A stretch of DNA of 64,000 bases from Clostridia bacterium (GTDB lineage Bacteria > Bacillota > Clostridia > Christensenellales > Aristaeellaceae): NCBI GenBank assembly GCA_017509255.1, contig JAFWQA010000006.1:62001-126000 (forward strand), written 5' to 3'. A program made the translations under genes and the position numbers. Shown one piece after another: positions 1-64,000 of the stretch (position 1 is its first letter; every line of letters starts with the position of its first letter). The notes under the pieces were generated by a model. The model was given only the letters and a program-made list of their open reading frames with translations, did not search any database and was not told the DNA's origin.

Positions 1-84
1 GACTGGGGCGAAGTGACGGACGGCTACCTGACCTTCGATCTTCCCCCCTTCTCCTCCGCCGTGCTGAGCAATGCGGAGAACTGA
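1..84 (+). CDS. C-terminal tail of a probable glycoside hydrolase (partial)
   Basis: An open frame enters from the left edge and ends with TGA at 82-84, giving 27 residues. The tail contains FDLPPFSSAVL, which resembles the final strand of the C-terminal beta-sandwich found after many GH13-type and related glycoside hydrolase barrels (LPP-Y/F-S-x-VVL pattern). The catalytic part lies outside the window, so the family is only a guess. The stop is 23 bp before tadA and no terminator lies between, so it is probably cotranscribed with tadA. Confidence 0.45.
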   Translation, partial: DWGEVTDGYLTFDLPPFSSAVLSNAEN

Positions 85-107
85 GACCTGCTGAAAGGAG
101 CTTTCGC

Positions 108-572
108 ATGGACGGAATGGAACTGGCTCTGCGGGAGGCGGCAGCCGCCCTCTCTGAAGGCGAGGTGCCCGTAGGAGCAGCTCTCTTTCACGGGGATACC
201 CTGCTCTGGGCGGATCATAACCGCCGGGAGCAGCTGCAGGATCCCACTGCCCATGCGGAGCTTCTCTGCCTCCGCCGCGGCGCCGAGAAGCTCGGCAGCT
301 GGCGTCTGACCGGCTGCACGCTTTATGTTACCCTCGAGCCCTGCCCCATGTGCGCGGGCGCTCTGGTCATGAGCCGTCTCAGCCGCTGTGTGTTCGGCGC
401 TTCCGACCCGGAAAAAGGTTGCTGCGGAAGCGTCTATGATCTCCCGACGGACCCGGCTTTTTCTTCACCCGTACGCTGGACCGCCGGCGAAAGGGAAGCG
501 GAATGCACCGCGCTGCTGGATCGGTTTTTCTCGGACAGACGAAAAAAGAAACAGGGAGGTGCTTTGAAATGA
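108..572 (+). CDS. tadA: tRNA-specific adenosine deaminase TadA
   Basis: Zinc-dependent deaminase that converts the wobble adenosine of tRNA-Arg(ACG) to inosine in the cytoplasm. At 154 residues it is the usual length. The zinc site is visible: H49-A-E51 supplies a ligand and the proton-shuttling glutamate, and P78-C-P-M-C82 supplies the two cysteines. The N-terminal EVPVGAALF strand is also typical. AAAGGAG lies just before the ATG at 108. The stop overlaps the start of the next gene (ATGA), so the two are translationally coupled. A cytosine or guanine deaminase of the same fold is possible, but the PCPMCAGAL spacing and length favour TadA. Confidence 0.9.
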   Translation: MDGMELALREAAAALSEGEVPVGAALFHGDTLLWADHNRREQLQDPTAHAELLCLRRGAEKLGSWRLTGCTLYVTLEPCPMCAGALVMSRLSRCVFGASDPEKGCCGSVYDLPTDPAFSSPVRWTAGEREAECTALLDRFFSDRRKKKQGGALK

Positions 573-1450
573 CGCTTCTTCACATGCTCTTCAATTCGGT
601 CCTGTCATTCCTGAAGCGGGCTCTGCCATTGCTTTTGTCCTGCTTCATGTCCTTTTCCTCCGCTCAGGGAACGGAAACGGAAGCGCCCGCCCTGACCCTG
701 GTGTCGATCAACGTCGGCAAAGCAGACTGCCATCTGCTCCTGAGCGGGAATACCGCCTACATGGTCGACGTCGGCCGCGGCAAGACCTGGGATACGGTTG
801 AGTCCGTTCTGAACGAGCTTGGCATCACCCGCCTGGACGGCGTCATCCTGACGCACACTCATTCCGATCATGCGGGCGGGCTGAAAAAAATGCTGAAATC
901 CGGTATTCAGATCGACCACGTCTATACCTCCGCTTTCTATTCGCCTGATGAGGAGGACGATGAGCATTCCGTGCTCAAGTCGCTCAGGAAATCGGATCTG
1001 GAAGCGGAATACCTGAAAAGCGGCGACACGCTCCCCCTGGACGGAGGCACGCTGCAGGTCCTCGGCCCGCTTGCTCAGCATCCGACCAAGGAGAACAACA
1101 ATTCTGTCGTGCTTCTCGCTTCCGCCGGGGGCGGCTCCGTTCTCCTGACCGGGGATATGGAATTCCCGGAGGAAAGAGATCTCCTTGCCGCGAGCCTGCT
1201 TTCCCGTGTCGATGTGCTGAAAATCGGCAATCACGGGGAAGGCGACGCCACCAGCGACGCCTTTATCGCCGCGGTTGCGCCGAAGCTGGCCGTTATTCCC
1301 ACCAATACGGAGGAGGAGCCGGATACGCCCGACCCCCGCGTGATCCGTCTTCTGGAAAGCTGGAAGGTCCGGATCCTTCAGACACAGGAATCGGCACGGT
1401 ATATCCGGATCACTCTCCGGAACGGGGAAATCGGAACTGAAATGAATTAA
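569..1450 (+). CDS. Secreted metallo-beta-lactamase-fold hydrolase, ComEC/Rec2 C-terminal type
   Basis: A 293-residue protein with an N-terminal hydrophobic signal segment (about residues 18-32, ending SSAQG) and then a metallo-beta-lactamase domain. The metal-binding HTHSDH motif is at residues 96-101. A later LLTGDMEFPEE segment gives the bridging aspartate, and KIGNHGEG gives another histidine. Related domains occur as the C-terminal part of the DNA-uptake protein ComEC and as stand-alone secreted hydrolases. No channel domain is present, so a competence role cannot be claimed. The ATG at 569 was chosen because GGGAGGTGC precedes it and it overlaps the tadA stop. An in-frame start at 503 lies inside tadA and has no ribosome binding site. 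Substrate unknown. Confidence 0.75.
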   Translation: MTLLHMLFNSVLSFLKRALPLLLSCFMSFSSAQGTETEAPALTLVSINVGKADCHLLLSGNTAYMVDVGRGKTWDTVESVLNELGITRLDGVILTHTHSDHAGGLKKMLKSGIQIDHVYTSAFYSPDEEDDEHSVLKSLRKSDLEAEYLKSGDTLPLDGGTLQVLGPLAQHPTKENNNSVVLLASAGGGSVLLTGDMEFPEERDLLAASLLSRVDVLKIGNHGEGDATSDAFIAAVAPKLAVIPTNTEEEPDTPDPRVIRLLESWKVRILQTQESARYIRITLRNGEIGTEMN

Positions 1451-1467
1451 AGAGAGAATATCAAAAG

Positions 1468-1495
1468 AAAGCGGCACCCTGACGGGTGCCGCTTT
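1468..1495. terminator. Intrinsic terminator between the MBL gene and rnpB
   Basis: GCGGCACCC (1471-1479), loop TGAC, GGGTGCCGC (1484-1492), flanked by AAA and TTT so that the hairpin can act on both strands. It ends the tadA-MBL transcript. The minus-strand rnpB ends against the A-run at 1504-1510. Confidence 0.85.
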
Positions 1496-1512
1496 CATTC
1501 GTCAAAAAAAGT

Positions 1513-1846
1513 GTGCGAGCGTGACCGTAAGCCGGGTTCTGTATTGGACGGTCATCTATCCAGGCCGCACGTTACCGTGCGGCTCAAGCGATTGCGGAGA
1601 ACGCGGCGGGCCGCCGACTTGCCTCCATAGCATCTTGCACCGGGTGGGGTTTACATCGCGGACGAGTCGCCAGGCCGCGGGTGAGCTCTTACCTCGCCTT
1701 TCCATCCTTACCGTGTAAACACGGCGGTCTCTTTCTGTTGCACTTTCCTTGGAGTCGCCTCCACCGGCCGTTAGCCGGCACCCTTGCCCTTCGGTGCCCG
1801 GACTTTCCTCATGCTATAAGCACGCGGCCGTCTGTTCACCTCGCAC
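1513..1846 (-). ncRNA. rnpB: RNase P RNA, bacterial class A
   Basis: Catalytic RNA that removes 5' leaders from pre-tRNAs. On the minus strand the hallmark GAGGAAAGTCCGGGC is at about 1796-1810, and the 3' conserved block ACAGAACCCGGCTTAC is at about 1526-1541. The closing P1 helix pairs GTGCGAG (1840-1846) with CTCGCAC (1513-1519), extended by GTGA/TCAC. Length is about 334 nt. The RNA is followed by a T-run (1504-1510 on the plus strand as A). Its promoter overlaps the stop codon of the MocR gene just upstream. Confidence 0.95.
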
Positions 1847-1852
1847 GGGAAT

Positions 1853-1882
1853 ATTCTATCCCTTTCCTGCCGCTTCTGTCAA
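1853..1882 (-). promoter_or_regulatory. rnpB promoter
   Basis: On the minus strand, TTGACA (1877-1882), an 18-bp spacer and TAGAAT (1853-1858) place the start near 1846, exactly where the P1 helix of rnpB begins. The TGA stop of the MocR gene is embedded in the -35 box. Confidence 0.85.
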
Positions 1883-2937
1883 TCATCCTGTTTCCTGCGC
1901 TGGCGGCGCACCCGGTTTACATGGCGCGTAAACTCCCCGCTCCTCAGCAGCTCGGAGAGCACCATCTGCTCCGTCACCGGTACCGAGCAGGACAGATACC
2001 CCGCCCTTTCCGTATACAGCGCCACCAGCGTTTCCGGCAGCACCATGTACCCGACCCGCAGTGCGGGGGAAACCGTCCGGGTAAAGGTGTTCAGATGGAT
2101 CACCCGGTCCGGTGCCAGCGCAAAGAGCGTATCCTCCGCCTTGGAGGAGGCGGACAGTTCGGAGTCAAAGTCGTCCTCCACCAGCCAGGCATTATTCTCC
2201 CTGGCCCAGCGGACGTATTCGTTCCGTTTGGATGCCCCGGCCGTCACGCCGCTCGGCCAGCTGTGAAAGGGAGTCACGTGGAGCACCGCCGCGCCGGTAC
2301 GGCGCAGTTCCCTGCTGCTGATCCCGCCGTGCCCCATCTTCAGCAGGTCACAGTGTACGCCGTGTCCGCTGTAAACTCGCCGGATCAGTTCATACCCCGG
2401 ATCCTCCAGCGCGAATTCACCCCGGTCTCCCAGCATCTGGGCGATCAGCCCGTACAGATACTCGGCTCCGGAGCCGATCACGATCTGCGCCGGGGAGACG
2501 GAGATGCCCCTCCGGGCTGCCAGATACTCGCTCAGTGCGCTCCGCAGCTCCAGGCACCCGCTGTTGGGCGATTTTTCCATCAGTCTTTCCCCGTATTCAT
2601 TCAGCACCCTGCGCAGGCACCGGGCATACGCGGTGAACGGCATTCCGCTGACACCCCTGTCCGCCGTCGGCGGAAGCTCCTGCCCGGCGTTCCGGCTGCT
2701 CTGCGGCGCGATGTCATTTTCCCGGTACGCCACAAAATAGCCGCTTCTTTCCCGCGCCTCCAGCCAGCCCTCATCGCAGAGTATCTCATAGGCATGCTGC
2801 GCTGTCACCACGGATACGCCGCTCTCCTCCGCGGTGACCCTTTTGGACGGAAAGCGCGCCCCGTAGGGATAGCCGCCTGAAAGGATATCTCTTTTCAGCC
2901 TGCCGTACAGCGTCAGATATACTGGCTCACGCTTCAT
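1879..2937 (-). CDS. MocR-type GntR/aminotransferase-like regulator, truncated and lacking the PLP lysine
   Basis: Residues 1-75 form a GntR winged helix (SGVSVVTAQHAYEILCDEGW). Residues from about 100 follow the class I aminotransferase fold typical of MocR regulators, with EDDFDSE supplying the aspartate that contacts the PLP ring nitrogen. Two features are abnormal. The Schiff-base lysine of the usual TFSKTLSP motif is Arg287 here (TFTRTVSP, codon CGG at 2077-2079). The protein also stops at residue 352, whereas family members are about 450-480, so the C-terminal subdomain is missing. The stop lies inside the rnpB promoter. It is divergent from an ECF S-subunit gene, as MocR regulators often are from their targets. 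It may bind DNA without covalent PLP, or it may be decaying. Confidence 0.85.
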   Translation of the reverse strand: MKREPVYLTLYGRLKRDILSGGYPYGARFPSKRVTAEESGVSVVTAQHAYEILCDEGWLEARERSGYFVAYRENDIAPQSSRNAGQELPPTADRGVSGMPFTAYARCLRRVLNEYGERLMEKSPNSGCLELRSALSEYLAARRGISVSPAQIVIGSGAEYLYGLIAQMLGDRGEFALEDPGYELIRRVYSGHGVHCDLLKMGHGGISSRELRRTGAAVLHVTPFHSWPSGVTAGASKRNEYVRWARENNAWLVEDDFDSELSASSKAEDTLFALAPDRVIHLNTFTRTVSPALRVGYMVLPETLVALYTERAGYLSCSVPVTEQMVLSELLRSGEFTRHVNRVRRQRRKQDD

Positions 2938-2958
2938 TGCCGTTTCTTCCCTCTTTCA

Positions 2959-3019
2959 TCTGGTATTATATTATTTTCATGTTCTGGTTATTTTCACATA
3001 CCAGCAAAACGATTATACT
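2959..3019. promoter_or_regulatory. Divergent MocR/ECF-S control region with TCTGGT repeats
   Basis: TCTGGT occurs at 2959-2964 and again at 2983-2988, each followed by an A/T-rich TTTTCA-like run. Inverted copies ACCAG (3000-3004) and TCCAGA (about 3030-3035) follow. A -10 TATACT (3014-3019) with a weak -35 TTTTCA (2991-2996) points toward the S-subunit gene, so the repeats overlap that promoter. MocR regulators commonly bind such repeated sites; binding here is inferred. Confidence 0.5.
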
Positions 3020-3064
3020 GCGTCCTGTATCCAGAGTAAAGATTTTTTGATGAGGTGAACAAAC

Positions 3065-3637
3065 ATGACCGACATTGCAAAAAAAAGCAAAAGTGTATAC
3101 TGGCTGACTGTCACGGCAGTCATGGCTGCCCTGGCCTTCGTCGCCAACTATATCCGTTTCCCTTTCCTGGGCTCACAGATCACGATCAGCAATACCGTCT
3201 GCCAGCTCTGCGGCCTGATTCTCGGCCCTTCCGCCGGTTTCCTTTCGGCGGGTCTGGGCAATCTGCTCTACGACCTTCTCACCGGCTACGGCATTGAGTC
3301 CCTGATCACCTTCGTTTCCAAGGGTGCCATTGCGCTGGTGGTCGCGCTGCTGACCGCTTCCTTCCGCAAAAAGGTAAAGCTGGAGAAAGCCGAGCATGTG
3401 CGCATGGTGGTCGCCTGCGCGGTCGCCGCGTTGACCTATGTCGCCCTTTATATGCTGAAAACCTTTATTTTCGGACTCGCGGTCAACGGCCTCACGCTGG
3501 ACGGCACCTTTGCCAAAATGCTCAGCAAGCTGCCCGCCAGCCTGATCAACGCGGTGTTCGCCACTGTTGTCGCTCCCGTCTTTCTGCGTGCCGTGCTCCC
3601 CGCCCTGCGCCGGACCGGCCTGCTGGAAAAGCTGTAA
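3065..3637 (+). CDS. ECF transporter S component (vitamin uptake family)
   Basis: An integral membrane protein of 190 residues with about six hydrophobic segments, the length and shape of substrate-binding S subunits of energy-coupling factor transporters. Motifs such as GLILGPSAGFLSAGLGNLLYD are typical of the riboflavin/ECF S family. No ATPase or EcfT gene is nearby, so it would share a common energizing module (group II arrangement). The vitamin cannot be read from the sequence. The divergent MocR regulator makes a B6 vitamer a reasonable guess, because PdxR-type MocR proteins control B6 genes. GAGGTG precedes the ATG, and a terminator follows at 3658-3690. Confidence 0.75.
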   Translation: MTDIAKKSKSVYWLTVTAVMAALAFVANYIRFPFLGSQITISNTVCQLCGLILGPSAGFLSAGLGNLLYDLLTGYGIESLITFVSKGAIALVVALLTASFRKKVKLEKAEHVRMVVACAVAALTYVALYMLKTFIFGLAVNGLTLDGTFAKMLSKLPASLINAVFATVVAPVFLRAVLPALRRTGLLEKL

Positions 3638-3657
3638 AGTGTATTCCTTCTGAATCG

Positions 3658-3690
3658 GAAACGGATCGGCAAGCGCTGATCCGTTTTCTT
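3658..3690 (+). terminator. Intrinsic terminator after the ECF S gene
   Basis: AACGGATC (3660-3667) pairs with GATCCGTT (3678-3685), followed by TTCTTT. Confidence 0.8.
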
Positions 3691-3756
3691 TGCCGCTGAC
3701 CCGGCTCATTCATACGGGCTGTATAAAGGAGGATTATGTAAATCAGGCAGACAGCT

Positions 3757-4239
3757 GTGCAGGACCTCCCCCGTGTCATGGAGATCTATGCCTCCGCCCG
3801 CGCGTTTATGGCCGCGCATGGCAATCCCCGTCAGTGGGGTCCGACGTGCTGGCCGCCGGAGGCCCTGATCCGCCGGGATATCTCCCGGGGTAAAAGCTAT
3901 GTCTGTGAGGAGGGTGGCCGTATCGTCGGCGTCTTTTATTTCGACTTTGGCCAAAACATTGAACCTGCCTATGACGCGATCGAAGGGGGGCAGTGGCTCA
4001 GCGATGCCCCTTACGGTGTTGTGCACCGTATCGCGTCGGATGGCTCGGTCCGGGGCGTCGGCGCATTCTGCCTGTCCTGGGCGCTTTCACGTAGCGGCCG
4101 CCTTCGCATCGATACCCATCCGGACAATACCGTCATGCAGGGGCTTCTTGAGAAGCTCGGCTTTGACCGCCGTGGCTTCATCCATGTGGAAGAGGATAAT
4201 GATCCTCGTTACGCCTATGAGCTGCCTGTCCGGCCCTGA
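3757..4239 (+). CDS. GNAT-family N-acetyltransferase with an unusual start
   Basis: About 160 residues with the GNAT layout: an N-terminal DLPRVMEIYASAR helix, a GRIVGVFYFDF strand, the acetyl-CoA loop region around SVRGVGAFCLSWAL, and C-terminal IDTHPDNTVMQGLLEKLGF, which is diagnostic. The substrate is unknown. The start is odd. AAAGGAGG (3725-3732) is followed by ATG at 3736, but the next codon in that frame is TAA, and the frame then continues ATC AGG CAG into family-like sequence (IRQTAVQDLP). The first usual start codon after the stop is GTG 3757, 24 bp from the ribosome binding site. Either ATC 3742 initiates, or codon 2 carries a nonsense change. A bidirectional terminator follows. 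Confidence 0.75.
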   Translation: MQDLPRVMEIYASARAFMAAHGNPRQWGPTCWPPEALIRRDISRGKSYVCEEGGRIVGVFYFDFGQNIEPAYDAIEGGQWLSDAPYGVVHRIASDGSVRGVGAFCLSWALSRSGRLRIDTHPDNTVMQGLLEKLGFDRRGFIHVEEDNDPRYAYELPVRP

Positions 4240-4259
4240 TCTTTTCCCCTCTCTGCATG

Positions 4260-4294
4260 AAAACGCAGCGCCGCGAATGCGGCGCTGCGTTTTA
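4260..4294. terminator. Bidirectional terminator between convergent genes
   Basis: AAAACGCAGCGCCGC, loop GAAT, GCGGCGCTGCGTTTT. A/T runs on both sides suit termination of the GNAT gene on the plus strand and the ThuA-like gene on the minus strand, whose stop lies at 4292-4294. Confidence 0.9.
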
Positions 4295-4921
4295 TTCTGT
4301 ACACCATCGGATCATGTTCCGGAAAAGTCTTACATTGGGGTCGCAGGTCAGGTTCGGCGTGTCATGCGCCGGCGTGAACATGCAGACTTTTCCTTTCCCG
4401 TACCCGTGAGCCCATAGTCCCGGCTGTTCCCCATGCTCCGACACAGTCACGGCCAGGATCTCTCCCTCCGAACCGGGAAGCATACCCATATGATAATGCT
4501 CATCCTTGTCCGGGTAAGTAAACTCTTTGATTCCCTCCAGAAGCGGATGCTCCCTGACAGGGCGGAAAGACAGCGGGCACTGTGCCGGATGTCCCAGGAA
4601 AGCTCCGTGATACAGTTCCTTCACCAGCGGGTGATCCGGCTTCAGATCGGCCATCCCTGCGTGGATGGCCATCAGCCCCATTCCTTCGCGTAATTTTTTC
4701 AGCAGCCGCTCCGTCCATTCCTCATCCGCCCAGCAGGGCGTCGGGATCTGATTGTTTTCCACCGTATCCTTAAAAAGGATCAGCAGATCGTAATCCCCCA
4801 CAAGGAAAACCTTCGGATCCTCCGTATAAACATAATTTCCGTCAGGGAACAGCTTCTCTGCCAGGGGCCGGATGGACTCCGCGCTGTGCCAGTAGTCTCC
4901 GGTCAGAAACAGTACCTTCAT
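4292..4921 (-). CDS. ThuA-like domain protein (class I glutamine amidotransferase fold)
   Basis: 209 residues beginning MKVLFLTGDYWHSAES, with YDLLILF and GMGLMAIHAGMADLKPDHPLVKELYHGAF. These are the strand-loop elements of the ThuA family, a flavodoxin-like amidotransferase fold linked to trehalose and other sugar metabolism. The final YGKGKVCMFTPAHDTPNL block is also typical. No signal peptide, so cytoplasmic. It lies 20 bp downstream of the nitroreductase on the same strand and probably shares its MerR-type promoter. The enzymatic reaction is not established for the family, and no substrate is inferred. Confidence 0.8.
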   Translation of the reverse strand: MKVLFLTGDYWHSAESIRPLAEKLFPDGNYVYTEDPKVFLVGDYDLLILFKDTVENNQIPTPCWADEEWTERLLKKLREGMGLMAIHAGMADLKPDHPLVKELYHGAFLGHPAQCPLSFRPVREHPLLEGIKEFTYPDKDEHYHMGMLPGSEGEILAVTVSEHGEQPGLWAHGYGKGKVCMFTPAHDTPNLTCDPNVRLFRNMIRWCTE

Positions 4922-4941
4922 GCTTATCTCCCCCCGTTCTT

Positions 4942-5460
4942 TTATTTCCGGTAGATATAATTGCTCTTTCTGGGGGCAGCGGGCTGCCCTTCGGCCGCCT
5001 CATATCCAAGGATGCAGTGGCCGATCCCCTCGTAGTCGCCCTCAATGCCCAGCTCCTTCAGCAGCGCTTTTCCCTCCGCGGACTCAAACTCCTCCTTTGC
5101 CCGGTGGATCCAGCAGCTTCCGATACCGAGCGCGTGCGCGGCGTTCATCAGGTTGCCCATCACCAGGCTTCCGTCATAAAGGTAGGTCGGGATCTTTTTG
5201 TCTGCCAGCACGATCAGCACGACCGGCGCTCCGTAAAAGGGATCGCCGCTGCCGTTCATCACGGCGGCGTTCATGGCCGAGAAACGGTCCCTCGTTTCCC
5301 TGTCCGTGATTGCGATGATAATGGGAGACTGCCTGCCCATGCCGGTTGCCGCGTAGGTCCCGGCCTCCAGGATCTGATCCAGGATCTCGCCGGGGATCAT
5401 GTCCGGCTTATAGCTCCGGCAGCTGCGGCGCCCCATCAGGTTTTTCAGCGTTTCGTTCAT
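4942..5460 (-). CDS. Nitroreductase-family FMN oxidoreductase
   Basis: 172 residues. GRRSCRSYKP near the N-terminus is the FMN-phosphate binding motif of the family, and GSCWIHRAKEEFES and GIGHCILGYEA are the C-terminal family blocks. The dimeric flavoenzymes use NAD(P)H to reduce nitroaromatics, quinones or other electrophiles. An in-frame ATG 18 bp upstream (5478) was rejected because AAAGGAG lies inside that extension and serves the ATG at 5460. Transcription probably starts from the 19-bp-spacer MerR-type promoter at 5505-5535, which implies induction by an electrophile or redox stress. ThuA-like gene follows in the operon. Confidence 0.9.
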   Translation of the reverse strand: MNETLKNLMGRRSCRSYKPDMIPGEILDQILEAGTYAATGMGRQSPIIIAITDRETRDRFSAMNAAVMNGSGDPFYGAPVVLIVLADKKIPTYLYDGSLVMGNLMNAAHALGIGSCWIHRAKEEFESAEGKALLKELGIEGDYEGIGHCILGYEAAEGQPAAPRKSNYIYRK

Positions 5461-5504
5461 TTTCTTTTCTCCTTTCATTGTTGCTTTGTTTTTTCCCTGA
5501 CAGG

Positions 5505-5535
5505 ATTATAGGGTCTCGAGTTTACTCTAAGTCAA
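5505..5535 (-). promoter_or_regulatory. MerR-type promoter (19-bp spacer) of the nitroreductase operon
   Basis: On the minus strand: TTGACT (5530-5535), a 19-bp spacer holding the dyad TTAGAG-TAAA-CTCGAG, and TATAAT (5505-5510). The over-long spacer with a dyad between the boxes is the signature of MerR-family activation. A near-identical element precedes the SDR gene at 37144-37174. No MerR regulator is encoded in the window. Confidence 0.8.
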
Positions 5536-5662
5536 GCGTGAAAAAACTTTTCGTAAAACTTCGCCGTTTCGGTTTTCCGGCTGCAGTCATTCCTTCGGAG
5601 CGGAAGCCGCGTCTCTGCCTTCCTGTCCCATACCGGACCGATAACTTTTCCCTTTTCTTTTC

Positions 5663-5691
5663 TTGCGGCAGGCAGGAAAAGTCTCTATAAT
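5663..5691 (+). promoter_or_regulatory. Promoter of the MntP-ZIP fusion gene
   Basis: TTGCGG (5663-5668), 17-bp spacer, TATAAT (5686-5691). The untranslated leader is only about 30 nt before the ATG at 5727, with GGAGG at 5717-5721, so no riboswitch fits in it. Confidence 0.75.
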
Positions 5692-5726
5692 GGTGTGGCA
5701 CTTTTATCCCTTCCCGGAGGAATCGT

Positions 5727-7097
5727 ATGGGAATTTTTGAACTCCTTCTCCTGGCTGTCGGTCTCGCCATGGATGCCTTCGCTGTCTCCATCTGTAAGGG
5801 GCTTTCCGTCAGGAAGGCGACCGTAAAGCAAAGCATGATCTGCGGCATCTGGTTCGGCGCGTTCCAGGCGCTCATGCCCCTGATCGGATACCTGGTCGGT
5901 TCCCGTTTTGAGCAGTGGATCAGCGCGGTCGCTCCCTGGGTCGCTTTTATCCTGCTTTCCCTGATCGGTATCAACATGATCCGGGAGGCCTTCTCACCGG
6001 ATGAGGACGCCAAGCCGGACTTCGGCTTCCGGGCCATGCTTCCGATGGCTGTCGCCACCAGTATAGACGCGCTGGCGGTCGGTATCACCTTCGTGGCGGT
6101 CCCCGTCCGGGCTTTTCCCGGCAGCCAGCTGCAAAACACTGTCCTCGCCGTTCTTCTGATCGGTGCAGTCACCTTTGTGATCTCCGCCCTGGGCGTCAGG
6201 ATTGGCAACCTTTTCGGTTCCAGATACCGCGCCGGCTCGGAAGTCATGGGCGGCACGATCCTGATTTTTATCGGACTGAACTCTCTGATCGGTTCTCTGG
6301 ACAAATCCGGAGCCATGAATGACTCCGATACGGTTTTCGGCATGCTGATCCCGCTGCTCGGCACTGTTCTCGGCGCCGCCTCCGTCTATGCCGGCAGAAA
6401 AAAGCTCTCTGAAAGGCTCCGCCCGGTTCTGGCCGGGGCCAGCGCCGGCATCATGTTCTCCATTTCCGTCTGGGGCCTGCTGGAACCCGCGGCAAGAGGC
6501 TTTGGTAGCAGTGGCCTCGGCACGCTTGCTCCTGTCTTTTTCAGCTTCTGTGCCGGCGTTCTTCTGCAGTACCTGCTCGACCATCTGATCCCTCACACTC
6601 ATGCGCTGGTGGATTTCACCGAGGGACCGGAAAGCAGCCTGAAAACGCAAACAAAGGTCATGCTATCCGAGCTGATCCATCACGTTCCCGAGGGCATTGC
6701 CCTGGGCGCTGTCTATGCCGGCTACTTTATGGAAACGGACTGGATCTCCGCTCCCACGGCGCTGATCCTCGCCGTTGCCATCGCGGTACAGAATTTCCCC
6801 GAAGCGCTTTTCGTTTCCCTGCCGGTCCTGGAAAAGGGCACCGGCAGGGGAAAAGCCTTCCTGATGGGGGTCATCTCCGGTGTTCCCGTCCCGCTGATGG
6901 GGGTCGTCACGCTCCTGATTTCAGTGCTCTTCCCTGCCGTGCTTCCGTATATCATGTCTGTTGCCGGCGGAGCAATGATCTATACCACCATAGAGGAGAT
7001 CCCCCAGATGTCTGCCGAAAAGGATAATGACAATGGCACCCTGTCCTTTGTCATTTGTTTCGCGCTGGTCATGCTGATGATCCTGCTGCGCCGCTGA
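5727..7097 (+). CDS. Fusion of MntP-type manganese exporter and ZIP-family metal transporter
   Basis: A 456-residue membrane protein made of two complete families. Residues 1 to about 190 match MntP: GLAMDAFAVSICKGL with Asp16, the second-half repeat ATSIDALAVGITF, and a six-helix layout. Residues from about 205 to 456 match ZIP transporters: HHVPEG at 318-323 and QNFPEA at 355-360 are the paired metal-binding helix motifs. MntP proteins are about 190 residues and ZIP proteins about 260, so neither half is truncated. One frame covers both with no internal stop. MntP members export Mn(II); ZIP members usually import Zn, Fe or Mn, though direction varies. Short leader, sigma-A promoter and its own terminator make it a single-gene unit. 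Confidence 0.85.
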   Translation: MGIFELLLLAVGLAMDAFAVSICKGLSVRKATVKQSMICGIWFGAFQALMPLIGYLVGSRFEQWISAVAPWVAFILLSLIGINMIREAFSPDEDAKPDFGFRAMLPMAVATSIDALAVGITFVAVPVRAFPGSQLQNTVLAVLLIGAVTFVISALGVRIGNLFGSRYRAGSEVMGGTILIFIGLNSLIGSLDKSGAMNDSDTVFGMLIPLLGTVLGAASVYAGRKKLSERLRPVLAGASAGIMFSISVWGLLEPAARGFGSSGLGTLAPVFFSFCAGVLLQYLLDHLIPHTHALVDFTEGPESSLKTQTKVMLSELIHHVPEGIALGAVYAGYFMETDWISAPTALILAVAIAVQNFPEALFVSLPVLEKGTGRGKAFLMGVISGVPVPLMGVVTLLISVLFPAVLPYIMSVAGGAMIYTTIEEIPQMSAEKDNDNGTLSFVICFALVMLMILLRR

Positions 7098-7120
7098 GGC
7101 TCCCTGTATCCGCGCAAAAA

Positions 7121-7156
7121 GCTCCGTTCCTGTGTTTTCAGGCACGGAGCCTTTTC
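7121..7156 (+). terminator. Terminator after the MntP-ZIP gene
   Basis: GCTCCGT (7121-7127) pairs with ACGGAGC (7144-7150), with an inner CCTG/CAGG extension, followed by CTTTTC. Confidence 0.75.
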
Positions 7157-7282
7157 GGTTCAGGGGCTCAGCCGGCTTTCCTGCCCGGAACAAAATCTTC
7201 GTTTTCAGCCTGCCTTTCTGCAGGATTTCTTCCCCCCTGTGCGAAAAATATGGATGATTCTATGCTTCAGGAGGTTTTCGGA

Positions 7283-7915
7283 ATGTCTGACAAGCCCTTC
7301 ACCGTTTCCGTTTCGCAGATGCGTGAAGCGGACGCCTTTACCGTCCGGGCCGGCACACCGTCAAAGGAGCTGATGCTCCGCGCGGCGCAGGGCGTGCTGG
7401 ATGCGATGAACAGCCTCTGGAAGCACCGGCGTACTGCCGTTGTCTGCGGCAGCGGCAATAACGGCGGTGACGGATACGCGCTGGCTATGCTGCTGGCAGA
7501 GCGCGGCGCCGATGCGGATATCGTCCGCCTTTCGGACAGGCTGACGGATGACGGCGCATTCTATCTGGAAAAATGCCGGCAATTGGGCATCGGGGAGCAT
7601 TCCCTGGAGCATGTGCGCCTTTCCGATTATGACATCGTCGTGGACTGCGTCCTCGGCACGGGCTTCTCCGGCGAACCGCGCGAGCCTGCCTCCGGAGCGA
7701 TACGCTCGATCAACGCTGCCCGGGAGGAAGGCGCTTACGTGATCTCCGTGGATATCAACTCCGGCATGAACGGAGACACCGGGGAAGCCGTCCTCGCTGT
7801 AAAGAGCGATCTGACCGTTTCCGTCGGATTTCTGAAAACCGGTATGCTTCTCGGCCGCTCCGGCGAGCTGATCGGCCGGCTGGTCAATGCGGATATCGGT
7901 ATCCGGCTGCCCTGA
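7283..7915 (+). CDS. nnrE: NAD(P)H-hydrate epimerase (YjeF N-terminal domain)
   Basis: 210 residues forming a stand-alone epimerase that interconverts R- and S-NAD(P)HX so that damaged cofactor can be repaired by the dehydratase. Visible motifs: VVCGSGNNGGDGYALA (nucleotide-binding loop), YDIVVDCVLGTGFSG (catalytic aspartate region), and ISVDINSGMNGDTG. In many bacteria this domain is fused to the NnrD dehydratase; here it is separate and no NnrD is in the window. AGGAGG lies 8 bp before the ATG at 7283. Upstream in-frame starts overlap the preceding terminator and have no ribosome binding site. The next gene has its own promoter. Confidence 0.85.
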   Translation: MSDKPFTVSVSQMREADAFTVRAGTPSKELMLRAAQGVLDAMNSLWKHRRTAVVCGSGNNGGDGYALAMLLAERGADADIVRLSDRLTDDGAFYLEKCRQLGIGEHSLEHVRLSDYDIVVDCVLGTGFSGEPREPASGAIRSINAAREEGAYVISVDINSGMNGDTGEAVLAVKSDLTVSVGFLKTGMLLGRSGELIGRLVNADIGIRLP

Positions 7916-7963
7916 GCAGGCTCGTCCGCCCTTCTCGCTCTTCCCTTCCGGGAGGAGTTTTTC

Positions 7964-7992
7964 TTGCGCTGCAGAAGGATCTCCGATATAAT
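7964..7992 (+). promoter_or_regulatory. Promoter of the MATE gene
   Basis: TTGCGC (7964-7969), 17-bp spacer, TATAAT (7987-7992), 32 bp before the MATE start at 8025. Confidence 0.7.
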
Positions 7993-8024
7993 GAAAAAAG
8001 TTTTTTTATAAGGAAGCGAAGCGG

Positions 8025-9380
8025 ATGAAAAGCAGCCGGAGCCAGTATGAAAGGATGACACAGGAATCGATCCCGCGTCTGATCGCGGCGCTGTCCGTCC
8101 CGACCATTCTCAGCATGCTGGTCACCAACATCTACAACCTGGTGGATACTGCCTTCGTCGGTCGGCTCGGCACCAGTCAGAGCGGCGCGGTCGGCGTCAT
8201 CTTCGGCTTCATGTCGGTCATTCAGGCTGTCGGCTTCATGTTCGGCCAGGGCTCCGGCAGCATCGCGGCCCGCCTGCTCGGCAGCCGGGACCCGGAAACC
8301 GCGTCCCGCGTCGCCACGGCGGGTGTCGCCGGCTCTGTTTCCCTCGGCCTGCTGATTTCCCTGATCAGTGCCCCGCTGATGGATCCCATCGTCCGCTTGC
8401 TCGGCAGCACGGAGACGATCGCTCCCCACGCCAAAAGCTATCTGACCTATATCCTGATCGCCGCGCCCTTTATGACCGGCAGCTATACGCTCAACAATCT
8501 GCTCCGCTATCAGGGCAAGGCGAATCTCGGCATGGTCGGGCTGATGGCCGGCGCGGTCCTGAATATTGCTCTGGACCCGTTCCTCATGTTCACGCTGGAT
8601 CTCGGCATTGCCGGAGCCGCTGTCGCGACGGGCGCCAGCCAGATCATCTCCTTCGGGATCCTGCTCAGCATGTTCCTCCGCGGAAAAACGGAGCTCCGCC
8701 TGGACCTTCGGCACATGGATGCGCGGCCTTCTGCCTTCGGGAATATCATGGCGACCGGACTCCCGAGCATGCTGCGCCAGGTGCTGAACAGCTTCGCCAC
8801 CATCCTGCTGAACGGCTATGCCTCCGCCTATGGGGATGAGGCCGTTGCCGCCATGAGCATCGTCAGCCGGATCTCCTTCTTCGTTTTTGCCCTGTCCCTC
8901 GGCATTGGCCAGGGCTTCCAGCCCGTCAGCGCCTTCAACTACGGCGCCGGAAAATATGCCCGGCTGCGCAGGGCCTTCTGGGTCACCGTCCTTATCAGCG
9001 AAAGCGTTATCCTGGTCACCTCCATGACCTGCCTCGCTCTTTCCGGGCGCCTGATCCAGGTCTTCCGGGATGATCCGGCCGTCATTGAGATCGGCACCCG
9101 CGCCCTGCAGCTGCAGATGGTCACCATCCTCTTCCTGCCCTTCACCATGAGCACGGAAATGCTGTACCAGAGCACTGGGCACCGTCTCGGCGCGTCCTTC
9201 CTGTCTTCGGCGCGCAGCGGGCTTTTCTTCATCCCCGCCCTGATCCTCCTGGCGAACCTCCGTGGGCTGAACGGCATTCAGGAGGCGCAGCCTGCCGCGT
9301 ATCTCCTCTCCGTCCCCCTGAGCCTCTTCTTCATACTCCTCTTTATGAAAAAACTCCCGAAGCAGGATCGGGAAACCTGA
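8025..9380 (+). CDS. MATE-family multidrug/sodium antiporter
   Basis: 451 residues with about twelve transmembrane segments in two similar halves, the standard MATE length. The first half opens with PTILSMLVTNIYNLVDTAFVGRLGT and the second with GLPSMLRQVLNSFATILLNGYASAYGDEAVAAMSIVSRI. GIGQGFQPVSAFNYGAGKY is the most recognisable family block. Such proteins export cationic drugs or metabolites in exchange for sodium or protons. Substrate cannot be deduced. AGGAAGCG precedes the ATG, and a strong hairpin terminator follows at 9391. Confidence 0.9.
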   Translation: MKSSRSQYERMTQESIPRLIAALSVPTILSMLVTNIYNLVDTAFVGRLGTSQSGAVGVIFGFMSVIQAVGFMFGQGSGSIAARLLGSRDPETASRVATAGVAGSVSLGLLISLISAPLMDPIVRLLGSTETIAPHAKSYLTYILIAAPFMTGSYTLNNLLRYQGKANLGMVGLMAGAVLNIALDPFLMFTLDLGIAGAAVATGASQIISFGILLSMFLRGKTELRLDLRHMDARPSAFGNIMATGLPSMLRQVLNSFATILLNGYASAYGDEAVAAMSIVSRISFFVFALSLGIGQGFQPVSAFNYGAGKYARLRRAFWVTVLISESVILVTSMTCLALSGRLIQVFRDDPAVIEIGTRALQLQMVTILFLPFTMSTEMLYQSTGHRLGASFLSSARSGLFFIPALILLANLRGLNGIQEAQPAAYLLSVPLSLFFILLFMKKLPKQDRET

Positions 9381-9390
9381 AAGCATACGG

Positions 9391-9421
9391 AAAAAACTGC
9401 CGGCCCTCCGGCAGTTTTCCT
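9391..9421 (+). terminator. Terminator after the MATE gene
   Basis: AAAACTGCCGG (9393-9403), loop CCCT, CCGGCAGTTTT (9408-9418), then CCTTAT. Confidence 0.85.
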
Positions 9422-9483
9422 TATACGTCCGGATCTTCCCGCCTACGGCAGGCAGATCTTACCGCCCGCATATCCTTCCGGAT

Positions 9484-9522
9484 AAAAAACACAGGCAGCG
9501 GAATGAAGCTCCTCTGCCTGTG
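9484..9522 (-). terminator. Terminator after the DEAD-box helicase gene
   Basis: CACAGGCAG (9514-9522 on the minus strand) pairs with CTGCCTGTG (9490-9498), followed on the minus strand by TTTTTTATC. It lies just beyond the helicase stop at 9530. Confidence 0.8.
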
Positions 9523-9529
9523 CTGTTTT

Positions 9530-11164
9530 TTACAGGTAGGCGTCCCAGTCGATGGCGGTCGTACTGTGCAGGGAAGTTCCCTGGCCGATCGGTTTGATTT
9601 CCGGCGCCGGAGCCCGTTCCGCCGTGTCGTTTCGCAGGCTGGTTCCGCTGCCGAAAACGGGCCTTTCCGCTGCAGGTTCCTCTTCCCATGGTTTTTCGTC
9701 CGGCAGCTGCAGTCCCGGCTTCTTCCGGGGCTTCTGCGGCCGAAGCTCCGGCCTTTTGGCTGTCCTCATCACGGGAGCGGCCGTCCCCTCACGGCGCTTT
9801 TCCGGAACGTTGCGTTTTCCCGGAAGGCTGCCTTTTTCCTTCGTCTGTTTTTCTGGCTTTTTCGCCAGGGCCGTCTGCGGAAGCTTCCGGCCCCTGCTTT
9901 CGCCTTTCCCGTTCCTCGCCGTGTTCTCGTTCCTGCGTTCGAAACGGGTCTTTCTTTCCGGCATGGCTTCGCCCCTGCTGTTGAGCTTTGCGGGTCTCGG
10001 CACCGGTGTTTTCGGCGGCGTGGGGGTAAAATTCTCCATCGGCCACTCGCTCTTTTCTTCGCGCAGGTGCTTACCGATCAGCTTTTCGATCTGTCCCAGC
10101 TGCTTCGTTTCATCGATGCAGCAGAAGGAGATCGCCCGTCCGCTCCTCCCGGCGCGGCCTGTACGGCCGATCCGGTGAATATAGGATTCCGGCTCGTTGG
10201 GCAGGTCATAGTTGATCACATGGCTCAGTCCGGCGATATCCAGCCCGCGGGCTGCGATATCCGTCGCGACCATCACCTTGCTTTCGCCGCTCTTGAAGCG
10301 GTTCAGCGCGTTCTGCCGCGCTCCCTGGCTCTTGTCGCCGTGGATCCCGACCGCGTCGATCCCGCTGCGCTTCAGCTCGCGCACGATCCTGTCCACGCCG
10401 TGCTTGGTCCGGGAAAATACCAGGGCGTTTTCCACGTCCTCGCATTTGAGCAGGTGTGCCAGCAGATGCCGCTTGTTCGGCTTGTCCACATAATACAGGC
10501 ACTGATCGATCGCGTCCACCGTTGACGTGACCGGGTCCACCTTCACCGTTTCCGGATCCTTCAGCAGGTCCAGCGCCAGCTTTTCCACCTCCGCGGGCAT
10601 GGTGGCGGAGAACAGCAGCGTCTGCCTTTTTTCCGGAATGGCCTTCACGATCCTTCTCACATCGTGGATAAATCCCATGTCCAGCATCCGGTCGGCCTCA
10701 TCCAGCACAAAGATCTCCAGATAATCCGTCCGGATCAGTCCCTGCCCCATCAGGTCCAGCAGGCGGCCGGGGCAGGCGATCACGATATCCGCTCCCCGGT
10801 GCAGCGCTTCCACCTGGTTCACCTGGCTGACACCGCCGAAAAGCACACAGGCGGTCAGTCCGAATTTTTTCCCGTAAAGGATGAAATTGTCATAGGTCTG
10901 CTGCGCCAGCTCCCGCGTCGGGGAAAGGATCAGCGCGCGGATCACGCGGCTGTCATTCACACTGCCGGATTCCTTCAGCCGCTGCAGGATCGGCAGGGCA
11001 AAGGCCGCTGTTTTGCCGGTCCCTGTCTGGGCGCAGCCCAGCACGTCACGTCCGGCCAGCACCAACGGTACGGTTTCCCTCTGGATCGGCGTCGGTTCGG
11101 TATAACCGCTGCGGCGTACATTCTCCAGCAGCGGAGCGCAAAGTCCTAGTTCCTGAAAAGTCAT
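9530..11164 (-). CDS. DEAD-box ATP-dependent RNA helicase, RhlE-like, with basic tail
   Basis: 544 residues. The helicase core (about 1-365) has the Q motif ending EPTPIQ, motif I AQTGTGKT, motif II DEAD (VLDEADRMLDMGF), motif III SAT, and motif VI HRIGRTGRAG, in canonical order. The remaining 180 residues are a low-complexity, lysine/arginine/proline-rich tail (PPKTPVPRPAKLNS, KPEKQTKEKGSLPGKR), probably an RNA-binding extension, ending in an acidic SIDWDAYL-like terminus. Such helicases remodel rRNA or mRNA structure. The ATG at 11164 starts MTFQELGL, where the family normally begins. A start 39 bp upstream was considered and has no better ribosome binding site. Confidence 0.9.
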   Translation of the reverse strand: MTFQELGLCAPLLENVRRSGYTEPTPIQRETVPLVLAGRDVLGCAQTGTGKTAAFALPILQRLKESGSVNDSRVIRALILSPTRELAQQTYDNFILYGKKFGLTACVLFGGVSQVNQVEALHRGADIVIACPGRLLDLMGQGLIRTDYLEIFVLDEADRMLDMGFIHDVRRIVKAIPEKRQTLLFSATMPAEVEKLALDLLKDPETVKVDPVTSTVDAIDQCLYYVDKPNKRHLLAHLLKCEDVENALVFSRTKHGVDRIVRELKRSGIDAVGIHGDKSQGARQNALNRFKSGESKVMVATDIAARGLDIAGLSHVINYDLPNEPESYIHRIGRTGRAGRSGRAISFCCIDETKQLGQIEKLIGKHLREEKSEWPMENFTPTPPKTPVPRPAKLNSRGEAMPERKTRFERRNENTARNGKGESRGRKLPQTALAKKPEKQTKEKGSLPGKRNVPEKRREGTAAPVMRTAKRPELRPQKPRKKPGLQLPDEKPWEEEPAAERPVFGSGTSLRNDTAERAPAPEIKPIGQGTSLHSTTAIDWDAYL

Positions 11165-11245
11165 GCATTCATTCCCATCATTTTTTGTCGTGCCCGGAAG
11201 CACGCAAAGCGCAGTATATCACAAAACCTCCCGTTTTGAAAAGCA

Positions 11246-11290
11246 CAAAAAAGGAACGCGGCCCCCGCTTGCCTGCGCCGGCCGCGTTCC
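11246..11290 (-). terminator. Terminator after the acyl-CoA synthetase fusion gene
   Basis: GGAACGCGGCC (about 11280-11290 on the minus strand) pairs with GGCCGCGTTCC (about 11253-11263), followed by TTTTTTGTG. Confidence 0.85.
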
Positions 11291-11320
11291 GTATTCCTTT
11301 GGTCAGTATCCTTCCCCGTT

Positions 11321-13588
11321 TTACAGCTGGTTGCGCATGATCTTGCCGGAGATGGTCTTGGGCAGCTCATCCCGGAAAACGATCTGGCGTGGATACTTGT
11401 AGGGCGCCGTATGGCTCTTGACGTATTCCTGGATCTCCTTCTTCAGCTCATCGGTGCCCTTCGTGCCCTTGGTCAGCACGATGGATGCCTTCACGATCTG
11501 CCCACGTACCTCATCCGGCGCGGCGGACACGCCGCATTCCAGCACATAAGGCAGCTCCATGATCACGCTTTCGATCTCGAACGGCCCGATCCGGTAGCCG
11601 GAGGACTTGATCACGTCGTCCACGCGGCTGACGTACCAGAAATAACCGTCCTCGTCACGCCAGGCGGTGTCGCCGGTGTGGTACAGCCCGTCGTGCCAGG
11701 CTTCCTTTGTCTTCTCCTCGTCCAGGTAATACTCCCTGTAGAGGCCGACGGGGACCTCCTTGTCGGTGCGGATCACGATCTCGCCTACGTCGCCGGATGC
11801 CACCGGGTTGCCCTCGGGATCCACGATGTCCACGTCGTACTGCGGGTTAGCCCGGCCCATGGAGCCGATCTTCGGCTTTGTGCCGTACAGGTTGCCGATC
11901 GTCAGAGTGGTTTCAGTCTGTCCGAAGCCCTCCATGATCTCCAGCCCGGTCGCCTCCTTGAACCGCTTGAACACCTCCGGATTCAGTGCCTCGCCTGCGG
12001 TCGTCATATGGTGGATGGAGGACAGGTCGTATTTGGACAGATCCTCCTTGATGAACATCCGCAGCATGGTGGGCGGCGCGCAGAAGGTCGTTATGTTGTA
12101 CTTCTTGAACATCGGCAGGATATCGTCGGCGTTGAACCTGTCGAAGTCATATACGAACACTGCTCCCTCGCACATCCACTGCCCGTACAGCTTCCCCCAC
12201 AGTGACTTGCCCCAGCCCGTGTCCGAGATCGTCAGGTGCAGGCCGTCCCTTTCGCAGCAGTGCCAGTATTTTGCCGTCACGTAATGGCCCAGGGCGTACG
12301 TATGCCTGTGCGCGGCCATCTTCGGGTTTCCCGTGGTGCCGGAGGTAAAGAACATCAGGGCGATATCGTCGCCGCAGGAGCAGCCGGGTTTCCGCGTCAG
12401 CCGGGAGGAATAGAGCGGATATTCTTCATTGAAATTCCTCCAGCCCTCGCGCTCGCCGTTCACGATCAGCAGGTGCTCCACTGTCGGGCAGTTCTTCGCC
12501 GCTGCCTCCGCGATCTGGGCTGTATCCCCGTCAGCCGTGCAGATCAGCGCTTTGACGCCGGCTGCCTGGAAGCGGTATTCAAAGTCGTGCTGCTTCAGCT
12601 GGTTCGTCGCAGGGATCGCGATCGCGCCGATCTTGTGCAGCGCGGTCATGGTGAACCAGAACTGGTAATGCCGCTTCATCACGAGCATCACCCTGTCGCC
12701 CTTGCGGATGCCTATACTCGTCAGGTAATTGGCCACGCGGTTGGAGTTCTTGCGGATATCCTGGAAAGTAAAGCGCTGCTCGTTGTGATGCTTGTCCACA
12801 TAGAGCATGGCCAGCTTGTCCGGATATTTTTCCGCGATGGCGTCCACCACATCAAAGCCGAAATTGAAGGTCTCCGTATTCCGGAAGTGGATATCCTTCA
12901 GCCTGCCTTTTTCGTCCTCCTCGCAGTCCACAAACTTTTCCGCCAGGATCGGCGTTTCATCCAGGCGGGGCATTTCGTGCACGGTCAGGGATTCCTCCGC
13001 CTCATCCTCACCAGGCAGGATCACGGCCAGGAATTCGCAGGCGGCGCCGGCCACGGCGATCATCCCGTGAGGATTGGCTGAATTGTAGAAGATGCTGTCT
13101 CCCTCGTGCAGCACTTCCTCGTGGTCTCCGACACGGACCTTCAGGGTCCCGTGCAGCACCAGGTCAAATTCCTGCCCGCGGTGGGTCACCGTATGGATCG
13201 GCTGGTTCTGCTGCGCCTCGGAATATTCGTACCGGACCCAGTACGGCTCCGCTTTCTTGTCCTTGAACTTGGGAGCCAGGTTGGAAATGGCGATGCCTTC
13301 CTCCTTCGCGGTGGTTTCACCGTGGCCCCTGCGCGTTACCGTGTAGGTGGACAGGAAAGCGTTATGGCCCTCCAGCAGCTCGGTCAGCTCCATATTGAAG
13401 GTCGTTGCGCACTTATATATAAATGTGAAAGGCAGGTCGACCTGTGCGGATTCATACTGGGCGTACATTTCCGGAGTAACTTCGGTCTTCTCGGCCATTT
13501 CCTCTTCAGTCCAGCCCAGAATTTCCCGCATCTCCCTGATTCTGGATGCAATCGCCGCAAGCTGCCTCATATCAGTCTGGGTCGTCAT
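11321..13588 (-). CDS. HTH-cupin-acyl-CoA synthetase (AMP-forming) three-domain fusion
   Basis: 755 residues. Residues about 10-65 form an XRE-type helix-turn-helix (REILGWTEEEMAEKTEVTPEMY). About 110-195 form a cupin barrel (THRGQEFDLVLHGTLKV, EGDSIFYNSANPHGM). About 225-755 form an AMP-forming ligase with the P-loop FFTSGTTGNPKM, YHTGDTAWRDEDGYFW, the hinge KSSGYRIGPFEIES, and the C-terminal catalytic lysine in KTISGKIMRNQL. The ligase resembles acetyl- and medium-chain acyl-CoA synthetases and would turn a carboxylic acid, CoA and ATP into acyl-CoA. The regulator-like N-terminus may sense a small molecule. Expression is controlled by the T-box leader at 13607-13880, apparently for isoleucine, which points to a branched-chain acid substrate. 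Confidence 0.9.
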   Translation of the reverse strand: MTTQTDMRQLAAIASRIREMREILGWTEEEMAEKTEVTPEMYAQYESAQVDLPFTFIYKCATTFNMELTELLEGHNAFLSTYTVTRRGHGETTAKEEGIAISNLAPKFKDKKAEPYWVRYEYSEAQQNQPIHTVTHRGQEFDLVLHGTLKVRVGDHEEVLHEGDSIFYNSANPHGMIAVAGAACEFLAVILPGEDEAEESLTVHEMPRLDETPILAEKFVDCEEDEKGRLKDIHFRNTETFNFGFDVVDAIAEKYPDKLAMLYVDKHHNEQRFTFQDIRKNSNRVANYLTSIGIRKGDRVMLVMKRHYQFWFTMTALHKIGAIAIPATNQLKQHDFEYRFQAAGVKALICTADGDTAQIAEAAAKNCPTVEHLLIVNGEREGWRNFNEEYPLYSSRLTRKPGCSCGDDIALMFFTSGTTGNPKMAAHRHTYALGHYVTAKYWHCCERDGLHLTISDTGWGKSLWGKLYGQWMCEGAVFVYDFDRFNADDILPMFKKYNITTFCAPPTMLRMFIKEDLSKYDLSSIHHMTTAGEALNPEVFKRFKEATGLEIMEGFGQTETTLTIGNLYGTKPKIGSMGRANPQYDVDIVDPEGNPVASGDVGEIVIRTDKEVPVGLYREYYLDEEKTKEAWHDGLYHTGDTAWRDEDGYFWYVSRVDDVIKSSGYRIGPFEIESVIMELPYVLECGVSAAPDEVRGQIVKASIVLTKGTKGTDELKKEIQEYVKSHTAPYKYPRQIVFRDELPKTISGKIMRNQL

Positions 13589-13606
13589 AACGGTTTCCCC
13601 CTTTAC

Positions 13607-13880
13607 AAAATAAAAATCCGTCTCATGCTTTCGCTTGAGACGGATGATTGATCCGCGGTACCACTCAACTTGTGTGTTTCCACACCACCTTCAGGCGCTG
13701 TCACGCCCTATGCCTTTACGCAGCCTCACGGGAGACGCCTACTTGTTTTCATTCTTTCGGATCTCCGGCTCAGAAGTGATAGGATATCGGCTTTGTTCCG
13801 TCGGGCTCGCACCGTATGCCCGGCTCTCTGAAAGGACCTCCCGCCGCTCCGTCTTCGTCACAGCCTTTATATTCAGTTCG
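13607..13880 (-). promoter_or_regulatory. T-box leader, apparently isoleucine-specific
   Basis: Read on the minus strand. The stem I apical region has CAGAGAGCCGGG and GGTGCGAGCCCG. The specifier loop carries ATC followed by A (codon 13780-13778), next to CTTCTGAG, which pairs with the 5' GAAG. The T-box core GTGGTACCGCGG (about 13653-13664) carries TGGT, which pairs with an ACCA tRNA end. An intrinsic terminator follows: ATCCGTCTCA pairs with TGAGACGGAT, then TTTTATTTT (13607-13645). Uncharged tRNA-Ile would stabilise the antiterminator and switch on the downstream gene. The class is certain; the AUC specifier rests on manual alignment. Confidence 0.93.
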
Positions 13881-13886
13881 TTGCAA

Positions 13887-13915
13887 AGTTTATCACCGTT
13901 CTTTTACGCTGTCAA
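13887..13915 (-). promoter_or_regulatory. Promoter of the T-box transcript
   Basis: On the minus strand, TTGACA (13910-13915), 17-bp spacer, TAAACT (13887-13892). The start would be near 13880, directly before stem I. Confidence 0.8.
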
Positions 13916-14227
13916 TCTCAAAAAACACTTTTTGAACAAAAAAACTGCACAGTGCCTTTTCCCTTTCCACGGTCAGATGCTCCATTCCGTGCTGACAGTC
14001 TCATGCTCTGCCGCGCGGCGGAAAATACCGTTTTCCTTTTTACGAAGCTCGGCAGGGTGCCGGCCTCTGCCATTCTTCTGTCCTTCGGCACATTCCAGGG
14101 AGCTCCTCCTTCGCGCAGAGCAGGATGCTCTCTCCGGCCCCTTCCTTGCGGTCAGTCAACTTTTCCCCCTCTTTCATAACGCTGTTTCATAACAGTGTTA
14201 TGATCCTTTCACCCGGATCCTTTCCTG
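13916..14227. other. 312-bp non-coding stretch with one strong dyad
   Basis: Lies between the T-box promoter and the YjdF-like gene. Open frames here have no ribosome binding site or family-like sequence. The only structure seen is the palindrome at 14175-14202, listed separately. Confidence 0.6.
14175..14202. repeat. Operator-like perfect dyad
   Basis: CATAACGCTGTT (14175-14186), loop TCAT, AACAGTGTTATG (14191-14202): a 12-bp inverted repeat with a single G-T mismatch. No T-run follows on either strand, so it is not a clear terminator. The half-site resembles TetR-family operators. Confidence 0.5.
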
Positions 14228-15127
14228 TCAGGACGGTTCCTGCAAAACCTGTTCATTTTTTTCGCCGCCTGCGGCGCTCTTTTCATCTTTCTCCGCGGGG
14301 TGTGCTTCCGGTTCCGGAGATGGCTGAAGCATCAGCCCCGTCACAAGCTTCTCGTGTCTGCTGTTTTTGACATAGATGTATCCGAACGCACTGAAAACCG
14401 CCGCGCCGATCAGGTTGACAAACATGTCCTTCACGGTATCCACAAGGCCGATATCCAGATAACCGCCCTCCAGAACGACGGTTTCGCCGCCGGCTGTCTC
14501 GATCACAGTCCGTACCACGTCCTGCACCGGCACGGCCTTCCCGGCTTTTTCAAAATCCAGATAATGGGACAGGAAGCTCTGTACCAGCGTATCCCGCTGG
14601 GTGTCGTGCGTCACCAGGATCCGCTCCGTAATAAATTCAAACATTTCCCATACGGCCCCGATGGTCATGGAAAAGCAGAATGCCGCCAGCGCCATATAGA
14701 AGGGGGACAAATGGATATTGGGGCTGTTCCGGTTCAGCAGATATACCATGGAAAAGCCGACCGCCGCGGCCAGGAATCCGTTGGTCGTATGCAGCATCGT
14801 GTCCCATAGCGGAATGATCTCATAATAATTATTGACCTCGCCCAGGATCTCGGCGGCAAATATGAAAATGTAGATGATGGCGGCAAAAACCGAAGGGATC
14901 CGGATCCGGAATATCCTTTCCGCATAGGCGGGGAGCAGAAAAAGCAGCAGCGCCAGGATGCAGGTCCCGAAACTTTCGTACCGTCCGGTCATCAGGCACC
15001 GTACGGCAGTCAGCAGGACAAGGATCCGCAGGACAACGGAAAGAATGAAGGTTTTGCCTTCCCTTTCCCTTTTTTCCTTCAGGCTCTGAACATAACGGCT
15101 GATTGAAAGCATCTTCGGTTTTCCCAT
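14228..15127 (-). CDS. YjdF-like (DUF2238) integral membrane protein
   Basis: 299 residues. About six transmembrane segments lie between residues 30 and 200 and another near 245-262. The block IPLWDTMLHTTNGFLAAAVGFSMVYLLN matches the conserved W-D-x-x-H-x-x-x-G-F pattern of the YjdF/DUF2238 family. AVWEMFEFITERI and DTVKDMFVNLIGAAVFSAFGYIYVK are further conserved elements with acidic and aromatic residues. The last 35 residues are charged (EAHPAEKDEKSAAGGEKN) and probably cytoplasmic. Function is unknown for the family. The ATG at 15127 is preceded by AAGGAA at good distance. An upstream TTG at 15169 has no ribosome binding site. Confidence 0.75.
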   Translation of the reverse strand: MGKPKMLSISRYVQSLKEKREREGKTFILSVVLRILVLLTAVRCLMTGRYESFGTCILALLLFLLPAYAERIFRIRIPSVFAAIIYIFIFAAEILGEVNNYYEIIPLWDTMLHTTNGFLAAAVGFSMVYLLNRNSPNIHLSPFYMALAAFCFSMTIGAVWEMFEFITERILVTHDTQRDTLVQSFLSHYLDFEKAGKAVPVQDVVRTVIETAGGETVVLEGGYLDIGLVDTVKDMFVNLIGAAVFSAFGYIYVKNSRHEKLVTGLMLQPSPEPEAHPAEKDEKSAAGGEKNEQVLQEPS

Positions 15128-15352
15128 TTTTGAGTTCCTTCCGGCAGTTTGGTTCCGTTTTACAGTCAATGGAAACAGGAAAAGTGTATCATGCGCGGGC
15201 CCGGATTACAATGTCATGCGCCTCAAAAAATAATTTTAGATGTGTATCGTTCATAGTCCTTTTACATATAATCAGGTATAGTGCCGGGTCGGTTGAAAAT
15301 AGATTGAAAGCCGTCTCGATCCGGGGACGCGGAATAAAGAGGATCAGGCAGC

Positions 15353-15380
15353 AAAAAAACCGCCGTTTCTGTACGGCGGC
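15353..15380 (-). terminator. Terminator of the tRNA operon
   Basis: On the minus strand CCGCCGT, a short loop, ACGGCGG, then TTTTTTT (plus-strand A-run 15353-15359). It lies about 20 bp beyond the last tRNA. Confidence 0.85.
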
Positions 15381-15398
15381 CTGAAGGGTATAAAAAAG

Positions 15399-15469
15399 AG
15401 CGGGTGATGGGAATCGAACCCACGTTACCAGCTTGGAAGGCTGGAGCTCTGCCATTGAGCTACACCCGC
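15399..15469 (-). tRNA. tRNA-Gly(TCC)
   Basis: Acceptor GCGGGTG/CACCCGC, D-loop AGCTCAATGGCAGAGC, anticodon stem CCAGC-CTTCCAA-GCTGG giving TCC, T-loop GGTTCGATTCC. CCA is not encoded. Last gene of the seven-tRNA array. Confidence 0.95.
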
Positions 15470-15472
15470 AGA

Positions 15473-15547
15473 TGGAGCGGTAGACGGGATTCGGACCCGC
15501 GACATCCACCTTGGCAAGGTGGCACTCTACCACTGAGCTACTACCGC
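15473..15547 (-). tRNA. tRNA-Gly(GCC)
   Basis: Acceptor GCGGTAG/CTACCGC, anticodon loop TTGCCAA giving GCC, T-loop GGTCCGAATCC. The 3' CCA is encoded. It lies four bases from the neighbouring tRNA-Gly(TCC). Confidence 0.95.
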
Positions 15548-15573
15548 ATATCCACTGCAAAAACCGGGGTAAG

Positions 15574-15653
15574 TGCGGACGAAGAGACTCGAACTCTTAC
15601 GTCTGAGACACCGGAACCTAAATCCGGCGCGTCTGCCATTCCGCCACGCCCGC
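15574..15653 (-). tRNA. tRNA-Leu(TAG)
   Basis: Acceptor GCGGGCG/CGTCCGC. Anticodon stem CCGGA-TTTAGGT-TCCGG gives TAG. The variable arm is shortened (about GTGTCTCAGAC), total 80 nt. CCA not encoded. Confidence 0.93.
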
Positions 15654-15678
15654 TTGGTCCCGGCGAAGGCAGGAAAAG

Positions 15679-15751
15679 TGACCCATTGGAGATTCGAACT
15701 CCAGACACCTTGATTAAAAGTCAAGTGCTCTGCCAACTGAGCTAATGGGTC
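15679..15751 (-). tRNA. tRNA-Lys(TTT)
   Basis: Acceptor GACCCAT/ATGGGTC with discriminator A. Anticodon stem CTTGA-CTTTTAA-TCAAG gives TTT. T-loop GTTCGAATC. CCA not encoded. Confidence 0.95.
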
Positions 15752-15758
15752 ATAATGC

Positions 15759-15829
15759 TGGGGTGGCAGGGCTCGAACCTACGAATGCGGGAGTCAAAGT
15801 CCCGTGCCTTACCACTTGGCTACACCCCA
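15759..15829 (-). tRNA. tRNA-Gln(TTG)
   Basis: Acceptor TGGGGTG/CACCCCA region. Anticodon stem CGGGA-CTTTGAC-TCCCG gives TTG. T-loop GGTTCGAGCC. CCA not encoded. The U1-A72 closing pair is typical of tRNA-Gln. Confidence 0.94.
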
Positions 15830-15870
15830 ACGTAGGTAATTCTGCCGGAAAACCACCGAACGGGAAAAAA

Positions 15871-15948
15871 TGGGGTGAGTAGTGGGACTCGAACCCACGG
15901 TCTCCAGAGCCACAATCTGGCGCGTTAACCAACTACGCTATACCCACC
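15871..15948 (-). tRNA. tRNA-His(GTG)
   Basis: Has the extra G-1 that marks tRNA-His, paired with C73. Acceptor GTGGGTA/TACTCAC. Anticodon stem CCAGA-TTGTGGC-TCTGG gives GTG. CCA is encoded. Confidence 0.95.
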
Positions 15949-15958
15949 ATATGTTTGG

Positions 15959-16032
15959 CGCGCCTGGAGGGACTCGAACCCCCGGCCCACGGCTTAGAAG
16001 GCCGTTGCTCTATCCAACTGAGCTACAGGCGC
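15959..16032 (-). tRNA. tRNA-Arg(TCT)
   Basis: Acceptor GCGCCTG/CAGGCGC with discriminator G. Anticodon stem ACGGC-CTTCTAA-GCCGT gives TCT. First gene of the array, about 75 bp from the promoter. CCA not encoded. Confidence 0.95.
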
Positions 16033-16107
16033 AAGCCATAGGACGGCTGCTTCCAACGGGCTTTGGCGCTCGGCGGAAGACGGTTAGCTTTCCGCTGACA
16101 GATACGG

Positions 16108-16136
16108 ATTATAACACCCTTTATTCCGGGTGTCAA
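16108..16136 (-). promoter_or_regulatory. Promoter of the tRNA array, with an internal dyad
   Basis: On the minus strand TTGACA (16131-16136), 17-bp spacer, TATAAT (16108-16113): a consensus promoter suited to stable RNA. ACACCC/GGGTGT (about 16114-16134) forms an inverted repeat spanning the spacer and overlapping the -35 box. Confidence 0.85.
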
Positions 16137-16237
16137 TATGATTTTTCGCCTGCATCCGCAATTTTCCGGTATTGCTGCCTCCTCCCCCGCGAAAGAAAAA
16201 ATGTCTCTTCCTTTTCTTCTGTTTCTGCCGGAATTTC

Positions 16238-16274
16238 TTGACAGAATTGTTTTTTTGCTGTAAATTGTATACAA
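16238..16274 (+). promoter_or_regulatory. Promoter and probable auto-operator of the GntR gene
   Basis: TTGACA (16238-16243), 17-bp spacer, TAAATT (16261-16266). The palindrome TTGTATACAA (16265-16274) overlaps the -10 box and start site. This is the classic operator shape of FadR-subfamily GntR proteins, so the downstream GntR/FCD regulator probably represses itself. Confidence 0.7.
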
Positions 16275-16317
16275 AGTGCAGGGGAAAACCCGCACGCTGA
16301 CCAAGGAGGTAGTTGTA

Positions 16318-17004
16318 ATGTCCCTGACCTTTCAACCTATGATGGAAAGCCGGCCTATTCGCGAGATCGCCTATGAAGTCCTTAAAAAAGCCATCATTAC
16401 CGGCGAGATCCCTGCCGGTGAGCGCATCGTTGAAACGGACTATGCGGACAAGCTCCATATCTCCCGTACGCCTCTGCGTGAAGCCCTTCGCAAGCTGGAA
16501 CGCGACGGCCTGGTCGAATACGTAATGCGCCGCGGCGTTGTTGTCCGTGCCTTTACGATCGATGATGTGGAGCAGATCTACACCATCCGGAACGCGCTGG
16601 AGATGCTGACGCTTCCCTCCATCATCGCGAACGCGACGGCTGACGATATCCGTTCCCTTCGCGAAAAGCTGGACAGGATGGACGAGCTTCAGGCGAAAGA
16701 CGATATCGAAGGCATTTCTCCCCTGGCGCGCGAGTTTCACACACAGCTGACCTCCATCAGCAATCAGAAACGCATCCTGCGCGTCATCGAGAGCCAGGAT
16801 GAATACATCCGCCGCTTCTCTGCCATGGCCATCCGTCAGGAGAACAGGCGCAGCACCGCACATGAGGAGCATCACAAGCTGGTCGATTATGTCGAAGCCC
16901 GCGACCTGGCCCGTTTCACCGAGCTGATGCAGCATCACATCGACCGCAGCAAGGAAAACTGCCTTGCCGCTCTCGCCGCGCAGAAGCAAAATCGCGATAT
17001 TTAA
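16318..17004 (+). CDS. GntR-family regulator with FCD effector domain
   Basis: 228 residues. The N-terminal winged helix (about 10-75) includes ITGEIPAGERIVETDYADKLHISRTPLREALRKLERDGLV, which is the FadR-subfamily DNA-binding signature. The C-terminal all-helical FCD domain (about 85-220) has the metal/effector residues spread through EFHTQLTSIS, EEHHKLVDYVEARD and MQHHIDRS. Effectors of this family are usually small carboxylates. AAGGAGG lies 8 bp before the ATG at 16318; an in-frame ATG at 16276 overlaps the presumed operator. secG follows 69 bp downstream with its own ribosome binding site. The regulated genes, apart from itself, cannot be deduced. Confidence 0.9.
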   Translation: MSLTFQPMMESRPIREIAYEVLKKAIITGEIPAGERIVETDYADKLHISRTPLREALRKLERDGLVEYVMRRGVVVRAFTIDDVEQIYTIRNALEMLTLPSIIANATADDIRSLREKLDRMDELQAKDDIEGISPLAREFHTQLTSISNQKRILRVIESQDEYIRRFSAMAIRQENRRSTAHEEHHKLVDYVEARDLARFTELMQHHIDRSKENCLAALAAQKQNRDI

Positions 17005-17073
17005 TTTGTCCTTGCATTTTCGGACATCCTATGCTATGATGTTCAGGCTGATTTGTTAGGAGGTTTGATTGTT

Positions 17074-17304
17074 ATGGTTACCGTAATTTCCGTAGTGCTG
17101 ATCATCGTAGCGCTGTTTATGATTGTTACTGTTCTGCTCCAGTCTTCAGACGATTCCGGCATCAGTGCCCTCACCGGCCAGAAGAACGACAGCTATTTCA
17201 GCAAATCCAAGGCCAAGACCTTTGAAGCCAAGCTTGCTCTGGGCACGAAGGTCGCTGCCGCCGTGTTCGTCGTTCTGAGCCTTGTGATGCTGATCATCGG
17301 CTGA
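17074..17304 (+). CDS. secG: Preprotein translocase subunit SecG
   Basis: 76 residues with two transmembrane helices (about 4-26 and 52-74) separated by the conserved loop LLQSSDDSGISALTGQKND, in which QSSDDSGISALTG is diagnostic of SecG. It is the small accessory subunit of the SecYEG channel in the cytoplasmic membrane. AGGAGG precedes, and the ATG at 17074 was chosen over one at 17053 that lies upstream of that site. In many Clostridia secG is followed by rnr and smpB; here a terminator and an unrelated gene follow. Confidence 0.92.
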   Translation: MVTVISVVLIIVALFMIVTVLLQSSDDSGISALTGQKNDSYFSKSKAKTFEAKLALGTKVAAAVFVVLSLVMLIIG

Positions 17305-17327
17305 CAGAACTTCTTTTTCCCGTGTTT

Positions 17328-17358
17328 AAAGCCCGCGCCTGATGACGCGGGCTTTTTC
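17328..17358 (+). terminator. Terminator after secG
   Basis: AAAGCCCGCG (17328-17337) pairs with CGCGGGCTTT (17346-17355), followed by TTCC. Confidence 0.85.
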
Positions 17359-17366
17359 CGGTTCTG

Positions 17367-17404
17367 AAAACGGGAAGACCGCTTCACGCGTGTCTTCCCG
17401 CCTC
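17367..17404 (-). terminator. Terminator after the GH3 gene
   Basis: CGGGAAGAC (17392-17400 on the minus strand) pairs with GTCTTCCCG (17371-17379), followed on the minus strand by TTTTC. It starts right after the GH3 stop at 17407. Confidence 0.75.
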
Positions 17405-17406
17405 TT

Positions 17407-19911
17407 TTATTCCCGGCAGCCGAGCCTCAGCGCGCAGGCAACCACTCTTTCCGCGCTGGCGTTCAGCTGTTTTTTCTCCAGGCTCTGATCCCCGGTGCGG
17501 TGCACGGCGTCCAGGATCTCCCGGATATCGCTCAGCAGCCCGGGCATGGTGATGTCGTTCCCGGCCGCGACGCACTTTGCCGCCGACGCCCCGCCGTCAA
17601 AGTTGGTCGTCGTCCAGTCCGTCATTATTATGCCACGGAAGCCCCACTGACCTCTGGCGGTCACGTCGCACAGGTCGCGGCTGTTCGCGGTATGCACGCC
17701 GTTGATCTTGTTATAGGAGGTCATGATGGCTCCGGGCTGGGCTTCCCTCACGGCAAGCTCAAACCCGAGCAGATAGATCTCTCTCAGCGCCCGTTCACTG
17801 ACCACGGAGGACACGCCGCGCCGGTTCTCCTCCTGATTGTTGCAGGCAAAATGCTTGATGGTGACGATGCAGTTTTTCCGGCTCTGCACGCCCTTCGTAA
17901 CGGCGGCAGCCATGCGCCCGGCGATCAGCGGATCCTCGGAATAGTATTCAAAGTTGCGCCCGCACAGCGGGTTCCTGTGAATGTTCATGCCCGGCGCCAG
18001 CCAGATTTCCACGCCCAGCTCCTGCATCTCATCCCCGATCAGTTCCCCGACCTCACGCACGGTATCCACGTTGAATGTCTGTGCAAGCAGTGTCCCGACC
18101 GGTACGGCGGAAGCGAACTGATAGCGGTCGATGTTTTTGTCCTGCCGGAACTCCTTTCCGAAGAACCAGCTTTCCATCTGGCTGTATCTGTCCGGTTCAC
18201 ACAGCTTCCCGGTCTCCGGGTCGCACTGGAAATGCTGCTGCAGCCGCAGGCCTGCGGGGCCGTCCGCCATAATGGCTCCGCGGATCCCGTATTTTTCCTC
18301 CAGCACGGACGCGGTCTCCCCGGCCGCGCCGGGGACCTGGACGCCGGCGTTCCCAATGTACTCGGCCGGCCCGCTTTTGATCCTGCCCACACAGAGCGCA
18401 GCCTTCTGCTCGTCGCTCAGTTCGGAAACGATTTTCTCCGCTTCGCGGTCGGTCTCGTCCTTCGGGATCACCTGCGGGATCAGCTGTCCGCGAATACCGT
18501 CCAGCTGCTTTTCCAGCGGCAGAACGGGCAGCTGCCGCTCACGGACTTCCTCCGCGAAGGCCTTTTCCCAGGCCTCCTCCTTCTTCTCATCCGGGACAAG
18601 CGTCTTCAGCGCGTCCTGAAGGGGCAGGATATTCCCCGTCTCGTGCAGGAATACCGTTTCCTGCAGCTGCAGCGCTGCGACGGCCTGCAGCCGGATGCCG
18701 TCCGTACTGAGGAGCACGGTATACGCTCCCCGGTCCAGATACCAGGACGCCTGTCCTGTATGGTAGGATGCCAGCAGACGCAGCGGCACGGTCACGGTCA
18801 GCGTCTCTTTCGCGCCGGGAGCAAGCTCAGCTGTTTTCGCGAAGCCGATCAGGCGTTTCATTTCCTTCTTTCTCAGACCCGCTGGGCAGGAGGCATAGAG
18901 CTGCACCACCTGCCTGCCGTTCCGGCTGCCTGTGTTGCGGACGGTCACTTCCGCTTTCAGCTCGCCGTTCTCGGCGCGCACCTGCTCCACTTTTTCCTCA
19001 AAGGTCGTCAGGCTCAGGCCGTAGCCGAAGGGATAACGGGGTTTTACGCCGAAGCTGTCAAAATAGCGGTAGCCGACGTAGATATCCTCTTTGTAATACT
19101 CCCGGATCACATTACCGTCATTATGGCTGAAGTGCATACTGTCCGGAATATCCTCATAGTGCATGGGCCAGCTGTCCGTCAGCCGTCCCGAGAAGGGCGT
19201 TTTCCCCGTCAACACGTCTGCCAGCGCGTTTCCGCCCTCCATGCCGGGCTGGGAAAGCATGATCAGCGCGGAGACACGGATCCGGTCCATAAAGCTCAGG
19301 TCCGTCACTCCGCCGACGTTCATGACCACGATCACATTCCGATAGGCCTTTGCGATGTCATCCAGGTCCCTCGTCTCCGCGTCGGAGATCAGGTAATCCC
19401 CCTTCTCATATTTCCGGTCTGCGCCTTCCCCGGCGTTCCGGCTGATCACATAAACCGCGGTATCGCAGTCTCCTCCGCTGATCGCTCCGCCCTCCACGGC
19501 AGGCATCCGGTGGGAATAGAATTCCTTCTGCAGGCTTTCCGGGTCCCCCGGCGTGCTTTTGGCGTAGATCTCCTGCATCCACTTCTCCCGCGCCTCGGCC
19601 TGCCTCCTGTCCAGGTCGTCCAGCCAGGCTTTGCTGGTGATCTCCAGGCCGGCGTTCAGCAGGCCCTGTTCAATGGAAATATTATATCGGTTGTTTACGC
19701 TTCCGCTTCCGGTTCCTCCCTTGACGGTATATCTGGCGCCCAGGCCGTACAAGGCGAGCTTCGATCCGGCCTTCAGCGGCAGCACGCCGTCATTTTCCAG
19801 CAACACGATCCCCTCCGCGGCCGCTCTGCGGGCGATGGCGGCGTGGCGCTTCTCCCTCTCGCTGATAGCGCTGCAGCCGCAGCCGGGCAGTTTTCTTTCC
19901 GGATGATTCAT
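17407..19911 (-). CDS. GH3 beta-glucosidase with swapped domain order
   Basis: 834 residues, cytoplasmic (no signal peptide). The usual GH3 order is reversed. The alpha/beta-sandwich comes first (about 20-300: AAAEGIVLLENDGVLPL, AGEGADR, SQPGMEGGNALADVL), then a fibronectin-III-like domain (about 330-420: YPFGYGLSLTTF, VTVRNTGSRNGRQVVQLY), and last the TIM-barrel (about 490-834: KHFACNNQEENR, IMTDW with the nucleophile aspartate). This arrangement is known from rumen Ruminococcus and Butyrivibrio beta-glucosidases. The first two segments hold the general acid region. ATG 19911 has GGAGG eight bases upstream. It has its own promoter and a LacI-type operator, and lies downstream of the ABC operon, so it probably hydrolyses the imported glycoside. 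Confidence 0.92.
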   Translation of the reverse strand: MNHPERKLPGCGCSAISEREKRHAAIARRAAAEGIVLLENDGVLPLKAGSKLALYGLGARYTVKGGTGSGSVNNRYNISIEQGLLNAGLEITSKAWLDDLDRRQAEAREKWMQEIYAKSTPGDPESLQKEFYSHRMPAVEGGAISGGDCDTAVYVISRNAGEGADRKYEKGDYLISDAETRDLDDIAKAYRNVIVVMNVGGVTDLSFMDRIRVSALIMLSQPGMEGGNALADVLTGKTPFSGRLTDSWPMHYEDIPDSMHFSHNDGNVIREYYKEDIYVGYRYFDSFGVKPRYPFGYGLSLTTFEEKVEQVRAENGELKAEVTVRNTGSRNGRQVVQLYASCPAGLRKKEMKRLIGFAKTAELAPGAKETLTVTVPLRLLASYHTGQASWYLDRGAYTVLLSTDGIRLQAVAALQLQETVFLHETGNILPLQDALKTLVPDEKKEEAWEKAFAEEVRERQLPVLPLEKQLDGIRGQLIPQVIPKDETDREAEKIVSELSDEQKAALCVGRIKSGPAEYIGNAGVQVPGAAGETASVLEEKYGIRGAIMADGPAGLRLQQHFQCDPETGKLCEPDRYSQMESWFFGKEFRQDKNIDRYQFASAVPVGTLLAQTFNVDTVREVGELIGDEMQELGVEIWLAPGMNIHRNPLCGRNFEYYSEDPLIAGRMAAAVTKGVQSRKNCIVTIKHFACNNQEENRRGVSSVVSERALREIYLLGFELAVREAQPGAIMTSYNKINGVHTANSRDLCDVTARGQWGFRGIIMTDWTTTNFDGGASAAKCVAAGNDITMPGLLSDIREILDAVHRTGDQSLEKKQLNASAERVVACALRLGCRE

Positions 19912-19946
19912 GCTCCGATCCTCCAATCAACAGATTTCAGAGAAAT

Positions 19947-20001
19947 ATGCAAACGTTTTCGCTGTTGAGGTCAGTATAGGATATTTCTCTCTTTCCGTCA
20001 A
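19947..20001 (-). promoter_or_regulatory. GH3 promoter with LacI/CcpA-type operator
   Basis: On the minus strand TTGACG (19996-20001), 17-bp spacer, TATACT (19973-19978). The plus-strand ATGCAAACGTTTTCGC (19947-19962) lies just downstream of the start point. Its AAACGTTT core and flanks fit LacI-family operators and 14 of 16 positions of the catabolite-responsive element consensus WTGNNARCGNWWWCAW. A roadblock or repressor site is likely. Confidence 0.7.
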
Positions 20002-20002
20002 T

Positions 20003-20028
20003 AAAAAAATCCGTCCCGGAGGACGGAT
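20003..20028 (-). terminator. Terminator of the sugar ABC operon
   Basis: ATCCGTCC (20021-20028 on the minus strand), loop, GGACGGAT (20009-20016), then TTTTTTATT. It lies 14 bp beyond the last permease stop and separates it from the GH3 promoter. Confidence 0.88.
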
Positions 20029-20041
20029 GATAGTTTTGGTG

Positions 20042-21100
20042 TCAGGACTTTGCCGCGTCGGCGCTTCTCTTCTTTCCTCTTCTGCTGAGGACCACGCTCT
20101 GAAGCAGGATGAAGAAGCACAGCATGGCCCCGGTCGTAATGCTCTGCCACCAGGGATCCTTCAGGCCGCTGGTCACAACGATCTTCTTGATGGTGGTCAG
20201 GGTCAGTACGCCGAAGAATGTTCCGATGGCGTTTCCCACGCCGCCGGTCAGCAGCGTCCCGCCGATAATGGAGGACGCGATCGCGTTCATTTCCGCGCCG
20301 GCTGCGTTGGTCGCGTTCCCCGCGCCGGTATGCATCATGAAGACAAATCCCGCGATCCCGCTCAGCAGTCCGCTGGTCACATAGCTCAGGAAGCGGATCC
20401 GCTTTACGTTGATGCCCAGCATCAGGGCGCTTTGCTGATTGCCTCCGACCGCGTAAAGGTTTCTTCCGTGTCTTACGTTCTTCAGGATCAGGAAGATGAG
20501 CAGCACGCAGCACAGGGCTATGATGACGCCGATCTCCATTCTCGCGGGGATCAGGTTCCCGTTCTTGGCAGTATAGCCCAGCCACGGGATCTCGATCTTG
20601 CTTTTCATCAGTGCCTTGAAGCCCTCATGGGTCACCTTCTGCGGATTCACCGAGATCATCGTGGTCGCTCCGCGGGCGAAGAACATTCCCGCCAGCGTTA
20701 CGATAAAGGGCTGGATTTCCAGATAGCTGACCAGGAAGCCGTGCAGCAGGCCGAAGGCCAGGCCGATGCCGATCGCCATCAGAGCCGCTGTTGCGATATT
20801 CCCTCCGTTGTTCAGATACATCACACAGCTCATCACCGTCAGGCCGATCACGCCGCCGACGCTGATGTCGATCCCGCCGCCGATCATGACCACTGTCAGC
20901 CCGCAGGCGACTATGATCAGGGCCGCGTTGTCGTTCAGCAGGTCAAACACCTGCTGCGGGCGAAGGAATCCGCCCCCCAGGGTCAGCATGGCGATCGCGT
21001 ACATGGCAAAGAAAATACAGATCGTGATCGTCATCAGCAGCTGGGTATCTGTCAGCGGTTCCCGGCGGACAGCAGCCTTCCCTGTTTTATTCAGGCTCAT
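20042..21100 (-). CDS. Sugar ABC transporter permease, YjfF/RbsC type
   Basis: 352 residues, about eight to ten transmembrane segments of the BPD_transp_2 permease family. MIGGGIDISVGGVIGLT is the family's substrate-channel motif, and GGNQQSALMLGINVKRIRFLSYVTSGLLSGIAGF is the EAA-like coupling loop region. It is the second of two permeases, so the channel is a heterodimer as in the galactofuranose importer YtfT/YjfF. The start ATG overlaps the stop of the upstream permease gene. An intrinsic terminator follows. Substrate is inferred to be a mono- or short oligosaccharide from the adjacent GH3 gene. Confidence 0.88.
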   Translation of the reverse strand: MSLNKTGKAAVRREPLTDTQLLMTITICIFFAMYAIAMLTLGGGFLRPQQVFDLLNDNAALIIVACGLTVVMIGGGIDISVGGVIGLTVMSCVMYLNNGGNIATAALMAIGIGLAFGLLHGFLVSYLEIQPFIVTLAGMFFARGATTMISVNPQKVTHEGFKALMKSKIEIPWLGYTAKNGNLIPARMEIGVIIALCCVLLIFLILKNVRHGRNLYAVGGNQQSALMLGINVKRIRFLSYVTSGLLSGIAGFVFMMHTGAGNATNAAGAEMNAIASSIIGGTLLTGGVGNAIGTFFGVLTLTTIKKIVVTSGLKDPWWQSITTGAMLCFFILLQSVVLSRRGKKRSADAAKS

Positions 21101-22182
21101 TATGCCGCCTCCTTTCCGACGCTGGCAGGATGACTGCCGCGCAGGTGTTTCCAGAAATCGGCGATTTTTTTCTTCACGACCGGGGATCCCATGACGACCA
21201 GCAGGATGATCACGATCGCCTTATAGGCCTTGACGTTCGTGGAAGGCACCTTCATCGCGTACAGGGTGATGGTCAGCATCTGGATAATGTAGGCGCCCAG
21301 AATGCTTCCGCTGATCCTGAACTTGCCGCCGCCGAGGCTGTTTCCGCCGATAGCGACCGCCAGAATAGCATCCATTTCCACGTCCAGCAGGAGCGTCTCA
21401 TGGTTGATCAGGCTGAGTCGGCTGACGCCGATGCATCCGGCGGTCGCCACGCAGAGTCCGAGAATAATGAAGCTCAGCAGCTTGATCATCGTCGAGTTGA
21501 TCCCGTTCAGTTTGGCTGCGCCCTGGTTGATGCCGACGGACTGGGTATACAGCCGCAGGTTGGTAAACCGGAATACCAGGGCCAGCAGGATGCCGACAGC
21601 CAGCACGATAAAGATCGGCGTGGGGATCGGAACGCCCGGAATATAGCTGCCGATCGCGTTGATAATGGGGCTGGACACCGTGGGCGTCGCGCCGCCGTTG
21701 ATCCAGTAGGCAATGGACCGGCCGCAGGTATACAGGATCAGGGTCGCGATCATCGGCTGGATCCGGAAAACGGCGACCAGCGTCCCGTTAAAGGCGCCGA
21801 AGAGCATCGCCACAACACAGCAGCTGGCAAAGGCGAGGATCATGGTTCCGCCGGTAATGACGTCCGGCGTTTTCAGCACGCGCACAAACACGCTGCCGGC
21901 AATGGCGGCCGCGGCGCCGACGCTAATGTCCTGGCCTCCGCAGGCCGCTGTCACCAGCGTCATGCCCATGGCCAGCACGGCCAGCTCACTGGCGCCGTTG
22001 ATGATGCTGATCAGGTTTCCGGTCAGCACGATGCCGCCGCTGTTTCCGGGTGTCGTGTGGATGCTGAAGAAGCTCGGATCGCGGATCAGGTTGAAAAGGA
22101 TCAGCAGGCCGACCGCGATCAGCGGGATCATCAGCTGTCCGATCCCGCCGGTTTTCCAGGAAGCTTTGCCGGCCTTCCTCAT
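21100..22182 (-). CDS. Sugar ABC transporter permease, YtfT/RbsC type
   Basis: 360 residues of the same BPD_transp_2 family as the next gene. AACGGQDISVGAAAAIAGSV carries the DISVG motif, and VGINQGAAKLNGINSTMIKLLSFIILGLCVATAGCIGVSR is the cytoplasmic coupling region. The N-terminus has a longer extracytoplasmic loop (SFFSIHTTPGNSGGIVLTGN). It overlaps the ATPase stop upstream by four bases (ATGA) and the second permease downstream, so all three are tightly coupled. Confidence 0.88.
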   Translation of the reverse strand: MRKAGKASWKTGGIGQLMIPLIAVGLLILFNLIRDPSFFSIHTTPGNSGGIVLTGNLISIINGASELAVLAMGMTLVTAACGGQDISVGAAAAIAGSVFVRVLKTPDVITGGTMILAFASCCVVAMLFGAFNGTLVAVFRIQPMIATLILYTCGRSIAYWINGGATPTVSSPIINAIGSYIPGVPIPTPIFIVLAVGILLALVFRFTNLRLYTQSVGINQGAAKLNGINSTMIKLLSFIILGLCVATAGCIGVSRLSLINHETLLLDVEMDAILAVAIGGNSLGGGKFRISGSILGAYIIQMLTITLYAMKVPSTNVKAYKAIVIILLVVMGSPVVKKKIADFWKHLRGSHPASVGKEAA

Positions 22183-23687
22183 TGTTTCTCACCTCCCGCG
22201 ATCGTCTTCATGATATTTGTCTGGGACAGCTCGTCCCCTGTCAGCTCTCCGACGATTTTCCTGTCGCGCATCACGATCAGGCGGCTGCAGGTCCGGAGCA
22301 TTTCCTCAATTTCCGAGGAAATAAAGGTCACGCTCACGTTCTCCTCCGCAAGCTTGAGCACCAGTCTCTGGATCTCCAGCTTGGTGCCGATGTCGATTCC
22401 CCGTGTCGGTTCATCCAGGATCAGGTATTCCGGATGGGTCAGCAGCCAGCGGGCCAGGATCACCTTCTGTTGGTTGCCTCCGGAAAGGCTTCCGACAGGC
22501 GTATCCTTGCTGGCTGTTTTGATGTTCAGGGTGTGGATATACTCATCCGCGAACTTTTCCATTTCACTCCGGCTCATCGGGTGGAAAAAGCCTTTCATCA
22601 CCTGCAGCGCCAGAATGATATTGTCCCGGACGCTCAGGTCGGCAATGATGCCGTCCCGCTTCCTGTCCTCCGGCAGATAGCCGATCCCGTTCTTCATCGC
22701 GTCGATCGGGCGGGAGATCCGCACCTGCTTCCCGTTCATCCTGACCTTCCCCCCGGTCACCCGGTCCGCCCCGAAGATAGCCCGGACGCTTTCGCTGCGT
22801 CCCGAGCCGAGCAGTCCGGTAAACCCGTTGACCTCGCCCCGGCTGATTTTGAAGTTGAACGGCTTGGCCTCCGAGCTGGAAAGGTTTTCCGCTTCATACA
22901 CCGTCTCGCCGGTGGGTGTATTTTTCTTTCCAGACGCGTCGATCTCTATGGTTTCGTCCAGTTCCTTCCCCATCATTTTGGCGACCAGCTGTACCTGCGG
23001 CAGATCCTGAATGATGTATTCGCCTACAAGCTCGCCGTTCCGCAGAACGGTGATGCGGTCGCAGACCTCATATACCTGCTCCAGGAAATGAGTCACAAAG
23101 ATGATGCCGACGCCGCGGCTGCGCAGGTCGCGCATCAGGCTGAAAAGCATCTGCACCTCTTTTTCGTCCAGGGAGGAGGTCGGCTCGTCCAGGATCAGGA
23201 CCTTGCAGTTCATGTCCACCGCGCGGGCGATCGCCACCATCTGCTGCACCGCGAGTGAGCAGCTGGAAAGCTCCTGCCTGGCTCTGGCGGGAATATTCAG
23301 ATTTTTCAGCAGCTGCTCCGCCTTCTTCTCATATTCCTTCCGGTGAGTCAGCAATCCGGCTTCCCGTCCGATAAACATGTTTTCCGCAACGGTCAGGTTC
23401 GGGCAGAGGGTGATTTCCTGATACACGGTACTGATGCCGATATTCTGGGCATCCTGAGGAGAACGGATGTTCGCCTCTCCTTCCGTTCCTTCCATCTGAA
23501 TATGGCCGGCGTCCTTGGTATAAACGCCGGTCAGCACCTTGATCAGGGTCGATTTCCCGGCGCCGTTCTCACCCATCAGGGCGTGGATCTCACCTCTCCG
23601 AAGGGTAAAATCCACATTCTGCAATGCTTTCACGCCCGGAAACTCCTTGCAGATGCCCCTCATGCTCAATACGGTCTCTTCCTGCAT
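22179..23687 (-). CDS. Sugar ABC transporter ATP-binding protein, double NBD (YtfR/RbsA type)
   Basis: 502 residues with two ATPase domains. The first (about 5-240) has Walker A GENGAGKST, signature LAVQQM, and Walker B VLILDEPTSSLD. The second (about 260-500) has signature LSGGNQQKVILARWL and Walker B LILDEPTRGID; its P-loop is replaced by GLLGSGRSE, as usual for RbsA-type proteins. It energises import through the two following permeases. The start ATG lies 110 bp after the binding-protein gene, separated by an attenuator hairpin at 23722-23774. Confidence 0.92.
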   Translation of the reverse strand: MQEETVLSMRGICKEFPGVKALQNVDFTLRRGEIHALMGENGAGKSTLIKVLTGVYTKDAGHIQMEGTEGEANIRSPQDAQNIGISTVYQEITLCPNLTVAENMFIGREAGLLTHRKEYEKKAEQLLKNLNIPARARQELSSCSLAVQQMVAIARAVDMNCKVLILDEPTSSLDEKEVQMLFSLMRDLRSRGVGIIFVTHFLEQVYEVCDRITVLRNGELVGEYIIQDLPQVQLVAKMMGKELDETIEIDASGKKNTPTGETVYEAENLSSSEAKPFNFKISRGEVNGFTGLLGSGRSESVRAIFGADRVTGGKVRMNGKQVRISRPIDAMKNGIGYLPEDRKRDGIIADLSVRDNIILALQVMKGFFHPMSRSEMEKFADEYIHTLNIKTASKDTPVGSLSGGNQQKVILARWLLTHPEYLILDEPTRGIDIGTKLEIQRLVLKLAEENVSVTFISSEIEEMLRTCSRLIVMRDRKIVGELTGDELSQTNIMKTIAGGEKQ

Positions 23688-23721
23688 TCGGACTCTCCTT
23701 CCCTCTTTCCCGTTTTTCAGG

Positions 23722-23774
23722 AAAAAGGCGCGGTGTAAACCCGCGGATCAACATCCACTTGCTCACACCGCGCC
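23722..23774 (-). terminator. Attenuator hairpin between binding protein and ATPase genes
   Basis: On the minus strand GGCGCGGTGT (23765-23774) pairs with ACACCGCGCC (23727-23736) across a 28-nt loop, followed by TTTTTCC. Partial termination here would give more binding protein than ATPase and permease, a common arrangement. No start codon or reading frame lies within it. Confidence 0.75.
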
Positions 23775-23797
23775 GATGATTTCAGTTCGATTCGTTA

Positions 23798-24751
23798 TTA
23801 TTCTTCGCCAAGGCCGTAGTCCAGAACATCCTGCTCCGTGATGGTGGTGGCGTCAAAGCCCTTCTCAACGGAGATGATGATCTTCTGAGCGGGAGCTTCG
23901 CCGCTCTTGATGATGTCGCTGATGACCTGAGCCTGGAAGGGGCTGCACTGTCCGTCATAGTTCCAGTTGCCGGCCAGCAGTTCGCGCAGAGCCCACTTGT
24001 TGCAGTCGAAACCCATCACGACAACGTCCTTGCCGACGCCGTGAGCGATGTTGTTCTCGTCCAGGGCCGCCACAGCGCCCTTGGCCATGCCGTCGTTCTC
24101 AGCGTAGATGACATTGAACTTCTCGCCGCTGTTGATCACAGATTCGGTGATCTTCTTGGCTTCAGCTTCGTCCCAGGTAGCGGTCTGCTGCACAACGAGC
24201 TTCCAGTTGTCGTTGGCTTCGCACTTTTCGGTCAGGGGATTGGAGCGGCCGATCTGAGCATCGCTGCCCATGGCGCCCTGGATGTGGATGATGTTGTACT
24301 CTTCCAGTCCCAGACCTTCCAGCCATGCAACGGCGGTCTCGCCTTCCTGCCTCATGTCGGAAACGACAGCCGCGGCGTACAGGGCTTCGTCCACGTCGAT
24401 CATACGGTCGAACAGGAACACGCCGATGCCCGCTTCAGCAGCGTTGGTAAGAACTACGTCCCAGCCGGTGGTTTCAGCGGCGGAGATCAGCAGGTAGTCA
24501 ACACCGTCGGTGATGAAGCTCTGGGCCGCGGCCAGCTGCTCATCGTTCTTGATGCTGTAATAGGTCTTGGCTTCGTAGCCGTTCTCGGTGGAGAACACCT
24601 TTTCGAAGTCGGCGACGTTCGCGGCGCGGTAGCCGGATTCAGACGGCGGGTTGTTCACGATGCCGACCTTGATCAGATCATCGGCATGGGCAATCGCCAT
24701 GACGCCCAGGCACAGGGCCAGAGCCAGAACCAGAGAAAGCAGTTTCTTCAT
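23798..24751 (-). CDS. Sugar ABC transporter substrate-binding protein (YtfQ/RbsB type)
   Basis: 317 residues. Signal peptide MKKLLSLVLALALCLGVMA followed by IAHA-DD. Mature domain is a type I periplasmic-binding fold with VGIVNNPPSESGYRAANVADFEK, DYLLISAAETTGWDVVL, VVVMGFDCNKWALRELL. Unlike most Gram-positive binding proteins there is no lipobox cysteine at the cleavage site, so anchoring is unclear. The upstream 153 bp has a strong ribosome binding site (AAGGAGGAA) and direct repeats at 24851-24869. It is the first gene of the importer operon. Confidence 0.88.
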   Translation of the reverse strand: MKKLLSLVLALALCLGVMAIAHADDLIKVGIVNNPPSESGYRAANVADFEKVFSTENGYEAKTYYSIKNDEQLAAAQSFITDGVDYLLISAAETTGWDVVLTNAAEAGIGVFLFDRMIDVDEALYAAAVVSDMRQEGETAVAWLEGLGLEEYNIIHIQGAMGSDAQIGRSNPLTEKCEANDNWKLVVQQTATWDEAEAKKITESVINSGEKFNVIYAENDGMAKGAVAALDENNIAHGVGKDVVVMGFDCNKWALRELLAGNWNYDGQCSPFQAQVISDIIKSGEAPAQKIIISVEKGFDATTITEQDVLDYGLGEE

Positions 24752-24850
24752 TATGGGATTCCTCCTTCAGATTTTGGACCATATCCGGTCTCTTTAGGCT
24801 AAAAATACACCGGATTGCACCAAAAGAAAATGGAATGGAATCCTTCGCAG

Positions 24851-24869
24851 GTTCAAATTTGTTTCAAAA
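24851..24869. repeat. Direct repeat upstream of the binding-protein gene
   Basis: GTTCAAAT at 24851 and GTTTCAAAA at 24861, about ten bases apart and on the same face of the helix. AraC-type regulators such as the neighbouring YesN-like protein commonly bind direct repeats at this distance upstream of a promoter. Confidence 0.35.
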
Positions 24870-24904
24870 TAATTCTGAATCGCGCCGGTCGGTTGAATAT
24901 CGTT

Positions 24905-26161
24905 TTACTTCGGTTCGTTTTGATTCTGCTGCCGGTATTCTCCCGGGGTCATGCCGGTGTTTTTTCGGAAAAGATAGCTGAAATAGTGCGCGTCGTTGTA
25001 TCCGACCTCCATGGCGATCTCCGAGCTGCGCTTCCCTGTGGTGCGCAGCAGCTCCTTTGCCTTTTCCATGCGCAGATAGGTCAGATATTCGGTAAAGGTC
25101 TTCCCGCTTTCCTGGGCAAACACCGTGGAAAAGCGGCTGTTGCTCATGCCCACGGCGGACGCTGCGTCCTGCAGCATCAGGCTGTTATCGGTAAAATGCT
25201 GGGAAAGGTAAAGCTTTGCCTTCGCGGTAATGACCGCTGAGCTTCGTTCCCCGTAGTTCTCGCTGAACTCGCGTACGCCGACGATCATCGGAGTCTCCGC
25301 CTCCTGGTCCGCCAGCACGTGCCGGATATGGCGCGCGCTCTTCAGGCTCTTTACGATATCCTCCGGCCGGTTCACGATTTCTCCGATGCCGATCCGGATC
25401 TTCCTGCAGCCCGCCCGCTCCAGTTCCGTTATGGCGGAGGCCGCCAGCGCGTACGCGCGTTCCTCCGCGTCTTCGTCGTTGTCTCCCAGCACAAGGATCC
25501 GGGCGCCCGTCCTGCCTGAGGAGATCCATGCGATCCCGCCGCTCTCCTCCGTCAGCTCCGTCAGCGCCGCGTAGCCGGCTTTCAGGGGCTCATAAGCCGC
25601 GTCGATCACCGCGTAGCGCCCCGCCACAAGGCTGACGCCCATTCCGCGCAGCTGCTCCACAACATTCCCCGCGTCGGACTCGGCCGCGTCCTCTGAATAC
25701 AGGGCGGAAAGCAGCTTTTCCTTCAGAAAGAGCTGGTCAGCCGCGTTCTGCAGGCTCTGGGTATGGCTTTTCCGGTCCTCCTGCTCCCGCCTCATGGCCT
25801 CGCTCACGCGGTCCAGCGCCATTCTCAGCTCCTCCGCCGTGACCGGCTTGAGCATGTATTCCTTCACGCCCAGCTGGATCCCCTGCCGTGCGTATTCAAA
25901 TTCGTCATAGCCGCTCAGGATGATGATGCCGATCCATGGCATCTGCGTCCTCACGATCCTGCAGAGCTCCATCCCGTCCATAAAGGGCATGCGGATATCC
26001 GTGATCAGGATATCCGGCTTCGTGTCGCGGATCATCGGCAGCGCCATCTCCCCGTCGGGTGCCTCCCCCACGAGCGTATAGTCCGTCTGATCCCACGGAA
26101 AGGAGGTCCGTATGCCCTCCCGGATCACAATTTCATCGTCAACCAGAAATACCTTCGTCAC
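24905..26161 (-). CDS. YesN-type response regulator (receiver plus AraC output domain)
   Basis: 418 residues. Receiver domain 1-125 with acidic pocket VDDE, the phosphorylatable aspartate in DILITDIRMPFMDG, and the lysine in EYMLKPV. A central uncharacterised segment follows (130-310). The AraC/XylS DNA-binding domain is at about 315-410, with two helix-turn-helices (LQDAASAVGMSNSRFSTVFAQESGKTF and SSEIAMEVGYNDAHYFSYLFRKNTGMTPGEY). The GTG start at 26161 has AGGAGG upstream and overlaps the kinase gene by 23 bp. It probably activates the adjacent importer operon when the kinase is stimulated. Confidence 0.92.
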   Translation of the reverse strand: MTKVFLVDDEIVIREGIRTSFPWDQTDYTLVGEAPDGEMALPMIRDTKPDILITDIRMPFMDGMELCRIVRTQMPWIGIIILSGYDEFEYARQGIQLGVKEYMLKPVTAEELRMALDRVSEAMRREQEDRKSHTQSLQNAADQLFLKEKLLSALYSEDAAESDAGNVVEQLRGMGVSLVAGRYAVIDAAYEPLKAGYAALTELTEESGGIAWISSGRTGARILVLGDNDEDAEERAYALAASAITELERAGCRKIRIGIGEIVNRPEDIVKSLKSARHIRHVLADQEAETPMIVGVREFSENYGERSSAVITAKAKLYLSQHFTDNSLMLQDAASAVGMSNSRFSTVFAQESGKTFTEYLTYLRMEKAKELLRTTGKRSSEIAMEVGYNDAHYFSYLFRKNTGMTPGEYRQQNQNEPK

Positions 26162-27602
26162 GGGTTATATCCTCCTCTGTCCGGCAGGGTACGCGGAAGG
26201 AAACCGACGTCCCGTCCGGACCGCTTTCAATATGCAGGCCCTCCGGCTGATTGTAATACAGGCGGATGCGCAGGTTCACGTTCACCAGGCCGAATCCGTT
26301 GGTGCCGGCCGTATGCTCGGGGTGCTTTTCCGCCATTCTCCCCCGGATTTTCTCCAGGGTTTCCGCGTCCATGCCCTTCCCGGTATCGGACACCGTGAAG
26401 ACCAGGCTTTCGCCTTCCTTCCGGCCGCAAACGAGGATCCGTCCGCCGCCCCGCCGGTATTTGATTCCGTGGTACAGCGCATTCTCCACCAGGGGCTGCA
26501 GCAGCAGCTTCAGTATATAATACTGTCCGATCTCCTCCGGCATATCGATCTCATAGTTCAGTATGTCGGAGTACCGCGTCTTCTGAATGCTCAGATAACC
26601 GGCGATATGCTTCTTCTCCTGGCTGATGGGGATCCAGTCGGCGCCGGATGACAGGCTGATGCGGAAAAAGTCGCTCAGCGCCCTTGTCAGGTGGATGACC
26701 TCCTCCTCGTCGCCGGCCTCGGCCTTCCATACAATAGCGTCCAGCGTATTGTACAGGAAATGCGGATTGATCTGCGCCTGCAGCGTCCTCAGCTCGGCCT
26801 TGGTCAGGTTGCGTTCGTCCCGCACGTTCTGCTTCATCATCTCTTCCAGGTTGTCCGCCATCACGTTGACCTGGCCGGTCAGATTCCACAGCTCATCCAC
26901 GTTCGTGACAGGCAGGCGGGCGCTCATGTCGCCGTCCGCCAGCTTGGAGGTGACCCTCTCCAGCTTTTCGATGGGTTCCCGGACAAAGCGTTCCGTCTTC
27001 TTCCGGGCGTTCTGTGTCACGATCAGCGCCACGATCAGCAGCAGTGCCTCCGCGCATGCGGTCACGGTCACGACCCGCGTCAGATTCCCGCTCATGGCGG
27101 AACTGGAGTCGATTTCCTCGGTGATATAGTCGTTCAGCATGCTCACCACGAGGGCGGCCACGCCGCGGACCTCGCTCAGTACGGCTTCGTTTTCAATAAC
27201 GGGCACATTGTTGCTCAGGTTCTCCCGGATCCGGTCCACATACTGGGCCAGCGTATCCAGCGTCCGTCCGGCGACCGTCAGCTCCAGGCGGTCGTTTTCC
27301 CCGGTCTGGGCCGTAATGCTGTCCAGCGTTTCCTTTGCCTGGGCAAGCATATCGTCCGTTCCGCTCTCCTCCATGGTTTCACGCCCGGAGACCACCCGCC
27401 AGACCGCTTCGGGTATTTCTTCCCCGATCACGGGCTTCAGGCTGGCCACCTTTTCCATGCGCTGAATGGAACCGGCATACTGTCCCGAAAAATAAAGCAT
27501 CATGATCAGCGACAGCGCCACCGGTATGGCCAGCACCACCATCAGCTTCCGTGTCAGGCTGTTGATCCGCCCGACGATGCTCCGGTTTGACCTGCTTTCC
27601 AT
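26139..27602 (-). CDS. YesM/LytS-type sensor histidine kinase
   Basis: 487 residues. Two transmembrane helices (about 20-42 and 177-198) enclose an extracytoplasmic sensor domain of about 130 residues. HAMP linker follows (VREPIEKLERVTSKLADGD). The His_kinase domain has the phosphoacceptor in QINPHFLYNTLDAIVWKA, characteristic of YesM/LytS kinases, and a HATPase domain with LVENALYHGIKY, DTGKGM and GFGLVNVNLRIRL. It lies four bases downstream of the binding-lipoprotein gene and overlaps the response regulator gene, so all three are one operon. The lipoprotein is likely to present the ligand to the sensor domain, as in XylFII-LytS-YesN. Confidence 0.92.
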   Translation of the reverse strand: MESRSNRSIVGRINSLTRKLMVVLAIPVALSLIMMLYFSGQYAGSIQRMEKVASLKPVIGEEIPEAVWRVVSGRETMEESGTDDMLAQAKETLDSITAQTGENDRLELTVAGRTLDTLAQYVDRIRENLSNNVPVIENEAVLSEVRGVAALVVSMLNDYITEEIDSSSAMSGNLTRVVTVTACAEALLLIVALIVTQNARKKTERFVREPIEKLERVTSKLADGDMSARLPVTNVDELWNLTGQVNVMADNLEEMMKQNVRDERNLTKAELRTLQAQINPHFLYNTLDAIVWKAEAGDEEEVIHLTRALSDFFRISLSSGADWIPISQEKKHIAGYLSIQKTRYSDILNYEIDMPEEIGQYYILKLLLQPLVENALYHGIKYRRGGGRILVCGRKEGESLVFTVSDTGKGMDAETLEKIRGRMAEKHPEHTAGTNGFGLVNVNLRIRLYYNQPEGLHIESGPDGTSVSFRVPCRTEEDITRDEGISG

Positions 27603-27606
27603 CGTG

Positions 27607-28575
27607 TCAGTACCCCCGCGGTTTCAGATCGCTCAGATCGTCATAGTCGGTAAAGGCCCTTTCCACCGGATGGGTCACTTTCTCCACGGTTTTCCCGGCC
27701 TTCAGCGCCAGCGCCGTTTCCATCAGGATGGAGCCGAGCATCGGCGTGCATTCCACAATACAGTTGATCTTTCCTTCTTTCAGGATATCAATGGCCTCCT
27801 GCCCACCGTCAATGGAGATCAGGATCATGTCCTTCCCCGGGGCATAGCCGGCCTTCTCGATTTCCGGCAGTGCGCCCATGGTCATCTCATCGTTGTGGCT
27901 GAAGATCACGTCGATCCTGTCCCCGTATTTCTCCAGCAGATAACTCATGCATTCCGCGCCCCGGCTTCTCAGAAAGTCCCCGTTCACGCTTTCCAGTAGA
28001 TTCATCCTCGGGTCTTTCCGGATGGTGTCGGCAAAGCCCTGCTGGCGCTGCCGCATGGGCGTTGAATCCTCCGTGCCCGTGATTTCGACAATGTTCAGGA
28101 TATCCTTTCCCAGGTCGTCCGCCTTCTTCAGCAGGTATTCAGCCGCCATAACGCCTTCCCGGTAAAAATCCGCGCCGATCAGGCTCACGTACAGGTCTTC
28201 CTTGTCCGTCTTCACGGTCCTGTCCACCAGCACGACCGGGATCCCCGCGTTTTTGGCTTCGGTCAGCACATTGTCCCAGCCCTCTTCCACGATCGGGGAA
28301 AAGGCGATCACGTCCACCCTGTACGCGATAAAGCGCCGGATCGCGTCGATCTGGTTTTCCTGCTTCTGGTTCGCGTTTTCCATCATCAGGCTGATCCCGT
28401 ATTCCTTCGCTTTCTCCTCAATATCCTTCGTGTTGCCGATCCGGAAGGAGCTTTCGGATCCAAGCTGGCTGAAGCCCAGCAGAAGGGACGGCTCCGCCGC
28501 GGGCTGCTTCTTCTCGCAGCCGGAAAGGACCGCCAGCAGGATCAGAGCTGTCAGAATGCTCCATAGCTTTTTCAC
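27607..28575 (-). CDS. Sugar-binding lipoprotein of the sensor operon
   Basis: 322 residues. Signal peptide with lipobox LSGC at about residues 17-20, so membrane-anchored. The mature part is a type I sugar-binding fold: LLLGFSQLGSESSFR, YRVDVIAFSPIVEEGWDNVLTEAKNAGIPVVLVDRTV, DVIFSHNDEMTMGALPEIEKAG, LISIDGGQEAID. This resembles YtfQ/galactofuranose- and ribose-type binding proteins. The GTG start has GGGAGGAAAA upstream. Its place next to the kinase and regulator, rather than with the permeases, points to a sensory role. The ligand is probably the same sugar that the second binding protein (23798-24751) imports. Confidence 0.88.
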   Translation of the reverse strand: MKKLWSILTALILLAVLSGCEKKQPAAEPSLLLGFSQLGSESSFRIGNTKDIEEKAKEYGISLMMENANQKQENQIDAIRRFIAYRVDVIAFSPIVEEGWDNVLTEAKNAGIPVVLVDRTVKTDKEDLYVSLIGADFYREGVMAAEYLLKKADDLGKDILNIVEITGTEDSTPMRQRQQGFADTIRKDPRMNLLESVNGDFLRSRGAECMSYLLEKYGDRIDVIFSHNDEMTMGALPEIEKAGYAPGKDMILISIDGGQEAIDILKEGKINCIVECTPMLGSILMETALALKAGKTVEKVTHPVERAFTDYDDLSDLKPRGY

Positions 28576-28659
28576 GTCTTTTTCCTCCCTCTGTCCGCAG
28601 CCCCCGGATGGGGCGTCTTCCCCGCTGCCGTTGCGTGCTCTGCTCTTCAGTCAGGTTCC

Positions 28660-30036
28660 TTACGCCATTCTTTCCGGGTGGTATTTTTCGTCAAACTCCG
28701 CTTCCGTCATCAGTCCCAGCCTCACGCAGGCCTCCCGCAGGGAGAGGTTCTCCTTCAGCGCCGTCTGCGCTGCCTTTGCCGCGTTTTCGTATCCGATATA
28801 CGGCGTCAGCGCCGTCACCGTCATCAGGGAGCGACCCATGTTGTCTTCCATTTTTTCCCGCCGGGCCTTGATGCCGCTCACGCATCTTTCGCGGAAGGCC
28901 TCGGCGGATTCCGCCAGCAGCCTTGCGCTCTGCAGAAAGCTGTACGCGCACACGGGCAGGAAAACGTTTAGCTCAAAATTTCCCTGGCTGGCGGCAAAGC
29001 CGACGGTCACGTCGTTGCCGATGACTCTCGCGGCCACCATGGTCACCTGCTCGCACTGGGTCGGGTTCACCTTCCCGGGCATAATGGAGGAGCCGGGCTC
29101 ATTCTCCGGTATGGAGATCTCTCCCAGGCCCAGCCGGGGTCCGCTGGCCAGCCAGCGGATGTCGTTGGCGCATTTCATCAGGTCGCAGGCCAGCGCCTTG
29201 AGCGCTCCGTGCGCGAAGACCATTTCGTCCAGCGAGGTCAGGGCGTGAAACTTGTTCCCGGCCGTCACAAAAGGGATTCCCGTCAGAGCGGCAGTTTTTT
29301 CCGCCGCCAGCGTGTCGAAGCCCTTCGGCGCGTTCAGTCCGGTGCCGACCGCCGTTCCGCCCAGCGCCAGCTCCCGCAGCCCCGGCAGAGCGTCCTGCAG
29401 CATGCCGATGTCCTTTTCCAGGCTGCTCCGCCATCCGGAGATCTCCTGGCTGAAGCGGATCGGCACCGCGTCCTGCAGATGGGTCCTGCCGCCCTTGAGC
29501 ACATCCTCGTTTTCGCTTTCCAGCCTGGCCAGCTCCTCCGTCAGCCCTTTCACCGACGGGATCACTCTTTTTTCCAGGATCTCCGCTGCCGCGATGTGCA
29601 TCGCTGTCGGAAAGGTGTCGTTGCTGCTCTGGCTCATGTTCACGTCGTCGTTGGGATGCAGCAGCTTTTCCGCGGCGATCGCGTTCCCGCGGTTGGCGAT
29701 CACCTCGTTCACGTTCATGTTGCTCTGTGTGCCGGAGCCGGTCTGCCAGACGACCAGCGGGAATTCCTCCCGCAGCTTTCCGGATATGATCTCGTCCGCC
29801 GCCTGTTCAATGGCCCTCAGCTTCTGCTCCGTCATCCTTGCCGGCTGCAGCTCCCGGTTGGCCTGCGCCGCGGCCTTCTTCAGATATCCGAATGCGCGGA
29901 TGATCTCCTCCGGCATTTTTTCGTATTCCGTGCCGATGGGAAAGTTCTCGATGCTCCGCTGCGTCTGCGCTCCCCAGTATCTCTCAGCGGGGACTCTGAC
30001 CTCTCCCATCGAGTCATGCTCTGTTCTCCAGGACAT
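28660..30036 (-). CDS. fumC: Fumarate hydratase class II
   Basis: 458 residues, the usual length. It hydrates fumarate to L-malate without an iron-sulfur cluster. Family signatures: SGTQSNMNVNEVIANR near residue 100, HPNDDVNMSQSSNDTFPTAMH, and GSSIMPGKVNPTQCE (the fumarate lyase signature) near residue 320. Catalytic serine lies in the SS loop of the last block. The start MSWRTEHDSMGEV at 30036 has GAGGGGG upstream; starts further up overlap the small gene before it. It is followed at 84 bp by the sensor operon, but the link is probably only positional. Confidence 0.93.
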   Translation of the reverse strand: MSWRTEHDSMGEVRVPAERYWGAQTQRSIENFPIGTEYEKMPEEIIRAFGYLKKAAAQANRELQPARMTEQKLRAIEQAADEIISGKLREEFPLVVWQTGSGTQSNMNVNEVIANRGNAIAAEKLLHPNDDVNMSQSSNDTFPTAMHIAAAEILEKRVIPSVKGLTEELARLESENEDVLKGGRTHLQDAVPIRFSQEISGWRSSLEKDIGMLQDALPGLRELALGGTAVGTGLNAPKGFDTLAAEKTAALTGIPFVTAGNKFHALTSLDEMVFAHGALKALACDLMKCANDIRWLASGPRLGLGEISIPENEPGSSIMPGKVNPTQCEQVTMVAARVIGNDVTVGFAASQGNFELNVFLPVCAYSFLQSARLLAESAEAFRERCVSGIKARREKMEDNMGRSLMTVTALTPYIGYENAAKAAQTALKENLSLREACVRLGLMTEAEFDEKYHPERMA

Positions 30037-30049
30037 CTCCATCCCCCTC

Positions 30050-30289
30050 TTATTCCTCGATCCCGTTGATCTTGAAGCGCAGTCTTTTCGCCGGGATCCC
30101 CTTTTGCTTTCCAAGCTCATACATTTTTTCCATCAGCCGGGCCTTTGCCACGCGCTCGGTCATTTCCTCCGAGGACACGCTGACCATCAGGTCCGCGTAA
30201 TCCGGATTCGTGCATACCAGCATATATTCACAGGGCTCCTTGGTCCTGTCCACGTGCCAGCGGATCCGGATCAGGTCTTTTTCTTCCAT
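30050..30289 (-). CDS. Small conserved-looking protein of unknown function
   Basis: 79 residues beginning MEEKDLIRIRWHVDRTKEPCEYMLVCTNPDY, then SEEMTERVAKARLMEKMYELGKQKG and a basic C-terminus. No signal peptide or transmembrane segment. A GGGAAA ribosome binding site precedes the ATG, and the gene overlaps the end of alaX by 19 bp and is followed 13 bp later by fumC, so it is translated within an operon. I do not recognise a family. The amphipathic helix in the second half (VAKARLMEKMYELGK) could mediate protein contacts. Confidence 0.6.
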   Translation of the reverse strand: MEEKDLIRIRWHVDRTKEPCEYMLVCTNPDYADLMVSVSSEEMTERVAKARLMEKMYELGKQKGIPAKRLRFKINGIEE

Positions 30290-31485
30290 GCTTTTCCCTT
30301 TCCTTCCATCATCAGGATCTTCCGGGCGACCCCGGCGCATTCCGGGATCCCGGCGCCGGATGCCATATCCGGCCGTCCGCCGCCCCGCGCTACGCGCCTG
30401 ATCAGCTCGTTCATGTCGATATCAACGTCCGCGCTTCGGGCAAAGGTCAGCCTCTCCCCGACGCACAGCAGCAGCGCTTTCCCGCTTTCCGATATATATG
30501 CGCTCACCGCTTCCGCCACAGGCCTTGCGTCGCCCTGTGCGGTCACTGTCACCGACAGCGTGATCCCGGGCAGGTCCTCCCCGTTTTCGTTTTCCCGGAT
30601 GAGCCCGAGCAGCTTTTCCGTCTCGAAGCGGTTCAGCCTTCTCTCCGCGTCCGCCAGCCTGGCCTTCAGTTCCCCGGCGGCAGTCGCCAGCTTCTCCGTC
30701 GGGCAGGAAAGCACGTTCCCGGCTTTATCCGCCGACCGTTTATATTGCTGGAAAAGCCTCAGCGCGCGTTCCCCGCACACAAAGGTCACCCTCACCTTGC
30801 CCTTGCTGGGCAGGGCGGAAAGGATCTTCACCATCCCGATCCGTCCGGTGGAGGACGGATGGGTACCTCCGCAGGCGACCATCTCGAAATCTCCCATGGC
30901 TACGATCCGGATATGCTCGGTCACCGTCGGGGCCTTGCGCAGCGGGAGCGTCTTCATCTCCTCCTCTGTCGGGAACCAGCAGCGGATCGGGGCGTCCTGC
31001 CGGATCCGCGTGTTCACGGTGTCCTCCAGGAGCAGGATTTCCTCCTCCGTCAGGCGGGTCCTCCCGTCCGGCATGGATACGTCAATGGTGGAGTCCTCTT
31101 TTCCCAGATGCAGGCCGATCGTGGTCCCCCCAAGCTTTTCCCATATGGCGCCCGCCAGCATATGTTCTCCGCCGTGCTGCTCCATATGGTCGGTCCTGCG
31201 ATGTCCGTCAATGAAGCCCCTGACCCTTGTCCCGGCGGGGATCTCCCGGTTCACGGTATGCACGACCTCGCCGTCCGGATCCGCTTCCACGTTCGTCACG
31301 TCAGCTATGCAGCCGTTCCACGTCAGCCTTCCGGTGTCAAAGGGCTGCCCGCCGGAGGTTGGATAAAAGGCGGAACGGTCCAGCGTGATCTCCCACGTCC
31401 CTGCTCCTTTTCCGGGCCGGGTTCCGGTCACCGCCGCGTCAAACTGCCATAAATACGGATCCTCGTAGTACAGTCTTTCCGTCAC
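30271..31485 (-). CDS. alaX: AlaX-type trans-editing alanyl-tRNA hydrolase with DHHA1 domain
   Basis: 404 residues. The N-terminal half (about 1-230) matches the AlaRS editing domain: TAFYPTSGGQPFDTG-type motif (here DRSAFYPTSGGQPFDTG), zinc ligands in EQHGGEH and CGGTH. The C-terminal half has the DHHA1 domain with ARGGGRPDMASGAG. This long AlaX form hydrolyses Ser-tRNA-Ala or Gly-tRNA-Ala that escaped AlaRS. The activation and anticodon domains of AlaRS are absent, so it cannot charge tRNA. No promoter was assigned. The small 79-residue gene overlaps its end. Confidence 0.88.
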   Translation of the reverse strand: MTERLYYEDPYLWQFDAAVTGTRPGKGAGTWEITLDRSAFYPTSGGQPFDTGRLTWNGCIADVTNVEADPDGEVVHTVNREIPAGTRVRGFIDGHRRTDHMEQHGGEHMLAGAIWEKLGGTTIGLHLGKEDSTIDVSMPDGRTRLTEEEILLLEDTVNTRIRQDAPIRCWFPTEEEMKTLPLRKAPTVTEHIRIVAMGDFEMVACGGTHPSSTGRIGMVKILSALPSKGKVRVTFVCGERALRLFQQYKRSADKAGNVLSCPTEKLATAAGELKARLADAERRLNRFETEKLLGLIRENENGEDLPGITLSVTVTAQGDARPVAEAVSAYISESGKALLLCVGERLTFARSADVDIDMNELIRRVARGGGRPDMASGAGIPECAGVARKILMMEGKGKAWKKKT

Positions 31486-31580
31486 GTTCCACGCTCTCCC
31501 GTCTTTGTGCGTCTCGTTTTCAGGCCCATGATATCAGCACGTGCCACGCTCGTCAAGATTGCGCCGGGCGGAATTGGGGG

Positions 31581-31610
31581 TTGTTTTCTCTCCCCGGAGT
31601 CTATTATAAT
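31581..31610 (+). promoter_or_regulatory. Promoter of the cca gene
   Basis: TTGTTT (31581-31586), 18-bp spacer, TATAAT (31605-31610), about 30 bp before the ATG at 31641. Confidence 0.65.
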
Positions 31611-31640
31611 TTGAAGAAAGAAATCAGGGGAGGGATCGTC

Positions 31641-32966
31641 ATGCGTCTGCCGCCGGAGGTCAGCAGGATTCTTTCGCAGCTGACAGCAGCGGGTTACTCT
31701 GCCTATGCGGTGGGCGGCTGCGTCCGCGACACCCTTCTCGGCAGAGTCCCGCATGACTGGGATATCTGCACCTCCGCGCTTCCGGAGCAGCTTCAGGCGG
31801 TTTTCGCGGCGGACAGGACGGTCACCGCGGGCCTGAAGCACGGTACGCTCACCGTCATCCGGGACCACATTCCCTACGAGATCACCACCTATCGGATCGA
31901 CGGAGATTATACGGATCACCGTCATCCGGATTCTGTTTCCTTTGTGGACCGGATCGATCTGGACCTTTCCCGCCGGGACTTTACGGTCAACGCAATGGCC
32001 TGCTCGCCGGATGGCGCCGTCCTGGACCTGTTCTGCGGGCAGCAGGATCTGGACAAGCATCTGATCCGCTGTGTCGGCGAACCCGCTGCCCGCTTTGAGG
32101 AGGACGCCCTCCGTGTTCTCCGCGCGCTCCGCTTCGCCTCCGTTTTTGATTTTGAACTGGAGGAAAAAACAGCCGCCGCGGTGCGGGCCATGTATCCGAC
32201 GCTGAGTCACGTGGCTGCAGAAAGGATCCGGGAGGAGCTAGTCAAGCTGCTCTGCGGTCCGGGTGCAGGCAGGATCCTGAGGGCTTATCCGGAGGTCATC
32301 ACCCATCTCCTGCCTGAGCTGGCCCCGGCTGTCGGGTTTGATCAGAAGAATCCCCATCATCTGTATACCGTCTGGGAACACACCGTCCGCGCGCTGGAGG
32401 GGGTCCCTCCGGATCCAGCTCTGCGGCTGACCATGCTCCTGCACGATTCCGGCAAGCCCTATACGCAGACCACAGATGAAAAAGGGATCTGTCACTATAA
32501 AGGCCATCAGCAGGTCTCCGCGCAGATTGCGGCCCGTGCGCTGGATTCTCTCCGCTGTGACAAAGCGCTCCGTGATAAGGTCGTCTGCCTTGTGGAGGCG
32601 CACGATATCCTTCTGAGCACTGACAGGCGCCTGCTTCTCCGCCGGCTGAACCGCTTCGGCGAGGAGAACCTGCGTCTCCTCTTCCTGATTCATAAAGCGG
32701 ACAGGATCGCCACAGGCACCCGTCATCCGGGGCATGCGGAGGAACACTGTCTGGAGCTTCAGGCTGCGCTGGATGCGCTTCTGGCGGAAAAGCCCTGTTT
32801 CACCCTGAAGGATCTTGCTGTCAACGGCCGTGATTTGACGTCTCTGGGCCTGCGTGGCAAGGCGGTCGGCACCGCTCTGTCCGCCCTTTTGGACGAAGTG
32901 ATGGAAGGCACGCTTCCCAATGAACGGGAAGCCCTGCTGGAAAAGGCAAAGAAAGAATATTTGTAA
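31641..32966 (+). CDS. cca: CCA tRNA nucleotidyltransferase with HD domain
   Basis: 441 residues. Adds or repairs the CCA end of tRNAs. The class II nucleotidyltransferase head is clear: YAVGGCVRDTLLGRVPHDWDICTSALPEQ with the G-G-x-VRD and D-x-D catalytic residues, RRDFTVNAMA, and RFEEDALRVLRALRFA. A C-terminal HD domain (MLLHDSGKPYTQ) gives possible phosphohydrolase activity. Five of the seven tRNAs in this window lack an encoded CCA, so the enzyme is needed for maturation here. AGGGGAGGG lies upstream of the ATG at 31641. The first 20 codons of the longer frame lie before the likely start. Confidence 0.93.
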   Translation: MRLPPEVSRILSQLTAAGYSAYAVGGCVRDTLLGRVPHDWDICTSALPEQLQAVFAADRTVTAGLKHGTLTVIRDHIPYEITTYRIDGDYTDHRHPDSVSFVDRIDLDLSRRDFTVNAMACSPDGAVLDLFCGQQDLDKHLIRCVGEPAARFEEDALRVLRALRFASVFDFELEEKTAAAVRAMYPTLSHVAAERIREELVKLLCGPGAGRILRAYPEVITHLLPELAPAVGFDQKNPHHLYTVWEHTVRALEGVPPDPALRLTMLLHDSGKPYTQTTDEKGICHYKGHQQVSAQIAARALDSLRCDKALRDKVVCLVEAHDILLSTDRRLLLRRLNRFGEENLRLLFLIHKADRIATGTRHPGHAEEHCLELQAALDALLAEKPCFTLKDLAVNGRDLTSLGLRGKAVGTALSALLDEVMEGTLPNEREALLEKAKKEYL

Positions 32967-32997
32967 TAAAAATTTAAGATTTTTTTCATAAAAAAGA

Positions 32998-33026
32998 TTG
33001 CCATTCCATTTCTCTTGTGATAAACT
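32998..33026 (+). promoter_or_regulatory. Promoter of the alpha ribosomal operon
   Basis: TTGCCA (32998-33003), 17-bp spacer, TAAACT (33021-33026). The transcript would begin near 33033, 257 nt before rpsM. Confidence 0.75.
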
Positions 33027-33032
33027 GTCGAA

Positions 33033-33289
33033 GTTAGCCCTGATCTGTTGTCGGGCGGCTGCATGCGTTACTCTGACGCGTGTTCCGGCATCAGGTCAAT
33101 ACGTCTCTGTGATGCGCTGTCCTGCCGCGCCTTCCTTAAGCGGCCGGTCGGCGTTGCTGTGCGCCTGCTTTCACCTGGCGCCGGCGTGGAGTTTTGCTTC
33201 AGCGGTTGCGGTGGGTTGCCGCAGGTGCGGGAGCGCTCTTTCCCCTATTTGACCGGAGGGTCAAAATTATACGGAGGTGTTTAGAACAC
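33033..33289 (+). other. Long untranslated leader of rpsM
   Basis: About 257 nt of GC-rich DNA without a credible gene. Two hairpins can be seen: TTGCGG/CCGCAG near 33205-33222, and TTTGACC-GGA-GGGTCAAA (33248-33266), which sits just before the GGAGG of rpsM. The infA and rpmJ genes that usually precede rpsM are absent. A translational-repression leader for an operon-encoded ribosomal protein (S4 in Bacillus) is plausible but not shown. Confidence 0.5.
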
Positions 33290-33667
33290 ATGGCACGCAT
33301 TGCAGGCGTTGACCTGCCCAGAGAAAAGCGCGTTGAAGTCGGCCTGACCTATATCTTCGGTATCGGCCTGACCACATCGCAGAAGATGCTTGCGGAAGTC
33401 GGCATCAGCCCCGATACACGGGTAAAGGATCTCTCCGAGACCGAAATCAGCAAACTGCGTGACTATATTGAGCATAACCTGAAGGTGGAAGGTGATCTTC
33501 GCCGTGAGGTTTCCCTCAATATCAAGCGTCTCATCGAAATCGGCTGCTACCGCGGTGTCCGTCATCGTCACGGGCTTCCCGTACGCGGACAGAACACCAA
33601 GCAGAATGCCCGCACCCGCAAGGGTCCCAAGAAGACCATTGCAGGCAAGAAGAAAGCCACCAAGTAA
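33290..33667 (+). CDS. rpsM: 30S ribosomal protein S13
   Basis: 125 residues starting [24 protein letters not shown]. The conserved rRNA/tRNA-contacting tail [28 protein letters not shown] is intact. GGAGG at 33273-33277 precedes the ATG. First gene of rpsM-rpsK-rpsD-rpoA-rplQ. The reading frame extends upstream, but the family start is here. Confidence 0.98.
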
Positions 33668-33722
33668 GCTTTTATCGAATTGAAACCCGCGTGATCCGCG
33701 GGTTACGGAGGGAGAAAATTCA

Positions 33723-34124
33723 ATGGCACCCAAGCAAAAGCTTAAGAAGGTTACGCGCAAGCGCCGTGAACGCAAGCTCGTAGAGCGCGGCGCCGCCCAT
33801 ATCCGTTCTTCTTTCAACAACACTATCGTCACCATCACCGACACGCAGGGCAACGCTCTGTCCTGGGCTTCCGCCGGCGGACTCGGTTTCCGCGGCAGCA
33901 AGAAGTCCACGCCCTTTGCCGCGCAGATGGCTGCTGAGACCGCTGCCAAGGCCGCTATGGAATACGGCCTGAAGACGGTTGAAGTCTATGTCAACGGACC
34001 CGGATCCGGCCGTGAAGCTGCGATTCGTTCCCTGCAGGCCGCCGGTCTGGATGTGAACATGATCAAGGACGTCACCCCCATTCCTCACAATGGTTGCCGT
34101 CCGCCCAAGCGCCGCCGCGTGTAA
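33723..34124 (+). CDS. rpsK: 30S ribosomal protein S11
   Basis: 133 residues. Family blocks [43 protein letters not shown] and the C-terminal [15 protein letters not shown] are intact. S11 lies in the 30S platform next to S7 and contacts the E-site codon region. GGAGGGAG precedes the ATG. Confidence 0.98.
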
Positions 34125-34145
34125 TTTGAAGGAGGACTAACGACA

Positions 34146-34742
34146 ATGGCAGTCAATAGAGAGCCTATCGCCAAGAAGTGCCGGAGCTTCGATATTTCCC
34201 CGGCAGTCATGGGCTACGGCAATAAAAAATCCACCCGCAATCCCGGCGGCACCCGCCGCAAGAAGGTTTCCGAATACGGTGCCCAGCTGAAGGAAAAGCA
34301 GAAAGTCAAGTTTGTTTACGGTGTTCAGGAAAAGCAGTTCCACAAGTACTACCTGAAGGCCGCCAACATGAAGGGCATCACCGGTGACAACATGCTCCGT
34401 CTTCTGGAGCTCCGTCTGGACAATGTGGTCTTCCGTCTCGGCCTGGCCAAGACCCGCCGCATGGCCCGTCAGGTAGTCACCCACGGCCATATCCGTGTGA
34501 ACGGACAGAAGGTGGACATCCCGTCTTACTCCGTCAAGGTTGGCGACGTGATCACGCTCCGTCCCCGCTCTGCGGAATCCGAGATGTTCAAGTCCCTGCG
34601 GGAAGGCACCACCGTGCTGACCCCCAAGTGGCTTGCCTTCGACGCTCCCAACCTCACCGGCAATGTCAATGCGCTTCCGACCCGTGAAGACATCGACATG
34701 GAAGTCGCCGAGAACATGATCGTCGAGTACTACAGCCGTTAA
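34146..34742 (+). CDS. rpsD: 30S ribosomal protein S4
   Basis: 198 residues. The N-terminal block MAVNREPIAKKCRSFDIS and the S4 RNA-binding module LRLDNVVFRLGLAKTRRMARQVVTHGHIRVNGQKVDIPSY are clear. It has one cysteine near the N-terminus, so it lacks the four-cysteine zinc finger of some S4 proteins. It nucleates 30S assembly and in Bacillus represses its own operon. AAGGAGG precedes the ATG. Confidence 0.97.
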   Translation: MAVNREPIAKKCRSFDISPAVMGYGNKKSTRNPGGTRRKKVSEYGAQLKEKQKVKFVYGVQEKQFHKYYLKAANMKGITGDNMLRLLELRLDNVVFRLGLAKTRRMARQVVTHGHIRVNGQKVDIPSYSVKVGDVITLRPRSAESEMFKSLREGTTVLTPKWLAFDAPNLTGNVNALPTREDIDMEVAENMIVEYYSR

Positions 34743-34809
34743 TTGAAGGAGCTTCGCGGATTCTGTTCCGCGCAGTCCTTCCTTCTGGAACCGAATGAGG
34801 AGGGTACCA

Positions 34810-35757
34810 ATGATCGTCGAAATCGAAAAAGCACGCATCGATTGTGTCGAGGTTGGGCAGAACGGTTGCTACGGCAAGTTCGTTATCGAGCCGCTGGAAC
34901 GCGGTTTCGGTCACACGCTCGGCAATTCCCTGCGCCGCGTACTTCTTTCCTCTCTCCCCGGTGTGGCTGTCTCTTCTGTGCACATTGAAGGTGTTCAGCA
35001 TGAGTTCTCCACGATCCCGGGCGTGAAGGAAGACGTGACGGAGATCATCCTGAATCTGAAGTCCATGGCCTGCAAAATGTTCTCTGACAACCCCAAGCAG
35101 CTCATCATTGACATGAAGGGGCCCGGAGAACTCACAGCCGGTGACATCAAGACGGATGACGAAGTCGAAATCATCAACAAGGATCTGCATATCGCCACCC
35201 TGAACGAGGACGCTCATCTCCAGATGCAGCTCACCCTTGATCGCGGCCGCGGCTATGTCAGCGCCGATAAGAACAAGACTCCCAGCATGCCGATTGGCGT
35301 GATCCCGATCGACTCCATCTTCACCCCCGTGAAGAAGGTCAACTACTCGGTCGAGGATACCCGTGTCGGTCAGATCACCGACTACGACAAGCTGACGCTC
35401 GAGATCTGGACCAACGGGACCCTGAAGCCTGAAGAGGCCATCAGCGGCGCCGCCAAGATCCTGATCGAGCATCTGGAGCTGTTCGTCACCCTGACCGATC
35501 AGGTCATGCCCGTCAGCATGGTTCAGCCTGAAGACGAAAAGAAGGACAAGGTCCTTGAGATGACGATCGAGGAACTGGATCTTTCCGTCCGTGCCTACAA
35601 CTGCCTCAAGCGCGCCGGCATCAACAGTGTCGCCGAGCTGGTGCAGAAGAACCAGGATGACATGATGAAGGTTCGCAACCTTGGCCGCAAGAGTCTGGAA
35701 GAAGTCGAGCAGAAGCTCGAAGCTCTCGGACTGGGCCTGCGACCCAACGAAGACTAA
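34810..35757 (+). CDS. rpoA: DNA-directed RNA polymerase subunit alpha
   Basis: 315 residues, usual length. N-terminal assembly domain with [22 protein letters not shown]-terminal domain (about 245-315) with [24 protein letters not shown] and [19 protein letters not shown], which contacts UP elements and activators. The ATG at 34810 (MIVEIEKA) follows GAGGAGG; an in-frame ATG five codons upstream was rejected on spacing. Confidence 0.98.
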
Positions 35758-35772
35758 GAGGAGGAAATTCCC

Positions 35773-36285
35773 ATGGCTAACCAACGCAAGCTGGGTCGCA
35801 CAGCTGACCAGCGCAAGGCGCTGCTTCGCAATCAGGTGACCAATCTGATCTGGTACGGCCGCATTCAGACCACCGAAGCCAAGGCCAAGGAGGTCCGCCG
35901 TATCGCAGACAAGATGATCACGCTGGCTATGCGTGAGTGCGACAACACGGTTTCCACCACCAAGGAAACCCATAACGACAAAGGCCAGCTGGTTACGCTG
36001 GACGTCGTCAACGACGCTCCTTCCAAGCTGCATGCCCGTCGTATCATGATGGCTTATCTCTACGACCTGAAGGAAGCCAAGAAGGACGATGAGAACAAAG
36101 CCGAATACAAAGAGCGCACCAAGGATAACAAGCATCCCGTTGTGGAGAAGCTGTTCCGTGAGATCGCTCCGAAGTATAAAGCCCGCAATGCGGAAAAGAA
36201 CTGCTCCGGCGGTTATACCCGCATCTACAAGCTCGGACCGCGCCGCGGCGATGCCGCCGAGATGGTTGTTCTCGAGCTCGTGTAA
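35773..36285 (+). CDS. rplQ: 50S ribosomal protein L17 with internal insertion
   Basis: 170 residues, compared with about 120 in Bacillus. The conserved start [26 protein letters not shown] is intact. Extra blocks interrupt the middle (about 61-80, [16 protein letters not shown]) and follow it (about 95-125, [24 protein letters not shown]). The end returns to the family pattern ([24 protein letters not shown]). Long L17 proteins are known from several Clostridia. Last gene of the operon, followed by a bidirectional terminator. Confidence 0.96.
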
Positions 36286-36310
36286 TCTACAGATACGCAT
36301 CAAGCAAAAG

Positions 36311-36346
36311 AAACGCGTTCTCCCCGCACAGGAGAACGCGTTTTTT
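36311..36346. terminator. Terminator of the alpha operon and of the SDR gene
   Basis: AAACGCGTTCTCC (36311-36323), loop, GGAGAACGCGTTT (36331-36343), with a T-run on the plus strand and a matching run on the minus strand. Confidence 0.9.
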
Positions 36347-36359
36347 GTTTCCCTTCCCC

Positions 36360-37112
36360 TCATTTTCCGTAGGGGCTGTCAAAATCCGCTTCGGCTTTCC
36401 GCGTCATTTCTTCGACCGTCATGCCGGTAAAATGCTGCGCGCCGAGATAACGTCCGGATTTTCTGTCGTCCGCGAACACGCCGGCAACGATGCCCGGGAT
36501 CGCGCTTTCCGGCGCGTTCGGCGCGTGCTGTCCGCCCAGGTCCGTCCTGCACCAGCCGGGATCCGTCAGGTTGATCATCACGTCCGTTCCCTCCACTGTG
36601 GAGCCCAGATCTATGGTGATCTTGTCCAGCGCGGCCTTGCTGGCGGAGTAGCCCGCCTGCTGGGGCTCCAGCCGGATGCCGCTGGTCGTATTGACGATTC
36701 TTCCGGTCCCCCGGGCGATCATTTTCGGCAGGAAGTGATAGCAGATCATTGCCGGAGCAATGGTATTCACGTTGAAGCTGACCAGATAGTCCTCCACGGG
36801 CGTCTTCAGGTATTCCGTGCGGTAGGCGATCTGCAGCCCGGCGTTGTTCAGCACGATGTCCACCGGCACCTGAAGCGCGTCGATTTCCTCCAGCATGCGC
36901 TTCACGGCGTTCAGGTCGTTCAGATCGGCCTCCACGGCATAAGCGGATACGCCCGCCTCCCGGACCTCCGCAAGCACCTTTTCCGTATGCTGCAGGCTCC
37001 GGCTGTGCAGGATCAGATTGCAGCCCTGCGCTGCCATGAACTTTGCCGTCAGATAGCCGATCCCTCTTGCCGCGCCGGTGATCAGCGCCCATTTATCCCT
37101 GACCTGGTACAA
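36360..37112 (-). CDS. Short-chain dehydrogenase/reductase
   Basis: 250 residues. NAD(P) site TGAARGIG at residues 12-19, NNAG at about 89-92, and the catalytic YxxxK in GYSASKAAL at about 155-160, so a classical SDR. It oxidises or reduces a hydroxyl/carbonyl of unknown identity. Expression starts from the MerR-type promoter at 37144-37174, matching the nitroreductase promoter, which suggests a shared response to electrophiles or aldehydes. Confidence 0.9.
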   Translation of the reverse strand: MYQVRDKWALITGAARGIGYLTAKFMAAQGCNLILHSRSLQHTEKVLAEVREAGVSAYAVEADLNDLNAVKRMLEEIDALQVPVDIVLNNAGLQIAYRTEYLKTPVEDYLVSFNVNTIAPAMICYHFLPKMIARGTGRIVNTTSGIRLEPQQAGYSASKAALDKITIDLGSTVEGTDVMINLTDPGWCRTDLGGQHAPNAPESAIPGIVAGVFADDRKSGRYLGAQHFTGMTVEEMTRKAEADFDSPYGK

Positions 37113-37143
37113 TTGACTTCACCCCTTCTGTCGCGTTTTCCCG

Positions 37144-37174
37144 ATTATATTCGTTAGAGCCTGCTCTAAGTCAA
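37144..37174 (-). promoter_or_regulatory. MerR-type promoter (19-bp spacer) of the SDR gene
   Basis: On the minus strand TTGACT (37169-37174), 19-bp spacer containing the dyad TTAGAGC-AG-GCTCTAA, and TATAAT (37144-37149). It shares TTGACTTAGAG and spacer length with the nitroreductase promoter at 5505-5535. Confidence 0.8.
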
Positions 37175-37193
37175 TAGCAAACGATTACATTGC

Positions 37194-37221
37194 TTGACAT
37201 TTCGTGCAATTTCTTTATCAT
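37194..37221 (+). promoter_or_regulatory. Promoter of the 37253 gene
   Basis: TTGACA (37194-37199), 16-bp spacer, TATCAT (37216-37221). Transcripts would start near 37228, which rules out the upstream ATG at 37190 as the start codon. Confidence 0.6.
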
Positions 37222-37252
37222 AGAAGCATACCGTGAGGGGGAGTTGTTCACC

Positions 37253-37741
37253 GTGCGTAACCTTTATTCCGAAGCGGACCTTCAGTCTGTCCGCGGTTCA
37301 CTGAAAAAGCGTCTCATTGTCCTGGGCGTTGCCGCCGGGATCGTTTTTGCCGTTTTTGTTTACAGCCTGATCATTGACGACCACAAGGAATTCCGTCCGG
37401 AGTGGCTCTCCCTGGTGTCCGGCCTGCTCTGCGCCTCCGTGCTGATCTTTGGCTGGGACGTGTTCTGCCGTCCTCTCCATGCTTATGCAAAGCATATTGA
37501 CAGCGCGCTCCATGGCCGCAGCCATGATATCGTTCTGGAGTTTGACCATGTGGATGAGGACGTATCCGTCGTCTCGGGCATCCCCTGCCTCACCGTGTTC
37601 TTCCTCGGGGAAGCGGACAAACACGGCGACCGCAGCCGGATGTTTTACTGGGACAGGGAGCTCGCGCTCCCGGATCTGGCGGCGGGTGAAAGCGTCACCG
37701 TCCGGTATTACGACAAGCACATCATCGGGATCGGTCACTGA
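37253..37741 (+). CDS. Small membrane protein of unknown function
   Basis: 162 residues from GTG 37253, with GAGGGGGAG nine bases upstream. Two transmembrane helices (about 17-37, RLIVLGVAAGIVFAVFVYSLI, and 51-71) are followed by a soluble beta-rich domain of about 90 residues (IVLEFDHVDEDVSVVSGIPCLTVFFLGEAD, LPDLAAGESVTVRYYDKHIIGIGH). I do not recognise the family. It is convergent with, and overlaps by seven bases, the DUF4340 gene. An alternative start is TTG 37244. Confidence 0.7.
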   Translation: MRNLYSEADLQSVRGSLKKRLIVLGVAAGIVFAVFVYSLIIDDHKEFRPEWLSLVSGLLCASVLIFGWDVFCRPLHAYAKHIDSALHGRSHDIVLEFDHVDEDVSVVSGIPCLTVFFLGEADKHGDRSRMFYWDRELALPDLAAGESVTVRYYDKHIIGIGH

Positions 37742-39213
37742 TCTCCCGGCAGGTCCCCCATCCCGTTCCGGATCAGATAAAACTGCGTGCAGCCGTCGGC
37801 AGTCACGGCGTCATGCATCGCGTCATACTCACTCAGCTCTATGGTATGCGTTCTGCCGTTCAGTGTGCGGAACGTATATTTTATTTTGGTTTCTCTTTTG
37901 ACCCATCCGTCCGGCAGCTTTCCGCTCACCGTAACGGTCCTCATAGCTTCATAGGCCGCGCTGAAGGCAGCCGCTTCGATTTCTTTCCCGTTCCGGCTGC
38001 AGGTGAGCCGGACCTCCGTTTCATCGCCGTTTTCCACAGCCTCCCGCGTTATTTCATAGGTCACGGTCTCCGCGGCGTTCTCCACGGTCAGGCTTTTCAG
38101 GCTGTCCATGGACACGCTCACCGGGTAACGTGACAGGAATCTCAGCGGCTTCGCTTCCGTAAAAATGTCCAGCATAAAGCTGTGCATCGTATAGATCGCG
38201 CCGTTGAAGCACACGTAATCGGTCATGTCATCCTTTTTCTTTCCGATCAGGAAGGAGACCGTTTCCTCCTCCCAGTCCCGGATATCGTAGCTGTCCATGG
38301 TTCCGACCGTGGTCAGGGCAGCTGCCGCCATGTGGATGCGCAGCTCTCCTCTCGGCGTCTCCAGTCCGTACTTTGCTCTTTCCTCCTGCGTGTCCTCCGC
38401 TGCGTAAGCGCTGAGGATCAGGTTTTCCGCGTTTTTTCTCATGTTTTCTATGAGCTCCCCGTCTGCGGGATATCGGTACGGGGCGGTCAGCATCCATTGC
38501 TCCGCGGCGTCCGGATCCTCCAGCTCTCCCTGCAGTTCCCATTCGATCTGTTTTTGCCCGTCTTCACCGAAAACGGTGATCCTGTCGATCCGGGCTGCAT
38601 GGATAACGGGCTGTGTGATCGGGTGCAGCAGCTCCTGCTCTGTTTCCAGGTCGCTGACGGGATCCCTGTTCACGGCAAAAAGCCGGTCGTCCCCGTCCAC
38701 GGTCATATAATAGTATTCAGCTTCCTCCAACCGGAAGCTGTTTCCGATCCGTACGGTTCTTTCCGTTCCGTCCGTGTAGCGGACCCGTGCGGTCAGGCGG
38801 GGTTCCTCCAGGCCAAAGGCGGCGAGGTCGTTCTGATATTCCTCCGGGTTTTCCGTCAGGATGTAATCGTAGCCGATCTGGGTCATTGCCTCCGTAACGG
38901 CCAGGCCGATGGAACTGTCAAGCCCCCATTCCGCCTCACCGCTCAGCCGCAGAACGCCGTCCTCTCCGCGGACTGCCGTCCACTCTTCCCTTCCGGCGGT
39001 TTTTACCGTCAGGCTCTCCACTTCGTTTTCTTCCCGGTTCTCCAAAAAGCCCCATTGGGCTTTGATTTCGTATGTCTCTTTCGGCTGCTCCTGCTGTCTC
39101 GGCCATAGCAGTGCGGCGGCAGCGCAGCACGCGAGCGCGGCAATACAGACGGCTGCGATCAGCGTCCGTCTTCCGCTGCTTTTCCCTCCCGCTTTTCGCC
39201 GTACTTCCCTCAT
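37735..39213 (-). CDS. DUF4340 protein of a Gld-type ABC system
   Basis: 492 residues. One N-terminal transmembrane helix (about 18-36) and a large extracytoplasmic part containing repeated DUF4340-like blocks (YGLETPRGELRIH, FGLEEPRLTARVRYTDGTERTVRIG, and RVTYTVDGDDRLF-like strands). DUF4340 proteins are encoded with the GldA/GldF/GldG-like ABC genes in Bacteroidetes and Firmicutes, where they are thought to be associated with the export complex. It is the last gene of the four-gene set 42383-37735. No enzymatic residues are recognised. Confidence 0.75.
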   Translation of the reverse strand: MREVRRKAGGKSSGRRTLIAAVCIAALACCAAAALLWPRQQEQPKETYEIKAQWGFLENREENEVESLTVKTAGREEWTAVRGEDGVLRLSGEAEWGLDSSIGLAVTEAMTQIGYDYILTENPEEYQNDLAAFGLEEPRLTARVRYTDGTERTVRIGNSFRLEEAEYYYMTVDGDDRLFAVNRDPVSDLETEQELLHPITQPVIHAARIDRITVFGEDGQKQIEWELQGELEDPDAAEQWMLTAPYRYPADGELIENMRKNAENLILSAYAAEDTQEERAKYGLETPRGELRIHMAAAALTTVGTMDSYDIRDWEEETVSFLIGKKKDDMTDYVCFNGAIYTMHSFMLDIFTEAKPLRFLSRYPVSVSMDSLKSLTVENAAETVTYEITREAVENGDETEVRLTCSRNGKEIEAAAFSAAYEAMRTVTVSGKLPDGWVKRETKIKYTFRTLNGRTHTIELSEYDAMHDAVTADGCTQFYLIRNGMGDLPGDQ

Positions 39214-39280
39214 TCTTTTCTCCTGTCGTTCATTGCCGCCCTTTCCCGCGGGCAGGGCGTCCGCTGTCTTTCTCCGTCCG

Positions 39281-40720
39281 TTACCTGTTTCTCCTGCGTA
39301 TCAGCACCGTCAGCGCCGCGAAAAGTACAGCCAGGGGCAGCGCTGTGATCAGCACGGAGCCGAACCTGTTGCTTTCCACGCTCAGTTCCGGCCGCAGCAT
39401 GGAACGGGCCATGATATTCAGGTCGCTTGCGTTCATATCAAGCAGATATTCCATCAGCCGTATGATCAGCTGCTGGCTGTCCGTCATGGTATACAGCTGC
39501 TCCTCCGTCAGCGTCGCAGTCGAGCCGAATACGGCTGCCCGGGTAATATATCCGTCCTCCGTAACTCGCTTGGCCTGCAGGGCCAGGGCGAAGGGGCCCT
39601 CCTCATCGCCTGCTTCCTTCATCTGCGTCAGAGCATTCGGTTTTTTGAGATAGGATGTTGCGCCGCTTTGCAGCAGGATCTCCGCCGTCAGGTTCCGGTC
39701 CGTATCCTCCGGAGCTTCAAAGGCCCGCGACGCCGGCGTCAGCACCGTATAGCTGTTAAAGGCGATCAGGTCGTACGTCACGTCCGCCACCAGCATCTCG
39801 GGGATCACATAGGTCTGGTACGGTTCCGCATAGCTGCCGGTGTCGTTTTTGTCTGCGGTCACTACGCCCTCCTTCGGGATAAAGCCGTAGGATCTCAGCA
39901 GCGATGCGTAATTCGGCATGGAAGCGATCGGCGCGTCATAGTCGCACGTGAACAGGAGGCTTCCTCCCGCTGCGGCAAAATCCGTCACACGCTTCAGTTC
40001 CGACTCCATCAGGTCTGTCTTCGGGTTGAAAAAGATCAGCAGGTCATCCGGGTTCAGCTCTCCGCTCAGCTTCTGAAAAACCACGTCATAGTGGTTTTCC
40101 GTCAGCAGGGAGGAAAAAGCGCTCAGGGTGCTTTCCGAGACCGTTCCGTGCCCCTGGGCGATCACCACCCTCGGGACCCTGTCCTGTGTCACATACTTCA
40201 GAGCGCCGGTCACCGCCCGCTCATAGGCATAGCCGGACAGCGTATATTCCCCCGTCTCCGTGTCGGTCTCCCAGGCAAGGAAGTCCTTTCCGTTCAGGAT
40301 CCGCTTCCGCCCGGTCTCTTCGCAGTATACCACCAGCGTGTCATACTCCACGCTGCCGGCTGTGTCGCTGAATTTGGTCACCAGGGTCGGGTTCAGCGCC
40401 GGATCCGTCAGCTCCCAAGTGACCATCGGCGTCGCCGCGGCATAACGGTTCAGCAGCTCCGTCAGCGGCTTGTCCTCCTGATTCCTGGCGAAAAAGGCGT
40501 AGATATGCACCGGTCTGTTCAGGGATTCCAGAATCGCCCGCGTCGCCTCACTGTGCGTCGTGATGGAATTGTAGGAATAATCCTGCCTCCAGCCGTACCG
40601 GTTTTCCAGCGCTGTTGCCGCGATGCTCAGCGCGAGCAGCGCCGCAAGCACCGCCGCCAGGATACCGATGGACATCCCCCTGTATTTCCGTCCGGAGGTT
40701 TTGGCCATTTGATTCTTCAT
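39281..40720 (-). CDS. GldG-like auxiliary protein of the ABC system
   Basis: 479 residues. An N-terminal transmembrane helix (about 15-37) precedes a Gldg/ABC_transp_aux domain: SITTHSEATRAILESLNRPVHIYAFFA, DRVPRVVIAQGHG, GGSLLFTCDYDAP. A C-terminal transmembrane helix (about 455-475) ends in RRRNR, so most of the protein is extracytoplasmic. GldG-like proteins accompany ABC-2 permeases such as the preceding gene; the cargo is unknown. The ATG at 40720 follows GAGGTGAGCGCA and overlaps the permease stop region. Confidence 0.8.
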   Translation of the reverse strand: MKNQMAKTSGRKYRGMSIGILAAVLAALLALSIAATALENRYGWRQDYSYNSITTHSEATRAILESLNRPVHIYAFFARNQEDKPLTELLNRYAAATPMVTWELTDPALNPTLVTKFSDTAGSVEYDTLVVYCEETGRKRILNGKDFLAWETDTETGEYTLSGYAYERAVTGALKYVTQDRVPRVVIAQGHGTVSESTLSAFSSLLTENHYDVVFQKLSGELNPDDLLIFFNPKTDLMESELKRVTDFAAAGGSLLFTCDYDAPIASMPNYASLLRSYGFIPKEGVVTADKNDTGSYAEPYQTYVIPEMLVADVTYDLIAFNSYTVLTPASRAFEAPEDTDRNLTAEILLQSGATSYLKKPNALTQMKEAGDEEGPFALALQAKRVTEDGYITRAAVFGSTATLTEEQLYTMTDSQQLIIRLMEYLLDMNASDLNIMARSMLRPELSVESNRFGSVLITALPLAVLFAALTVLIRRRNR

Positions 40721-40725
40721 TGCGC

Positions 40726-41439
40726 TCACCTCGCCTTCCGGTACCGTCTGCTGTTCAGCCGGTACACCGTCAGCGCCAGAAAAGCGGCGATAAAGCACAG
40801 GTCATATATGATTCCGGCAAAGCTCAGCTGTCCCATCAGGAAGGGCTCGTTTCGCCGGTACAGGCTCAGGAAAACAATGGCTTTTTCAATGGCTTCCACA
40901 TGGATCTGCCCGGCCAGCAGGTCCAGGATCCAGAACAGGAAGTTTGCCCCGAAAGCCATCACCGCGGCTGTTACGGGGGTCGCCGCGCATCCGCTCATAA
41001 ACAGGTCCAGCGCGGCAAAAGCGCACCCCTGCAGGATAAAGCCGGTATAGCTCACCAGCAGCTCAGCGGGGAAAATCGTTCCGTATATGGCCACGGTCAC
41101 AGCATACAGTCCCGTCATTGCGGTCATGATCATCAGCACCGTCACAGCCGCCAGATATTTCCCCAGCACGATCCCGCCCAGGGACACAGGGCTCGTCAGC
41201 AGCAGCTGCTCCGTCCCTTTCTGCCGTTCCTCCGCCAGCAGGCGCATGGTCAGCACCGGGCATAGCAGCATCCACAGGTAGCTCATTTCTCCGATAAAGG
41301 AAGGCAGATCCCCGCTGTGCTGCTGCAGTACGGCCACAAAAAACATCACAGAGGAGATCAGCAGAAACACGCCGATAAACACATAGCCCACCGGCGTATA
41401 AAAATAACTTTGCAGTTCTTTTTTCCATATGGTCTTCAC
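40726..41439 (-). CDS. ABC-2 type permease, GldF-like
   Basis: 237 residues with six transmembrane segments. The start MKTIWKKELQSYFYTPVGYVFIGVFLL and the block MRLLAEERQKGTEQLLLTSPVS are typical of ABC-2 permeases paired with GldA-type ATPases. Start overlaps the ATPase gene by four bases. Exported substrate unknown. Confidence 0.85.
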   Translation of the reverse strand: MKTIWKKELQSYFYTPVGYVFIGVFLLISSVMFFVAVLQQHSGDLPSFIGEMSYLWMLLCPVLTMRLLAEERQKGTEQLLLTSPVSLGGIVLGKYLAAVTVLMIMTAMTGLYAVTVAIYGTIFPAELLVSYTGFILQGCAFAALDLFMSGCAATPVTAAVMAFGANFLFWILDLLAGQIHVEAIEKAIVFLSLYRRNEPFLMGQLSFAGIIYDLCFIAAFLALTVYRLNSRRYRKAR

Positions 41440-42383
41440 GGCACGTCATCCTCCCGCTCCGTCGCGTGAAGGAAAACGTCCTCCAGGCTGTCCGCCTCCG
41501 GCGCCAGCATCCGGATCGGCGCGTCCATGGCTGCAAAAAGGTGGAAAAGCTGGTCCGTCACTCTTCCCCTCGTGGTTTTTTTTGCGCAGGTCAGCCGCAG
41601 CTCCGTCACGCCCGGATCCCCGGAGGAAAGCGTTTCCGTTTTCCGGATCCCCTCGATGCTCCTCACGCCGGGCAGGATATCCTTCGGCTTCCCGGCCACG
41701 CTCACGCGCAGCGTCACGGTGTCCGATCCTTCTCCGGTCAGATCCACCGTGCGGATCATCCGGCCCACGTTCAGGATGACCGCTGTGGAGCACAGCTGCT
41801 GTACCTCTGTCAGGATATGGCTGGAAAAGAGCACGGTGTGGTCCTTTCCCAGTTCCCGGATCATTTCGCGGATCTCCACCACCTGCATGGGGTCCAGTCC
41901 GACGGTCGGCTCATCCAGTATGATCAGCTCCGGGTTTCCGCACAGCGCCTGCGCGATGCCGACCCTCTGCCGGTAACCCTTGCTCAGATGACCGATCAGC
42001 CGGTCCCTGACGTCCGTCAGCGCGCACATTTCCGTGATCTCGTCCGTATGGGCTTTCCGGTCCTTCCGCACGACCTCCTTCAGGTCGCACACAAAGTTCA
42101 GGTATTCCCGTACCGTCATCTCGTCATACAGCGGGGGCCTTTCGGGCAGATAACCGATCCTGCGCTTGCATTCCCGGGCATGGGTCATCATGTCCATTCC
42201 GTCCACCAGCACCCGTCCACTGTCCGGCGGCATATATCCGGTCATCAGGTTCAGCGCGGTCGTTTTTCCTGCCCCGTTCCGTCCCAGCAGTCCCACCGTC
42301 CGCCGGTTTTCGGCGCGGAAGGAAACGTCGCTGAGCGCGGTGATGCTTCCGTATTTTTTTGTCACGTGCTCCAGTTCGATCAT
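41436..42383 (-). CDS. ABC transporter ATP-binding protein, GldA-like
   Basis: 315 residues. Walker A GRNGAGKTT, signature HLSKGYRQRV, Walker B LIILDEPTVGLDP, and the H-loop FSSHIL are intact in one ATPase domain (1-220). A 95-residue C-terminal extension follows, as in GldA and CcmA-like subfamilies. With the following permease, GldG-like and DUF4340 genes it forms a four-component export system. Confidence 0.9.
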   Translation of the reverse strand: MIELEHVTKKYGSITALSDVSFRAENRRTVGLLGRNGAGKTTALNLMTGYMPPDSGRVLVDGMDMMTHARECKRRIGYLPERPPLYDEMTVREYLNFVCDLKEVVRKDRKAHTDEITEMCALTDVRDRLIGHLSKGYRQRVGIAQALCGNPELIILDEPTVGLDPMQVVEIREMIRELGKDHTVLFSSHILTEVQQLCSTAVILNVGRMIRTVDLTGEGSDTVTLRVSVAGKPKDILPGVRSIEGIRKTETLSSGDPGVTELRLTCAKKTTRGRVTDQLFHLFAAMDAPIRMLAPEADSLEDVFLHATEREDDVP

Positions 42384-42500
42384 GCCGTGACTGATCCCCT
42401 TCTTCTCAAATGCGACAGGGATACAGCCTTCTTCAGGCTTCTCCTCTGCCGCGTTCAGTATACCATATCCGTTCTTCTGCTTCTGTAAACTTCCCGTGAA

Positions 42501-42995
42501 TTATTTGCCCTTCCCGAAGCGCTCCGTCATTCTCCGGACCCATCCGCTCGTCAGCACGGCCTTCTTGGTAAAGAAGTTCCAGATCATCACCAGCAGCGTG
42601 GCAAGGCATTTGTTCACCATATACATGCTGACCCGGGTCTGTCCCAGCGTCACCGCCACGGCTTCCTCTCCGAAGATCAGCCGGAAAAGGAGCATCAGCA
42701 GCTCATTGAGCAGCAGGCCGATCAGGCTGGTGATGAGGAAGCCTGCTTTGGCTGCCGTCCCCGCATCCTTCGTTCCTTTGAACACCCATGCCATGCACAG
42801 CAGATAGTTTACCGCCACCGATACCGCGAAGGCGATCGGTGCGGCGATAAGGGTGTCCAGGCCCAGCTTTTCCTTCAGCAGCACCAGCACGGCAAATTCG
42901 ATCAGGAAACATACGCCCCCCGCGATCGCGAAGCGGAGGATCTCCCCCCATGCGCTTTTCTTTCCGGGGTTCTCTTTCCTTTGGGTTTCCGTCAT
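42501..42995 (-). CDS. GtrA-family membrane protein
   Basis: 164 residues with four transmembrane segments. FAIAGGVCFLIEFAVLVLL, NYLLCMAWVF and a final KCLATLLVMIWNFFTKKAVL correspond to the GtrA family, which is thought to move undecaprenyl-phosphate-linked sugars across the membrane in cell-wall or teichoic-acid glycosylation. It follows dnaE by four bases and is probably cotranscribed with it, although no functional link is evident. Confidence 0.85.
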   Translation of the reverse strand: MTETQRKENPGKKSAWGEILRFAIAGGVCFLIEFAVLVLLKEKLGLDTLIAAPIAFAVSVAVNYLLCMAWVFKGTKDAGTAAKAGFLITSLIGLLLNELLMLLFRLIFGEEAVAVTLGQTRVSMYMVNKCLATLLVMIWNFFTKKAVLTSGWVRRMTERFGKGK

Positions 42996-42999
42996 TGCT

Positions 43000-45900
43000 T
43001 TATCCTTTCAGAACCACGTTCTCGCCGCCCAGCTCCTCCCGAAGCCGCGCCAGGCACTTTTCACTTCCGTCGCACCATGCGCTGCGCGGGCTCAGCAGCG
43101 TCATTTTCTCCTCCGGTATATGCATGTATACCGGAATATCGCCGCCGCTCAGGGCCAGCAGGGCGGATGCCTTGTCCATCTGTTTTCTTCCGAGCCGCAG
43201 GAAAAGCTTCCGGGGCGCCGCTGCGGCGATCTGTGCGTCCGTCCTTCCCTCAGTCGCCTTTTCCGGCGCGGGTGCGGCCGTCTCCTTCCGCTCCCGGGCA
43301 ATATACTCCAGCCTTTCGATCCGGTCAGCCAGCAGCTTGGGCGATTCTTCCTCCCTGATGCTCAGCTTCCCGCTCATCATCACGATCTCATCCTCCTGCA
43401 GCAGAGGCTGATACCGTTCGTACACCCGGGGAAAAACTAGGCACTCGATCTGTCCGGTCAGATCCTCCAGAGTGACGAAGGCCATATAATCGCCTTTCTT
43501 GGTCGCCTTTCCCTTCACCTCTGTCAGGATCCCGCCCAGCTCCACGTTCTGGCCGTCCAGGTTCATGCCCCGGTCGGGCATCTCCTCGATCTCCGCCAGC
43601 TCCCCAGCCGTGTGGGGCAGTCCGGACAGCACCTCCCGGTATTCGTCCAGCGGGTGTCCGGTCAGGTATACGCCGACCGTTTCCTTTTCCATCTGCAGTT
43701 TTACCTTTGCGGGGCAGTCGGGAATGGCCGGCAGCATCATTTCCGTCTCTGCCAGCGGATTCCCCTCTTCCGCGCCGAACATATCAAACAGGCTCATCTG
43801 TCCGCTCACGTTCTTTTTCCGGGAGGACTGGTTGGCGTCCATTGCTGCTTCGTACACCGCCAGCATCTGCGGGCGGTTCGCCCCGGTTCTGTCAAAGCTG
43901 CCGCACCGGATCAGGCTTTCCACGACCCTTTTCCCGCACTCCGCGGGATCCACCCTCCGGCAGAAGTCGAAGATATCCTTGTACGGGCCTCTGGTCTCCC
44001 TTTCCTGCACGATCGCCTTCACCGCGTTTTCCCCGGCGTTTTTCACGGCGCCCAGGCCGAATATGATCGCGGGCTTTCCTTCCGGATCCTTCCCCACGGT
44101 AAACTTCCATCGGCTCATGTTCACGTCCGGGGGCAGCACCGGGATGTTTCTTCCGCGGCAGTACTGTATATAGGCGGCGATCTTGTTGGTATTTCCGTAT
44201 ACGCTGTTGAGGATGGCCGCCATGAACTGTACCGGGTAATACCGCTTCAGCCAGGCCGTTTCCATGGTCACCACGCCGTAGGCTGCCGCGTGTGATTTGT
44301 TGAAGGCATAGCTAGCGAATGAGATCATTTCATCATAGATCTCATTGGCCACGTCCTCCGGCACGCCGTTGCGGATGCAGCCCGGCACCGTCACGTTCCC
44401 GTCCTTGTCCGTCATGCCGTGGACAAAGTATTCCCGCTCCTCATCCATGACCTTTTTCTTTTTCTTGGCCATGGCTCTTCTCACCAGGTCGCTGCGTCCG
44501 TAGCTGTAGCCCGCCAGGTCCCGCACGATTTGCATCACCTGCTCCTGATAGACCATGCAGCCGTAGGTCACGTCCAGGATGGGGCGCAGCAGCTCCGTCT
44601 TGTATTTCACGCTGGCCGGATCCTGCTTCCCGGCGATATACCGCGGAATGGATTCCATCGGGCCCGGGCGGTACAGGGAGATCGCGGCGATGATATCCTC
44701 AAAGCACGCCGGCTTCATGCCCGTCAGGAACCCGGTCATTCCGGCGCCTTCCAGCTGGAACACGCCGTCCGTATCGCCGTGGGAGATCATTTCGTACACG
44801 GAGGGATCGTCCAGCGGGATATCCTCCGCCTTCATGTCGGTGCCGGATTCACGCATCATGTCCAGCGTGTCCCGGATCACGGTCAGGGTCCTCAGCCCCA
44901 GAAAGTCCATCTTCAGCAGGCCCAGCCTCTCAATGGTCCCCATCGGGTACTGGGTCGTGATGACCTCGTCGTTGCGCTGCAGCGGCACATATTCCACGAC
45001 CGGCTTCCCGGTGATCAGCACCCCGGCCGCGTGGGTGGAGGCGTGCCTCGGCATGCCCTCCAGCGTCAGGGCGGTGTTGATCAGCTGCTTCACCCGCGGC
45101 TGTTCGTCGTACATCTGCCTCAGCATCGGTGAGATCGTCAGCGCCTTGGTGAGCGTCATCCCCAGGTCGAACGGGATCGCCTTGGCCACCGCGTCCGTTT
45201 CCTGATAGCTCATACCGAGCACGCGTCCTACGTCGCGCACGACGCCCTTCGCCGCCATCGTGCCGAAGGTGATGATCTGACTCACGTGGTCCGCTCCGTA
45301 CTTGCGTGCCACATAGTCGATCACCTCCTGCCTTCTTTCATAGCAGAAGTCCACGTCGATATCGGGCATGGTCACCCGTTCCGGGTTCAGAAAGCGCTCG
45401 AACAGCAGCTGGTACTTCAGCGGATCCAGCATCGTGATCCCGAGGGAATAGGCCACGATTGAGCCGGCGCCGCTTCCGCGCCCCGGCCCGACCATGATCC
45501 CGTTGGATTTCGCGTAGTGGATAAAGTCCCACACGATCAGGAAGTAGTCCACATAGCCCATCCGGGAAATGGTGCTCAGCTCATATTCCAGCCGCTTCCA
45601 GGGTTCGTCCTCCTTCCCGGCGTCCGGATACAGGCGGGCCATTCCCTCCGCGCACAGGCGCCTGAGCATGCTTTCGGACGTTTCCCCCTCCGGCACGGGA
45701 TACCGCGGCAGCCTGGTTACGCCGAATTCAAAGCTCACATTGCAGCGCTCCGCGATCCTGTTGGTGTTCTCAATGGCGTCCGGCACGTTCTTGAACAGCT
45801 CGCGCATCTGCTCTTCGCTTTTGACGTAAAGCTCCCGCGTTTCCATGCGCATGCGCTGGTCGTCCGAGAGCGTTTTGCCCGTCTGGATGCACATCAGCAC

Positions 45901-46548
45901 CTCCTGGGCTTCAGCGTCCTTCTCCTCCAGATAGTGGCAGTCGTTGGTCGCCACCAGTGGCACGTCCATTTCCCGCGCCAGCGCGATCAGCCGGGGCAGT
46001 ACGGTCTTCTCGTCCCGGATATTGTGATCCATGATCTCGATGAAGAAGTTGTCCTTCCCGAAGATCTCCTGCATCTCCCGCACATAGGCATGGGCGCTTT
46101 CATCCTGCCCGTTCAGCAGCATCTTGGGCAGGTCGCCGCTCAGGCAGGCGCTCAGGCAGATCAGGCCCTCATGATGTTCCCGGATCAGGTTGTAGTCCAT
46201 TCTCGGCTTATAGTAGTATCCTGTCAGAAAGGCTTCGCTGCTCAGGTACATCAGGTTTTGGTAGCCCGTATTGTTTTCGCACAGCAGTATCAGGTGGCTG
46301 ATTTCCCGTCCGCTCACACTTTTGTCGGTCCTGTCACGGCATACATAGCCCTCCATCCCGATAATGGGCTTGATGCCGGCGTCCGTCATCGCGGTGTAGA
46401 AGTCCACAGCGCCGTACATCACTCCGTGATCCGTCACTGCGCAGGCGCTCATTCCGAGCGTCTTCAGGCGTTCCACCAGCGCGGGGATGCGGCATGCTCC
46501 GTCCAGCAGGCTGTATTCCGTGTGCAGATGCAAATGTGTAAAGCTCAT
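43000..46548 (-). CDS. dnaE: DNA polymerase III subunit alpha
   Basis: 1182 residues, typical of DnaE. N-terminal PHP domain (MSFTHLHLHTEYSLLDGACRI, AVTDHGVMYGAVDFY, GMEGY). The catalytic palm has GRGSGAGSIVAYSLGIT and the aspartate pair in MPDIDVDFCYERR. Fingers and tandem helix-hairpin-helix follow, then an OB-fold near 1000-1080 (GYMAFVTLEDLTGQIECLVFP). It is the replicative polymerase, or the DnaE-type partner of PolC, which cannot be told from this window. The gene follows a small secreted protein and precedes gtrA. Confidence 0.95.
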   Translation of the reverse strand: MSFTHLHLHTEYSLLDGACRIPALVERLKTLGMSACAVTDHGVMYGAVDFYTAMTDAGIKPIIGMEGYVCRDRTDKSVSGREISHLILLCENNTGYQNLMYLSSEAFLTGYYYKPRMDYNLIREHHEGLICLSACLSGDLPKMLLNGQDESAHAYVREMQEIFGKDNFFIEIMDHNIRDEKTVLPRLIALAREMDVPLVATNDCHYLEEKDAEAQEVLMCIQTGKTLSDDQRMRMETRELYVKSEEQMRELFKNVPDAIENTNRIAERCNVSFEFGVTRLPRYPVPEGETSESMLRRLCAEGMARLYPDAGKEDEPWKRLEYELSTISRMGYVDYFLIVWDFIHYAKSNGIMVGPGRGSGAGSIVAYSLGITMLDPLKYQLLFERFLNPERVTMPDIDVDFCYERRQEVIDYVARKYGADHVSQIITFGTMAAKGVVRDVGRVLGMSYQETDAVAKAIPFDLGMTLTKALTISPMLRQMYDEQPRVKQLINTALTLEGMPRHASTHAAGVLITGKPVVEYVPLQRNDEVITTQYPMGTIERLGLLKMDFLGLRTLTVIRDTLDMMRESGTDMKAEDIPLDDPSVYEMISHGDTDGVFQLEGAGMTGFLTGMKPACFEDIIAAISLYRPGPMESIPRYIAGKQDPASVKYKTELLRPILDVTYGCMVYQEQVMQIVRDLAGYSYGRSDLVRRAMAKKKKKVMDEEREYFVHGMTDKDGNVTVPGCIRNGVPEDVANEIYDEMISFASYAFNKSHAAAYGVVTMETAWLKRYYPVQFMAAILNSVYGNTNKIAAYIQYCRGRNIPVLPPDVNMSRWKFTVGKDPEGKPAIIFGLGAVKNAGENAVKAIVQERETRGPYKDIFDFCRRVDPAECGKRVVESLIRCGSFDRTGANRPQMLAVYEAAMDANQSSRKKNVSGQMSLFDMFGAEEGNPLAETEMMLPAIPDCPAKVKLQMEKETVGVYLTGHPLDEYREVLSGLPHTAGELAEIEEMPDRGMNLDGQNVELGGILTEVKGKATKKGDYMAFVTLEDLTGQIECLVFPRVYERYQPLLQEDEIVMMSGKLSIREEESPKLLADRIERLEYIARERKETAAPAPEKATEGRTDAQIAAAAPRKLFLRLGRKQMDKASALLALSGGDIPVYMHIPEEKMTLLSPRSAWCDGSEKCLARLREELGGENVVLKG

Positions 46549-46584
46549 TTTTTCACTCCGTTTTCGTCTTTTCCTGCGTCTTTT

Positions 46585-47034
46585 TCAGCAGAAATTCAGC
46601 ATGATCGTTTCGCACTCCAGGGCCGCTTCCTCCGTGCCATACCAGAAGGCGATCTCCGTCAGCCCGTCCGGCGTTTCATACACATAGCCGATGCAGGGGG
46701 CGCCGTCCGTTTCGTCCGTCTCCCGGTAGCACAGCATCCCGATGCCGCTGACCTCCCGCAGCTCCACGGCTTTTCCGGCGGAATACAGCTTCTCCGCCAT
46801 CTCCTGAATGCTCATGCTTTTCACCGGATGGCTGTATATTTCGATCTCCAGGCTGATCCCCCGGTCCAGCAGGATCATCCTCAGGTCCGGATCCGTAAAG
46901 CCGTCCGTGATTCTTTCCATGCCGTCCGGTATCAGCAGGCTGTGCTGACCGTCCGGCAGCGTCAGCGTCTGCTCGGCGGCCGCGGCCCCGATCCAAAGCG
47001 CGAGGATCAGCAGCACACAGAAAAGCTTTCTCAT
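46585..47034 (-). CDS. Small secreted protein of unknown function
   Basis: 149 residues with a signal peptide (MRKLFCVLLILALWIGAAAA-EQ) and no lipobox. Mature part is about 128 residues, with several acidic residues and GAPCIGYVYETPDGLTEIAFWYG near the C-terminus. I do not recognise a family. It sits between the C39-like protease gene and dnaE in one operon, with a small gap on each side. Confidence 0.6.
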   Translation of the reverse strand: MRKLFCVLLILALWIGAAAAEQTLTLPDGQHSLLIPDGMERITDGFTDPDLRMILLDRGISLEIEIYSHPVKSMSIQEMAEKLYSAGKAVELREVSGIGMLCYRETDETDGAPCIGYVYETPDGLTEIAFWYGTEEAALECETIMLNFC

Positions 47035-47058
47035 GTTTTTCCCTCTTTCCCACGGCGG

Positions 47059-48570
47059 TCATTCTTTTTTCGCGTTTCCGTCAGTGCCGTCTTCCACGGT
47101 CAGGAAATCCTCCTGCACCCATACTCTCATTCCCCGGCCGTCGATCTGGTAAAATCCGTCCTTTTGGGCCAGGACGTTCACCCGGGTCCCGGTCTTCCAT
47201 TCGTCCAGCACCTTGCCCTTGGCGGAGCCGGAATAGCGTACGCGGACCTTGGTCAGTCCGCTGGTATTTCCTTTGTAGCTGATCACGCCGCTCCTGATCC
47301 CCTGCGCCGGCAGCGGGTCCGTCAGCTCTGCGTCTCCCCGGCTGATATAGCCCTTGATCCCGTTGTAAACGACGTACAGTTTTTTTTCTTCCGAGCGCAG
47401 CACCGGGAGCACGGCGCACGCGGGTACATTGCGGATGTTTTTCCCTTCGGCGTTCTTCAGCTTCGTTCCCGTCTTTTTGTTGATGAAAGCCAGCTTCCCG
47501 CCGTCTGTACCGCTTCCCCACGCCAGCTCTTCGGTTGGCACGGTTTTTTCCTCTCCCCCGCTGATGACGTCGCAGGTCGCAGTTCCCGGCCTCACAAGCT
47601 CCGCTGCGGCTCCGTCCGCCTTCAGCCGCATCCAGGCAGGGCGGATCGGGCGTACTCCGCGCCTCGCCACATAATCAAGATCCATATAATATTCCAGGCC
47701 GCCGCAGAACGCGGTCTCAAAATACCACCTTGCCCCGGGGATCTCCTCCGGGGTTTTCGCGGTCACGAATTCCCCGTTCCCGTCCAGGTAGTACACATTG
47801 CCCTTTTTGATCCGTTCAAAGGTCGCGCTCGGCGCCGAGTCAACGATCCGCACCTTGCTCCCGTCGTCGCTCAGCCCGCTGATCAGCGCGATATGCCCGA
47901 TCACGATGCTGAAGGAGAAAAAATCCCCGTCTCTCAGCGCGTCCCGTATCTCCGCTTTGGAGGTGATCAGCTCATCCTCGGTGGTGAAGCCGTAGACCTC
48001 GCCGGAGCGGGTCAGCAGCCTTTCGTTGGCCGTCCCTCCCTGCGTATAGCAGTAGGAATAGGTCTTCCCGAGGGCGTCCGGCATTACGTCCTCGCCGCTG
48101 AAACCCAGCCGCTGAAGCACGTGGCTCAGGGTAAAAATGGCGCACCCGGCCTTTTCCAGGTTGGTTTTTTTTGAATAGCTTTTGTCCTTCCACCAGCCGT
48201 CCTTCTGGCTGTATACGACGTCCTCTCCCTGCTGGACTTCCGCCTTTCCCCTGACGGGTATCGTCACGGACGCCGTCTCCCTGCTTTTGTCCCCGTACAG
48301 CACCGTGACCTCAAGCAGGTACTCCGTTTCCTTTCTCGGCCGGAATGCCGTCACAAAGTGGCTGTCCTCCTTGCCGCTGAAGATCTTCTTATCCTCTGCC
48401 GTCAGCGTATAGATCACGCTTTCAGCGCCTTCCCCGGCTGTCACGGTCACCTCTGCCACTTCGCCCGCCTTCGGCTGCGCGGGTTCCACGCTCACGCTGA
48501 CCTCCGCGCCGGCTGCCGCGGGGATCAGTATGACAGCCAGCAGCAGTGCGATCCATCTTCCCGTTCTCAT
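47059..48570 (-). CDS. Secreted C39-like cysteine peptidase with SH3-like tail
   Basis: 503 residues. Signal peptide 1-22 (ending AAAGA). An Ig-like segment (about 25-105) is followed by a papain-like core: a Cys in NLEKAGCAIFTLSHVLQRLG (Cys143), a His in VIGHIALISGL (His225) and an Asp in VRIVDSAP (Asp244), spaced as in the C39-like family. The C-terminal 150 residues contain SH3b-like blocks (VVYNGIKGYISRGDAEL, DGFYQIDGRGMRVWVQEDFL). It is likely a secreted cell-wall or bacteriocin-type peptidase. The gene overlaps the GH27 gene upstream by ATGA. Confidence 0.75.
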   Translation of the reverse strand: MRTGRWIALLLAVILIPAAAGAEVSVSVEPAQPKAGEVAEVTVTAGEGAESVIYTLTAEDKKIFSGKEDSHFVTAFRPRKETEYLLEVTVLYGDKSRETASVTIPVRGKAEVQQGEDVVYSQKDGWWKDKSYSKKTNLEKAGCAIFTLSHVLQRLGFSGEDVMPDALGKTYSYCYTQGGTANERLLTRSGEVYGFTTEDELITSKAEIRDALRDGDFFSFSIVIGHIALISGLSDDGSKVRIVDSAPSATFERIKKGNVYYLDGNGEFVTAKTPEEIPGARWYFETAFCGGLEYYMDLDYVARRGVRPIRPAWMRLKADGAAAELVRPGTATCDVISGGEEKTVPTEELAWGSGTDGGKLAFINKKTGTKLKNAEGKNIRNVPACAVLPVLRSEEKKLYVVYNGIKGYISRGDAELTDPLPAQGIRSGVISYKGNTSGLTKVRVRYSGSAKGKVLDEWKTGTRVNVLAQKDGFYQIDGRGMRVWVQEDFLTVEDGTDGNAKKE

Positions 48571-49829
48571 CCCTGCGCCTCCGTGATCAGATATACCTTG
48601 GCGTCATGCGGCTCGATCTCCGCCCGGATATTCCCGTCGGTCTTCTCTTCCCTTCCGCTCCAGAGCTCTTCGGCAAGGCATTCACCGTCCAGCTCCGCCT
48701 CCCGTGCGGTGACCGATATCTCTCTTTTTTCGTCTCCCAGGTTGAACAGCGCCAGATAAATGCCTTTCCCGTCCCTGCGCGGCGCGGTCCACACGCTCTC
48801 CGTGTCCGTCGTCCGCAGCGGGCGGGCATTCCGGCTCTCCTTTTCGATCTCCAGCACTTTGCGGTTCGTCAGCAGGCTCAGCGTAAAGGCGTCGTTTTTC
48901 GTCATCTCCGCGCCGATCATCAGCGGGGAGCGCGCCATGCACCACAGCGTCATCATGGTCCTCTGCTCCGCCTGCGTAAAGTGCGTCCGTTCCTCCGGAT
49001 CCTCGCACTGCCTCAGCGCCCCGATCGGCAGCATATCCGCGTCCGGCCAGTGATCCGGCCCTGCGTGGATGCACCATTTCTCCTCCCGCTCAAACATGCC
49101 CTTCAGCAGCCGCCACTCATCCCAGAAGTCGTCCGTGATCCGCCACATGTCGGCATACCGCTTCAGATGCTCCGCCTCCTCCAGGGGTGCGGGGCCGGGG
49201 GAAAGGCTTAGTACCATTTCACGTCCGCAGGCGCGGCAGGCTTCGGAGATCACTTCGATCTCCTTCCTGCAGTGCGGATACTCCCGGGCGATATCGTCGC
49301 ACTTCACAAAGTCCACGCCCCATCCGGCATACAGGCGGAAGATGCTGTCATAGTAAGCCCTTGCCTCCGGCAGCTCGCATTTCAGCCCGTACATATCCGG
49401 ATTCCACATGCAGATGGAATGCGGGTCTGCGGCAGTATGGCAGAAATAGCTGCTTCCCTCAATGGGCAGGTGCCGGTGCGCCGCCATGCGCGGCATGCCG
49501 CGCATGATGTGGATCCCGAATTTCAGCCCCAGGGAATGGATATACTCCGCCAGCGGCGCGAAGCCCGCTCCGCCGGCAGCGCTCGGGAAGCGGTTCAGCG
49601 CGGGCGTCAGGCGTCCGAACTCATCCATGGTCAGCCCGGCAAAAGCTTCGTAGCTGTGATCCACGGCAGAAGGGCGGGCCCACTGGATATCCACCACAAT
49701 GTATTCCCAGCCGAATTCCTTCAGATGCTCTGCCATATAGACGGCGTTCTTCCGCACGGTTTCCTCCGTCACGGCGGCGCCGTAGCAGTCCCAGCTGTTC
49801 CATCCCATCGGCGGGTATTTTGACGGCAT
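48567..49829 (-). CDS. Family 27 glycoside hydrolase (alpha-galactosidase-like)
   Basis: 420 residues, cytoplasmic (no signal peptide). The start PPMGWNSWDCYGAAVTEE is the GH27 signature. The catalytic nucleophile lies in GVDFVKCDD (Asp178), in place of the usual YLKYDN. The acid/base aspartate is in MWRITDDFWDEW (Asp234). GLKFGIHIMRGMPRMAA differs from the usual GIYSDAG loop, so substrate specificity may differ from classic alpha-galactosidase. ATG 49829 was chosen for GGGGAGGAAGG upstream. It shares an operon with the C39-like peptidase, a small secreted protein and dnaE. Confidence 0.87.
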   Translation of the reverse strand: MPSKYPPMGWNSWDCYGAAVTEETVRKNAVYMAEHLKEFGWEYIVVDIQWARPSAVDHSYEAFAGLTMDEFGRLTPALNRFPSAAGGAGFAPLAEYIHSLGLKFGIHIMRGMPRMAAHRHLPIEGSSYFCHTAADPHSICMWNPDMYGLKCELPEARAYYDSIFRLYAGWGVDFVKCDDIAREYPHCRKEIEVISEACRACGREMVLSLSPGPAPLEEAEHLKRYADMWRITDDFWDEWRLLKGMFEREEKWCIHAGPDHWPDADMLPIGALRQCEDPEERTHFTQAEQRTMMTLWCMARSPLMIGAEMTKNDAFTLSLLTNRKVLEIEKESRNARPLRTTDTESVWTAPRRDGKGIYLALFNLGDEKREISVTAREAELDGECLAEELWSGREEKTDGNIRAEIEPHDAKVYLITEAQG

Positions 49830-49866
49830 TTTTCCTTCCTCCCCGAAAAGAGTTCTATACAAAAAA

Positions 49867-49895
49867 ATTATACTCCTTTCCCTGCCTGATATCAA
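49867..49895 (-). promoter_or_regulatory. Promoter of the GH27-C39-dnaE operon
   Basis: On the minus strand TTGATA (49890-49895), 17-bp spacer, TATAAT (49867-49872), about 38 bp before the GH27 start. Confidence 0.7.
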
Positions 49896-49911
49896 GAAAA
49901 CGCGGGCGTAT

Positions 49912-49945
49912 GAAAAGGCACCCTTCCTTTCGGAAGAGTGCCTGT
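49912..49945 (-). terminator. Terminator after the CofE-like gene
   Basis: On the minus strand AGGCACTCTTCC, loop GAAA, GGAAGGGTGCCT, then TTTTC. It lies 70 bp beyond the CofE-like stop. Confidence 0.8.
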
Positions 49946-50013
49946 CTTTTTTTCTGTCCGTCCTTGCTGCGGCCCGGTGCCGTTCCTTCTCAGAGGATAG
50001 TTCACAGCACGGC

Positions 50014-51216
50014 TTACGCGTTGGTGTAGTTGTCAAAATACCCCTGTACCAGCACCACAGGTGTGCCCTTGTCTCCGGAACCGCTGGTCAGGTCACACAG
50101 GGAACCGATCAGGTCCGTCAGCTGCCGGGGCGTCGTTCCCTCGGACGCCATCTGTCCCTTCAGGTCTCCGTCCTTTGCCCGGATGCTCTTCTCGATGGCG
50201 TTCTTCAGCTCTTCGCCGCTCAGGTGGGCGAAATCGTTGTCCGCCAGATACTTCAGCTTCAGTTCGTTCGGTGTGCCGACCAGGCCGGAAGTAAACGCGG
50301 GGGAAACGACCGGATCCGCCAGCTCCCAGATCTTGCCCTTGGGATCCTTGAACGCGCCGTCACCGTAAACCATCACTTCCACATGCTTCCCGGTCTCTTT
50401 CAGGATGCGCTGCTGGATATCCTCCACCAGCCCCAGGCATTCCCGCGGGAACAGCTTCACTTTGTCCTCCGTGCTCTTGTTGGAGCCCAGCAGGCCGTAG
50501 CGCTCATTGCAGCCGCTTCCGTTCACCGGCGCGTTCAGGATCTCATCCAGGCCCAGTACCACTCTGGCGCCGGCTTCCTTCAGGATCCTCTTGGTACGCG
50601 CGCGGGTGTGGATGTCGCAGTTGATCACGGTATCGGTGTAGTCCAGAATGGCCTTCGGCTGATTGGCGAATACGATCTGCGCCTCCGCGCCGGCTTCCCG
50701 GATCAGGTCGCCGTAATACTTCACATAATCCACGCCGGTAAACTCGTGGCGGTTTTCGCCGAAAAGCTCCCGGTATTTTTCCAGGCTCAGCACGTCAGAA
50801 TAGGGATTCACACCCGCCGCGTCGATTTTGTCGAGGCTGACCAGCTCATTGCCCACCTCGTCGGAGGGATAGCTCAGCATCAGCACGATCTTCTTCGCGC
50901 CCATCGCGATGCCGCGCAGGCAGATCGCGAAGCGGTTCCGGCTCAGGATGGGAAAGATGACTCCGACAGTTTCGCCGCCGCACTTGGCGCGCACGTCGTC
51001 CGCAATATCCTGCACGGAGGCGTAGTTTCCCTGCGCCCTGGCAACGATGGATTCGGTGATGGAGATAACGTCCCTGTCACGAAGCTCAAATCCGTCGTCC
51101 CTGGCAGCCAGGAGAACGCTTTCCGTTACAATGGCAGCCAGATCATCACCCTGGCGGATGATGGGGCAGCGGATTCCGCGGGAAACGGTGCCGACTCTAC
51201 GGGTGTTGTTTTCCAT
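50014..51216 (-). CDS. CofE-like protein (F420-0:gamma-glutamyl ligase family)
   Basis: 400 residues. Conserved family blocks: RDRDVISITESIVARAQGNY near residue 50, NCDIHTRARTKRILKEAGARVVLGLDEIL, GLLGSNKSTEDKVKLFP, and VMVYGDGAFKDPKG. The prototype adds glutamates to coenzyme F420, yet no other F420 gene is seen here and Clostridia generally lack F420. A related ligation activity, with another substrate, is more likely. It has its own promoter (51270-51298) and terminator, so it stands alone between ispH-rpsA and the GH27 operon. Confidence 0.8.
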   Translation of the reverse strand: MENNTRRVGTVSRGIRCPIIRQGDDLAAIVTESVLLAARDDGFELRDRDVISITESIVARAQGNYASVQDIADDVRAKCGGETVGVIFPILSRNRFAICLRGIAMGAKKIVLMLSYPSDEVGNELVSLDKIDAAGVNPYSDVLSLEKYRELFGENRHEFTGVDYVKYYGDLIREAGAEAQIVFANQPKAILDYTDTVINCDIHTRARTKRILKEAGARVVLGLDEILNAPVNGSGCNERYGLLGSNKSTEDKVKLFPRECLGLVEDIQQRILKETGKHVEVMVYGDGAFKDPKGKIWELADPVVSPAFTSGLVGTPNELKLKYLADNDFAHLSGEELKNAIEKSIRAKDGDLKGQMASEGTTPRQLTDLIGSLCDLTSGSGDKGTPVVLVQGYFDNYTNA

Positions 51217-51269
51217 AATCAGATTCCTTCCTTCAGGTCAGAATACATGGGCAGAAACCCACAAAAATT

Positions 51270-51298
51270 AATTTACACCAGATTTTTACGGTTGGCAA
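51270..51298 (-). promoter_or_regulatory. Promoter of the CofE-like gene
   Basis: On the minus strand TTGCCA (51293-51298), 17-bp spacer, TAAATT (51270-51275), about 55 bp before the start codon at 51216. Confidence 0.6.
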
Positions 51299-51344
51299 TA
51301 GAAAGAAACGGTTTTACACCTGTTCTGCTGTTGTTTTTTGGGCG

Positions 51345-51378
51345 AAAAAAGAGACCCTGCCGTATCAGGCAGGGTCTC
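51345..51378 (-). terminator. Terminator of the cmk-plsC-ispH/rpsA operon
   Basis: GAGACCCTGCC (51368-51378 on the minus strand), loop, GGCAGGGTCTC (51351-51361), followed by TTTTTT. It begins 12 bp beyond the gene's stop. Confidence 0.9.
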
Positions 51379-51390
51379 CTGTATGCCGGA

Positions 51391-53499
51391 TTATTCCTCG
51401 GTCGCTTTTTCGGCGGCTTCCGCCACGGCTTCGGCAGCTTCTTCAGCCTTCTCTTCCACGGCTTCAGCAGCTTCTGCGGCCTTTTCCTCAACAGCCTCTT
51501 CCGTTTCGTCCGCAACGTCCTTCAGGATCTTTTCCTCAGTAGCGACTACTTCGTACTCAGCTTCGGGAGCAGCGCCTTCCTCCACGGCGGGCTCGTCATC
51601 CTCCAGAGCCTGGCGGATGCTCAGGCTGATGCGCTTCTTTTCGGGATCAACGCTCAGCACCTTCACATTCACGGCCTGTCCGACCTGAACAGCATCCTCG
51701 ACCTTGGCGATGCGGGTCTTGGCGCACTGGCTGATGTGGACCAGGCCGTCCAGGCCGGGCTCCAGTTCCACAAACGCGCCGAAATCGGTGATGCGGACGA
51801 CCTTGCCCTCAACGATCGCGCCTTCCGGATACTTCTCGGTGGCGTTGTCCCAGGGCCGGGGCTGCAGCTGCTTGTAGCCCAGCTGGATGCGTTCACGTTC
51901 GGGATCCAGGCTCAGGATCTTGACGTCCACTTCCTGATTGGGCTTGACCACTTCGCTCGGATGCTTGATGCGTCCCCAGCTGAGGTCGGTGATGTGGATC
52001 AGTCCGTCCACGCCGCCCAGGTCAACAAAGGCGCCGAAGTCGGTCAGCCGGCGGACGATACCGTGGATCACGATACCCTCTTCCAGCTTGTCCCATACTT
52101 CCTTCTTCTTCGCGGCGGCTTCCTCAGCCACAACGGCCTTGCGGCTGGCGACGATCCGCTTTTTCTGCTGATCGACCTCGATGATCTTCAGCTTCATTTC
52201 CTTGCCGACAAAATCGCCGATCTTTTCAACGTAGCGCTGGCTCAGCTGGCTGGCCGGCACGAAAGCGCGGATACCGCCGACGTCGGCGATCAGGCCGCCC
52301 TTAACGGCTTCCTTGCCGATACCGTCAACATATTCGCCTGCGTCGTTCTTTTCCATCAGGGCGTCCCACGCCTTGCGGTTGACAATGTTGCGCTGGCTCA
52401 GCAGAACGTTGCCTTCGCCGTCATTGACCTTGACAACCTCAACTTCAATTTCGTCATCCAGCTTGACGTCCTGGTCCACCAGATCCTCACGCTTGATGAG
52501 TCCGTCCGCTTTGTAGCCGATGTTGACGCATACTTCGTCATCGGTGATCTGTACCACCTTGCCGGTTACGGTCTGGCCGGGGCGGATCTTTACCAGGGTG
52601 GCGTCGACTTCCGCCATGAAGTCATTGTGGTTCTCCTCCTCAGGAGCCTGGGTCAGGTCTTTGTTCTCGAGTTCGCTCATGCGTGTGACAACCTCCTTAA
52701 GTGAGTCTGCCGGAGTAGATGCGCCGGCAGTGATCCCAATCTTTCCGGGATCTATATTTGCAAAGGCGGGCGGTATCTCCGCCGCACTCTCTACCAATAC
52801 TGTACGGGGACACAGTCCCCTGCATACGTCGTATAGCTTTCGCGTGTTCGCGCTGTTCCGGCCTCCGACCACGATCATCGTGTCGCACCGCGCGGCCAGC
52901 TCAGCGGCTTCCCGCTGCCGGACCTCCGTCGCGTTGCAGATGGTGCAGTGGCTTTCCAGATCCCTGACCTTGGTCTGCAGGACCTGCAGCACCCTGTTCC
53001 ACGCGGCCGGCTGAAAGGTGGTCTGCGCCACCGCGATGGCCCTGGGGAGCGGCGGCAGCTTCTCCGCCTCCTCGGGCGACGCCGCGGTGTAGACCGGGCC
53101 GTTGGCCCATCCTGCGGTCCCGCGGATCTCGGGATGCTCCTTTTCCCCGACCAGGATCACCGGAGTTCCGTCCCGGGTACCCTCGTCAACCACCTGGTGC
53201 AGCCGCGCCACAAACGGGCACGTCAGATCCATGATCCCGCATCCGGCTTCCTTCAGCTCGCTCAGCGTCTGAGGGGATACGCCGTGGCTGCGGATCAGGA
53301 CCCGCCTGCCTCCTGCCTCCGCGGGATCGTGAATGGCCTCGATGCCCTTTTCCGCCAGCTTCTGTACAACAGAAGGGTTATGGATCAGTTCTCCCAGCGT
53401 GCAGGATGCGATACCGTCTCCGGCAGCTGCCTCTGCGGCTTCCACAGCGCGCCGTACTCCCATACAGAAGCCCGCGTGCTCTGCTATTTCAACGGTCAT
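51391..53499 (-). CDS. ispH-rpsA: IspH-ribosomal protein S1 fusion
   Basis: 702 residues. Residues 1 to about 280 are IspH (HMBPP reductase, last step of the MEP isoprenoid pathway): the three cysteines for the [4Fe-4S] cluster are Cys12 in HAGFCMG, one in MDLTCPFV and one in HCTICNAT, with the TxxRQ motif following. Residues 310-640 carry four S1 RNA-binding repeats (e.g. [27 protein letters not shown] and [26 protein letters not shown]). A low-complexity Glu/Ala tail ends the protein. This fusion is known in many Clostridia. It lies downstream of cmk and plsC. Confidence 0.95.
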
Positions 53500-53591
53500 T
53501 GCTGCATCCTCTTGCTTAAAAAGCTACATTAGAATTATTTTCTCTTCTTTTCGCGTTATTCCTGCAAAAACAAAAGAAAAAAAAAATTTTT

Positions 53592-54218
53592 TTATATTTT
53601 TTCAGGCTCCGCAATCATACGGCGGAAAGTTTCCCGGAGCCGCTCGTTCATTTTCTCACAGGTTTCGGTATTCACGCCCTCTGCCAGCAGATCGTCATAG
53701 GGGATCGGCTTGCCGACATAGGCGTTTGTCTTTTTGAACAGGCCCATTTTCCGGTCGATGTAAACCGGCACGACCGGTACCTTGCTGCGAAGCACGATCA
53801 GGGAGGTCCCGCTCTCGATCTGCTCCATCTGTCCCTCATGGTGCCTTGTCCCTTCCGGGAAAATGACCAGCACCTTCTTCATCTTCATGGCTTTCATGCA
53901 GGATCGCATGGCTTCCATGTCAGTGTGGTGCCGGTCGACCAGTATGCAGTGCACCCTGTTCAGTATGGAGCGGACAAGGCCGTTTTTCGCCAGTTCCTTC
54001 TTTCCGAGGAAAACCGCCTGTGTTTTTGGGATCCGGTATGCCAGCATCACCGGGTCCAGCGCGTGAATATGGTTGGATATCAGCACAAAAGGCGGTTCCG
54101 CCTTCAGTCTCTCGATATGGTGGAACTTCACGGGCAGAAAAACGCTGAAAACGATATAGGATAATCCTTTGGCCACCGAATACAGAATGCTTTTTTTCTC
54201 TCTGACGGGATCTGTCAT
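53592..54218 (-). CDS. plsC: 1-acyl-sn-glycerol-3-phosphate acyltransferase (PlsC family)
   Basis: 208 residues. The catalytic HX4D motif is NHIHALD at about 49-55 and the second motif FPEGTR at about 120-125 contacts the glycerol phosphate. An N-terminal hydrophobic segment (about 14-30) suggests membrane attachment. It esterifies lysophosphatidic acid with acyl-ACP or acyl-CoA to give phosphatidic acid. It overlaps cmk by four bases (ATGA). Confidence 0.88.
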   Translation of the reverse strand: MTDPVREKKSILYSVAKGLSYIVFSVFLPVKFHHIERLKAEPPFVLISNHIHALDPVMLAYRIPKTQAVFLGKKELAKNGLVRSILNRVHCILVDRHHTDMEAMRSCMKAMKMKKVLVIFPEGTRHHEGQMEQIESGTSLIVLRSKVPVVPVYIDRKMGLFKKTNAYVGKPIPYDDLLAEGVNTETCEKMNERLRETFRRMIAEPEKI

Positions 54219-54883
54219 TTTGCCTTCGCCTCCACGATGCGCAGGATCGTCTCCACCGTCTCGTCAAAGCTCAGCCCGGTCGAATCGACCTCCACGGCGT
54301 CCTCTGCCTTTCTCAGCGGCTCCACGGGCCGGTTCATATCCTGTTCATCCCGCTTTTTCAGATCCTCCAGCACCTGCTCATAGGTATCGGGCATGCCCTT
54401 CTCCGCCATTTCCTTATAGCGTCTGCGGGCGCGCTCCTCCGCGCTGGCGGTCAGATAGATCTTGGCGGTCGCGTTCGGCAGCACGGTCGTGCAGATATCC
54501 CTCCCGTCGAGCACCATATCTGTCTGCGCGGCCAGCTCCTGCTGCAGCCGTACCATCCGCCTGCGCACGTCGGCATACCGGCTCACAGTGGATGCGGCCA
54601 TGCTGACCTCCGGCGTGCGGATCAGGCCGGTCACGTCCTCTCCTTCCACCAGGGTCCTCTGCCCATTCTGCCCGTACTTCACGCCGAACTGAAGAGCTTC
54701 GCACAGCTCCGTGATCTTTTTTTCGTCACCGACGTCAATTCCCCTGCGGAGCGCGGTCAGTCCCAGCGCCCGGTACATCGCCCCGGTGTCCAGATGCAGG
54801 ATCCCCAGCCGGGCGGCCACCGCATCGGATATGCTTGATTTTCCGGCTCCGACCGGGCCGTCGATCGCTATATTCAGGCTCAT
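54215..54883 (-). CDS. cmk: Cytidylate kinase
   Basis: 222 residues. P-loop GPVGAGKSS at about 9-17, NMP-binding motif DTGAMYRALGL, LDGRDICTTVLPNA, and the lid region RRYKEM. It phosphorylates CMP and dCMP. First gene of a cmk-plsC-ispH/rpsA operon, a grouping seen in many Clostridia. A TATAAT-type promoter lies 30 bp upstream. Confidence 0.95.
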   Translation of the reverse strand: MSLNIAIDGPVGAGKSSISDAVAARLGILHLDTGAMYRALGLTALRRGIDVGDEKKITELCEALQFGVKYGQNGQRTLVEGEDVTGLIRTPEVSMAASTVSRYADVRRRMVRLQQELAAQTDMVLDGRDICTTVLPNATAKIYLTASAEERARRRYKEMAEKGMPDTYEQVLEDLKKRDEQDMNRPVEPLRKAEDAVEVDSTGLSFDETVETILRIVEAKAK

Positions 54884-54912
54884 TCGCGGATACCTCCTTT
54901 TTTTGCCTGTCC

Positions 54913-54941
54913 ATTATACTTTACAATTCTCTTTCCTGCAA
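54913..54941 (-). promoter_or_regulatory. Promoter of the cmk operon
   Basis: On the minus strand TTGCAG (54936-54941), 17-bp spacer, TATAAT (54913-54918). Confidence 0.8.
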
Positions 54942-55028
54942 GCGTATTCCACGCTTTCCGGCCCTTTTCCGCCGTCCTCCCCGCTGTTTCCGGTCGGCTC
55001 CTCCGCGGCTTTTTTCCCCATTCTTTTC

Positions 55029-55057
55029 TTGAATCCTTCCTTTGATAAGAGTATAAT
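55029..55057 (+). promoter_or_regulatory. Promoter of the ABC exporter operon
   Basis: TTGAAT (55029-55034), 17-bp spacer, TATAAT (55052-55057), about 47 bp before the ATG at 55104. Confidence 0.8.
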
Positions 55058-55103
55058 AAATTGTTTCAATAATATTGTTTTACGGAAGGAAGGGTCCTGC
55101 CGA

Positions 55104-56846
55104 ATGTTCAGAAAACTCCTCGGAAGCGTGAGGGAATACAAAAAAGCCACCTGGCTGACGCTCATCCTCATCGTTGCCGAAGCTGTCATTGAAACGGTCA
55201 TTCCCTTTATCACCGCCAACCTGGTCAACAACATCAAAGCGGGGGCGGAAATGGCAGTCGTCATCCGCACAGGGCTTCTGCTGATCCTGCTGGCCCTGCT
55301 TTCCCTGGCCTGCGGCGGCATTGCCGGCTTCAGCTGCGCCAAAGCCTCCGCTGGTTTTGCCAAAAACCTCCGTCACGATATCTTCCGGAAGGTCCAGTCC
55401 TTCAGCTTCAGAAATATCGACAAATTTTCCTCCTCTTCCCTGGTCACCCGGATGACGACGGATGTGAGCAATGTCCAGATGGCCTTCATGATGGTCATCC
55501 GCACGGCCATCCGCTCCCCGCTGATGCTGATCTTTGCCGTCACCATGGCTTTCATCATGGGCGGTAAGCTTGCGCTGACCTTTGTCATTGTCATCCCGAT
55601 CCTCGCGGTCGGTCTGTTCCTTGTCTCCCGCAAAGCGATGCCCGCTTTCCGCCGGGTATTCCGCCGTTATGACCGGTTGAACGAGAGCATTGAGGAAAAC
55701 GTCCAGGCCATGCGCGTCGTCAAGGGCTTCGCCCGCGAGGATTACGAAAAAGCCAAGTTCTCCGAGGCGTCGGACAGCATAGCCGTGGACTTCACAAAAG
55801 CGGAGCGAATCGTCGCGCTGAATATGCCGATCATGCAGTTCTGCGTCTATTTCAACACGGTCTTCGTCCTTCTGATCGGTTCCCGCATGGTCATCACCTC
55901 CCAGGGCTCCGTCATTGACGTCGGCCAGCTTTCCGCCATGCTCACCTACGGCATGCAGATTCTGATGAGCCTGATGATGCTCTCCTTCATTTATGTCATG
56001 CTCACCATGTCCGCTGAAAGCATGAAGCGTATCTGCGAGGTGCTGGACGAGGTCCCCACCATCACGGAAAAGGAAAATCCCGTCACCGCGGTGGCGGACG
56101 GCTCCGTTTCCTTCCGCGGCGTCAGCTTCAAGTACTCCGAACAGGCGGAAAAGTATGCCCTCAGCGACATCGACCTGGAGATCCCTTCCGGTGCGGTGGT
56201 CGGCATCATCGGCGGCACCGGCTCCAGCAAATCCTCCCTGGTCCAGCTCATTCCCCGCCTCTATGACGTGTCCAAGGGCAGCGTTTCCGTCGCCGGCGTC
56301 GATGTCCGGGATTATTCCCTCAAAGCGCTGCGCAACGCCGTCGCCATGGTCCTGCAGAAGAACCAGCTTTTCGCCGGCACTGTTAAGGACAACCTTCGCT
56401 GGGGCAATGAAAACGCCACCGACGGGGAGATCGAGGAGGCCTGCAGGCTCGCCCAGGCGGACGAGTTCATTCAGACCTTCCCGGATAAATACGATTCCTG
56501 GATCGAGCAGGGCGGCTCCAATGTCTCCGGCGGCCAGAAGCAGCGCCTGTGCATTGCCCGCGCGCTGATCAAAAAGCCGAAGATCCTGATTCTCGACGAC
56601 TCCACGTCCGCGGTGGACACGCGCACGGATGCGCTCATCCGCGCCGGCTTCCGCTCCTATATTCCGGAGACTACCAAGCTGATCATCGCCCAGCGCATTT
56701 CCTCCGTGCAGGACGCGGATATGATCGTCGTGATGGATAACGGCCGGATCTCCGCGGCCGGAACACATGAGCAGCTCCTGAAGTCCAGCGATATTTACCG
56801 TGAGGTCTATGAACAGCAGACGAACGGAGGTGACAGCAATGAGTAA
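55104..56846 (+). CDS. Heterodimeric ABC exporter, degenerate-site subunit
   Basis: 580 residues. Six-helix transmembrane domain (about 1-320) with PFITANLVNNI and TDVSNVQMAFMMVIRTAIRSP, then an ATPase domain. Walker A is GGTGSSKSS (Ser replaces a Gly), signature SGGQKQR, and Walker B is ILILDDSTSAVD, where the usual catalytic Glu is Asp. This is the same non-canonical residue as in the inactive-site subunit of heterodimeric exporters such as TM287/288. The next gene supplies the canonical partner. AAGGAAGGG precedes the ATG at 55104. Confidence 0.9.
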   Translation: MFRKLLGSVREYKKATWLTLILIVAEAVIETVIPFITANLVNNIKAGAEMAVVIRTGLLLILLALLSLACGGIAGFSCAKASAGFAKNLRHDIFRKVQSFSFRNIDKFSSSSLVTRMTTDVSNVQMAFMMVIRTAIRSPLMLIFAVTMAFIMGGKLALTFVIVIPILAVGLFLVSRKAMPAFRRVFRRYDRLNESIEENVQAMRVVKGFAREDYEKAKFSEASDSIAVDFTKAERIVALNMPIMQFCVYFNTVFVLLIGSRMVITSQGSVIDVGQLSAMLTYGMQILMSLMMLSFIYVMLTMSAESMKRICEVLDEVPTITEKENPVTAVADGSVSFRGVSFKYSEQAEKYALSDIDLEIPSGAVVGIIGGTGSSKSSLVQLIPRLYDVSKGSVSVAGVDVRDYSLKALRNAVAMVLQKNQLFAGTVKDNLRWGNENATDGEIEEACRLAQADEFIQTFPDKYDSWIEQGGSNVSGGQKQRLCIARALIKKPKILILDDSTSAVDTRTDALIRAGFRSYIPETTKLIIAQRISSVQDADMIVVMDNGRISAAGTHEQLLKSSDIYREVYEQQTNGGDSNE

Positions 56847-58755
56847 CCGTCCGGGCCGTCCCTCTCCCGCCGCCGCGAAGCCCGTTCTCGGGCGCGTCCT
56901 GAAGCAGCTGATCCGCTTCTATCCGCGCCTCGTGCCGGTTTCAGCGCTGTGTATCCTGTTCTCCGCGGTCGTGGCCACCCTGCCGACCGTTGTAACCCAG
57001 CAGATCGTCGCCTCCATTGAAAAATGGTTCAATGTGGATAACGGCTGGTCCTCCGCCTCCGGCGAGATCATCCCGCGGGTCATCCTGCTGGCCGGCCTCT
57101 ATCTGCTGTCCCTTGCGGCCGTCACGGCTTACAACCAGCTCAATGCCATTATCACGCAGGGCTTCCTGAACAAGTTCCGCAAAACCATGTTCAGCGGCAT
57201 GCAGTATCTGCCGATCAAGTATTTCGATACCCATAAATTCGGCGATATCATGTCCCATTACACCAACGATATGGACACGCTTCGCCAGCTGGTCTCCCAG
57301 ACCTTCCCGCAGTTCATTTCCTCCGGCACCATCGTCATCAGCGTCACGGTCCTCATGCTCTATTACAGCTTCTGGATGGCGCTCATCGTCGCCGCGGGCG
57401 TGATCCTCATGCTGCTGGTCAGCCGGAAAATCGGCGGCGGCAGCGCGCGCTATTTCATGGCGCAGCAGAAGAACGTCGGCAAAACCGAAGGCTTCGTACA
57501 GGAAATGATGTCCGGCCAGCGCGTCGTCAAGGTCTTCAACCATGAGGAAAAGAGCATGGAGGACTTTGACCGCATCAACGGAGAACTCTTTGAGGTCTCC
57601 TACAAGGCGCATGCCTATGCCAATTCCCTCGGCCCGATCATCATGAATATCGGCAATGTGCTCTATGTCGTCTGCGCTGTCGCCGGAGGCCTCTTCCTGC
57701 TCGGCGGCGTGCCGAACGTCAGCCTTTCCGGGCTTCCCTTCTCCATTGCCATCGTCGTGCCCTTCCTGAACATGTGCAGGCAGTTCACCGGCAATATCAA
57801 CCAGCTATCCCAGCAGATCAACTCCATCGTCATGGCCATGGCGGGCGCCTCCCGCATCTTTGCCCTGATCGATGAAAAGCCGGAAACGGATGACGGCTAC
57901 GTCACGCTGGTCAACGCGGTCGTGGATGAGGACGGCAATATCACGGAATCCGAAAATCACACGGGCGTCTGGGCCTGGAAGCATCCCCACACCGACGGCA
58001 GCGGCACCACCTACAAGCTGCTGGAGGGCGACGTGCAGATGGTGGACGTGGATTTCGCCTATGAGGAGGGCAAGGACGTCCTTCATGACGTCTCCGTCTA
58101 TGCCAGACCGGGGCAGAAGGTGGCCTTCGTCGGCGCGACCGGCGCCGGAAAGACGACCATCACTAACCTGATCAACCGCTTTTACGATATCGCCGACGGC
58201 AAGATCCGTTATGACGGGATCAACGTCAACAAGATCCGCAAGGATGATCTCCGCCGCTCCCTGGGCCTGGTGCTGCAGGACACGAACCTCTTCACCGGCA
58301 CCGTCATGGACAATATCCGTTACGGCAAGCTGGACGCAACTGATGAGGAATGCATCGCCGCGGCGAAGCTTGCCGGCGCGGATGATTTCATCACCCGCCT
58401 GCCCCAGGGCTATGGCACCCCCCTGACCGGCAACGGCGCGAACCTCTCCCAGGGCCAGCGCCAGCTCCTGGCCATCGCCCGCGCCGCGGTCGCGGATCCG
58501 CCCGTCATGATCCTGGACGAGGCTACGTCCTCCATCGACACGCGCACGGAGGCTATTGTCCAGCGGGGCATGGATGAGCTGATGAAGGGGCGTACGGTTT
58601 TCGTCATTGCCCACCGTCTTTCCACCGTCATGAATTCGGACGTGATCATGGTGCTTGACCACGGCCGGATCATCGAGCGCGGCAGCCATGAAAAGCTGAT
58701 CGCCGACAAGGGCGTTTATTACCGGCTCTATACCGGCGCCTTCGAACTGGAGTGA
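56839..58755 (+). CDS. Heterodimeric ABC exporter, canonical-site subunit
   Basis: 638 residues. Walker A GATGAGKTT, signature LSQGQRQ, Walker B MILDEATSSID with the catalytic glutamate. The transmembrane domain opens with ATLPTVVTQQIVASIE and TDMDTLRQLVSQTFPQF. Between the transmembrane and ATPase domains lies a linker of about 50 residues (VVDEDGNITESENHTGVWAW), acidic and longer than usual. The ATG at 56839 overlaps the preceding gene by eight bases with GGAGGTGAC upstream. Exported substrate unknown. Confidence 0.92.
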   Translation: MSNRPGRPSPAAAKPVLGRVLKQLIRFYPRLVPVSALCILFSAVVATLPTVVTQQIVASIEKWFNVDNGWSSASGEIIPRVILLAGLYLLSLAAVTAYNQLNAIITQGFLNKFRKTMFSGMQYLPIKYFDTHKFGDIMSHYTNDMDTLRQLVSQTFPQFISSGTIVISVTVLMLYYSFWMALIVAAGVILMLLVSRKIGGGSARYFMAQQKNVGKTEGFVQEMMSGQRVVKVFNHEEKSMEDFDRINGELFEVSYKAHAYANSLGPIIMNIGNVLYVVCAVAGGLFLLGGVPNVSLSGLPFSIAIVVPFLNMCRQFTGNINQLSQQINSIVMAMAGASRIFALIDEKPETDDGYVTLVNAVVDEDGNITESENHTGVWAWKHPHTDGSGTTYKLLEGDVQMVDVDFAYEEGKDVLHDVSVYARPGQKVAFVGATGAGKTTITNLINRFYDIADGKIRYDGINVNKIRKDDLRRSLGLVLQDTNLFTGTVMDNIRYGKLDATDEECIAAAKLAGADDFITRLPQGYGTPLTGNGANLSQGQRQLLAIARAAVADPPVMILDEATSSIDTRTEAIVQRGMDELMKGRTVFVIAHRLSTVMNSDVIMVLDHGRIIERGSHEKLIADKGVYYRLYTGAFELE

Positions 58756-58759
58756 ACCC

Positions 58760-59356
58760 ATGAGTTATTCGTTTTTTGCGTATCTTTCCCGCCTCCGCCT
58801 GATCTCCCGCTGGTCCCTCATGCGGAACACCCAGCAGGAAAATGACGCGGAGCATTCCCTGCAGGTCGCGATGATCGCCCATGCGATCGCCGTCATCGGC
58901 CGGGACCGCTATGGACGCGACGTCGATCCGGAGCACGTGCTTTCCCTGGCCGTCTATCACGATGCCACTGAGGTCATGACCGGCGACCTTCCCACGCCTG
59001 TCAAGTATCACAGCGATGAGCTTCGAGGCGCCTACAGGCGTCTGGAGGATCTTTCCGCCGACCGGCTCCTGGCTCTTCTGCCGCCGGAGATGCAGTCCGC
59101 CTTCTCCCCCTATTTGAAGCAGGAGAAAGGCTACAGCCGGGACGTCGTCAAGGCCGCTGACAAAATCAGCGCCTATATCAAATGCCTGGAGGAGCAGCGC
59201 GCCGGCAACCGTGAGTTTGATTACGCGGCGGAGAATATCCGGAAAACGCTGGACGGGATCGGCCTTCCCGAGGTGCATGATTTCCTGCGGGACTTCCTGC
59301 CTGCCTTCGATATGACGCTGGATGAACTGAACCACCCCACAAAGGAGGAACCCTGA
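58760..59356 (+). CDS. 5'-deoxynucleotidase, YfbR-like HD phosphohydrolase
   Basis: 198 residues. HD-domain metal ligands are visible: NTQQENDAEHSLQVAMIAH supplies the first histidine set, and VYHDATEVMTGDLPTPVKYHS contains the HD pair. This pattern, with LISRWSLMR near the start, matches YfbR, which hydrolyses dNMPs to nucleosides. It lies four bases downstream of the exporter gene and 3 bp before the LCP gene, so it is part of a four-gene transcription unit. Confidence 0.88.
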   Translation: MSYSFFAYLSRLRLISRWSLMRNTQQENDAEHSLQVAMIAHAIAVIGRDRYGRDVDPEHVLSLAVYHDATEVMTGDLPTPVKYHSDELRGAYRRLEDLSADRLLALLPPEMQSAFSPYLKQEKGYSRDVVKAADKISAYIKCLEEQRAGNREFDYAAENIRKTLDGIGLPEVHDFLRDFLPAFDMTLDELNHPTKEEP

Positions 59357-59359
59357 CCC

Positions 59360-60610
59360 ATGAAAAGATTCTTTTCCCTTCTGCTTGCCCTGGCCCTTCT
59401 CCTGCCGGTATTTTCCCTGGCGGAAGAGGATGACGATTTATCCTTTGATGACATTGAGGAAGATGTGATCCTTGAGGATGACGGCACCGAAACCGAAGAT
59501 CCCGACAGTATCGGGGAAGAGTTCTATATGCCGTCCGAGGAGCAGGAAGAAGCCCTCCTTGCGCTGGATGCGGAAGTGGATGATACGGTGGATCCCGATT
59601 CTCTGGATCTCAATACCCAGCTCCCGGATGACGTGCTGAACATCCTTCTTCTCGGTGTGGATACACATATTCCCGTCACCCGCGACGAAAGCGGCAAAAT
59701 TGTCCAGAAGAATATCATCGGGCTCGCGGATACCCAGATCATTCTCTCCATCAACAAAAGCACCGGAGAGATCAAAATGACCTCCATCCTGCGCGATTCC
59801 TATGTTTCTCTTCCAGGATACAAGCAGAAAAACAAGATCAACGTCTCTTTCCAGTATGGCTGCAATAAGCTGAAGCTGTCCAAAGCAGAAGAGGCGACCC
59901 GCATGGATGAAAAAACGTCTCTCGGCGCCGCTCTGGCCATGCGTACGGTCAATAAAAACTTTGAGATGAATATCCAGCACTATGTTGCCATCAATTTCAG
60001 CGGCCTTTCCGGCATAATCGACGCGCTCGGCGGCATCGATATCGACATGAGCAAAAAGGAAGCGTCTGCTGTCAACAAATACATCAATGCCGCCTATAAA
60101 CTCCCGAACAAGTTCACCTACGACCCCGGCTACGACCGCAAACTGCGGAAGAATCCCAACCGCGTTCCGCTGGAAGTAAAAGCCGGAATTCAGCACTGCG
60201 ACGGCATTCAGGCGCTGACCTATGCCCGCCTCCGCAGTATCGACAATGACTTTATGCGTTCCAACCGCCAGCGTCATCTGCTGGACCTGCTCCTCAAGGA
60301 TGTCCTTCAGAAGTTCAGTCTGGACACCATGGACGCTCTGCTGGAGGTCTGCTTTGACTACGCCGCGACGAATATCAATGCCAGCACTTTCTTTGATCTT
60401 GCTGTATCCATTCTGCGTTCCGGCATTACGAGCCGGGTCGGACAGGAGTCTTCCCTTTTTGAAGATCTCCGGATCCCGATGGACGGCACCTACAGCTACA
60501 AGGATATTACGGTCAACGGCGGCAAATCCTCAGTCACCACCTATAACGTGAAAAAGCAGACCAGAGCCATTCATGAATTCATCTACGGTAGCTATTATCC
60601 CGCGGACTGA
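59360..60610 (+). CDS. LytR-CpsA-Psr family protein with acidic N-terminal segment
   Basis: 416 residues. LCP domain (about 90-330) with ILLLGVDTHIP, DTQIILSINKSTGEIKMTSILRDSYVSLPGY, HYVAINFSGLSGIIDALGGIDID and the arginine-rich TYARLRSIDNDFMRSNRQRHLL. LCP enzymes transfer polymers such as teichoic acids from lipid carriers to peptidoglycan. The N-terminus MKRFFSLLLALALLLPVFSLA looks like a cleavable signal peptide rather than a stable membrane anchor. It is followed by a strongly acidic stretch (DDDLSFDDIEEDVILEDDGTETE). Terminator follows. A flippase gene of cell-surface glycan type lies opposite. Confidence 0.92.
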   Translation: MKRFFSLLLALALLLPVFSLAEEDDDLSFDDIEEDVILEDDGTETEDPDSIGEEFYMPSEEQEEALLALDAEVDDTVDPDSLDLNTQLPDDVLNILLLGVDTHIPVTRDESGKIVQKNIIGLADTQIILSINKSTGEIKMTSILRDSYVSLPGYKQKNKINVSFQYGCNKLKLSKAEEATRMDEKTSLGAALAMRTVNKNFEMNIQHYVAINFSGLSGIIDALGGIDIDMSKKEASAVNKYINAAYKLPNKFTYDPGYDRKLRKNPNRVPLEVKAGIQHCDGIQALTYARLRSIDNDFMRSNRQRHLLDLLLKDVLQKFSLDTMDALLEVCFDYAATNINASTFFDLAVSILRSGITSRVGQESSLFEDLRIPMDGTYSYKDITVNGGKSSVTTYNVKKQTRAIHEFIYGSYYPAD

Positions 60611-60623
60611 CGGATGCGCAAAA

Positions 60624-60655
60624 AAGGGCCGGAGCGTTTTATCGCCCCGGCCCTT
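60624..60655. terminator. Bidirectional terminator between LCP and flippase genes
   Basis: AAGGGCCGG (60624-60632) pairs with CCGGCCCTT (60647-60655), with an inner GCG/CGC, flanked by A and T runs. Confidence 0.85.
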
Positions 60656-60666
60656 CTCTTATGCCC

Positions 60667-62085
60667 TTATTTCAGGATCCTTCTGAAATCCTTGCCTGTT
60701 TTTTTCCAGTATGCCAGCGTCAGCGCGCCGTAAACGGCTATGCCGGTCAGCGTCTGCACGCCGAGCCCGGTCCAGCCCTTCCACGGGATCACGCTGCCGA
60801 CCCCTTTGACTGTCAGCAGCATGATCCCGCCGATCACTGCGTATATTCCGGCATATCCGATAAACCTTCTGTATGGCAGCTCCTTCCGCAGGATCAGATA
60901 CTGCACCAGCGGCACCGTAAACTCCGCCAGCAGCGTGCCGGCAACGGCGCCCATGCTTTGCATGGAAGGGATCAGGCAGGCGTTGGCGACCAGATTGACC
61001 GCCGCGCCGCAGCATACGCTTTTCACAAATATATGATCCCGGCTCTGGGGCAGCACCCACTGCGTCCGGATCACGTTGGCAAACCCGATCAGGATCAGCG
61101 TAAAGGCCAGGGGGATCATCAGCGTGCCGGAATAGGTGAAATCCTCCCCGTAGAAGAGCGGAGCGAAATGCTCCGCCACCGCCGCCACGCCGAAAGCCAT
61201 GGCGCTCACCATGCACAGGATCAGGTTCATGCTCCTGTCGATGTGGTCCCTTATCTCCTCTGTCCTGCCCTGCTTTTGCATGTGGCTGATCTTCGGCATC
61301 ATCACGGTCCCGATAGCGGATATAAAGCCGCTCAGGCAGTAAATGATCTTCTCCGCGTTCTCGTACAGGCCGTTCTGCTCCATCCCGGCGATCTGGCTGA
61401 CCATCACCTTGTCCATCGTGCGGTAGATGTTCACCGCCAGCACGGAGATAAACAGCACGGCGCAGGGTTTCAGATGCTTCAGGCTTTCCCTCATCGGCAC
61501 CCGCCGGTAGCTGACCTTTCCCTTCAGGCTGGTCACACAGCTCAGGTTGCCCAGCAGGGTCGACAGGCTCCAGGACAGCCCGTAGATCCACAGGTCTTCC
61601 TTCCCGCGAACGAAGATAAACACGCAGGCCGCGGCGATCAGCTTCACGAAAGTGTTTCTCAGGGCGATCGGCCGGAAAATATCCAGCCCCATCAGGCACC
61701 AGTCAAAGGAGCACAGGCAGCTTACGCTCATCAGCGTCAGGGCAAATGCGATCTCCTTTTCCGCGTCCGCCACAAACGCCGCGTATCCGATCCACACCAG
61801 CAGTGTCGCCCCGGCGACCGCCAGCTGCATCTGCCATATGGCAGAGAATGTCCGGTCCAGCTCCGCCCGGTCATCGCGTGCCTTTGCGATGGTTCTCACG
61901 CCGTAATCGTTCAGCCCCAGCATCCCGATCAGACAGAAGATATAGCTCACGCTCCAGGCGTAGGAGTAAAGCCCCACTCCCTCCTGGCCGACCGTCCGGG
62001 AAAGGAACGGGGCCGTGACCAGGGGCAGCAGCACGGAGAACATCCGGTATGCCACGTTGTATGCCGCGTTTTTCTTTGTGCTCAT
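60667..62085 (-). CDS. Oligosaccharide flippase, Wzx/polysaccharide biosynthesis family
   Basis: 472 residues with about fourteen transmembrane segments. The start NAAYNVAYRMFSVLLPLVTAPFLSRTVGQEGVGLY and the later NIYRTMDKVMVSQIAGMEQNGLYENAEKI match the Polysacc_synt/Wzx family. These move undecaprenyl-linked glycan repeat units across the membrane. The opposite LCP protein could attach such glycans to the wall, so the two convergent genes may work in the same pathway. No clear promoter was assigned upstream. Confidence 0.88.
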   Translation of the reverse strand: MSTKKNAAYNVAYRMFSVLLPLVTAPFLSRTVGQEGVGLYSYAWSVSYIFCLIGMLGLNDYGVRTIAKARDDRAELDRTFSAIWQMQLAVAGATLLVWIGYAAFVADAEKEIAFALTLMSVSCLCSFDWCLMGLDIFRPIALRNTFVKLIAAACVFIFVRGKEDLWIYGLSWSLSTLLGNLSCVTSLKGKVSYRRVPMRESLKHLKPCAVLFISVLAVNIYRTMDKVMVSQIAGMEQNGLYENAEKIIYCLSGFISAIGTVMMPKISHMQKQGRTEEIRDHIDRSMNLILCMVSAMAFGVAAVAEHFAPLFYGEDFTYSGTLMIPLAFTLILIGFANVIRTQWVLPQSRDHIFVKSVCCGAAVNLVANACLIPSMQSMGAVAGTLLAEFTVPLVQYLILRKELPYRRFIGYAGIYAVIGGIMLLTVKGVGSVIPWKGWTGLGVQTLTGIAVYGALTLAYWKKTGKDFRRILK

Positions 62086-62126
62086 GCTTCCCCTCCCTTT
62101 CCGGATATGATGTTATCGTATAAGAT

Positions 62127-62156
62127 TCCCCCTTCCCCGGCTCCGGGAAAGGGGGA
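62127..62156 (-). terminator. Possible terminator after mgtE
   Basis: TCCCCC-TT-CCCCGG (62127-62140) pairs with CCGGG-AA-AGGGGGA (62143-62156). The T-run after it on the minus strand is weak (AATCTTAT), so efficiency is uncertain. Confidence 0.5.
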
Positions 62157-62165
62157 TCCAGTCTC

Positions 62166-63548
62166 TCACAGATGCAGCAGACCGTTTGCGATGCTGAAGT
62201 AGACCAGCAGGCTCAGCGCGTCCACGGTGGTGGTGATGAACGGACTCGCCATCACCGCCGGATCAAAGCCCAGCTTCTTGGCGCACATCGGCAGTACGCA
62301 GCCGACGACCTTGGCGATGATGATCGTGACCAGCATCGTCAGGCAGACCACTGCCGCCACGAGCACCGTAATATCATCATTCGCCAGCAGCATTCTGTCC
62401 ACCAGCATGATCTTCGCGAAACACAGGATCGCCAGCGCGATGCCGCACATCACGGCAGTCCGGATCTCTTTCCAGATCACGCTCGGCAGATCCCGGAATT
62501 CCAGTTCGTTCAGGGAGATCGCGCGGATCACCGTCACAGAGCTCTGAGAGCCGGAATTACCGCCCGTGTCCATCAGCATGGGAATGAATGCTGTCAGGGC
62601 CACCTGCGCGGCCAGCGCTTCCTCAAAGCTCGTAATGATCAGCCCGGTAAAGGTGGCTGAAACCATCAGCAGGGCCAGCCACGGAATGCGGTGCTTGAAC
62701 AGGTCCCAGGGAGAGGACCGGAGATAGGTCTTGTCGCTCGGCGTAATACCGGCCATGATCTCCATGTCCTCGGTTGTCTCGTCTTCCATGACGTCCATGG
62801 CGTCGTCGAATGTAACGATACCGACCATCCGGTTGTCGCTGTCCACCACCGGGATCGCCAGCAGGTTGTACTTGCTCATCATCTGAGCCACTTCCTCCTG
62901 GTCGGTATGGGTGTTCACGGTGATCAGCCCGGAGCCGCTCTCCATCACGCTGTCAATGGTCTGCATGTCGCTCGGCGCGAGCAGCAGGCTCTTCACGGAC
63001 ACTGTGCCCACCAGCAGCCGGTTCTCCAGGACGTAGCAGGTGTAAATGGTTTCCTTGTCCACGCCCGTCCGGCGGATCCGCAGGATCGCGTCTCCCACCG
63101 TCATATCCGGCCGCAGGCTTACATACTCCGTTGTCATCACGGACCCTGCGGAATTCTCCGGATACTGCAGGATCTCGTTGATCTCCTTGCGCATCTGCGG
63201 GTCGGACTGCGCCAGGATCCGCTGCACCACGTTTGCGGGCATCTCTTCCACGATGTCCACCGCGTCGTCCACGTACAGTTCATCCATCACCTGCCGCAGC
63301 TCGCTGTCGCTCAGCCCGCGGATCAGCAGCTCCTGCTGGTCGCTTTCCATCTCCACAAAGCTTTCTGCCGCCAGCTCCTTGGGCAGCAGCCGGAAAAGCA
63401 GCGGCAGCTGCTCCGGTTCGCACCCGGAAAAAACCGCGGCAATATCTGCCGGATTCATTGTTACCAGAATATCCCGAATAGTCGGATACTTCTTGCTTGC
63501 CAACAATGACTGCAGCGTGTTTTCAACTGTTACAGAATGCTCCGTCAT
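62166..63548 (-). CDS. mgtE: Magnesium transporter MgtE
   Basis: 460 residues. N-terminal domain (about 15-120: MNPADIAAVFSGCEPEQLP, YVDDAVDIVEEMPANVVQRIL), a CBS pair (about 125-255: AGSVMTTEYVSLRPDMTV, NLLAIPVVDSDNRMVGIVTFDDAMDVMEDE), the plug helix, and five transmembrane helices (about 275-460) with FIPMLMDTGGNSGSQSS and GFDPAVMASPFITTTVDAL. It is a Mg(II)-gated channel. The ATG at 63548 follows GGAGGAGGGAG. Expression is probably controlled by the 310-nt leader, which carries a structured RNA and upstream reading frame. Confidence 0.95.
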   Translation of the reverse strand: MTEHSVTVENTLQSLLASKKYPTIRDILVTMNPADIAAVFSGCEPEQLPLLFRLLPKELAAESFVEMESDQQELLIRGLSDSELRQVMDELYVDDAVDIVEEMPANVVQRILAQSDPQMRKEINEILQYPENSAGSVMTTEYVSLRPDMTVGDAILRIRRTGVDKETIYTCYVLENRLLVGTVSVKSLLLAPSDMQTIDSVMESGSGLITVNTHTDQEEVAQMMSKYNLLAIPVVDSDNRMVGIVTFDDAMDVMEDETTEDMEIMAGITPSDKTYLRSSPWDLFKHRIPWLALLMVSATFTGLIITSFEEALAAQVALTAFIPMLMDTGGNSGSQSSVTVIRAISLNELEFRDLPSVIWKEIRTAVMCGIALAILCFAKIMLVDRMLLANDDITVLVAAVVCLTMLVTIIIAKVVGCVLPMCAKKLGFDPAVMASPFITTTVDALSLLVYFSIANGLLHL

Positions 63549-63722
63549 GCGAGCTCCCTCCTCCCATTTTGTCAGAATGGTCAATAACCGGAAGCCGGCA
63601 AAGCGGTCAAAAGCCTATCAAGCCCGCGCGTTTCTTTCCCCCTCGGTCTGTGCGCACAGCACACACCGCCCCGTACCTTGCGGCAGGGGCGGAACAACAG
63701 ACGGCAGAATGGCTGGCTTAAA
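63549..63722 (-). promoter_or_regulatory. Rest of the mgtE leader, with a GC hairpin
   Basis: Between the upstream reading frame and the mgtE start. CCGCCCC (63686-63692 on the minus strand) pairs with GGGGCGG (63666-63672), without a following T-run. CCATT/AATGG (around 63558-63577) forms a small hairpin just before the mgtE ribosome binding site. No intrinsic terminator was found, so control would act on translation or through Rho. Confidence 0.5.
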
Positions 63723-63806
63723 TCAGATGTGGAACAGGAACGTCATGGCGTTCTTGCTCCGCTGTCTTCGCCCGACCGGTATGCCGCTGCTACTCCCAGC
63801 GTCCAT
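63723..63806 (-). CDS. 27-codon upstream reading frame in the mgtE leader
   Basis: ATG at 63806 with a strong AAGGAGG seven bases upstream. The peptide begins MDAGSSSGIP and ends KNAMTFLFHI before TGA at 63723-63725. It is basic in the middle (GRRQRSK) with a hydrophobic end. Both the start codon and part of the ribosome binding site lie in the closing helix of the RNA at 63737-63814, so translation and folding exclude each other. It could be a genuine leader peptide, or a frame that exists because of RNA constraints. Confidence 0.55.
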   Translation of the reverse strand: MDAGSSSGIPVGRRQRSKNAMTFLFHI

Positions 63807-63814
63807 GACATTCC
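63737..63814 (-). ncRNA. Three-way-junction structured element in the mgtE leader
   Basis: On the minus strand GGAATGTCATGG (63814-63803) pairs with CCATGACGTTCC (63748-63737), 12 pairs with one G-U. Hairpin A is CGCTG-GGAGTAG-CAGCG (63801-63785). Hairpin B is CCGGTC, loop GGGCGAA, then GAC-AG-CGG (63779-63759). The linkers GCATA and AGCAAGAA stay single-stranded. This is the compact shape of a metabolite- or metal-sensing RNA, and the loop motifs are reminiscent of known metal riboswitches, but I could not match it to a named class. Confidence 0.6.
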
Positions 63815-63868
63815 CTCCTTGTTTTTCTGTTTTTTTCAGGTTGAAATATCTCTCAGCCCGCTTTGTTG

Positions 63869-63898
63869 ATTATACCTTTCAGCCTTTCTCTTTGTCAA
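63869..63898 (-). promoter_or_regulatory. Promoter of the mgtE transcript
   Basis: On the minus strand TTGACA (63893-63898), 18-bp spacer, TATAAT (63869-63874). The transcript would start near 63862 and carry about 313 nt before mgtE. Confidence 0.8.
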
Positions 63899-63953
63899 TC
63901 CGCAAACTGAATAAAAACAGGCCAAAATCATCTCCGTGTATAAAAGCCCCCGG

Positions 63954-64000
63954 TCAACCCAGCGCGACATCCAGAGCCATCATGACCGTAAAACCGACGG
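63954..64000 (-). CDS. C-terminal tail of a probable ZIP-family metal transporter (partial)
   Basis: The frame enters from the right edge and stops at TGA 63954-63956. The last residues are VGFTVMMALDVALG, a tail characteristic of ZIP-family divalent-metal transporters (GF-x-x-MMxLDVALG). Too little is present for certainty. It would lie upstream of mgtE on the same strand, with the mgtE promoter about 55 bp downstream. Confidence 0.5.
   Translation of the reverse strand, partial: VGFTVMMALDVALG

Follow-up and report, generated by a model that had tools for sequence, protein, structure and literature searches.

A short acid-led reading frame whose start site pairs with its own tail: a candidate leader-peptide switch ahead of mgtE in Clostridia

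In mgtL and corL of Escherichia coli and Salmonella a short upstream open reading frame (uORF) stands ahead of a Mg2+ transporter gene and within mutually exclusive RNA structures. Glu2 and Asp4 of the EPDP sequence of MgtL are needed and destabilize the ribosome at low Mg2+, upon which mgtA is transcribed (PMC11282234), and the translation of corL is inverse to the expression of corA (PMC11552253). In Firmicutes genes of the mgtE type are controlled by the M-box (RF00380; ykoK leader). A conserved small uORF following a Mg2+ riboswitch, with masking of the Shine-Dalgarno (SD) sequence, is known from mycobacteria, where it lies ahead of pe20 and is described as specific for mycobacteria (PMC12810186). 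Finally, the mgtE motif, a riboswitch candidate, is a structured mgtE leader with SD and AUG in a stem, which is reported exclusively from Thioalkalivibrio and holds the start of the associated open reading frame rather than that of a uORF (PMC11109978).

The leader described here precedes mgtE in a Clostridia bacterium, probably an Aristaeella of the rumen. It is like mgtL and corL in the arrangement of uORF, transporter gene, and exclusive RNA structures, and like mgtL in the acidic residue at position 2 of the peptide. It differs from both in that the transporter is MgtE, in that phylum and peptide sequence are others, and in that a helix (P1) joins the start site of the uORF to the uORF's own tail. 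The read-out of mgtL and corL is Rho-dependent. No description of this element was found in the literature, most subscription papers lying outside the search. The leader would be a variant of control by a Mg2+-leader open reading frame, for which no shared ancestry with mgtL is asserted.

The window, by which is meant the whole stretch of 64,000 nucleotides analysed, carries the locus on its minus strand. It also holds RNase P RNA at 1512-1843 and, on the minus strand, seven clustered tRNA genes at 15399-16032. The gene mgtE (62166..63548) encodes a protein of 460 amino acids with the domains MgtE_N, CBS, and MgtE, by family a Mg2+ transporter; its SD sequence GGGAGGAGGG lies at 63556..63565. 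The promoter TTGACA-18-TATAAT (63869..63898) agrees with the consensus in 12/12 positions, and TTGAC/TATAAT-like sequences are also present upstream of the leader in aligned relatives. The uORF, MDAGSSSGIPVGRRQRSKNAMTFLFHI, comprises 27 codons and extends from the ATG at 63806 to a stop ending at 63723 (63723..63806); its SD sequence AAGGAGG (63814..63820) is near-invariant across 39 leaders of the genus. From the stop of the uORF to mgtE there are 174 nt, within which a strong hairpin CCGCCCC/GGGGCGG (63692-63666, minus strand) without a T run is observed. As with MgtL and CorL, a short, putatively translated uORF with an SD sequence and under selection is found ahead of a Mg2+ transporter gene.

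A first-pass annotation of this DNA had described the 27-codon frame and a 12-bp helix burying its start codon and part of its SD sequence, and both are found at exactly these coordinates. P1 pairs 63814-63803 with 63748-63737 and contains one G-U pair. Its 5′ arm GGAATGTCATGG (63803..63814) consists of the end of the SD sequence, the start codon, and the first base of codon 2, and its 3′ arm CCATGACGTTCC (63737..63748), the anti-RBS (RBS, ribosome binding site), is made up of codons 20-24 of the uORF. A 140-nt piece has P1 in its best fold, at −46.4 kcal/mol as compared with −34.4 ± 3.2 kcal/mol for shuffled sequences (z −3.8; 0/200 shuffles as low). The minimum-energy fold of the 323-nt leader contains not P1 but a rival hairpin (63731..63760; 63760-63749 paired with 63742-63731), and both compete for the same CGTTCC (63742-63737). 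P1 and the rival hairpin are thus mutually exclusive, a property tested in the genus only.

That the leader is a conserved and structured one, as the same annotation had proposed, is borne out by its presence in 39 of the 45 genomes of the genus and in all 13 of those with a completeness of 90% or more and a contamination of 5% or less. The uORF is 25-29 codons long in the 39 leaders. Four matches at E values of 9e-4, 0.0019, 0.0086, and 0.0091 (L040-L043) were rejected as being without the leader core. A scan of named collections returned 34 stretches, 33 of them in records of uncultured Clostridia/Clostridiales from rumen and gut, which by eye (33/33) appear to be the contigs that had already given the genus loci; the remaining one, from Lysobacterales (L084), was read as a chance match.

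The annotation had gone further and placed two hairpins within P1, making a three-way junction whose folding might depend on a ligand. If this were a genuine riboswitch, Mg2+ or another metal would be bound by the junction and its elements GGAGUAG and GGGCGAAG, and binding would stabilize P1, shut the uORF, and so signal to mgtE. The near-absolute conservation of the core in the 39 genus leaders argues for it: about 40 nt are near-invariant, silent codon positions included, and because AGGAGGGAATGTCATGGACGCTGGGAGTAGCAGCGGC is near-invariant within the genus, also at silent positions, an aptamer keeps some probability. The strong local fold of the 140-nt piece also points in this direction, as does the over-use of AGT serine codons in 76 leaders (see below). 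The inner hairpins, however, are poorly kept. P2 (CGCTG-GGAGTAG-CAGCG; 63785..63801) is kept in the genus only; it shows there a single change, U-A to U-G, which as a wobble is uninformative within the genus, and of 16 distinct relatives outside the genus only 3 have the whole of P2. In P3 (CCGGTC/GACAGCGG) one pair is broken in 17/36 and another in 12/35 distinct genus sequences, and the AGCAAGA linker, whose conservation had been named as support for an RNA, is variable in the genus leaders. Other families share, by eye, little between the P1 arms beyond the N-terminal codons. Neither did Rfam, where a known family might have offered another explanation, give a match to the leader in the window or any match up to E 10 in 63500-64000. 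The yybP-ykoY Mn2+ riboswitch has a GGGAGUAG-like string; in the leader, which is without an Rfam match, this string represents the codons Gly-Ser-Ser in a hairpin loop. The outer helix of the proposed junction is supported, the inner hairpins are not supported beyond the genus, the aptamer was demoted for its poorly kept inner hairpins, and we consider a riboswitch unlikely.

Compensatory changes in P1 had been named as evidence for an RNA. In the genus alignments no P1 pair is changed on both sides, because the 5′ arm hardly varies. P1 is nevertheless paired in 94.9% of the cells of 31 gap-free distinct genus leaders. The codon opposite the start codon is ATG (17), GTG (15), CTG (3), or ACG (1) and the following one GCG (19), ACG (14), or GCA (3), and in 3/39 rows the codons opposite the uORF start are unmatched; in the varying arm these choices are almost only changes that pairing allows. 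In the rival hairpin two-sided changes occur at 7 of its 12 pairs (3.7 ± 1.2 in shuffles) and in 16 cells (7.8 ± 2.1 in shuffles). It should be noted that the hairpin when slid by +2 columns still has 8 pairs and 14 cells with two-sided changes, whereas cell pairing is 81.5% in register vs. 49.5% slid and the covariation score 0.280 vs. 0.146. The alignment used for P1 pairing and for covariation of the rival hairpin omits 5 of the 36 distinct genus sequences (L022, L024, L027, L030, L037); that used for conservation and the inner hairpins keeps all 39 rows, with L022 misaligned.

Outside the genus, pairing in P1 is kept with changed sequences. A covariance model together with a DNA pattern revealed the same arrangement ahead of mgtE in eight genomes of the order, belonging to other genera and families (G173, G504, G275, G105, G124, G255, G141, G226). 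For example, a uORF beginning with MDASSSSG goes with the pairing arms GGTAATAAATGG/CCATTTATTACC, and one beginning with MDAGSSSG with ACACCATGG/CCATGGTGT. In one such family the peptide-like pattern was found in 22/103 genomes and the reversed control pattern in 0/103, mgtE lying downstream of each distinct printed leader except L123, which is at a contig end. Pattern matches without mgtE (L097, L101, L104, L109, L110) and weak model matches without an MDA-type frame (L088-L091) were rejected. The covariance-model and M-box searches across more than 40 genomes used stricter filters.

The occurrence of such uORFs was also surveyed independently of any pattern, by locating MgtE genes by protein and then examining the upstream regions directly. 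Within the order (58 genomes, 47 with MgtE, 27 upstream regions examined) a uORF of this type is present at 22 of the 27 loci and absent from 5; in two of the 22 it is residue 3 that is acidic. The class survey covered 177 genomes, 104 with MgtE, and 89 examined loci; the 89 loci come from 87 of the 103 MgtE-bearing genomes besides G000, taken mostly down the score list, and 85 leaders were used, leaving out three short loci (L195, L197, L204) and one short upstream stretch (L226). A frame of 12-45 codons with an SD sequence and an acidic residue 2 is present in 47/85 of these leaders, as compared with 4.75 ± 2.0 (maximum 12) in 60 shuffles and 1/85 on the reverse strand; 38/85 are without such a uORF by these criteria. 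A peptide motif count of 36 vs. 0.8 in the class leaders was defined after viewing the peptides and is not relied on. In the phylum sample (96 genomes, 64 with MgtE, 29 loci examined) such a uORF was found at 12/29 loci, a count without shuffle control that includes one locus from the class itself, the position of mgtE being wrong in 3/29 at contig ends (L284, L292, L297). The frames found include MDAGSSSGTIPDRRR, MDAGPYPS, MDDGARC...VPRSRR, MDSDPLPG, MDPEPLS, MDYPDPLP, and MDADPGSS. At one locus a Gut-1 RNA (RF01706) is located just downstream, on the same strand as mgtE (L161:1324-1395). The recurrence of one layout with differing letters across many Clostridia suggests a widespread switch.

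Whether start site and tail of the uORF pair more strongly than expected was measured by comparing the duplex of the RBS/start region (−14 to +8) and the region +30 to +115 with that in shuffles. In 68 of 95 leaders, chosen by eye, 91 of them with an acid at residue 2, and in part related and hence not independent, the duplex is significant at p ≤ 0.05 (7/7 in the genus, which has 39 leaders in all, 18/34 in the order, and 43/54 in the class; mean z −3.6, −2.3, and −3.16, respectively); for the window leader p is 0.005. As controls, the upstream region (−130 to −45) gave p ≤ 0.05 in 5/95 (0/7, 2/34, 3/54) with a mean z near 0, and pairing of the mgtE RBS with the sequence that follows it did so in 3/68. 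Each anti-RBS pairs with its own uORF RBS by 8.5 kcal/mol better than expected (0/2000 permutations; n = 80). The 3′ segment sits at the end of the uORF or close to it, and its sequences are unrelated between lineages. Since the sequences differ widely and the pairing stays, this is in effect covariation, measured on unaligned leaders. The data support an RNA helix, and what this helix has in common between leaders is that it contains the uORF start site. That both the N-terminus and the RBS-locking helix recur outside the genus points to the translating ribosome as the sensor, not to an aptamer.

The peptide begins with M-D-x-[G/D]-[P/S], conservation being mainly confined to codons 2-7 in 76 leaders, namely those not found by the DNA pattern. 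In codons 2-4 bases 1 and 2 are the most and base 3 the least conserved, whereas in codon 5, unlike in a coding pattern, base 3 is the most conserved; beyond codon 8 conservation is low except at base 1 of codon 10 (0.42 bits) and of codon 12 (0.29 bits). Residue 2 is acidic in 72/76, a set largely gathered by that feature, the unbiased count being the 47/85 of the class. Gly, Ser, and Pro are abundant among residues 3-9. In a set of 88 leaders the mean net charge is −1.05 over residues 2-8 and +1.95 thereafter. The mgtL peptide, too, has basic residues later in its sequence. An early pair of acids (residue 2 with 3 or 4) is found in 19/88 chosen leaders outside the genus, P-x-P within the first 11 residues in 22/88, and a Pro within four residues after an acid in 43/88; in the peptide of the window Asp2 is the sole acidic residue and a proline is at residue 10. 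With so few early acid pairs and P-x-P sequences, destabilization of the ribosome may often be weak. Six peptides searched against Pfam and NCBIfam gave no relevant family, libraries which may hold no MgtL model.

Control at the level of initiation alone, with P1 itself sensing Mg2+ or temperature and thereby setting uORF translation irrespective of the peptide, is difficult to reconcile with a conserved N-terminus that has a coding signature at codons 2-4 and with the strong enrichment of an acid at residue 2. We consider it very improbable even though P1 is the most widely kept structure and corA is lowered in an E. coli mutant in which the corL SD is more readily accessible (PMC11552253).

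Codon usage adds a further feature. Within residues 3-10 serine is coded by AGT in 64/107 cases, compared with 41/311 in mgtE, and proline by CCT in 40/77, compared with 35/186 in mgtE. This bias perhaps reflects slow decoding or a constraint on the RNA, and the AGT-rich serine codons hint at a further role at the RNA or codon level. It also fits a ribosome-arrest peptide, which would stall the ribosome at codons 2-8 in response to a signal other than Mg2+, such as transporter state or translation stress; the stalled ribosome would prevent P1 and let the rival hairpin form. The concentration of conservation on residues 2-7 and the covariation of the rival hairpin in the genus are in line with this. 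But a nascent chain of this length hardly reaches into the exit tunnel, what recurs is an acid with Gly/Ser/Pro rather than one fixed arrest motif, and Mg2+ is suggested by the company of mgtE and of M-boxes. We consider an arrest peptide quite unlikely.

An acid-led N-terminus, a Mg2+ transporter, and a start site within a structure are together what the logic of MgtL fits. We give an about even chance to the reading that the leader is a leader-peptide switch for MgtE, similar to MgtL and CorL with no homology detected, in which the response to Mg2+ and the read-out would be as follows. The ribosome would load once the SD sequence has emerged, ahead of synthesis of the 3′ arm. When Mg2+ is sufficient, it would read through the acidic, Gly/Ser/Pro-rich N-terminus and keep P1 open, and translation of the uORF would hold mgtE down. 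At low Mg2+ the ribosome would drop off at codons 2-7 by intrinsic destabilization; P1 would then close on the start site and keep other ribosomes from entering the uORF, and with the uORF locked mgtE would be expressed.

How the signal could reach mgtE was considered for several routes. Where the stop is near mgtE, the translating ribosome would occupy the mgtE RBS; the stop lies 13-29 nt before mgtE in 19/49 class leaders. The finder of the mgtE start in the mgtE-RBS tests required a gap of 12 nt or more behind the uORF stop, and shorter gaps and overlaps are invisible to it. In other lineages a terminator or an RBS hairpin would be involved. Terminator-like hairpins were counted in 15/49 leaders of the class, 5/31 of the order, and 3/7 of the genus (5.3, 2.8, and 0.8 in shuffled sequences), and on these counts a common terminator as universal read-out was rejected. 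A duplex between anti-RBS and mgtE RBS was likewise rejected as a general read-out; it is weak and lineage-limited, with a mean of −0.82 kcal/mol (6/2000 permutations; 0.03 for the class group). Pairing of the mgtE RBS reaches p ≤ 0.05 in 17/81 leaders, the mgtE-RBS tests having used 81 and the permutation tests 80 of the 95 leaders. At five class loci (L189, L202, L235, L236, L249) a hairpin contains the mgtE SD sequence and is directly followed by a T run; there terminator and mgtE RBS may be one element. The read-outs seem to differ between lineages. For the leader in the window none of close stop, terminator, and mgtE-RBS pairing is clearly found; translation of the uORF would have to lower mgtE across the 174-nt gap.

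The annotation had held that the leader does not fit the M-box, and indeed no M-box was found in the window (up to E 10 in 63500-64000) or, with stricter filters, in the 12 genus genomes tested. In the class an M-box stands ahead of mgtE on the same strand at 13/60 loci (L219, L224, L228, L255, L256, L257, L262, L263, L266, L267, L269, L271, L275), and in all 13 a uORF of similar kind lies between M-box and mgtE. Nine of these uORFs are from the leader set and four are separate (MNAGSSG, MVADSTG, MDSGPLP, MDSGPSSG), MNAGSSG and MVADSTG being without an acid at residue 2. The distance from M-box to uORF is 43-152 nt at 12 loci and 417 nt in L257; in L256, L267, and L275 the uORF extends into mgtE in a different reading frame. 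The search found no M-box at another 29 loci of the class (L189-L217). In genus g35 M-box and uORF occur together in 2/2, and G286 and G963 have an M-box and no MgtE match. Apparently, the tandem of M-box and uORF represents two Mg2+ devices in one leader. The link to Mg2+ proposed for the leader thus appears likely by analogy, from the transporter family and the co-occurrence with M-boxes. Tentatively, and with not quite an even chance, these leaders may encode a family of leader peptides that spans the phylum, senses Mg2+ on behalf of MgtE, and arose independently of MgtL. It would work like a fuse that fails and locks, in that the loss of a single ribosome from the N-terminus allows the tail of the frame to lock the start codon, alone in the genus and under an M-box in other lineages.

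If this is true, the sensing of Mg2+ via the stability of the translating ribosome would be a strategy of Clostridia also and not an enterobacterial peculiarity, and Clostridia would have arrived at it with a different transporter and a different RNA architecture. The control of mgtE in many anaerobes of gut and rumen that lack an M-box would then be accounted for, and one would have to ask why two Mg2+ devices are stacked in some lineages. The self-locking start site is simple in its layout and lends itself to searches elsewhere. Direct predictions for reporter and toeprint tests follow from the model.
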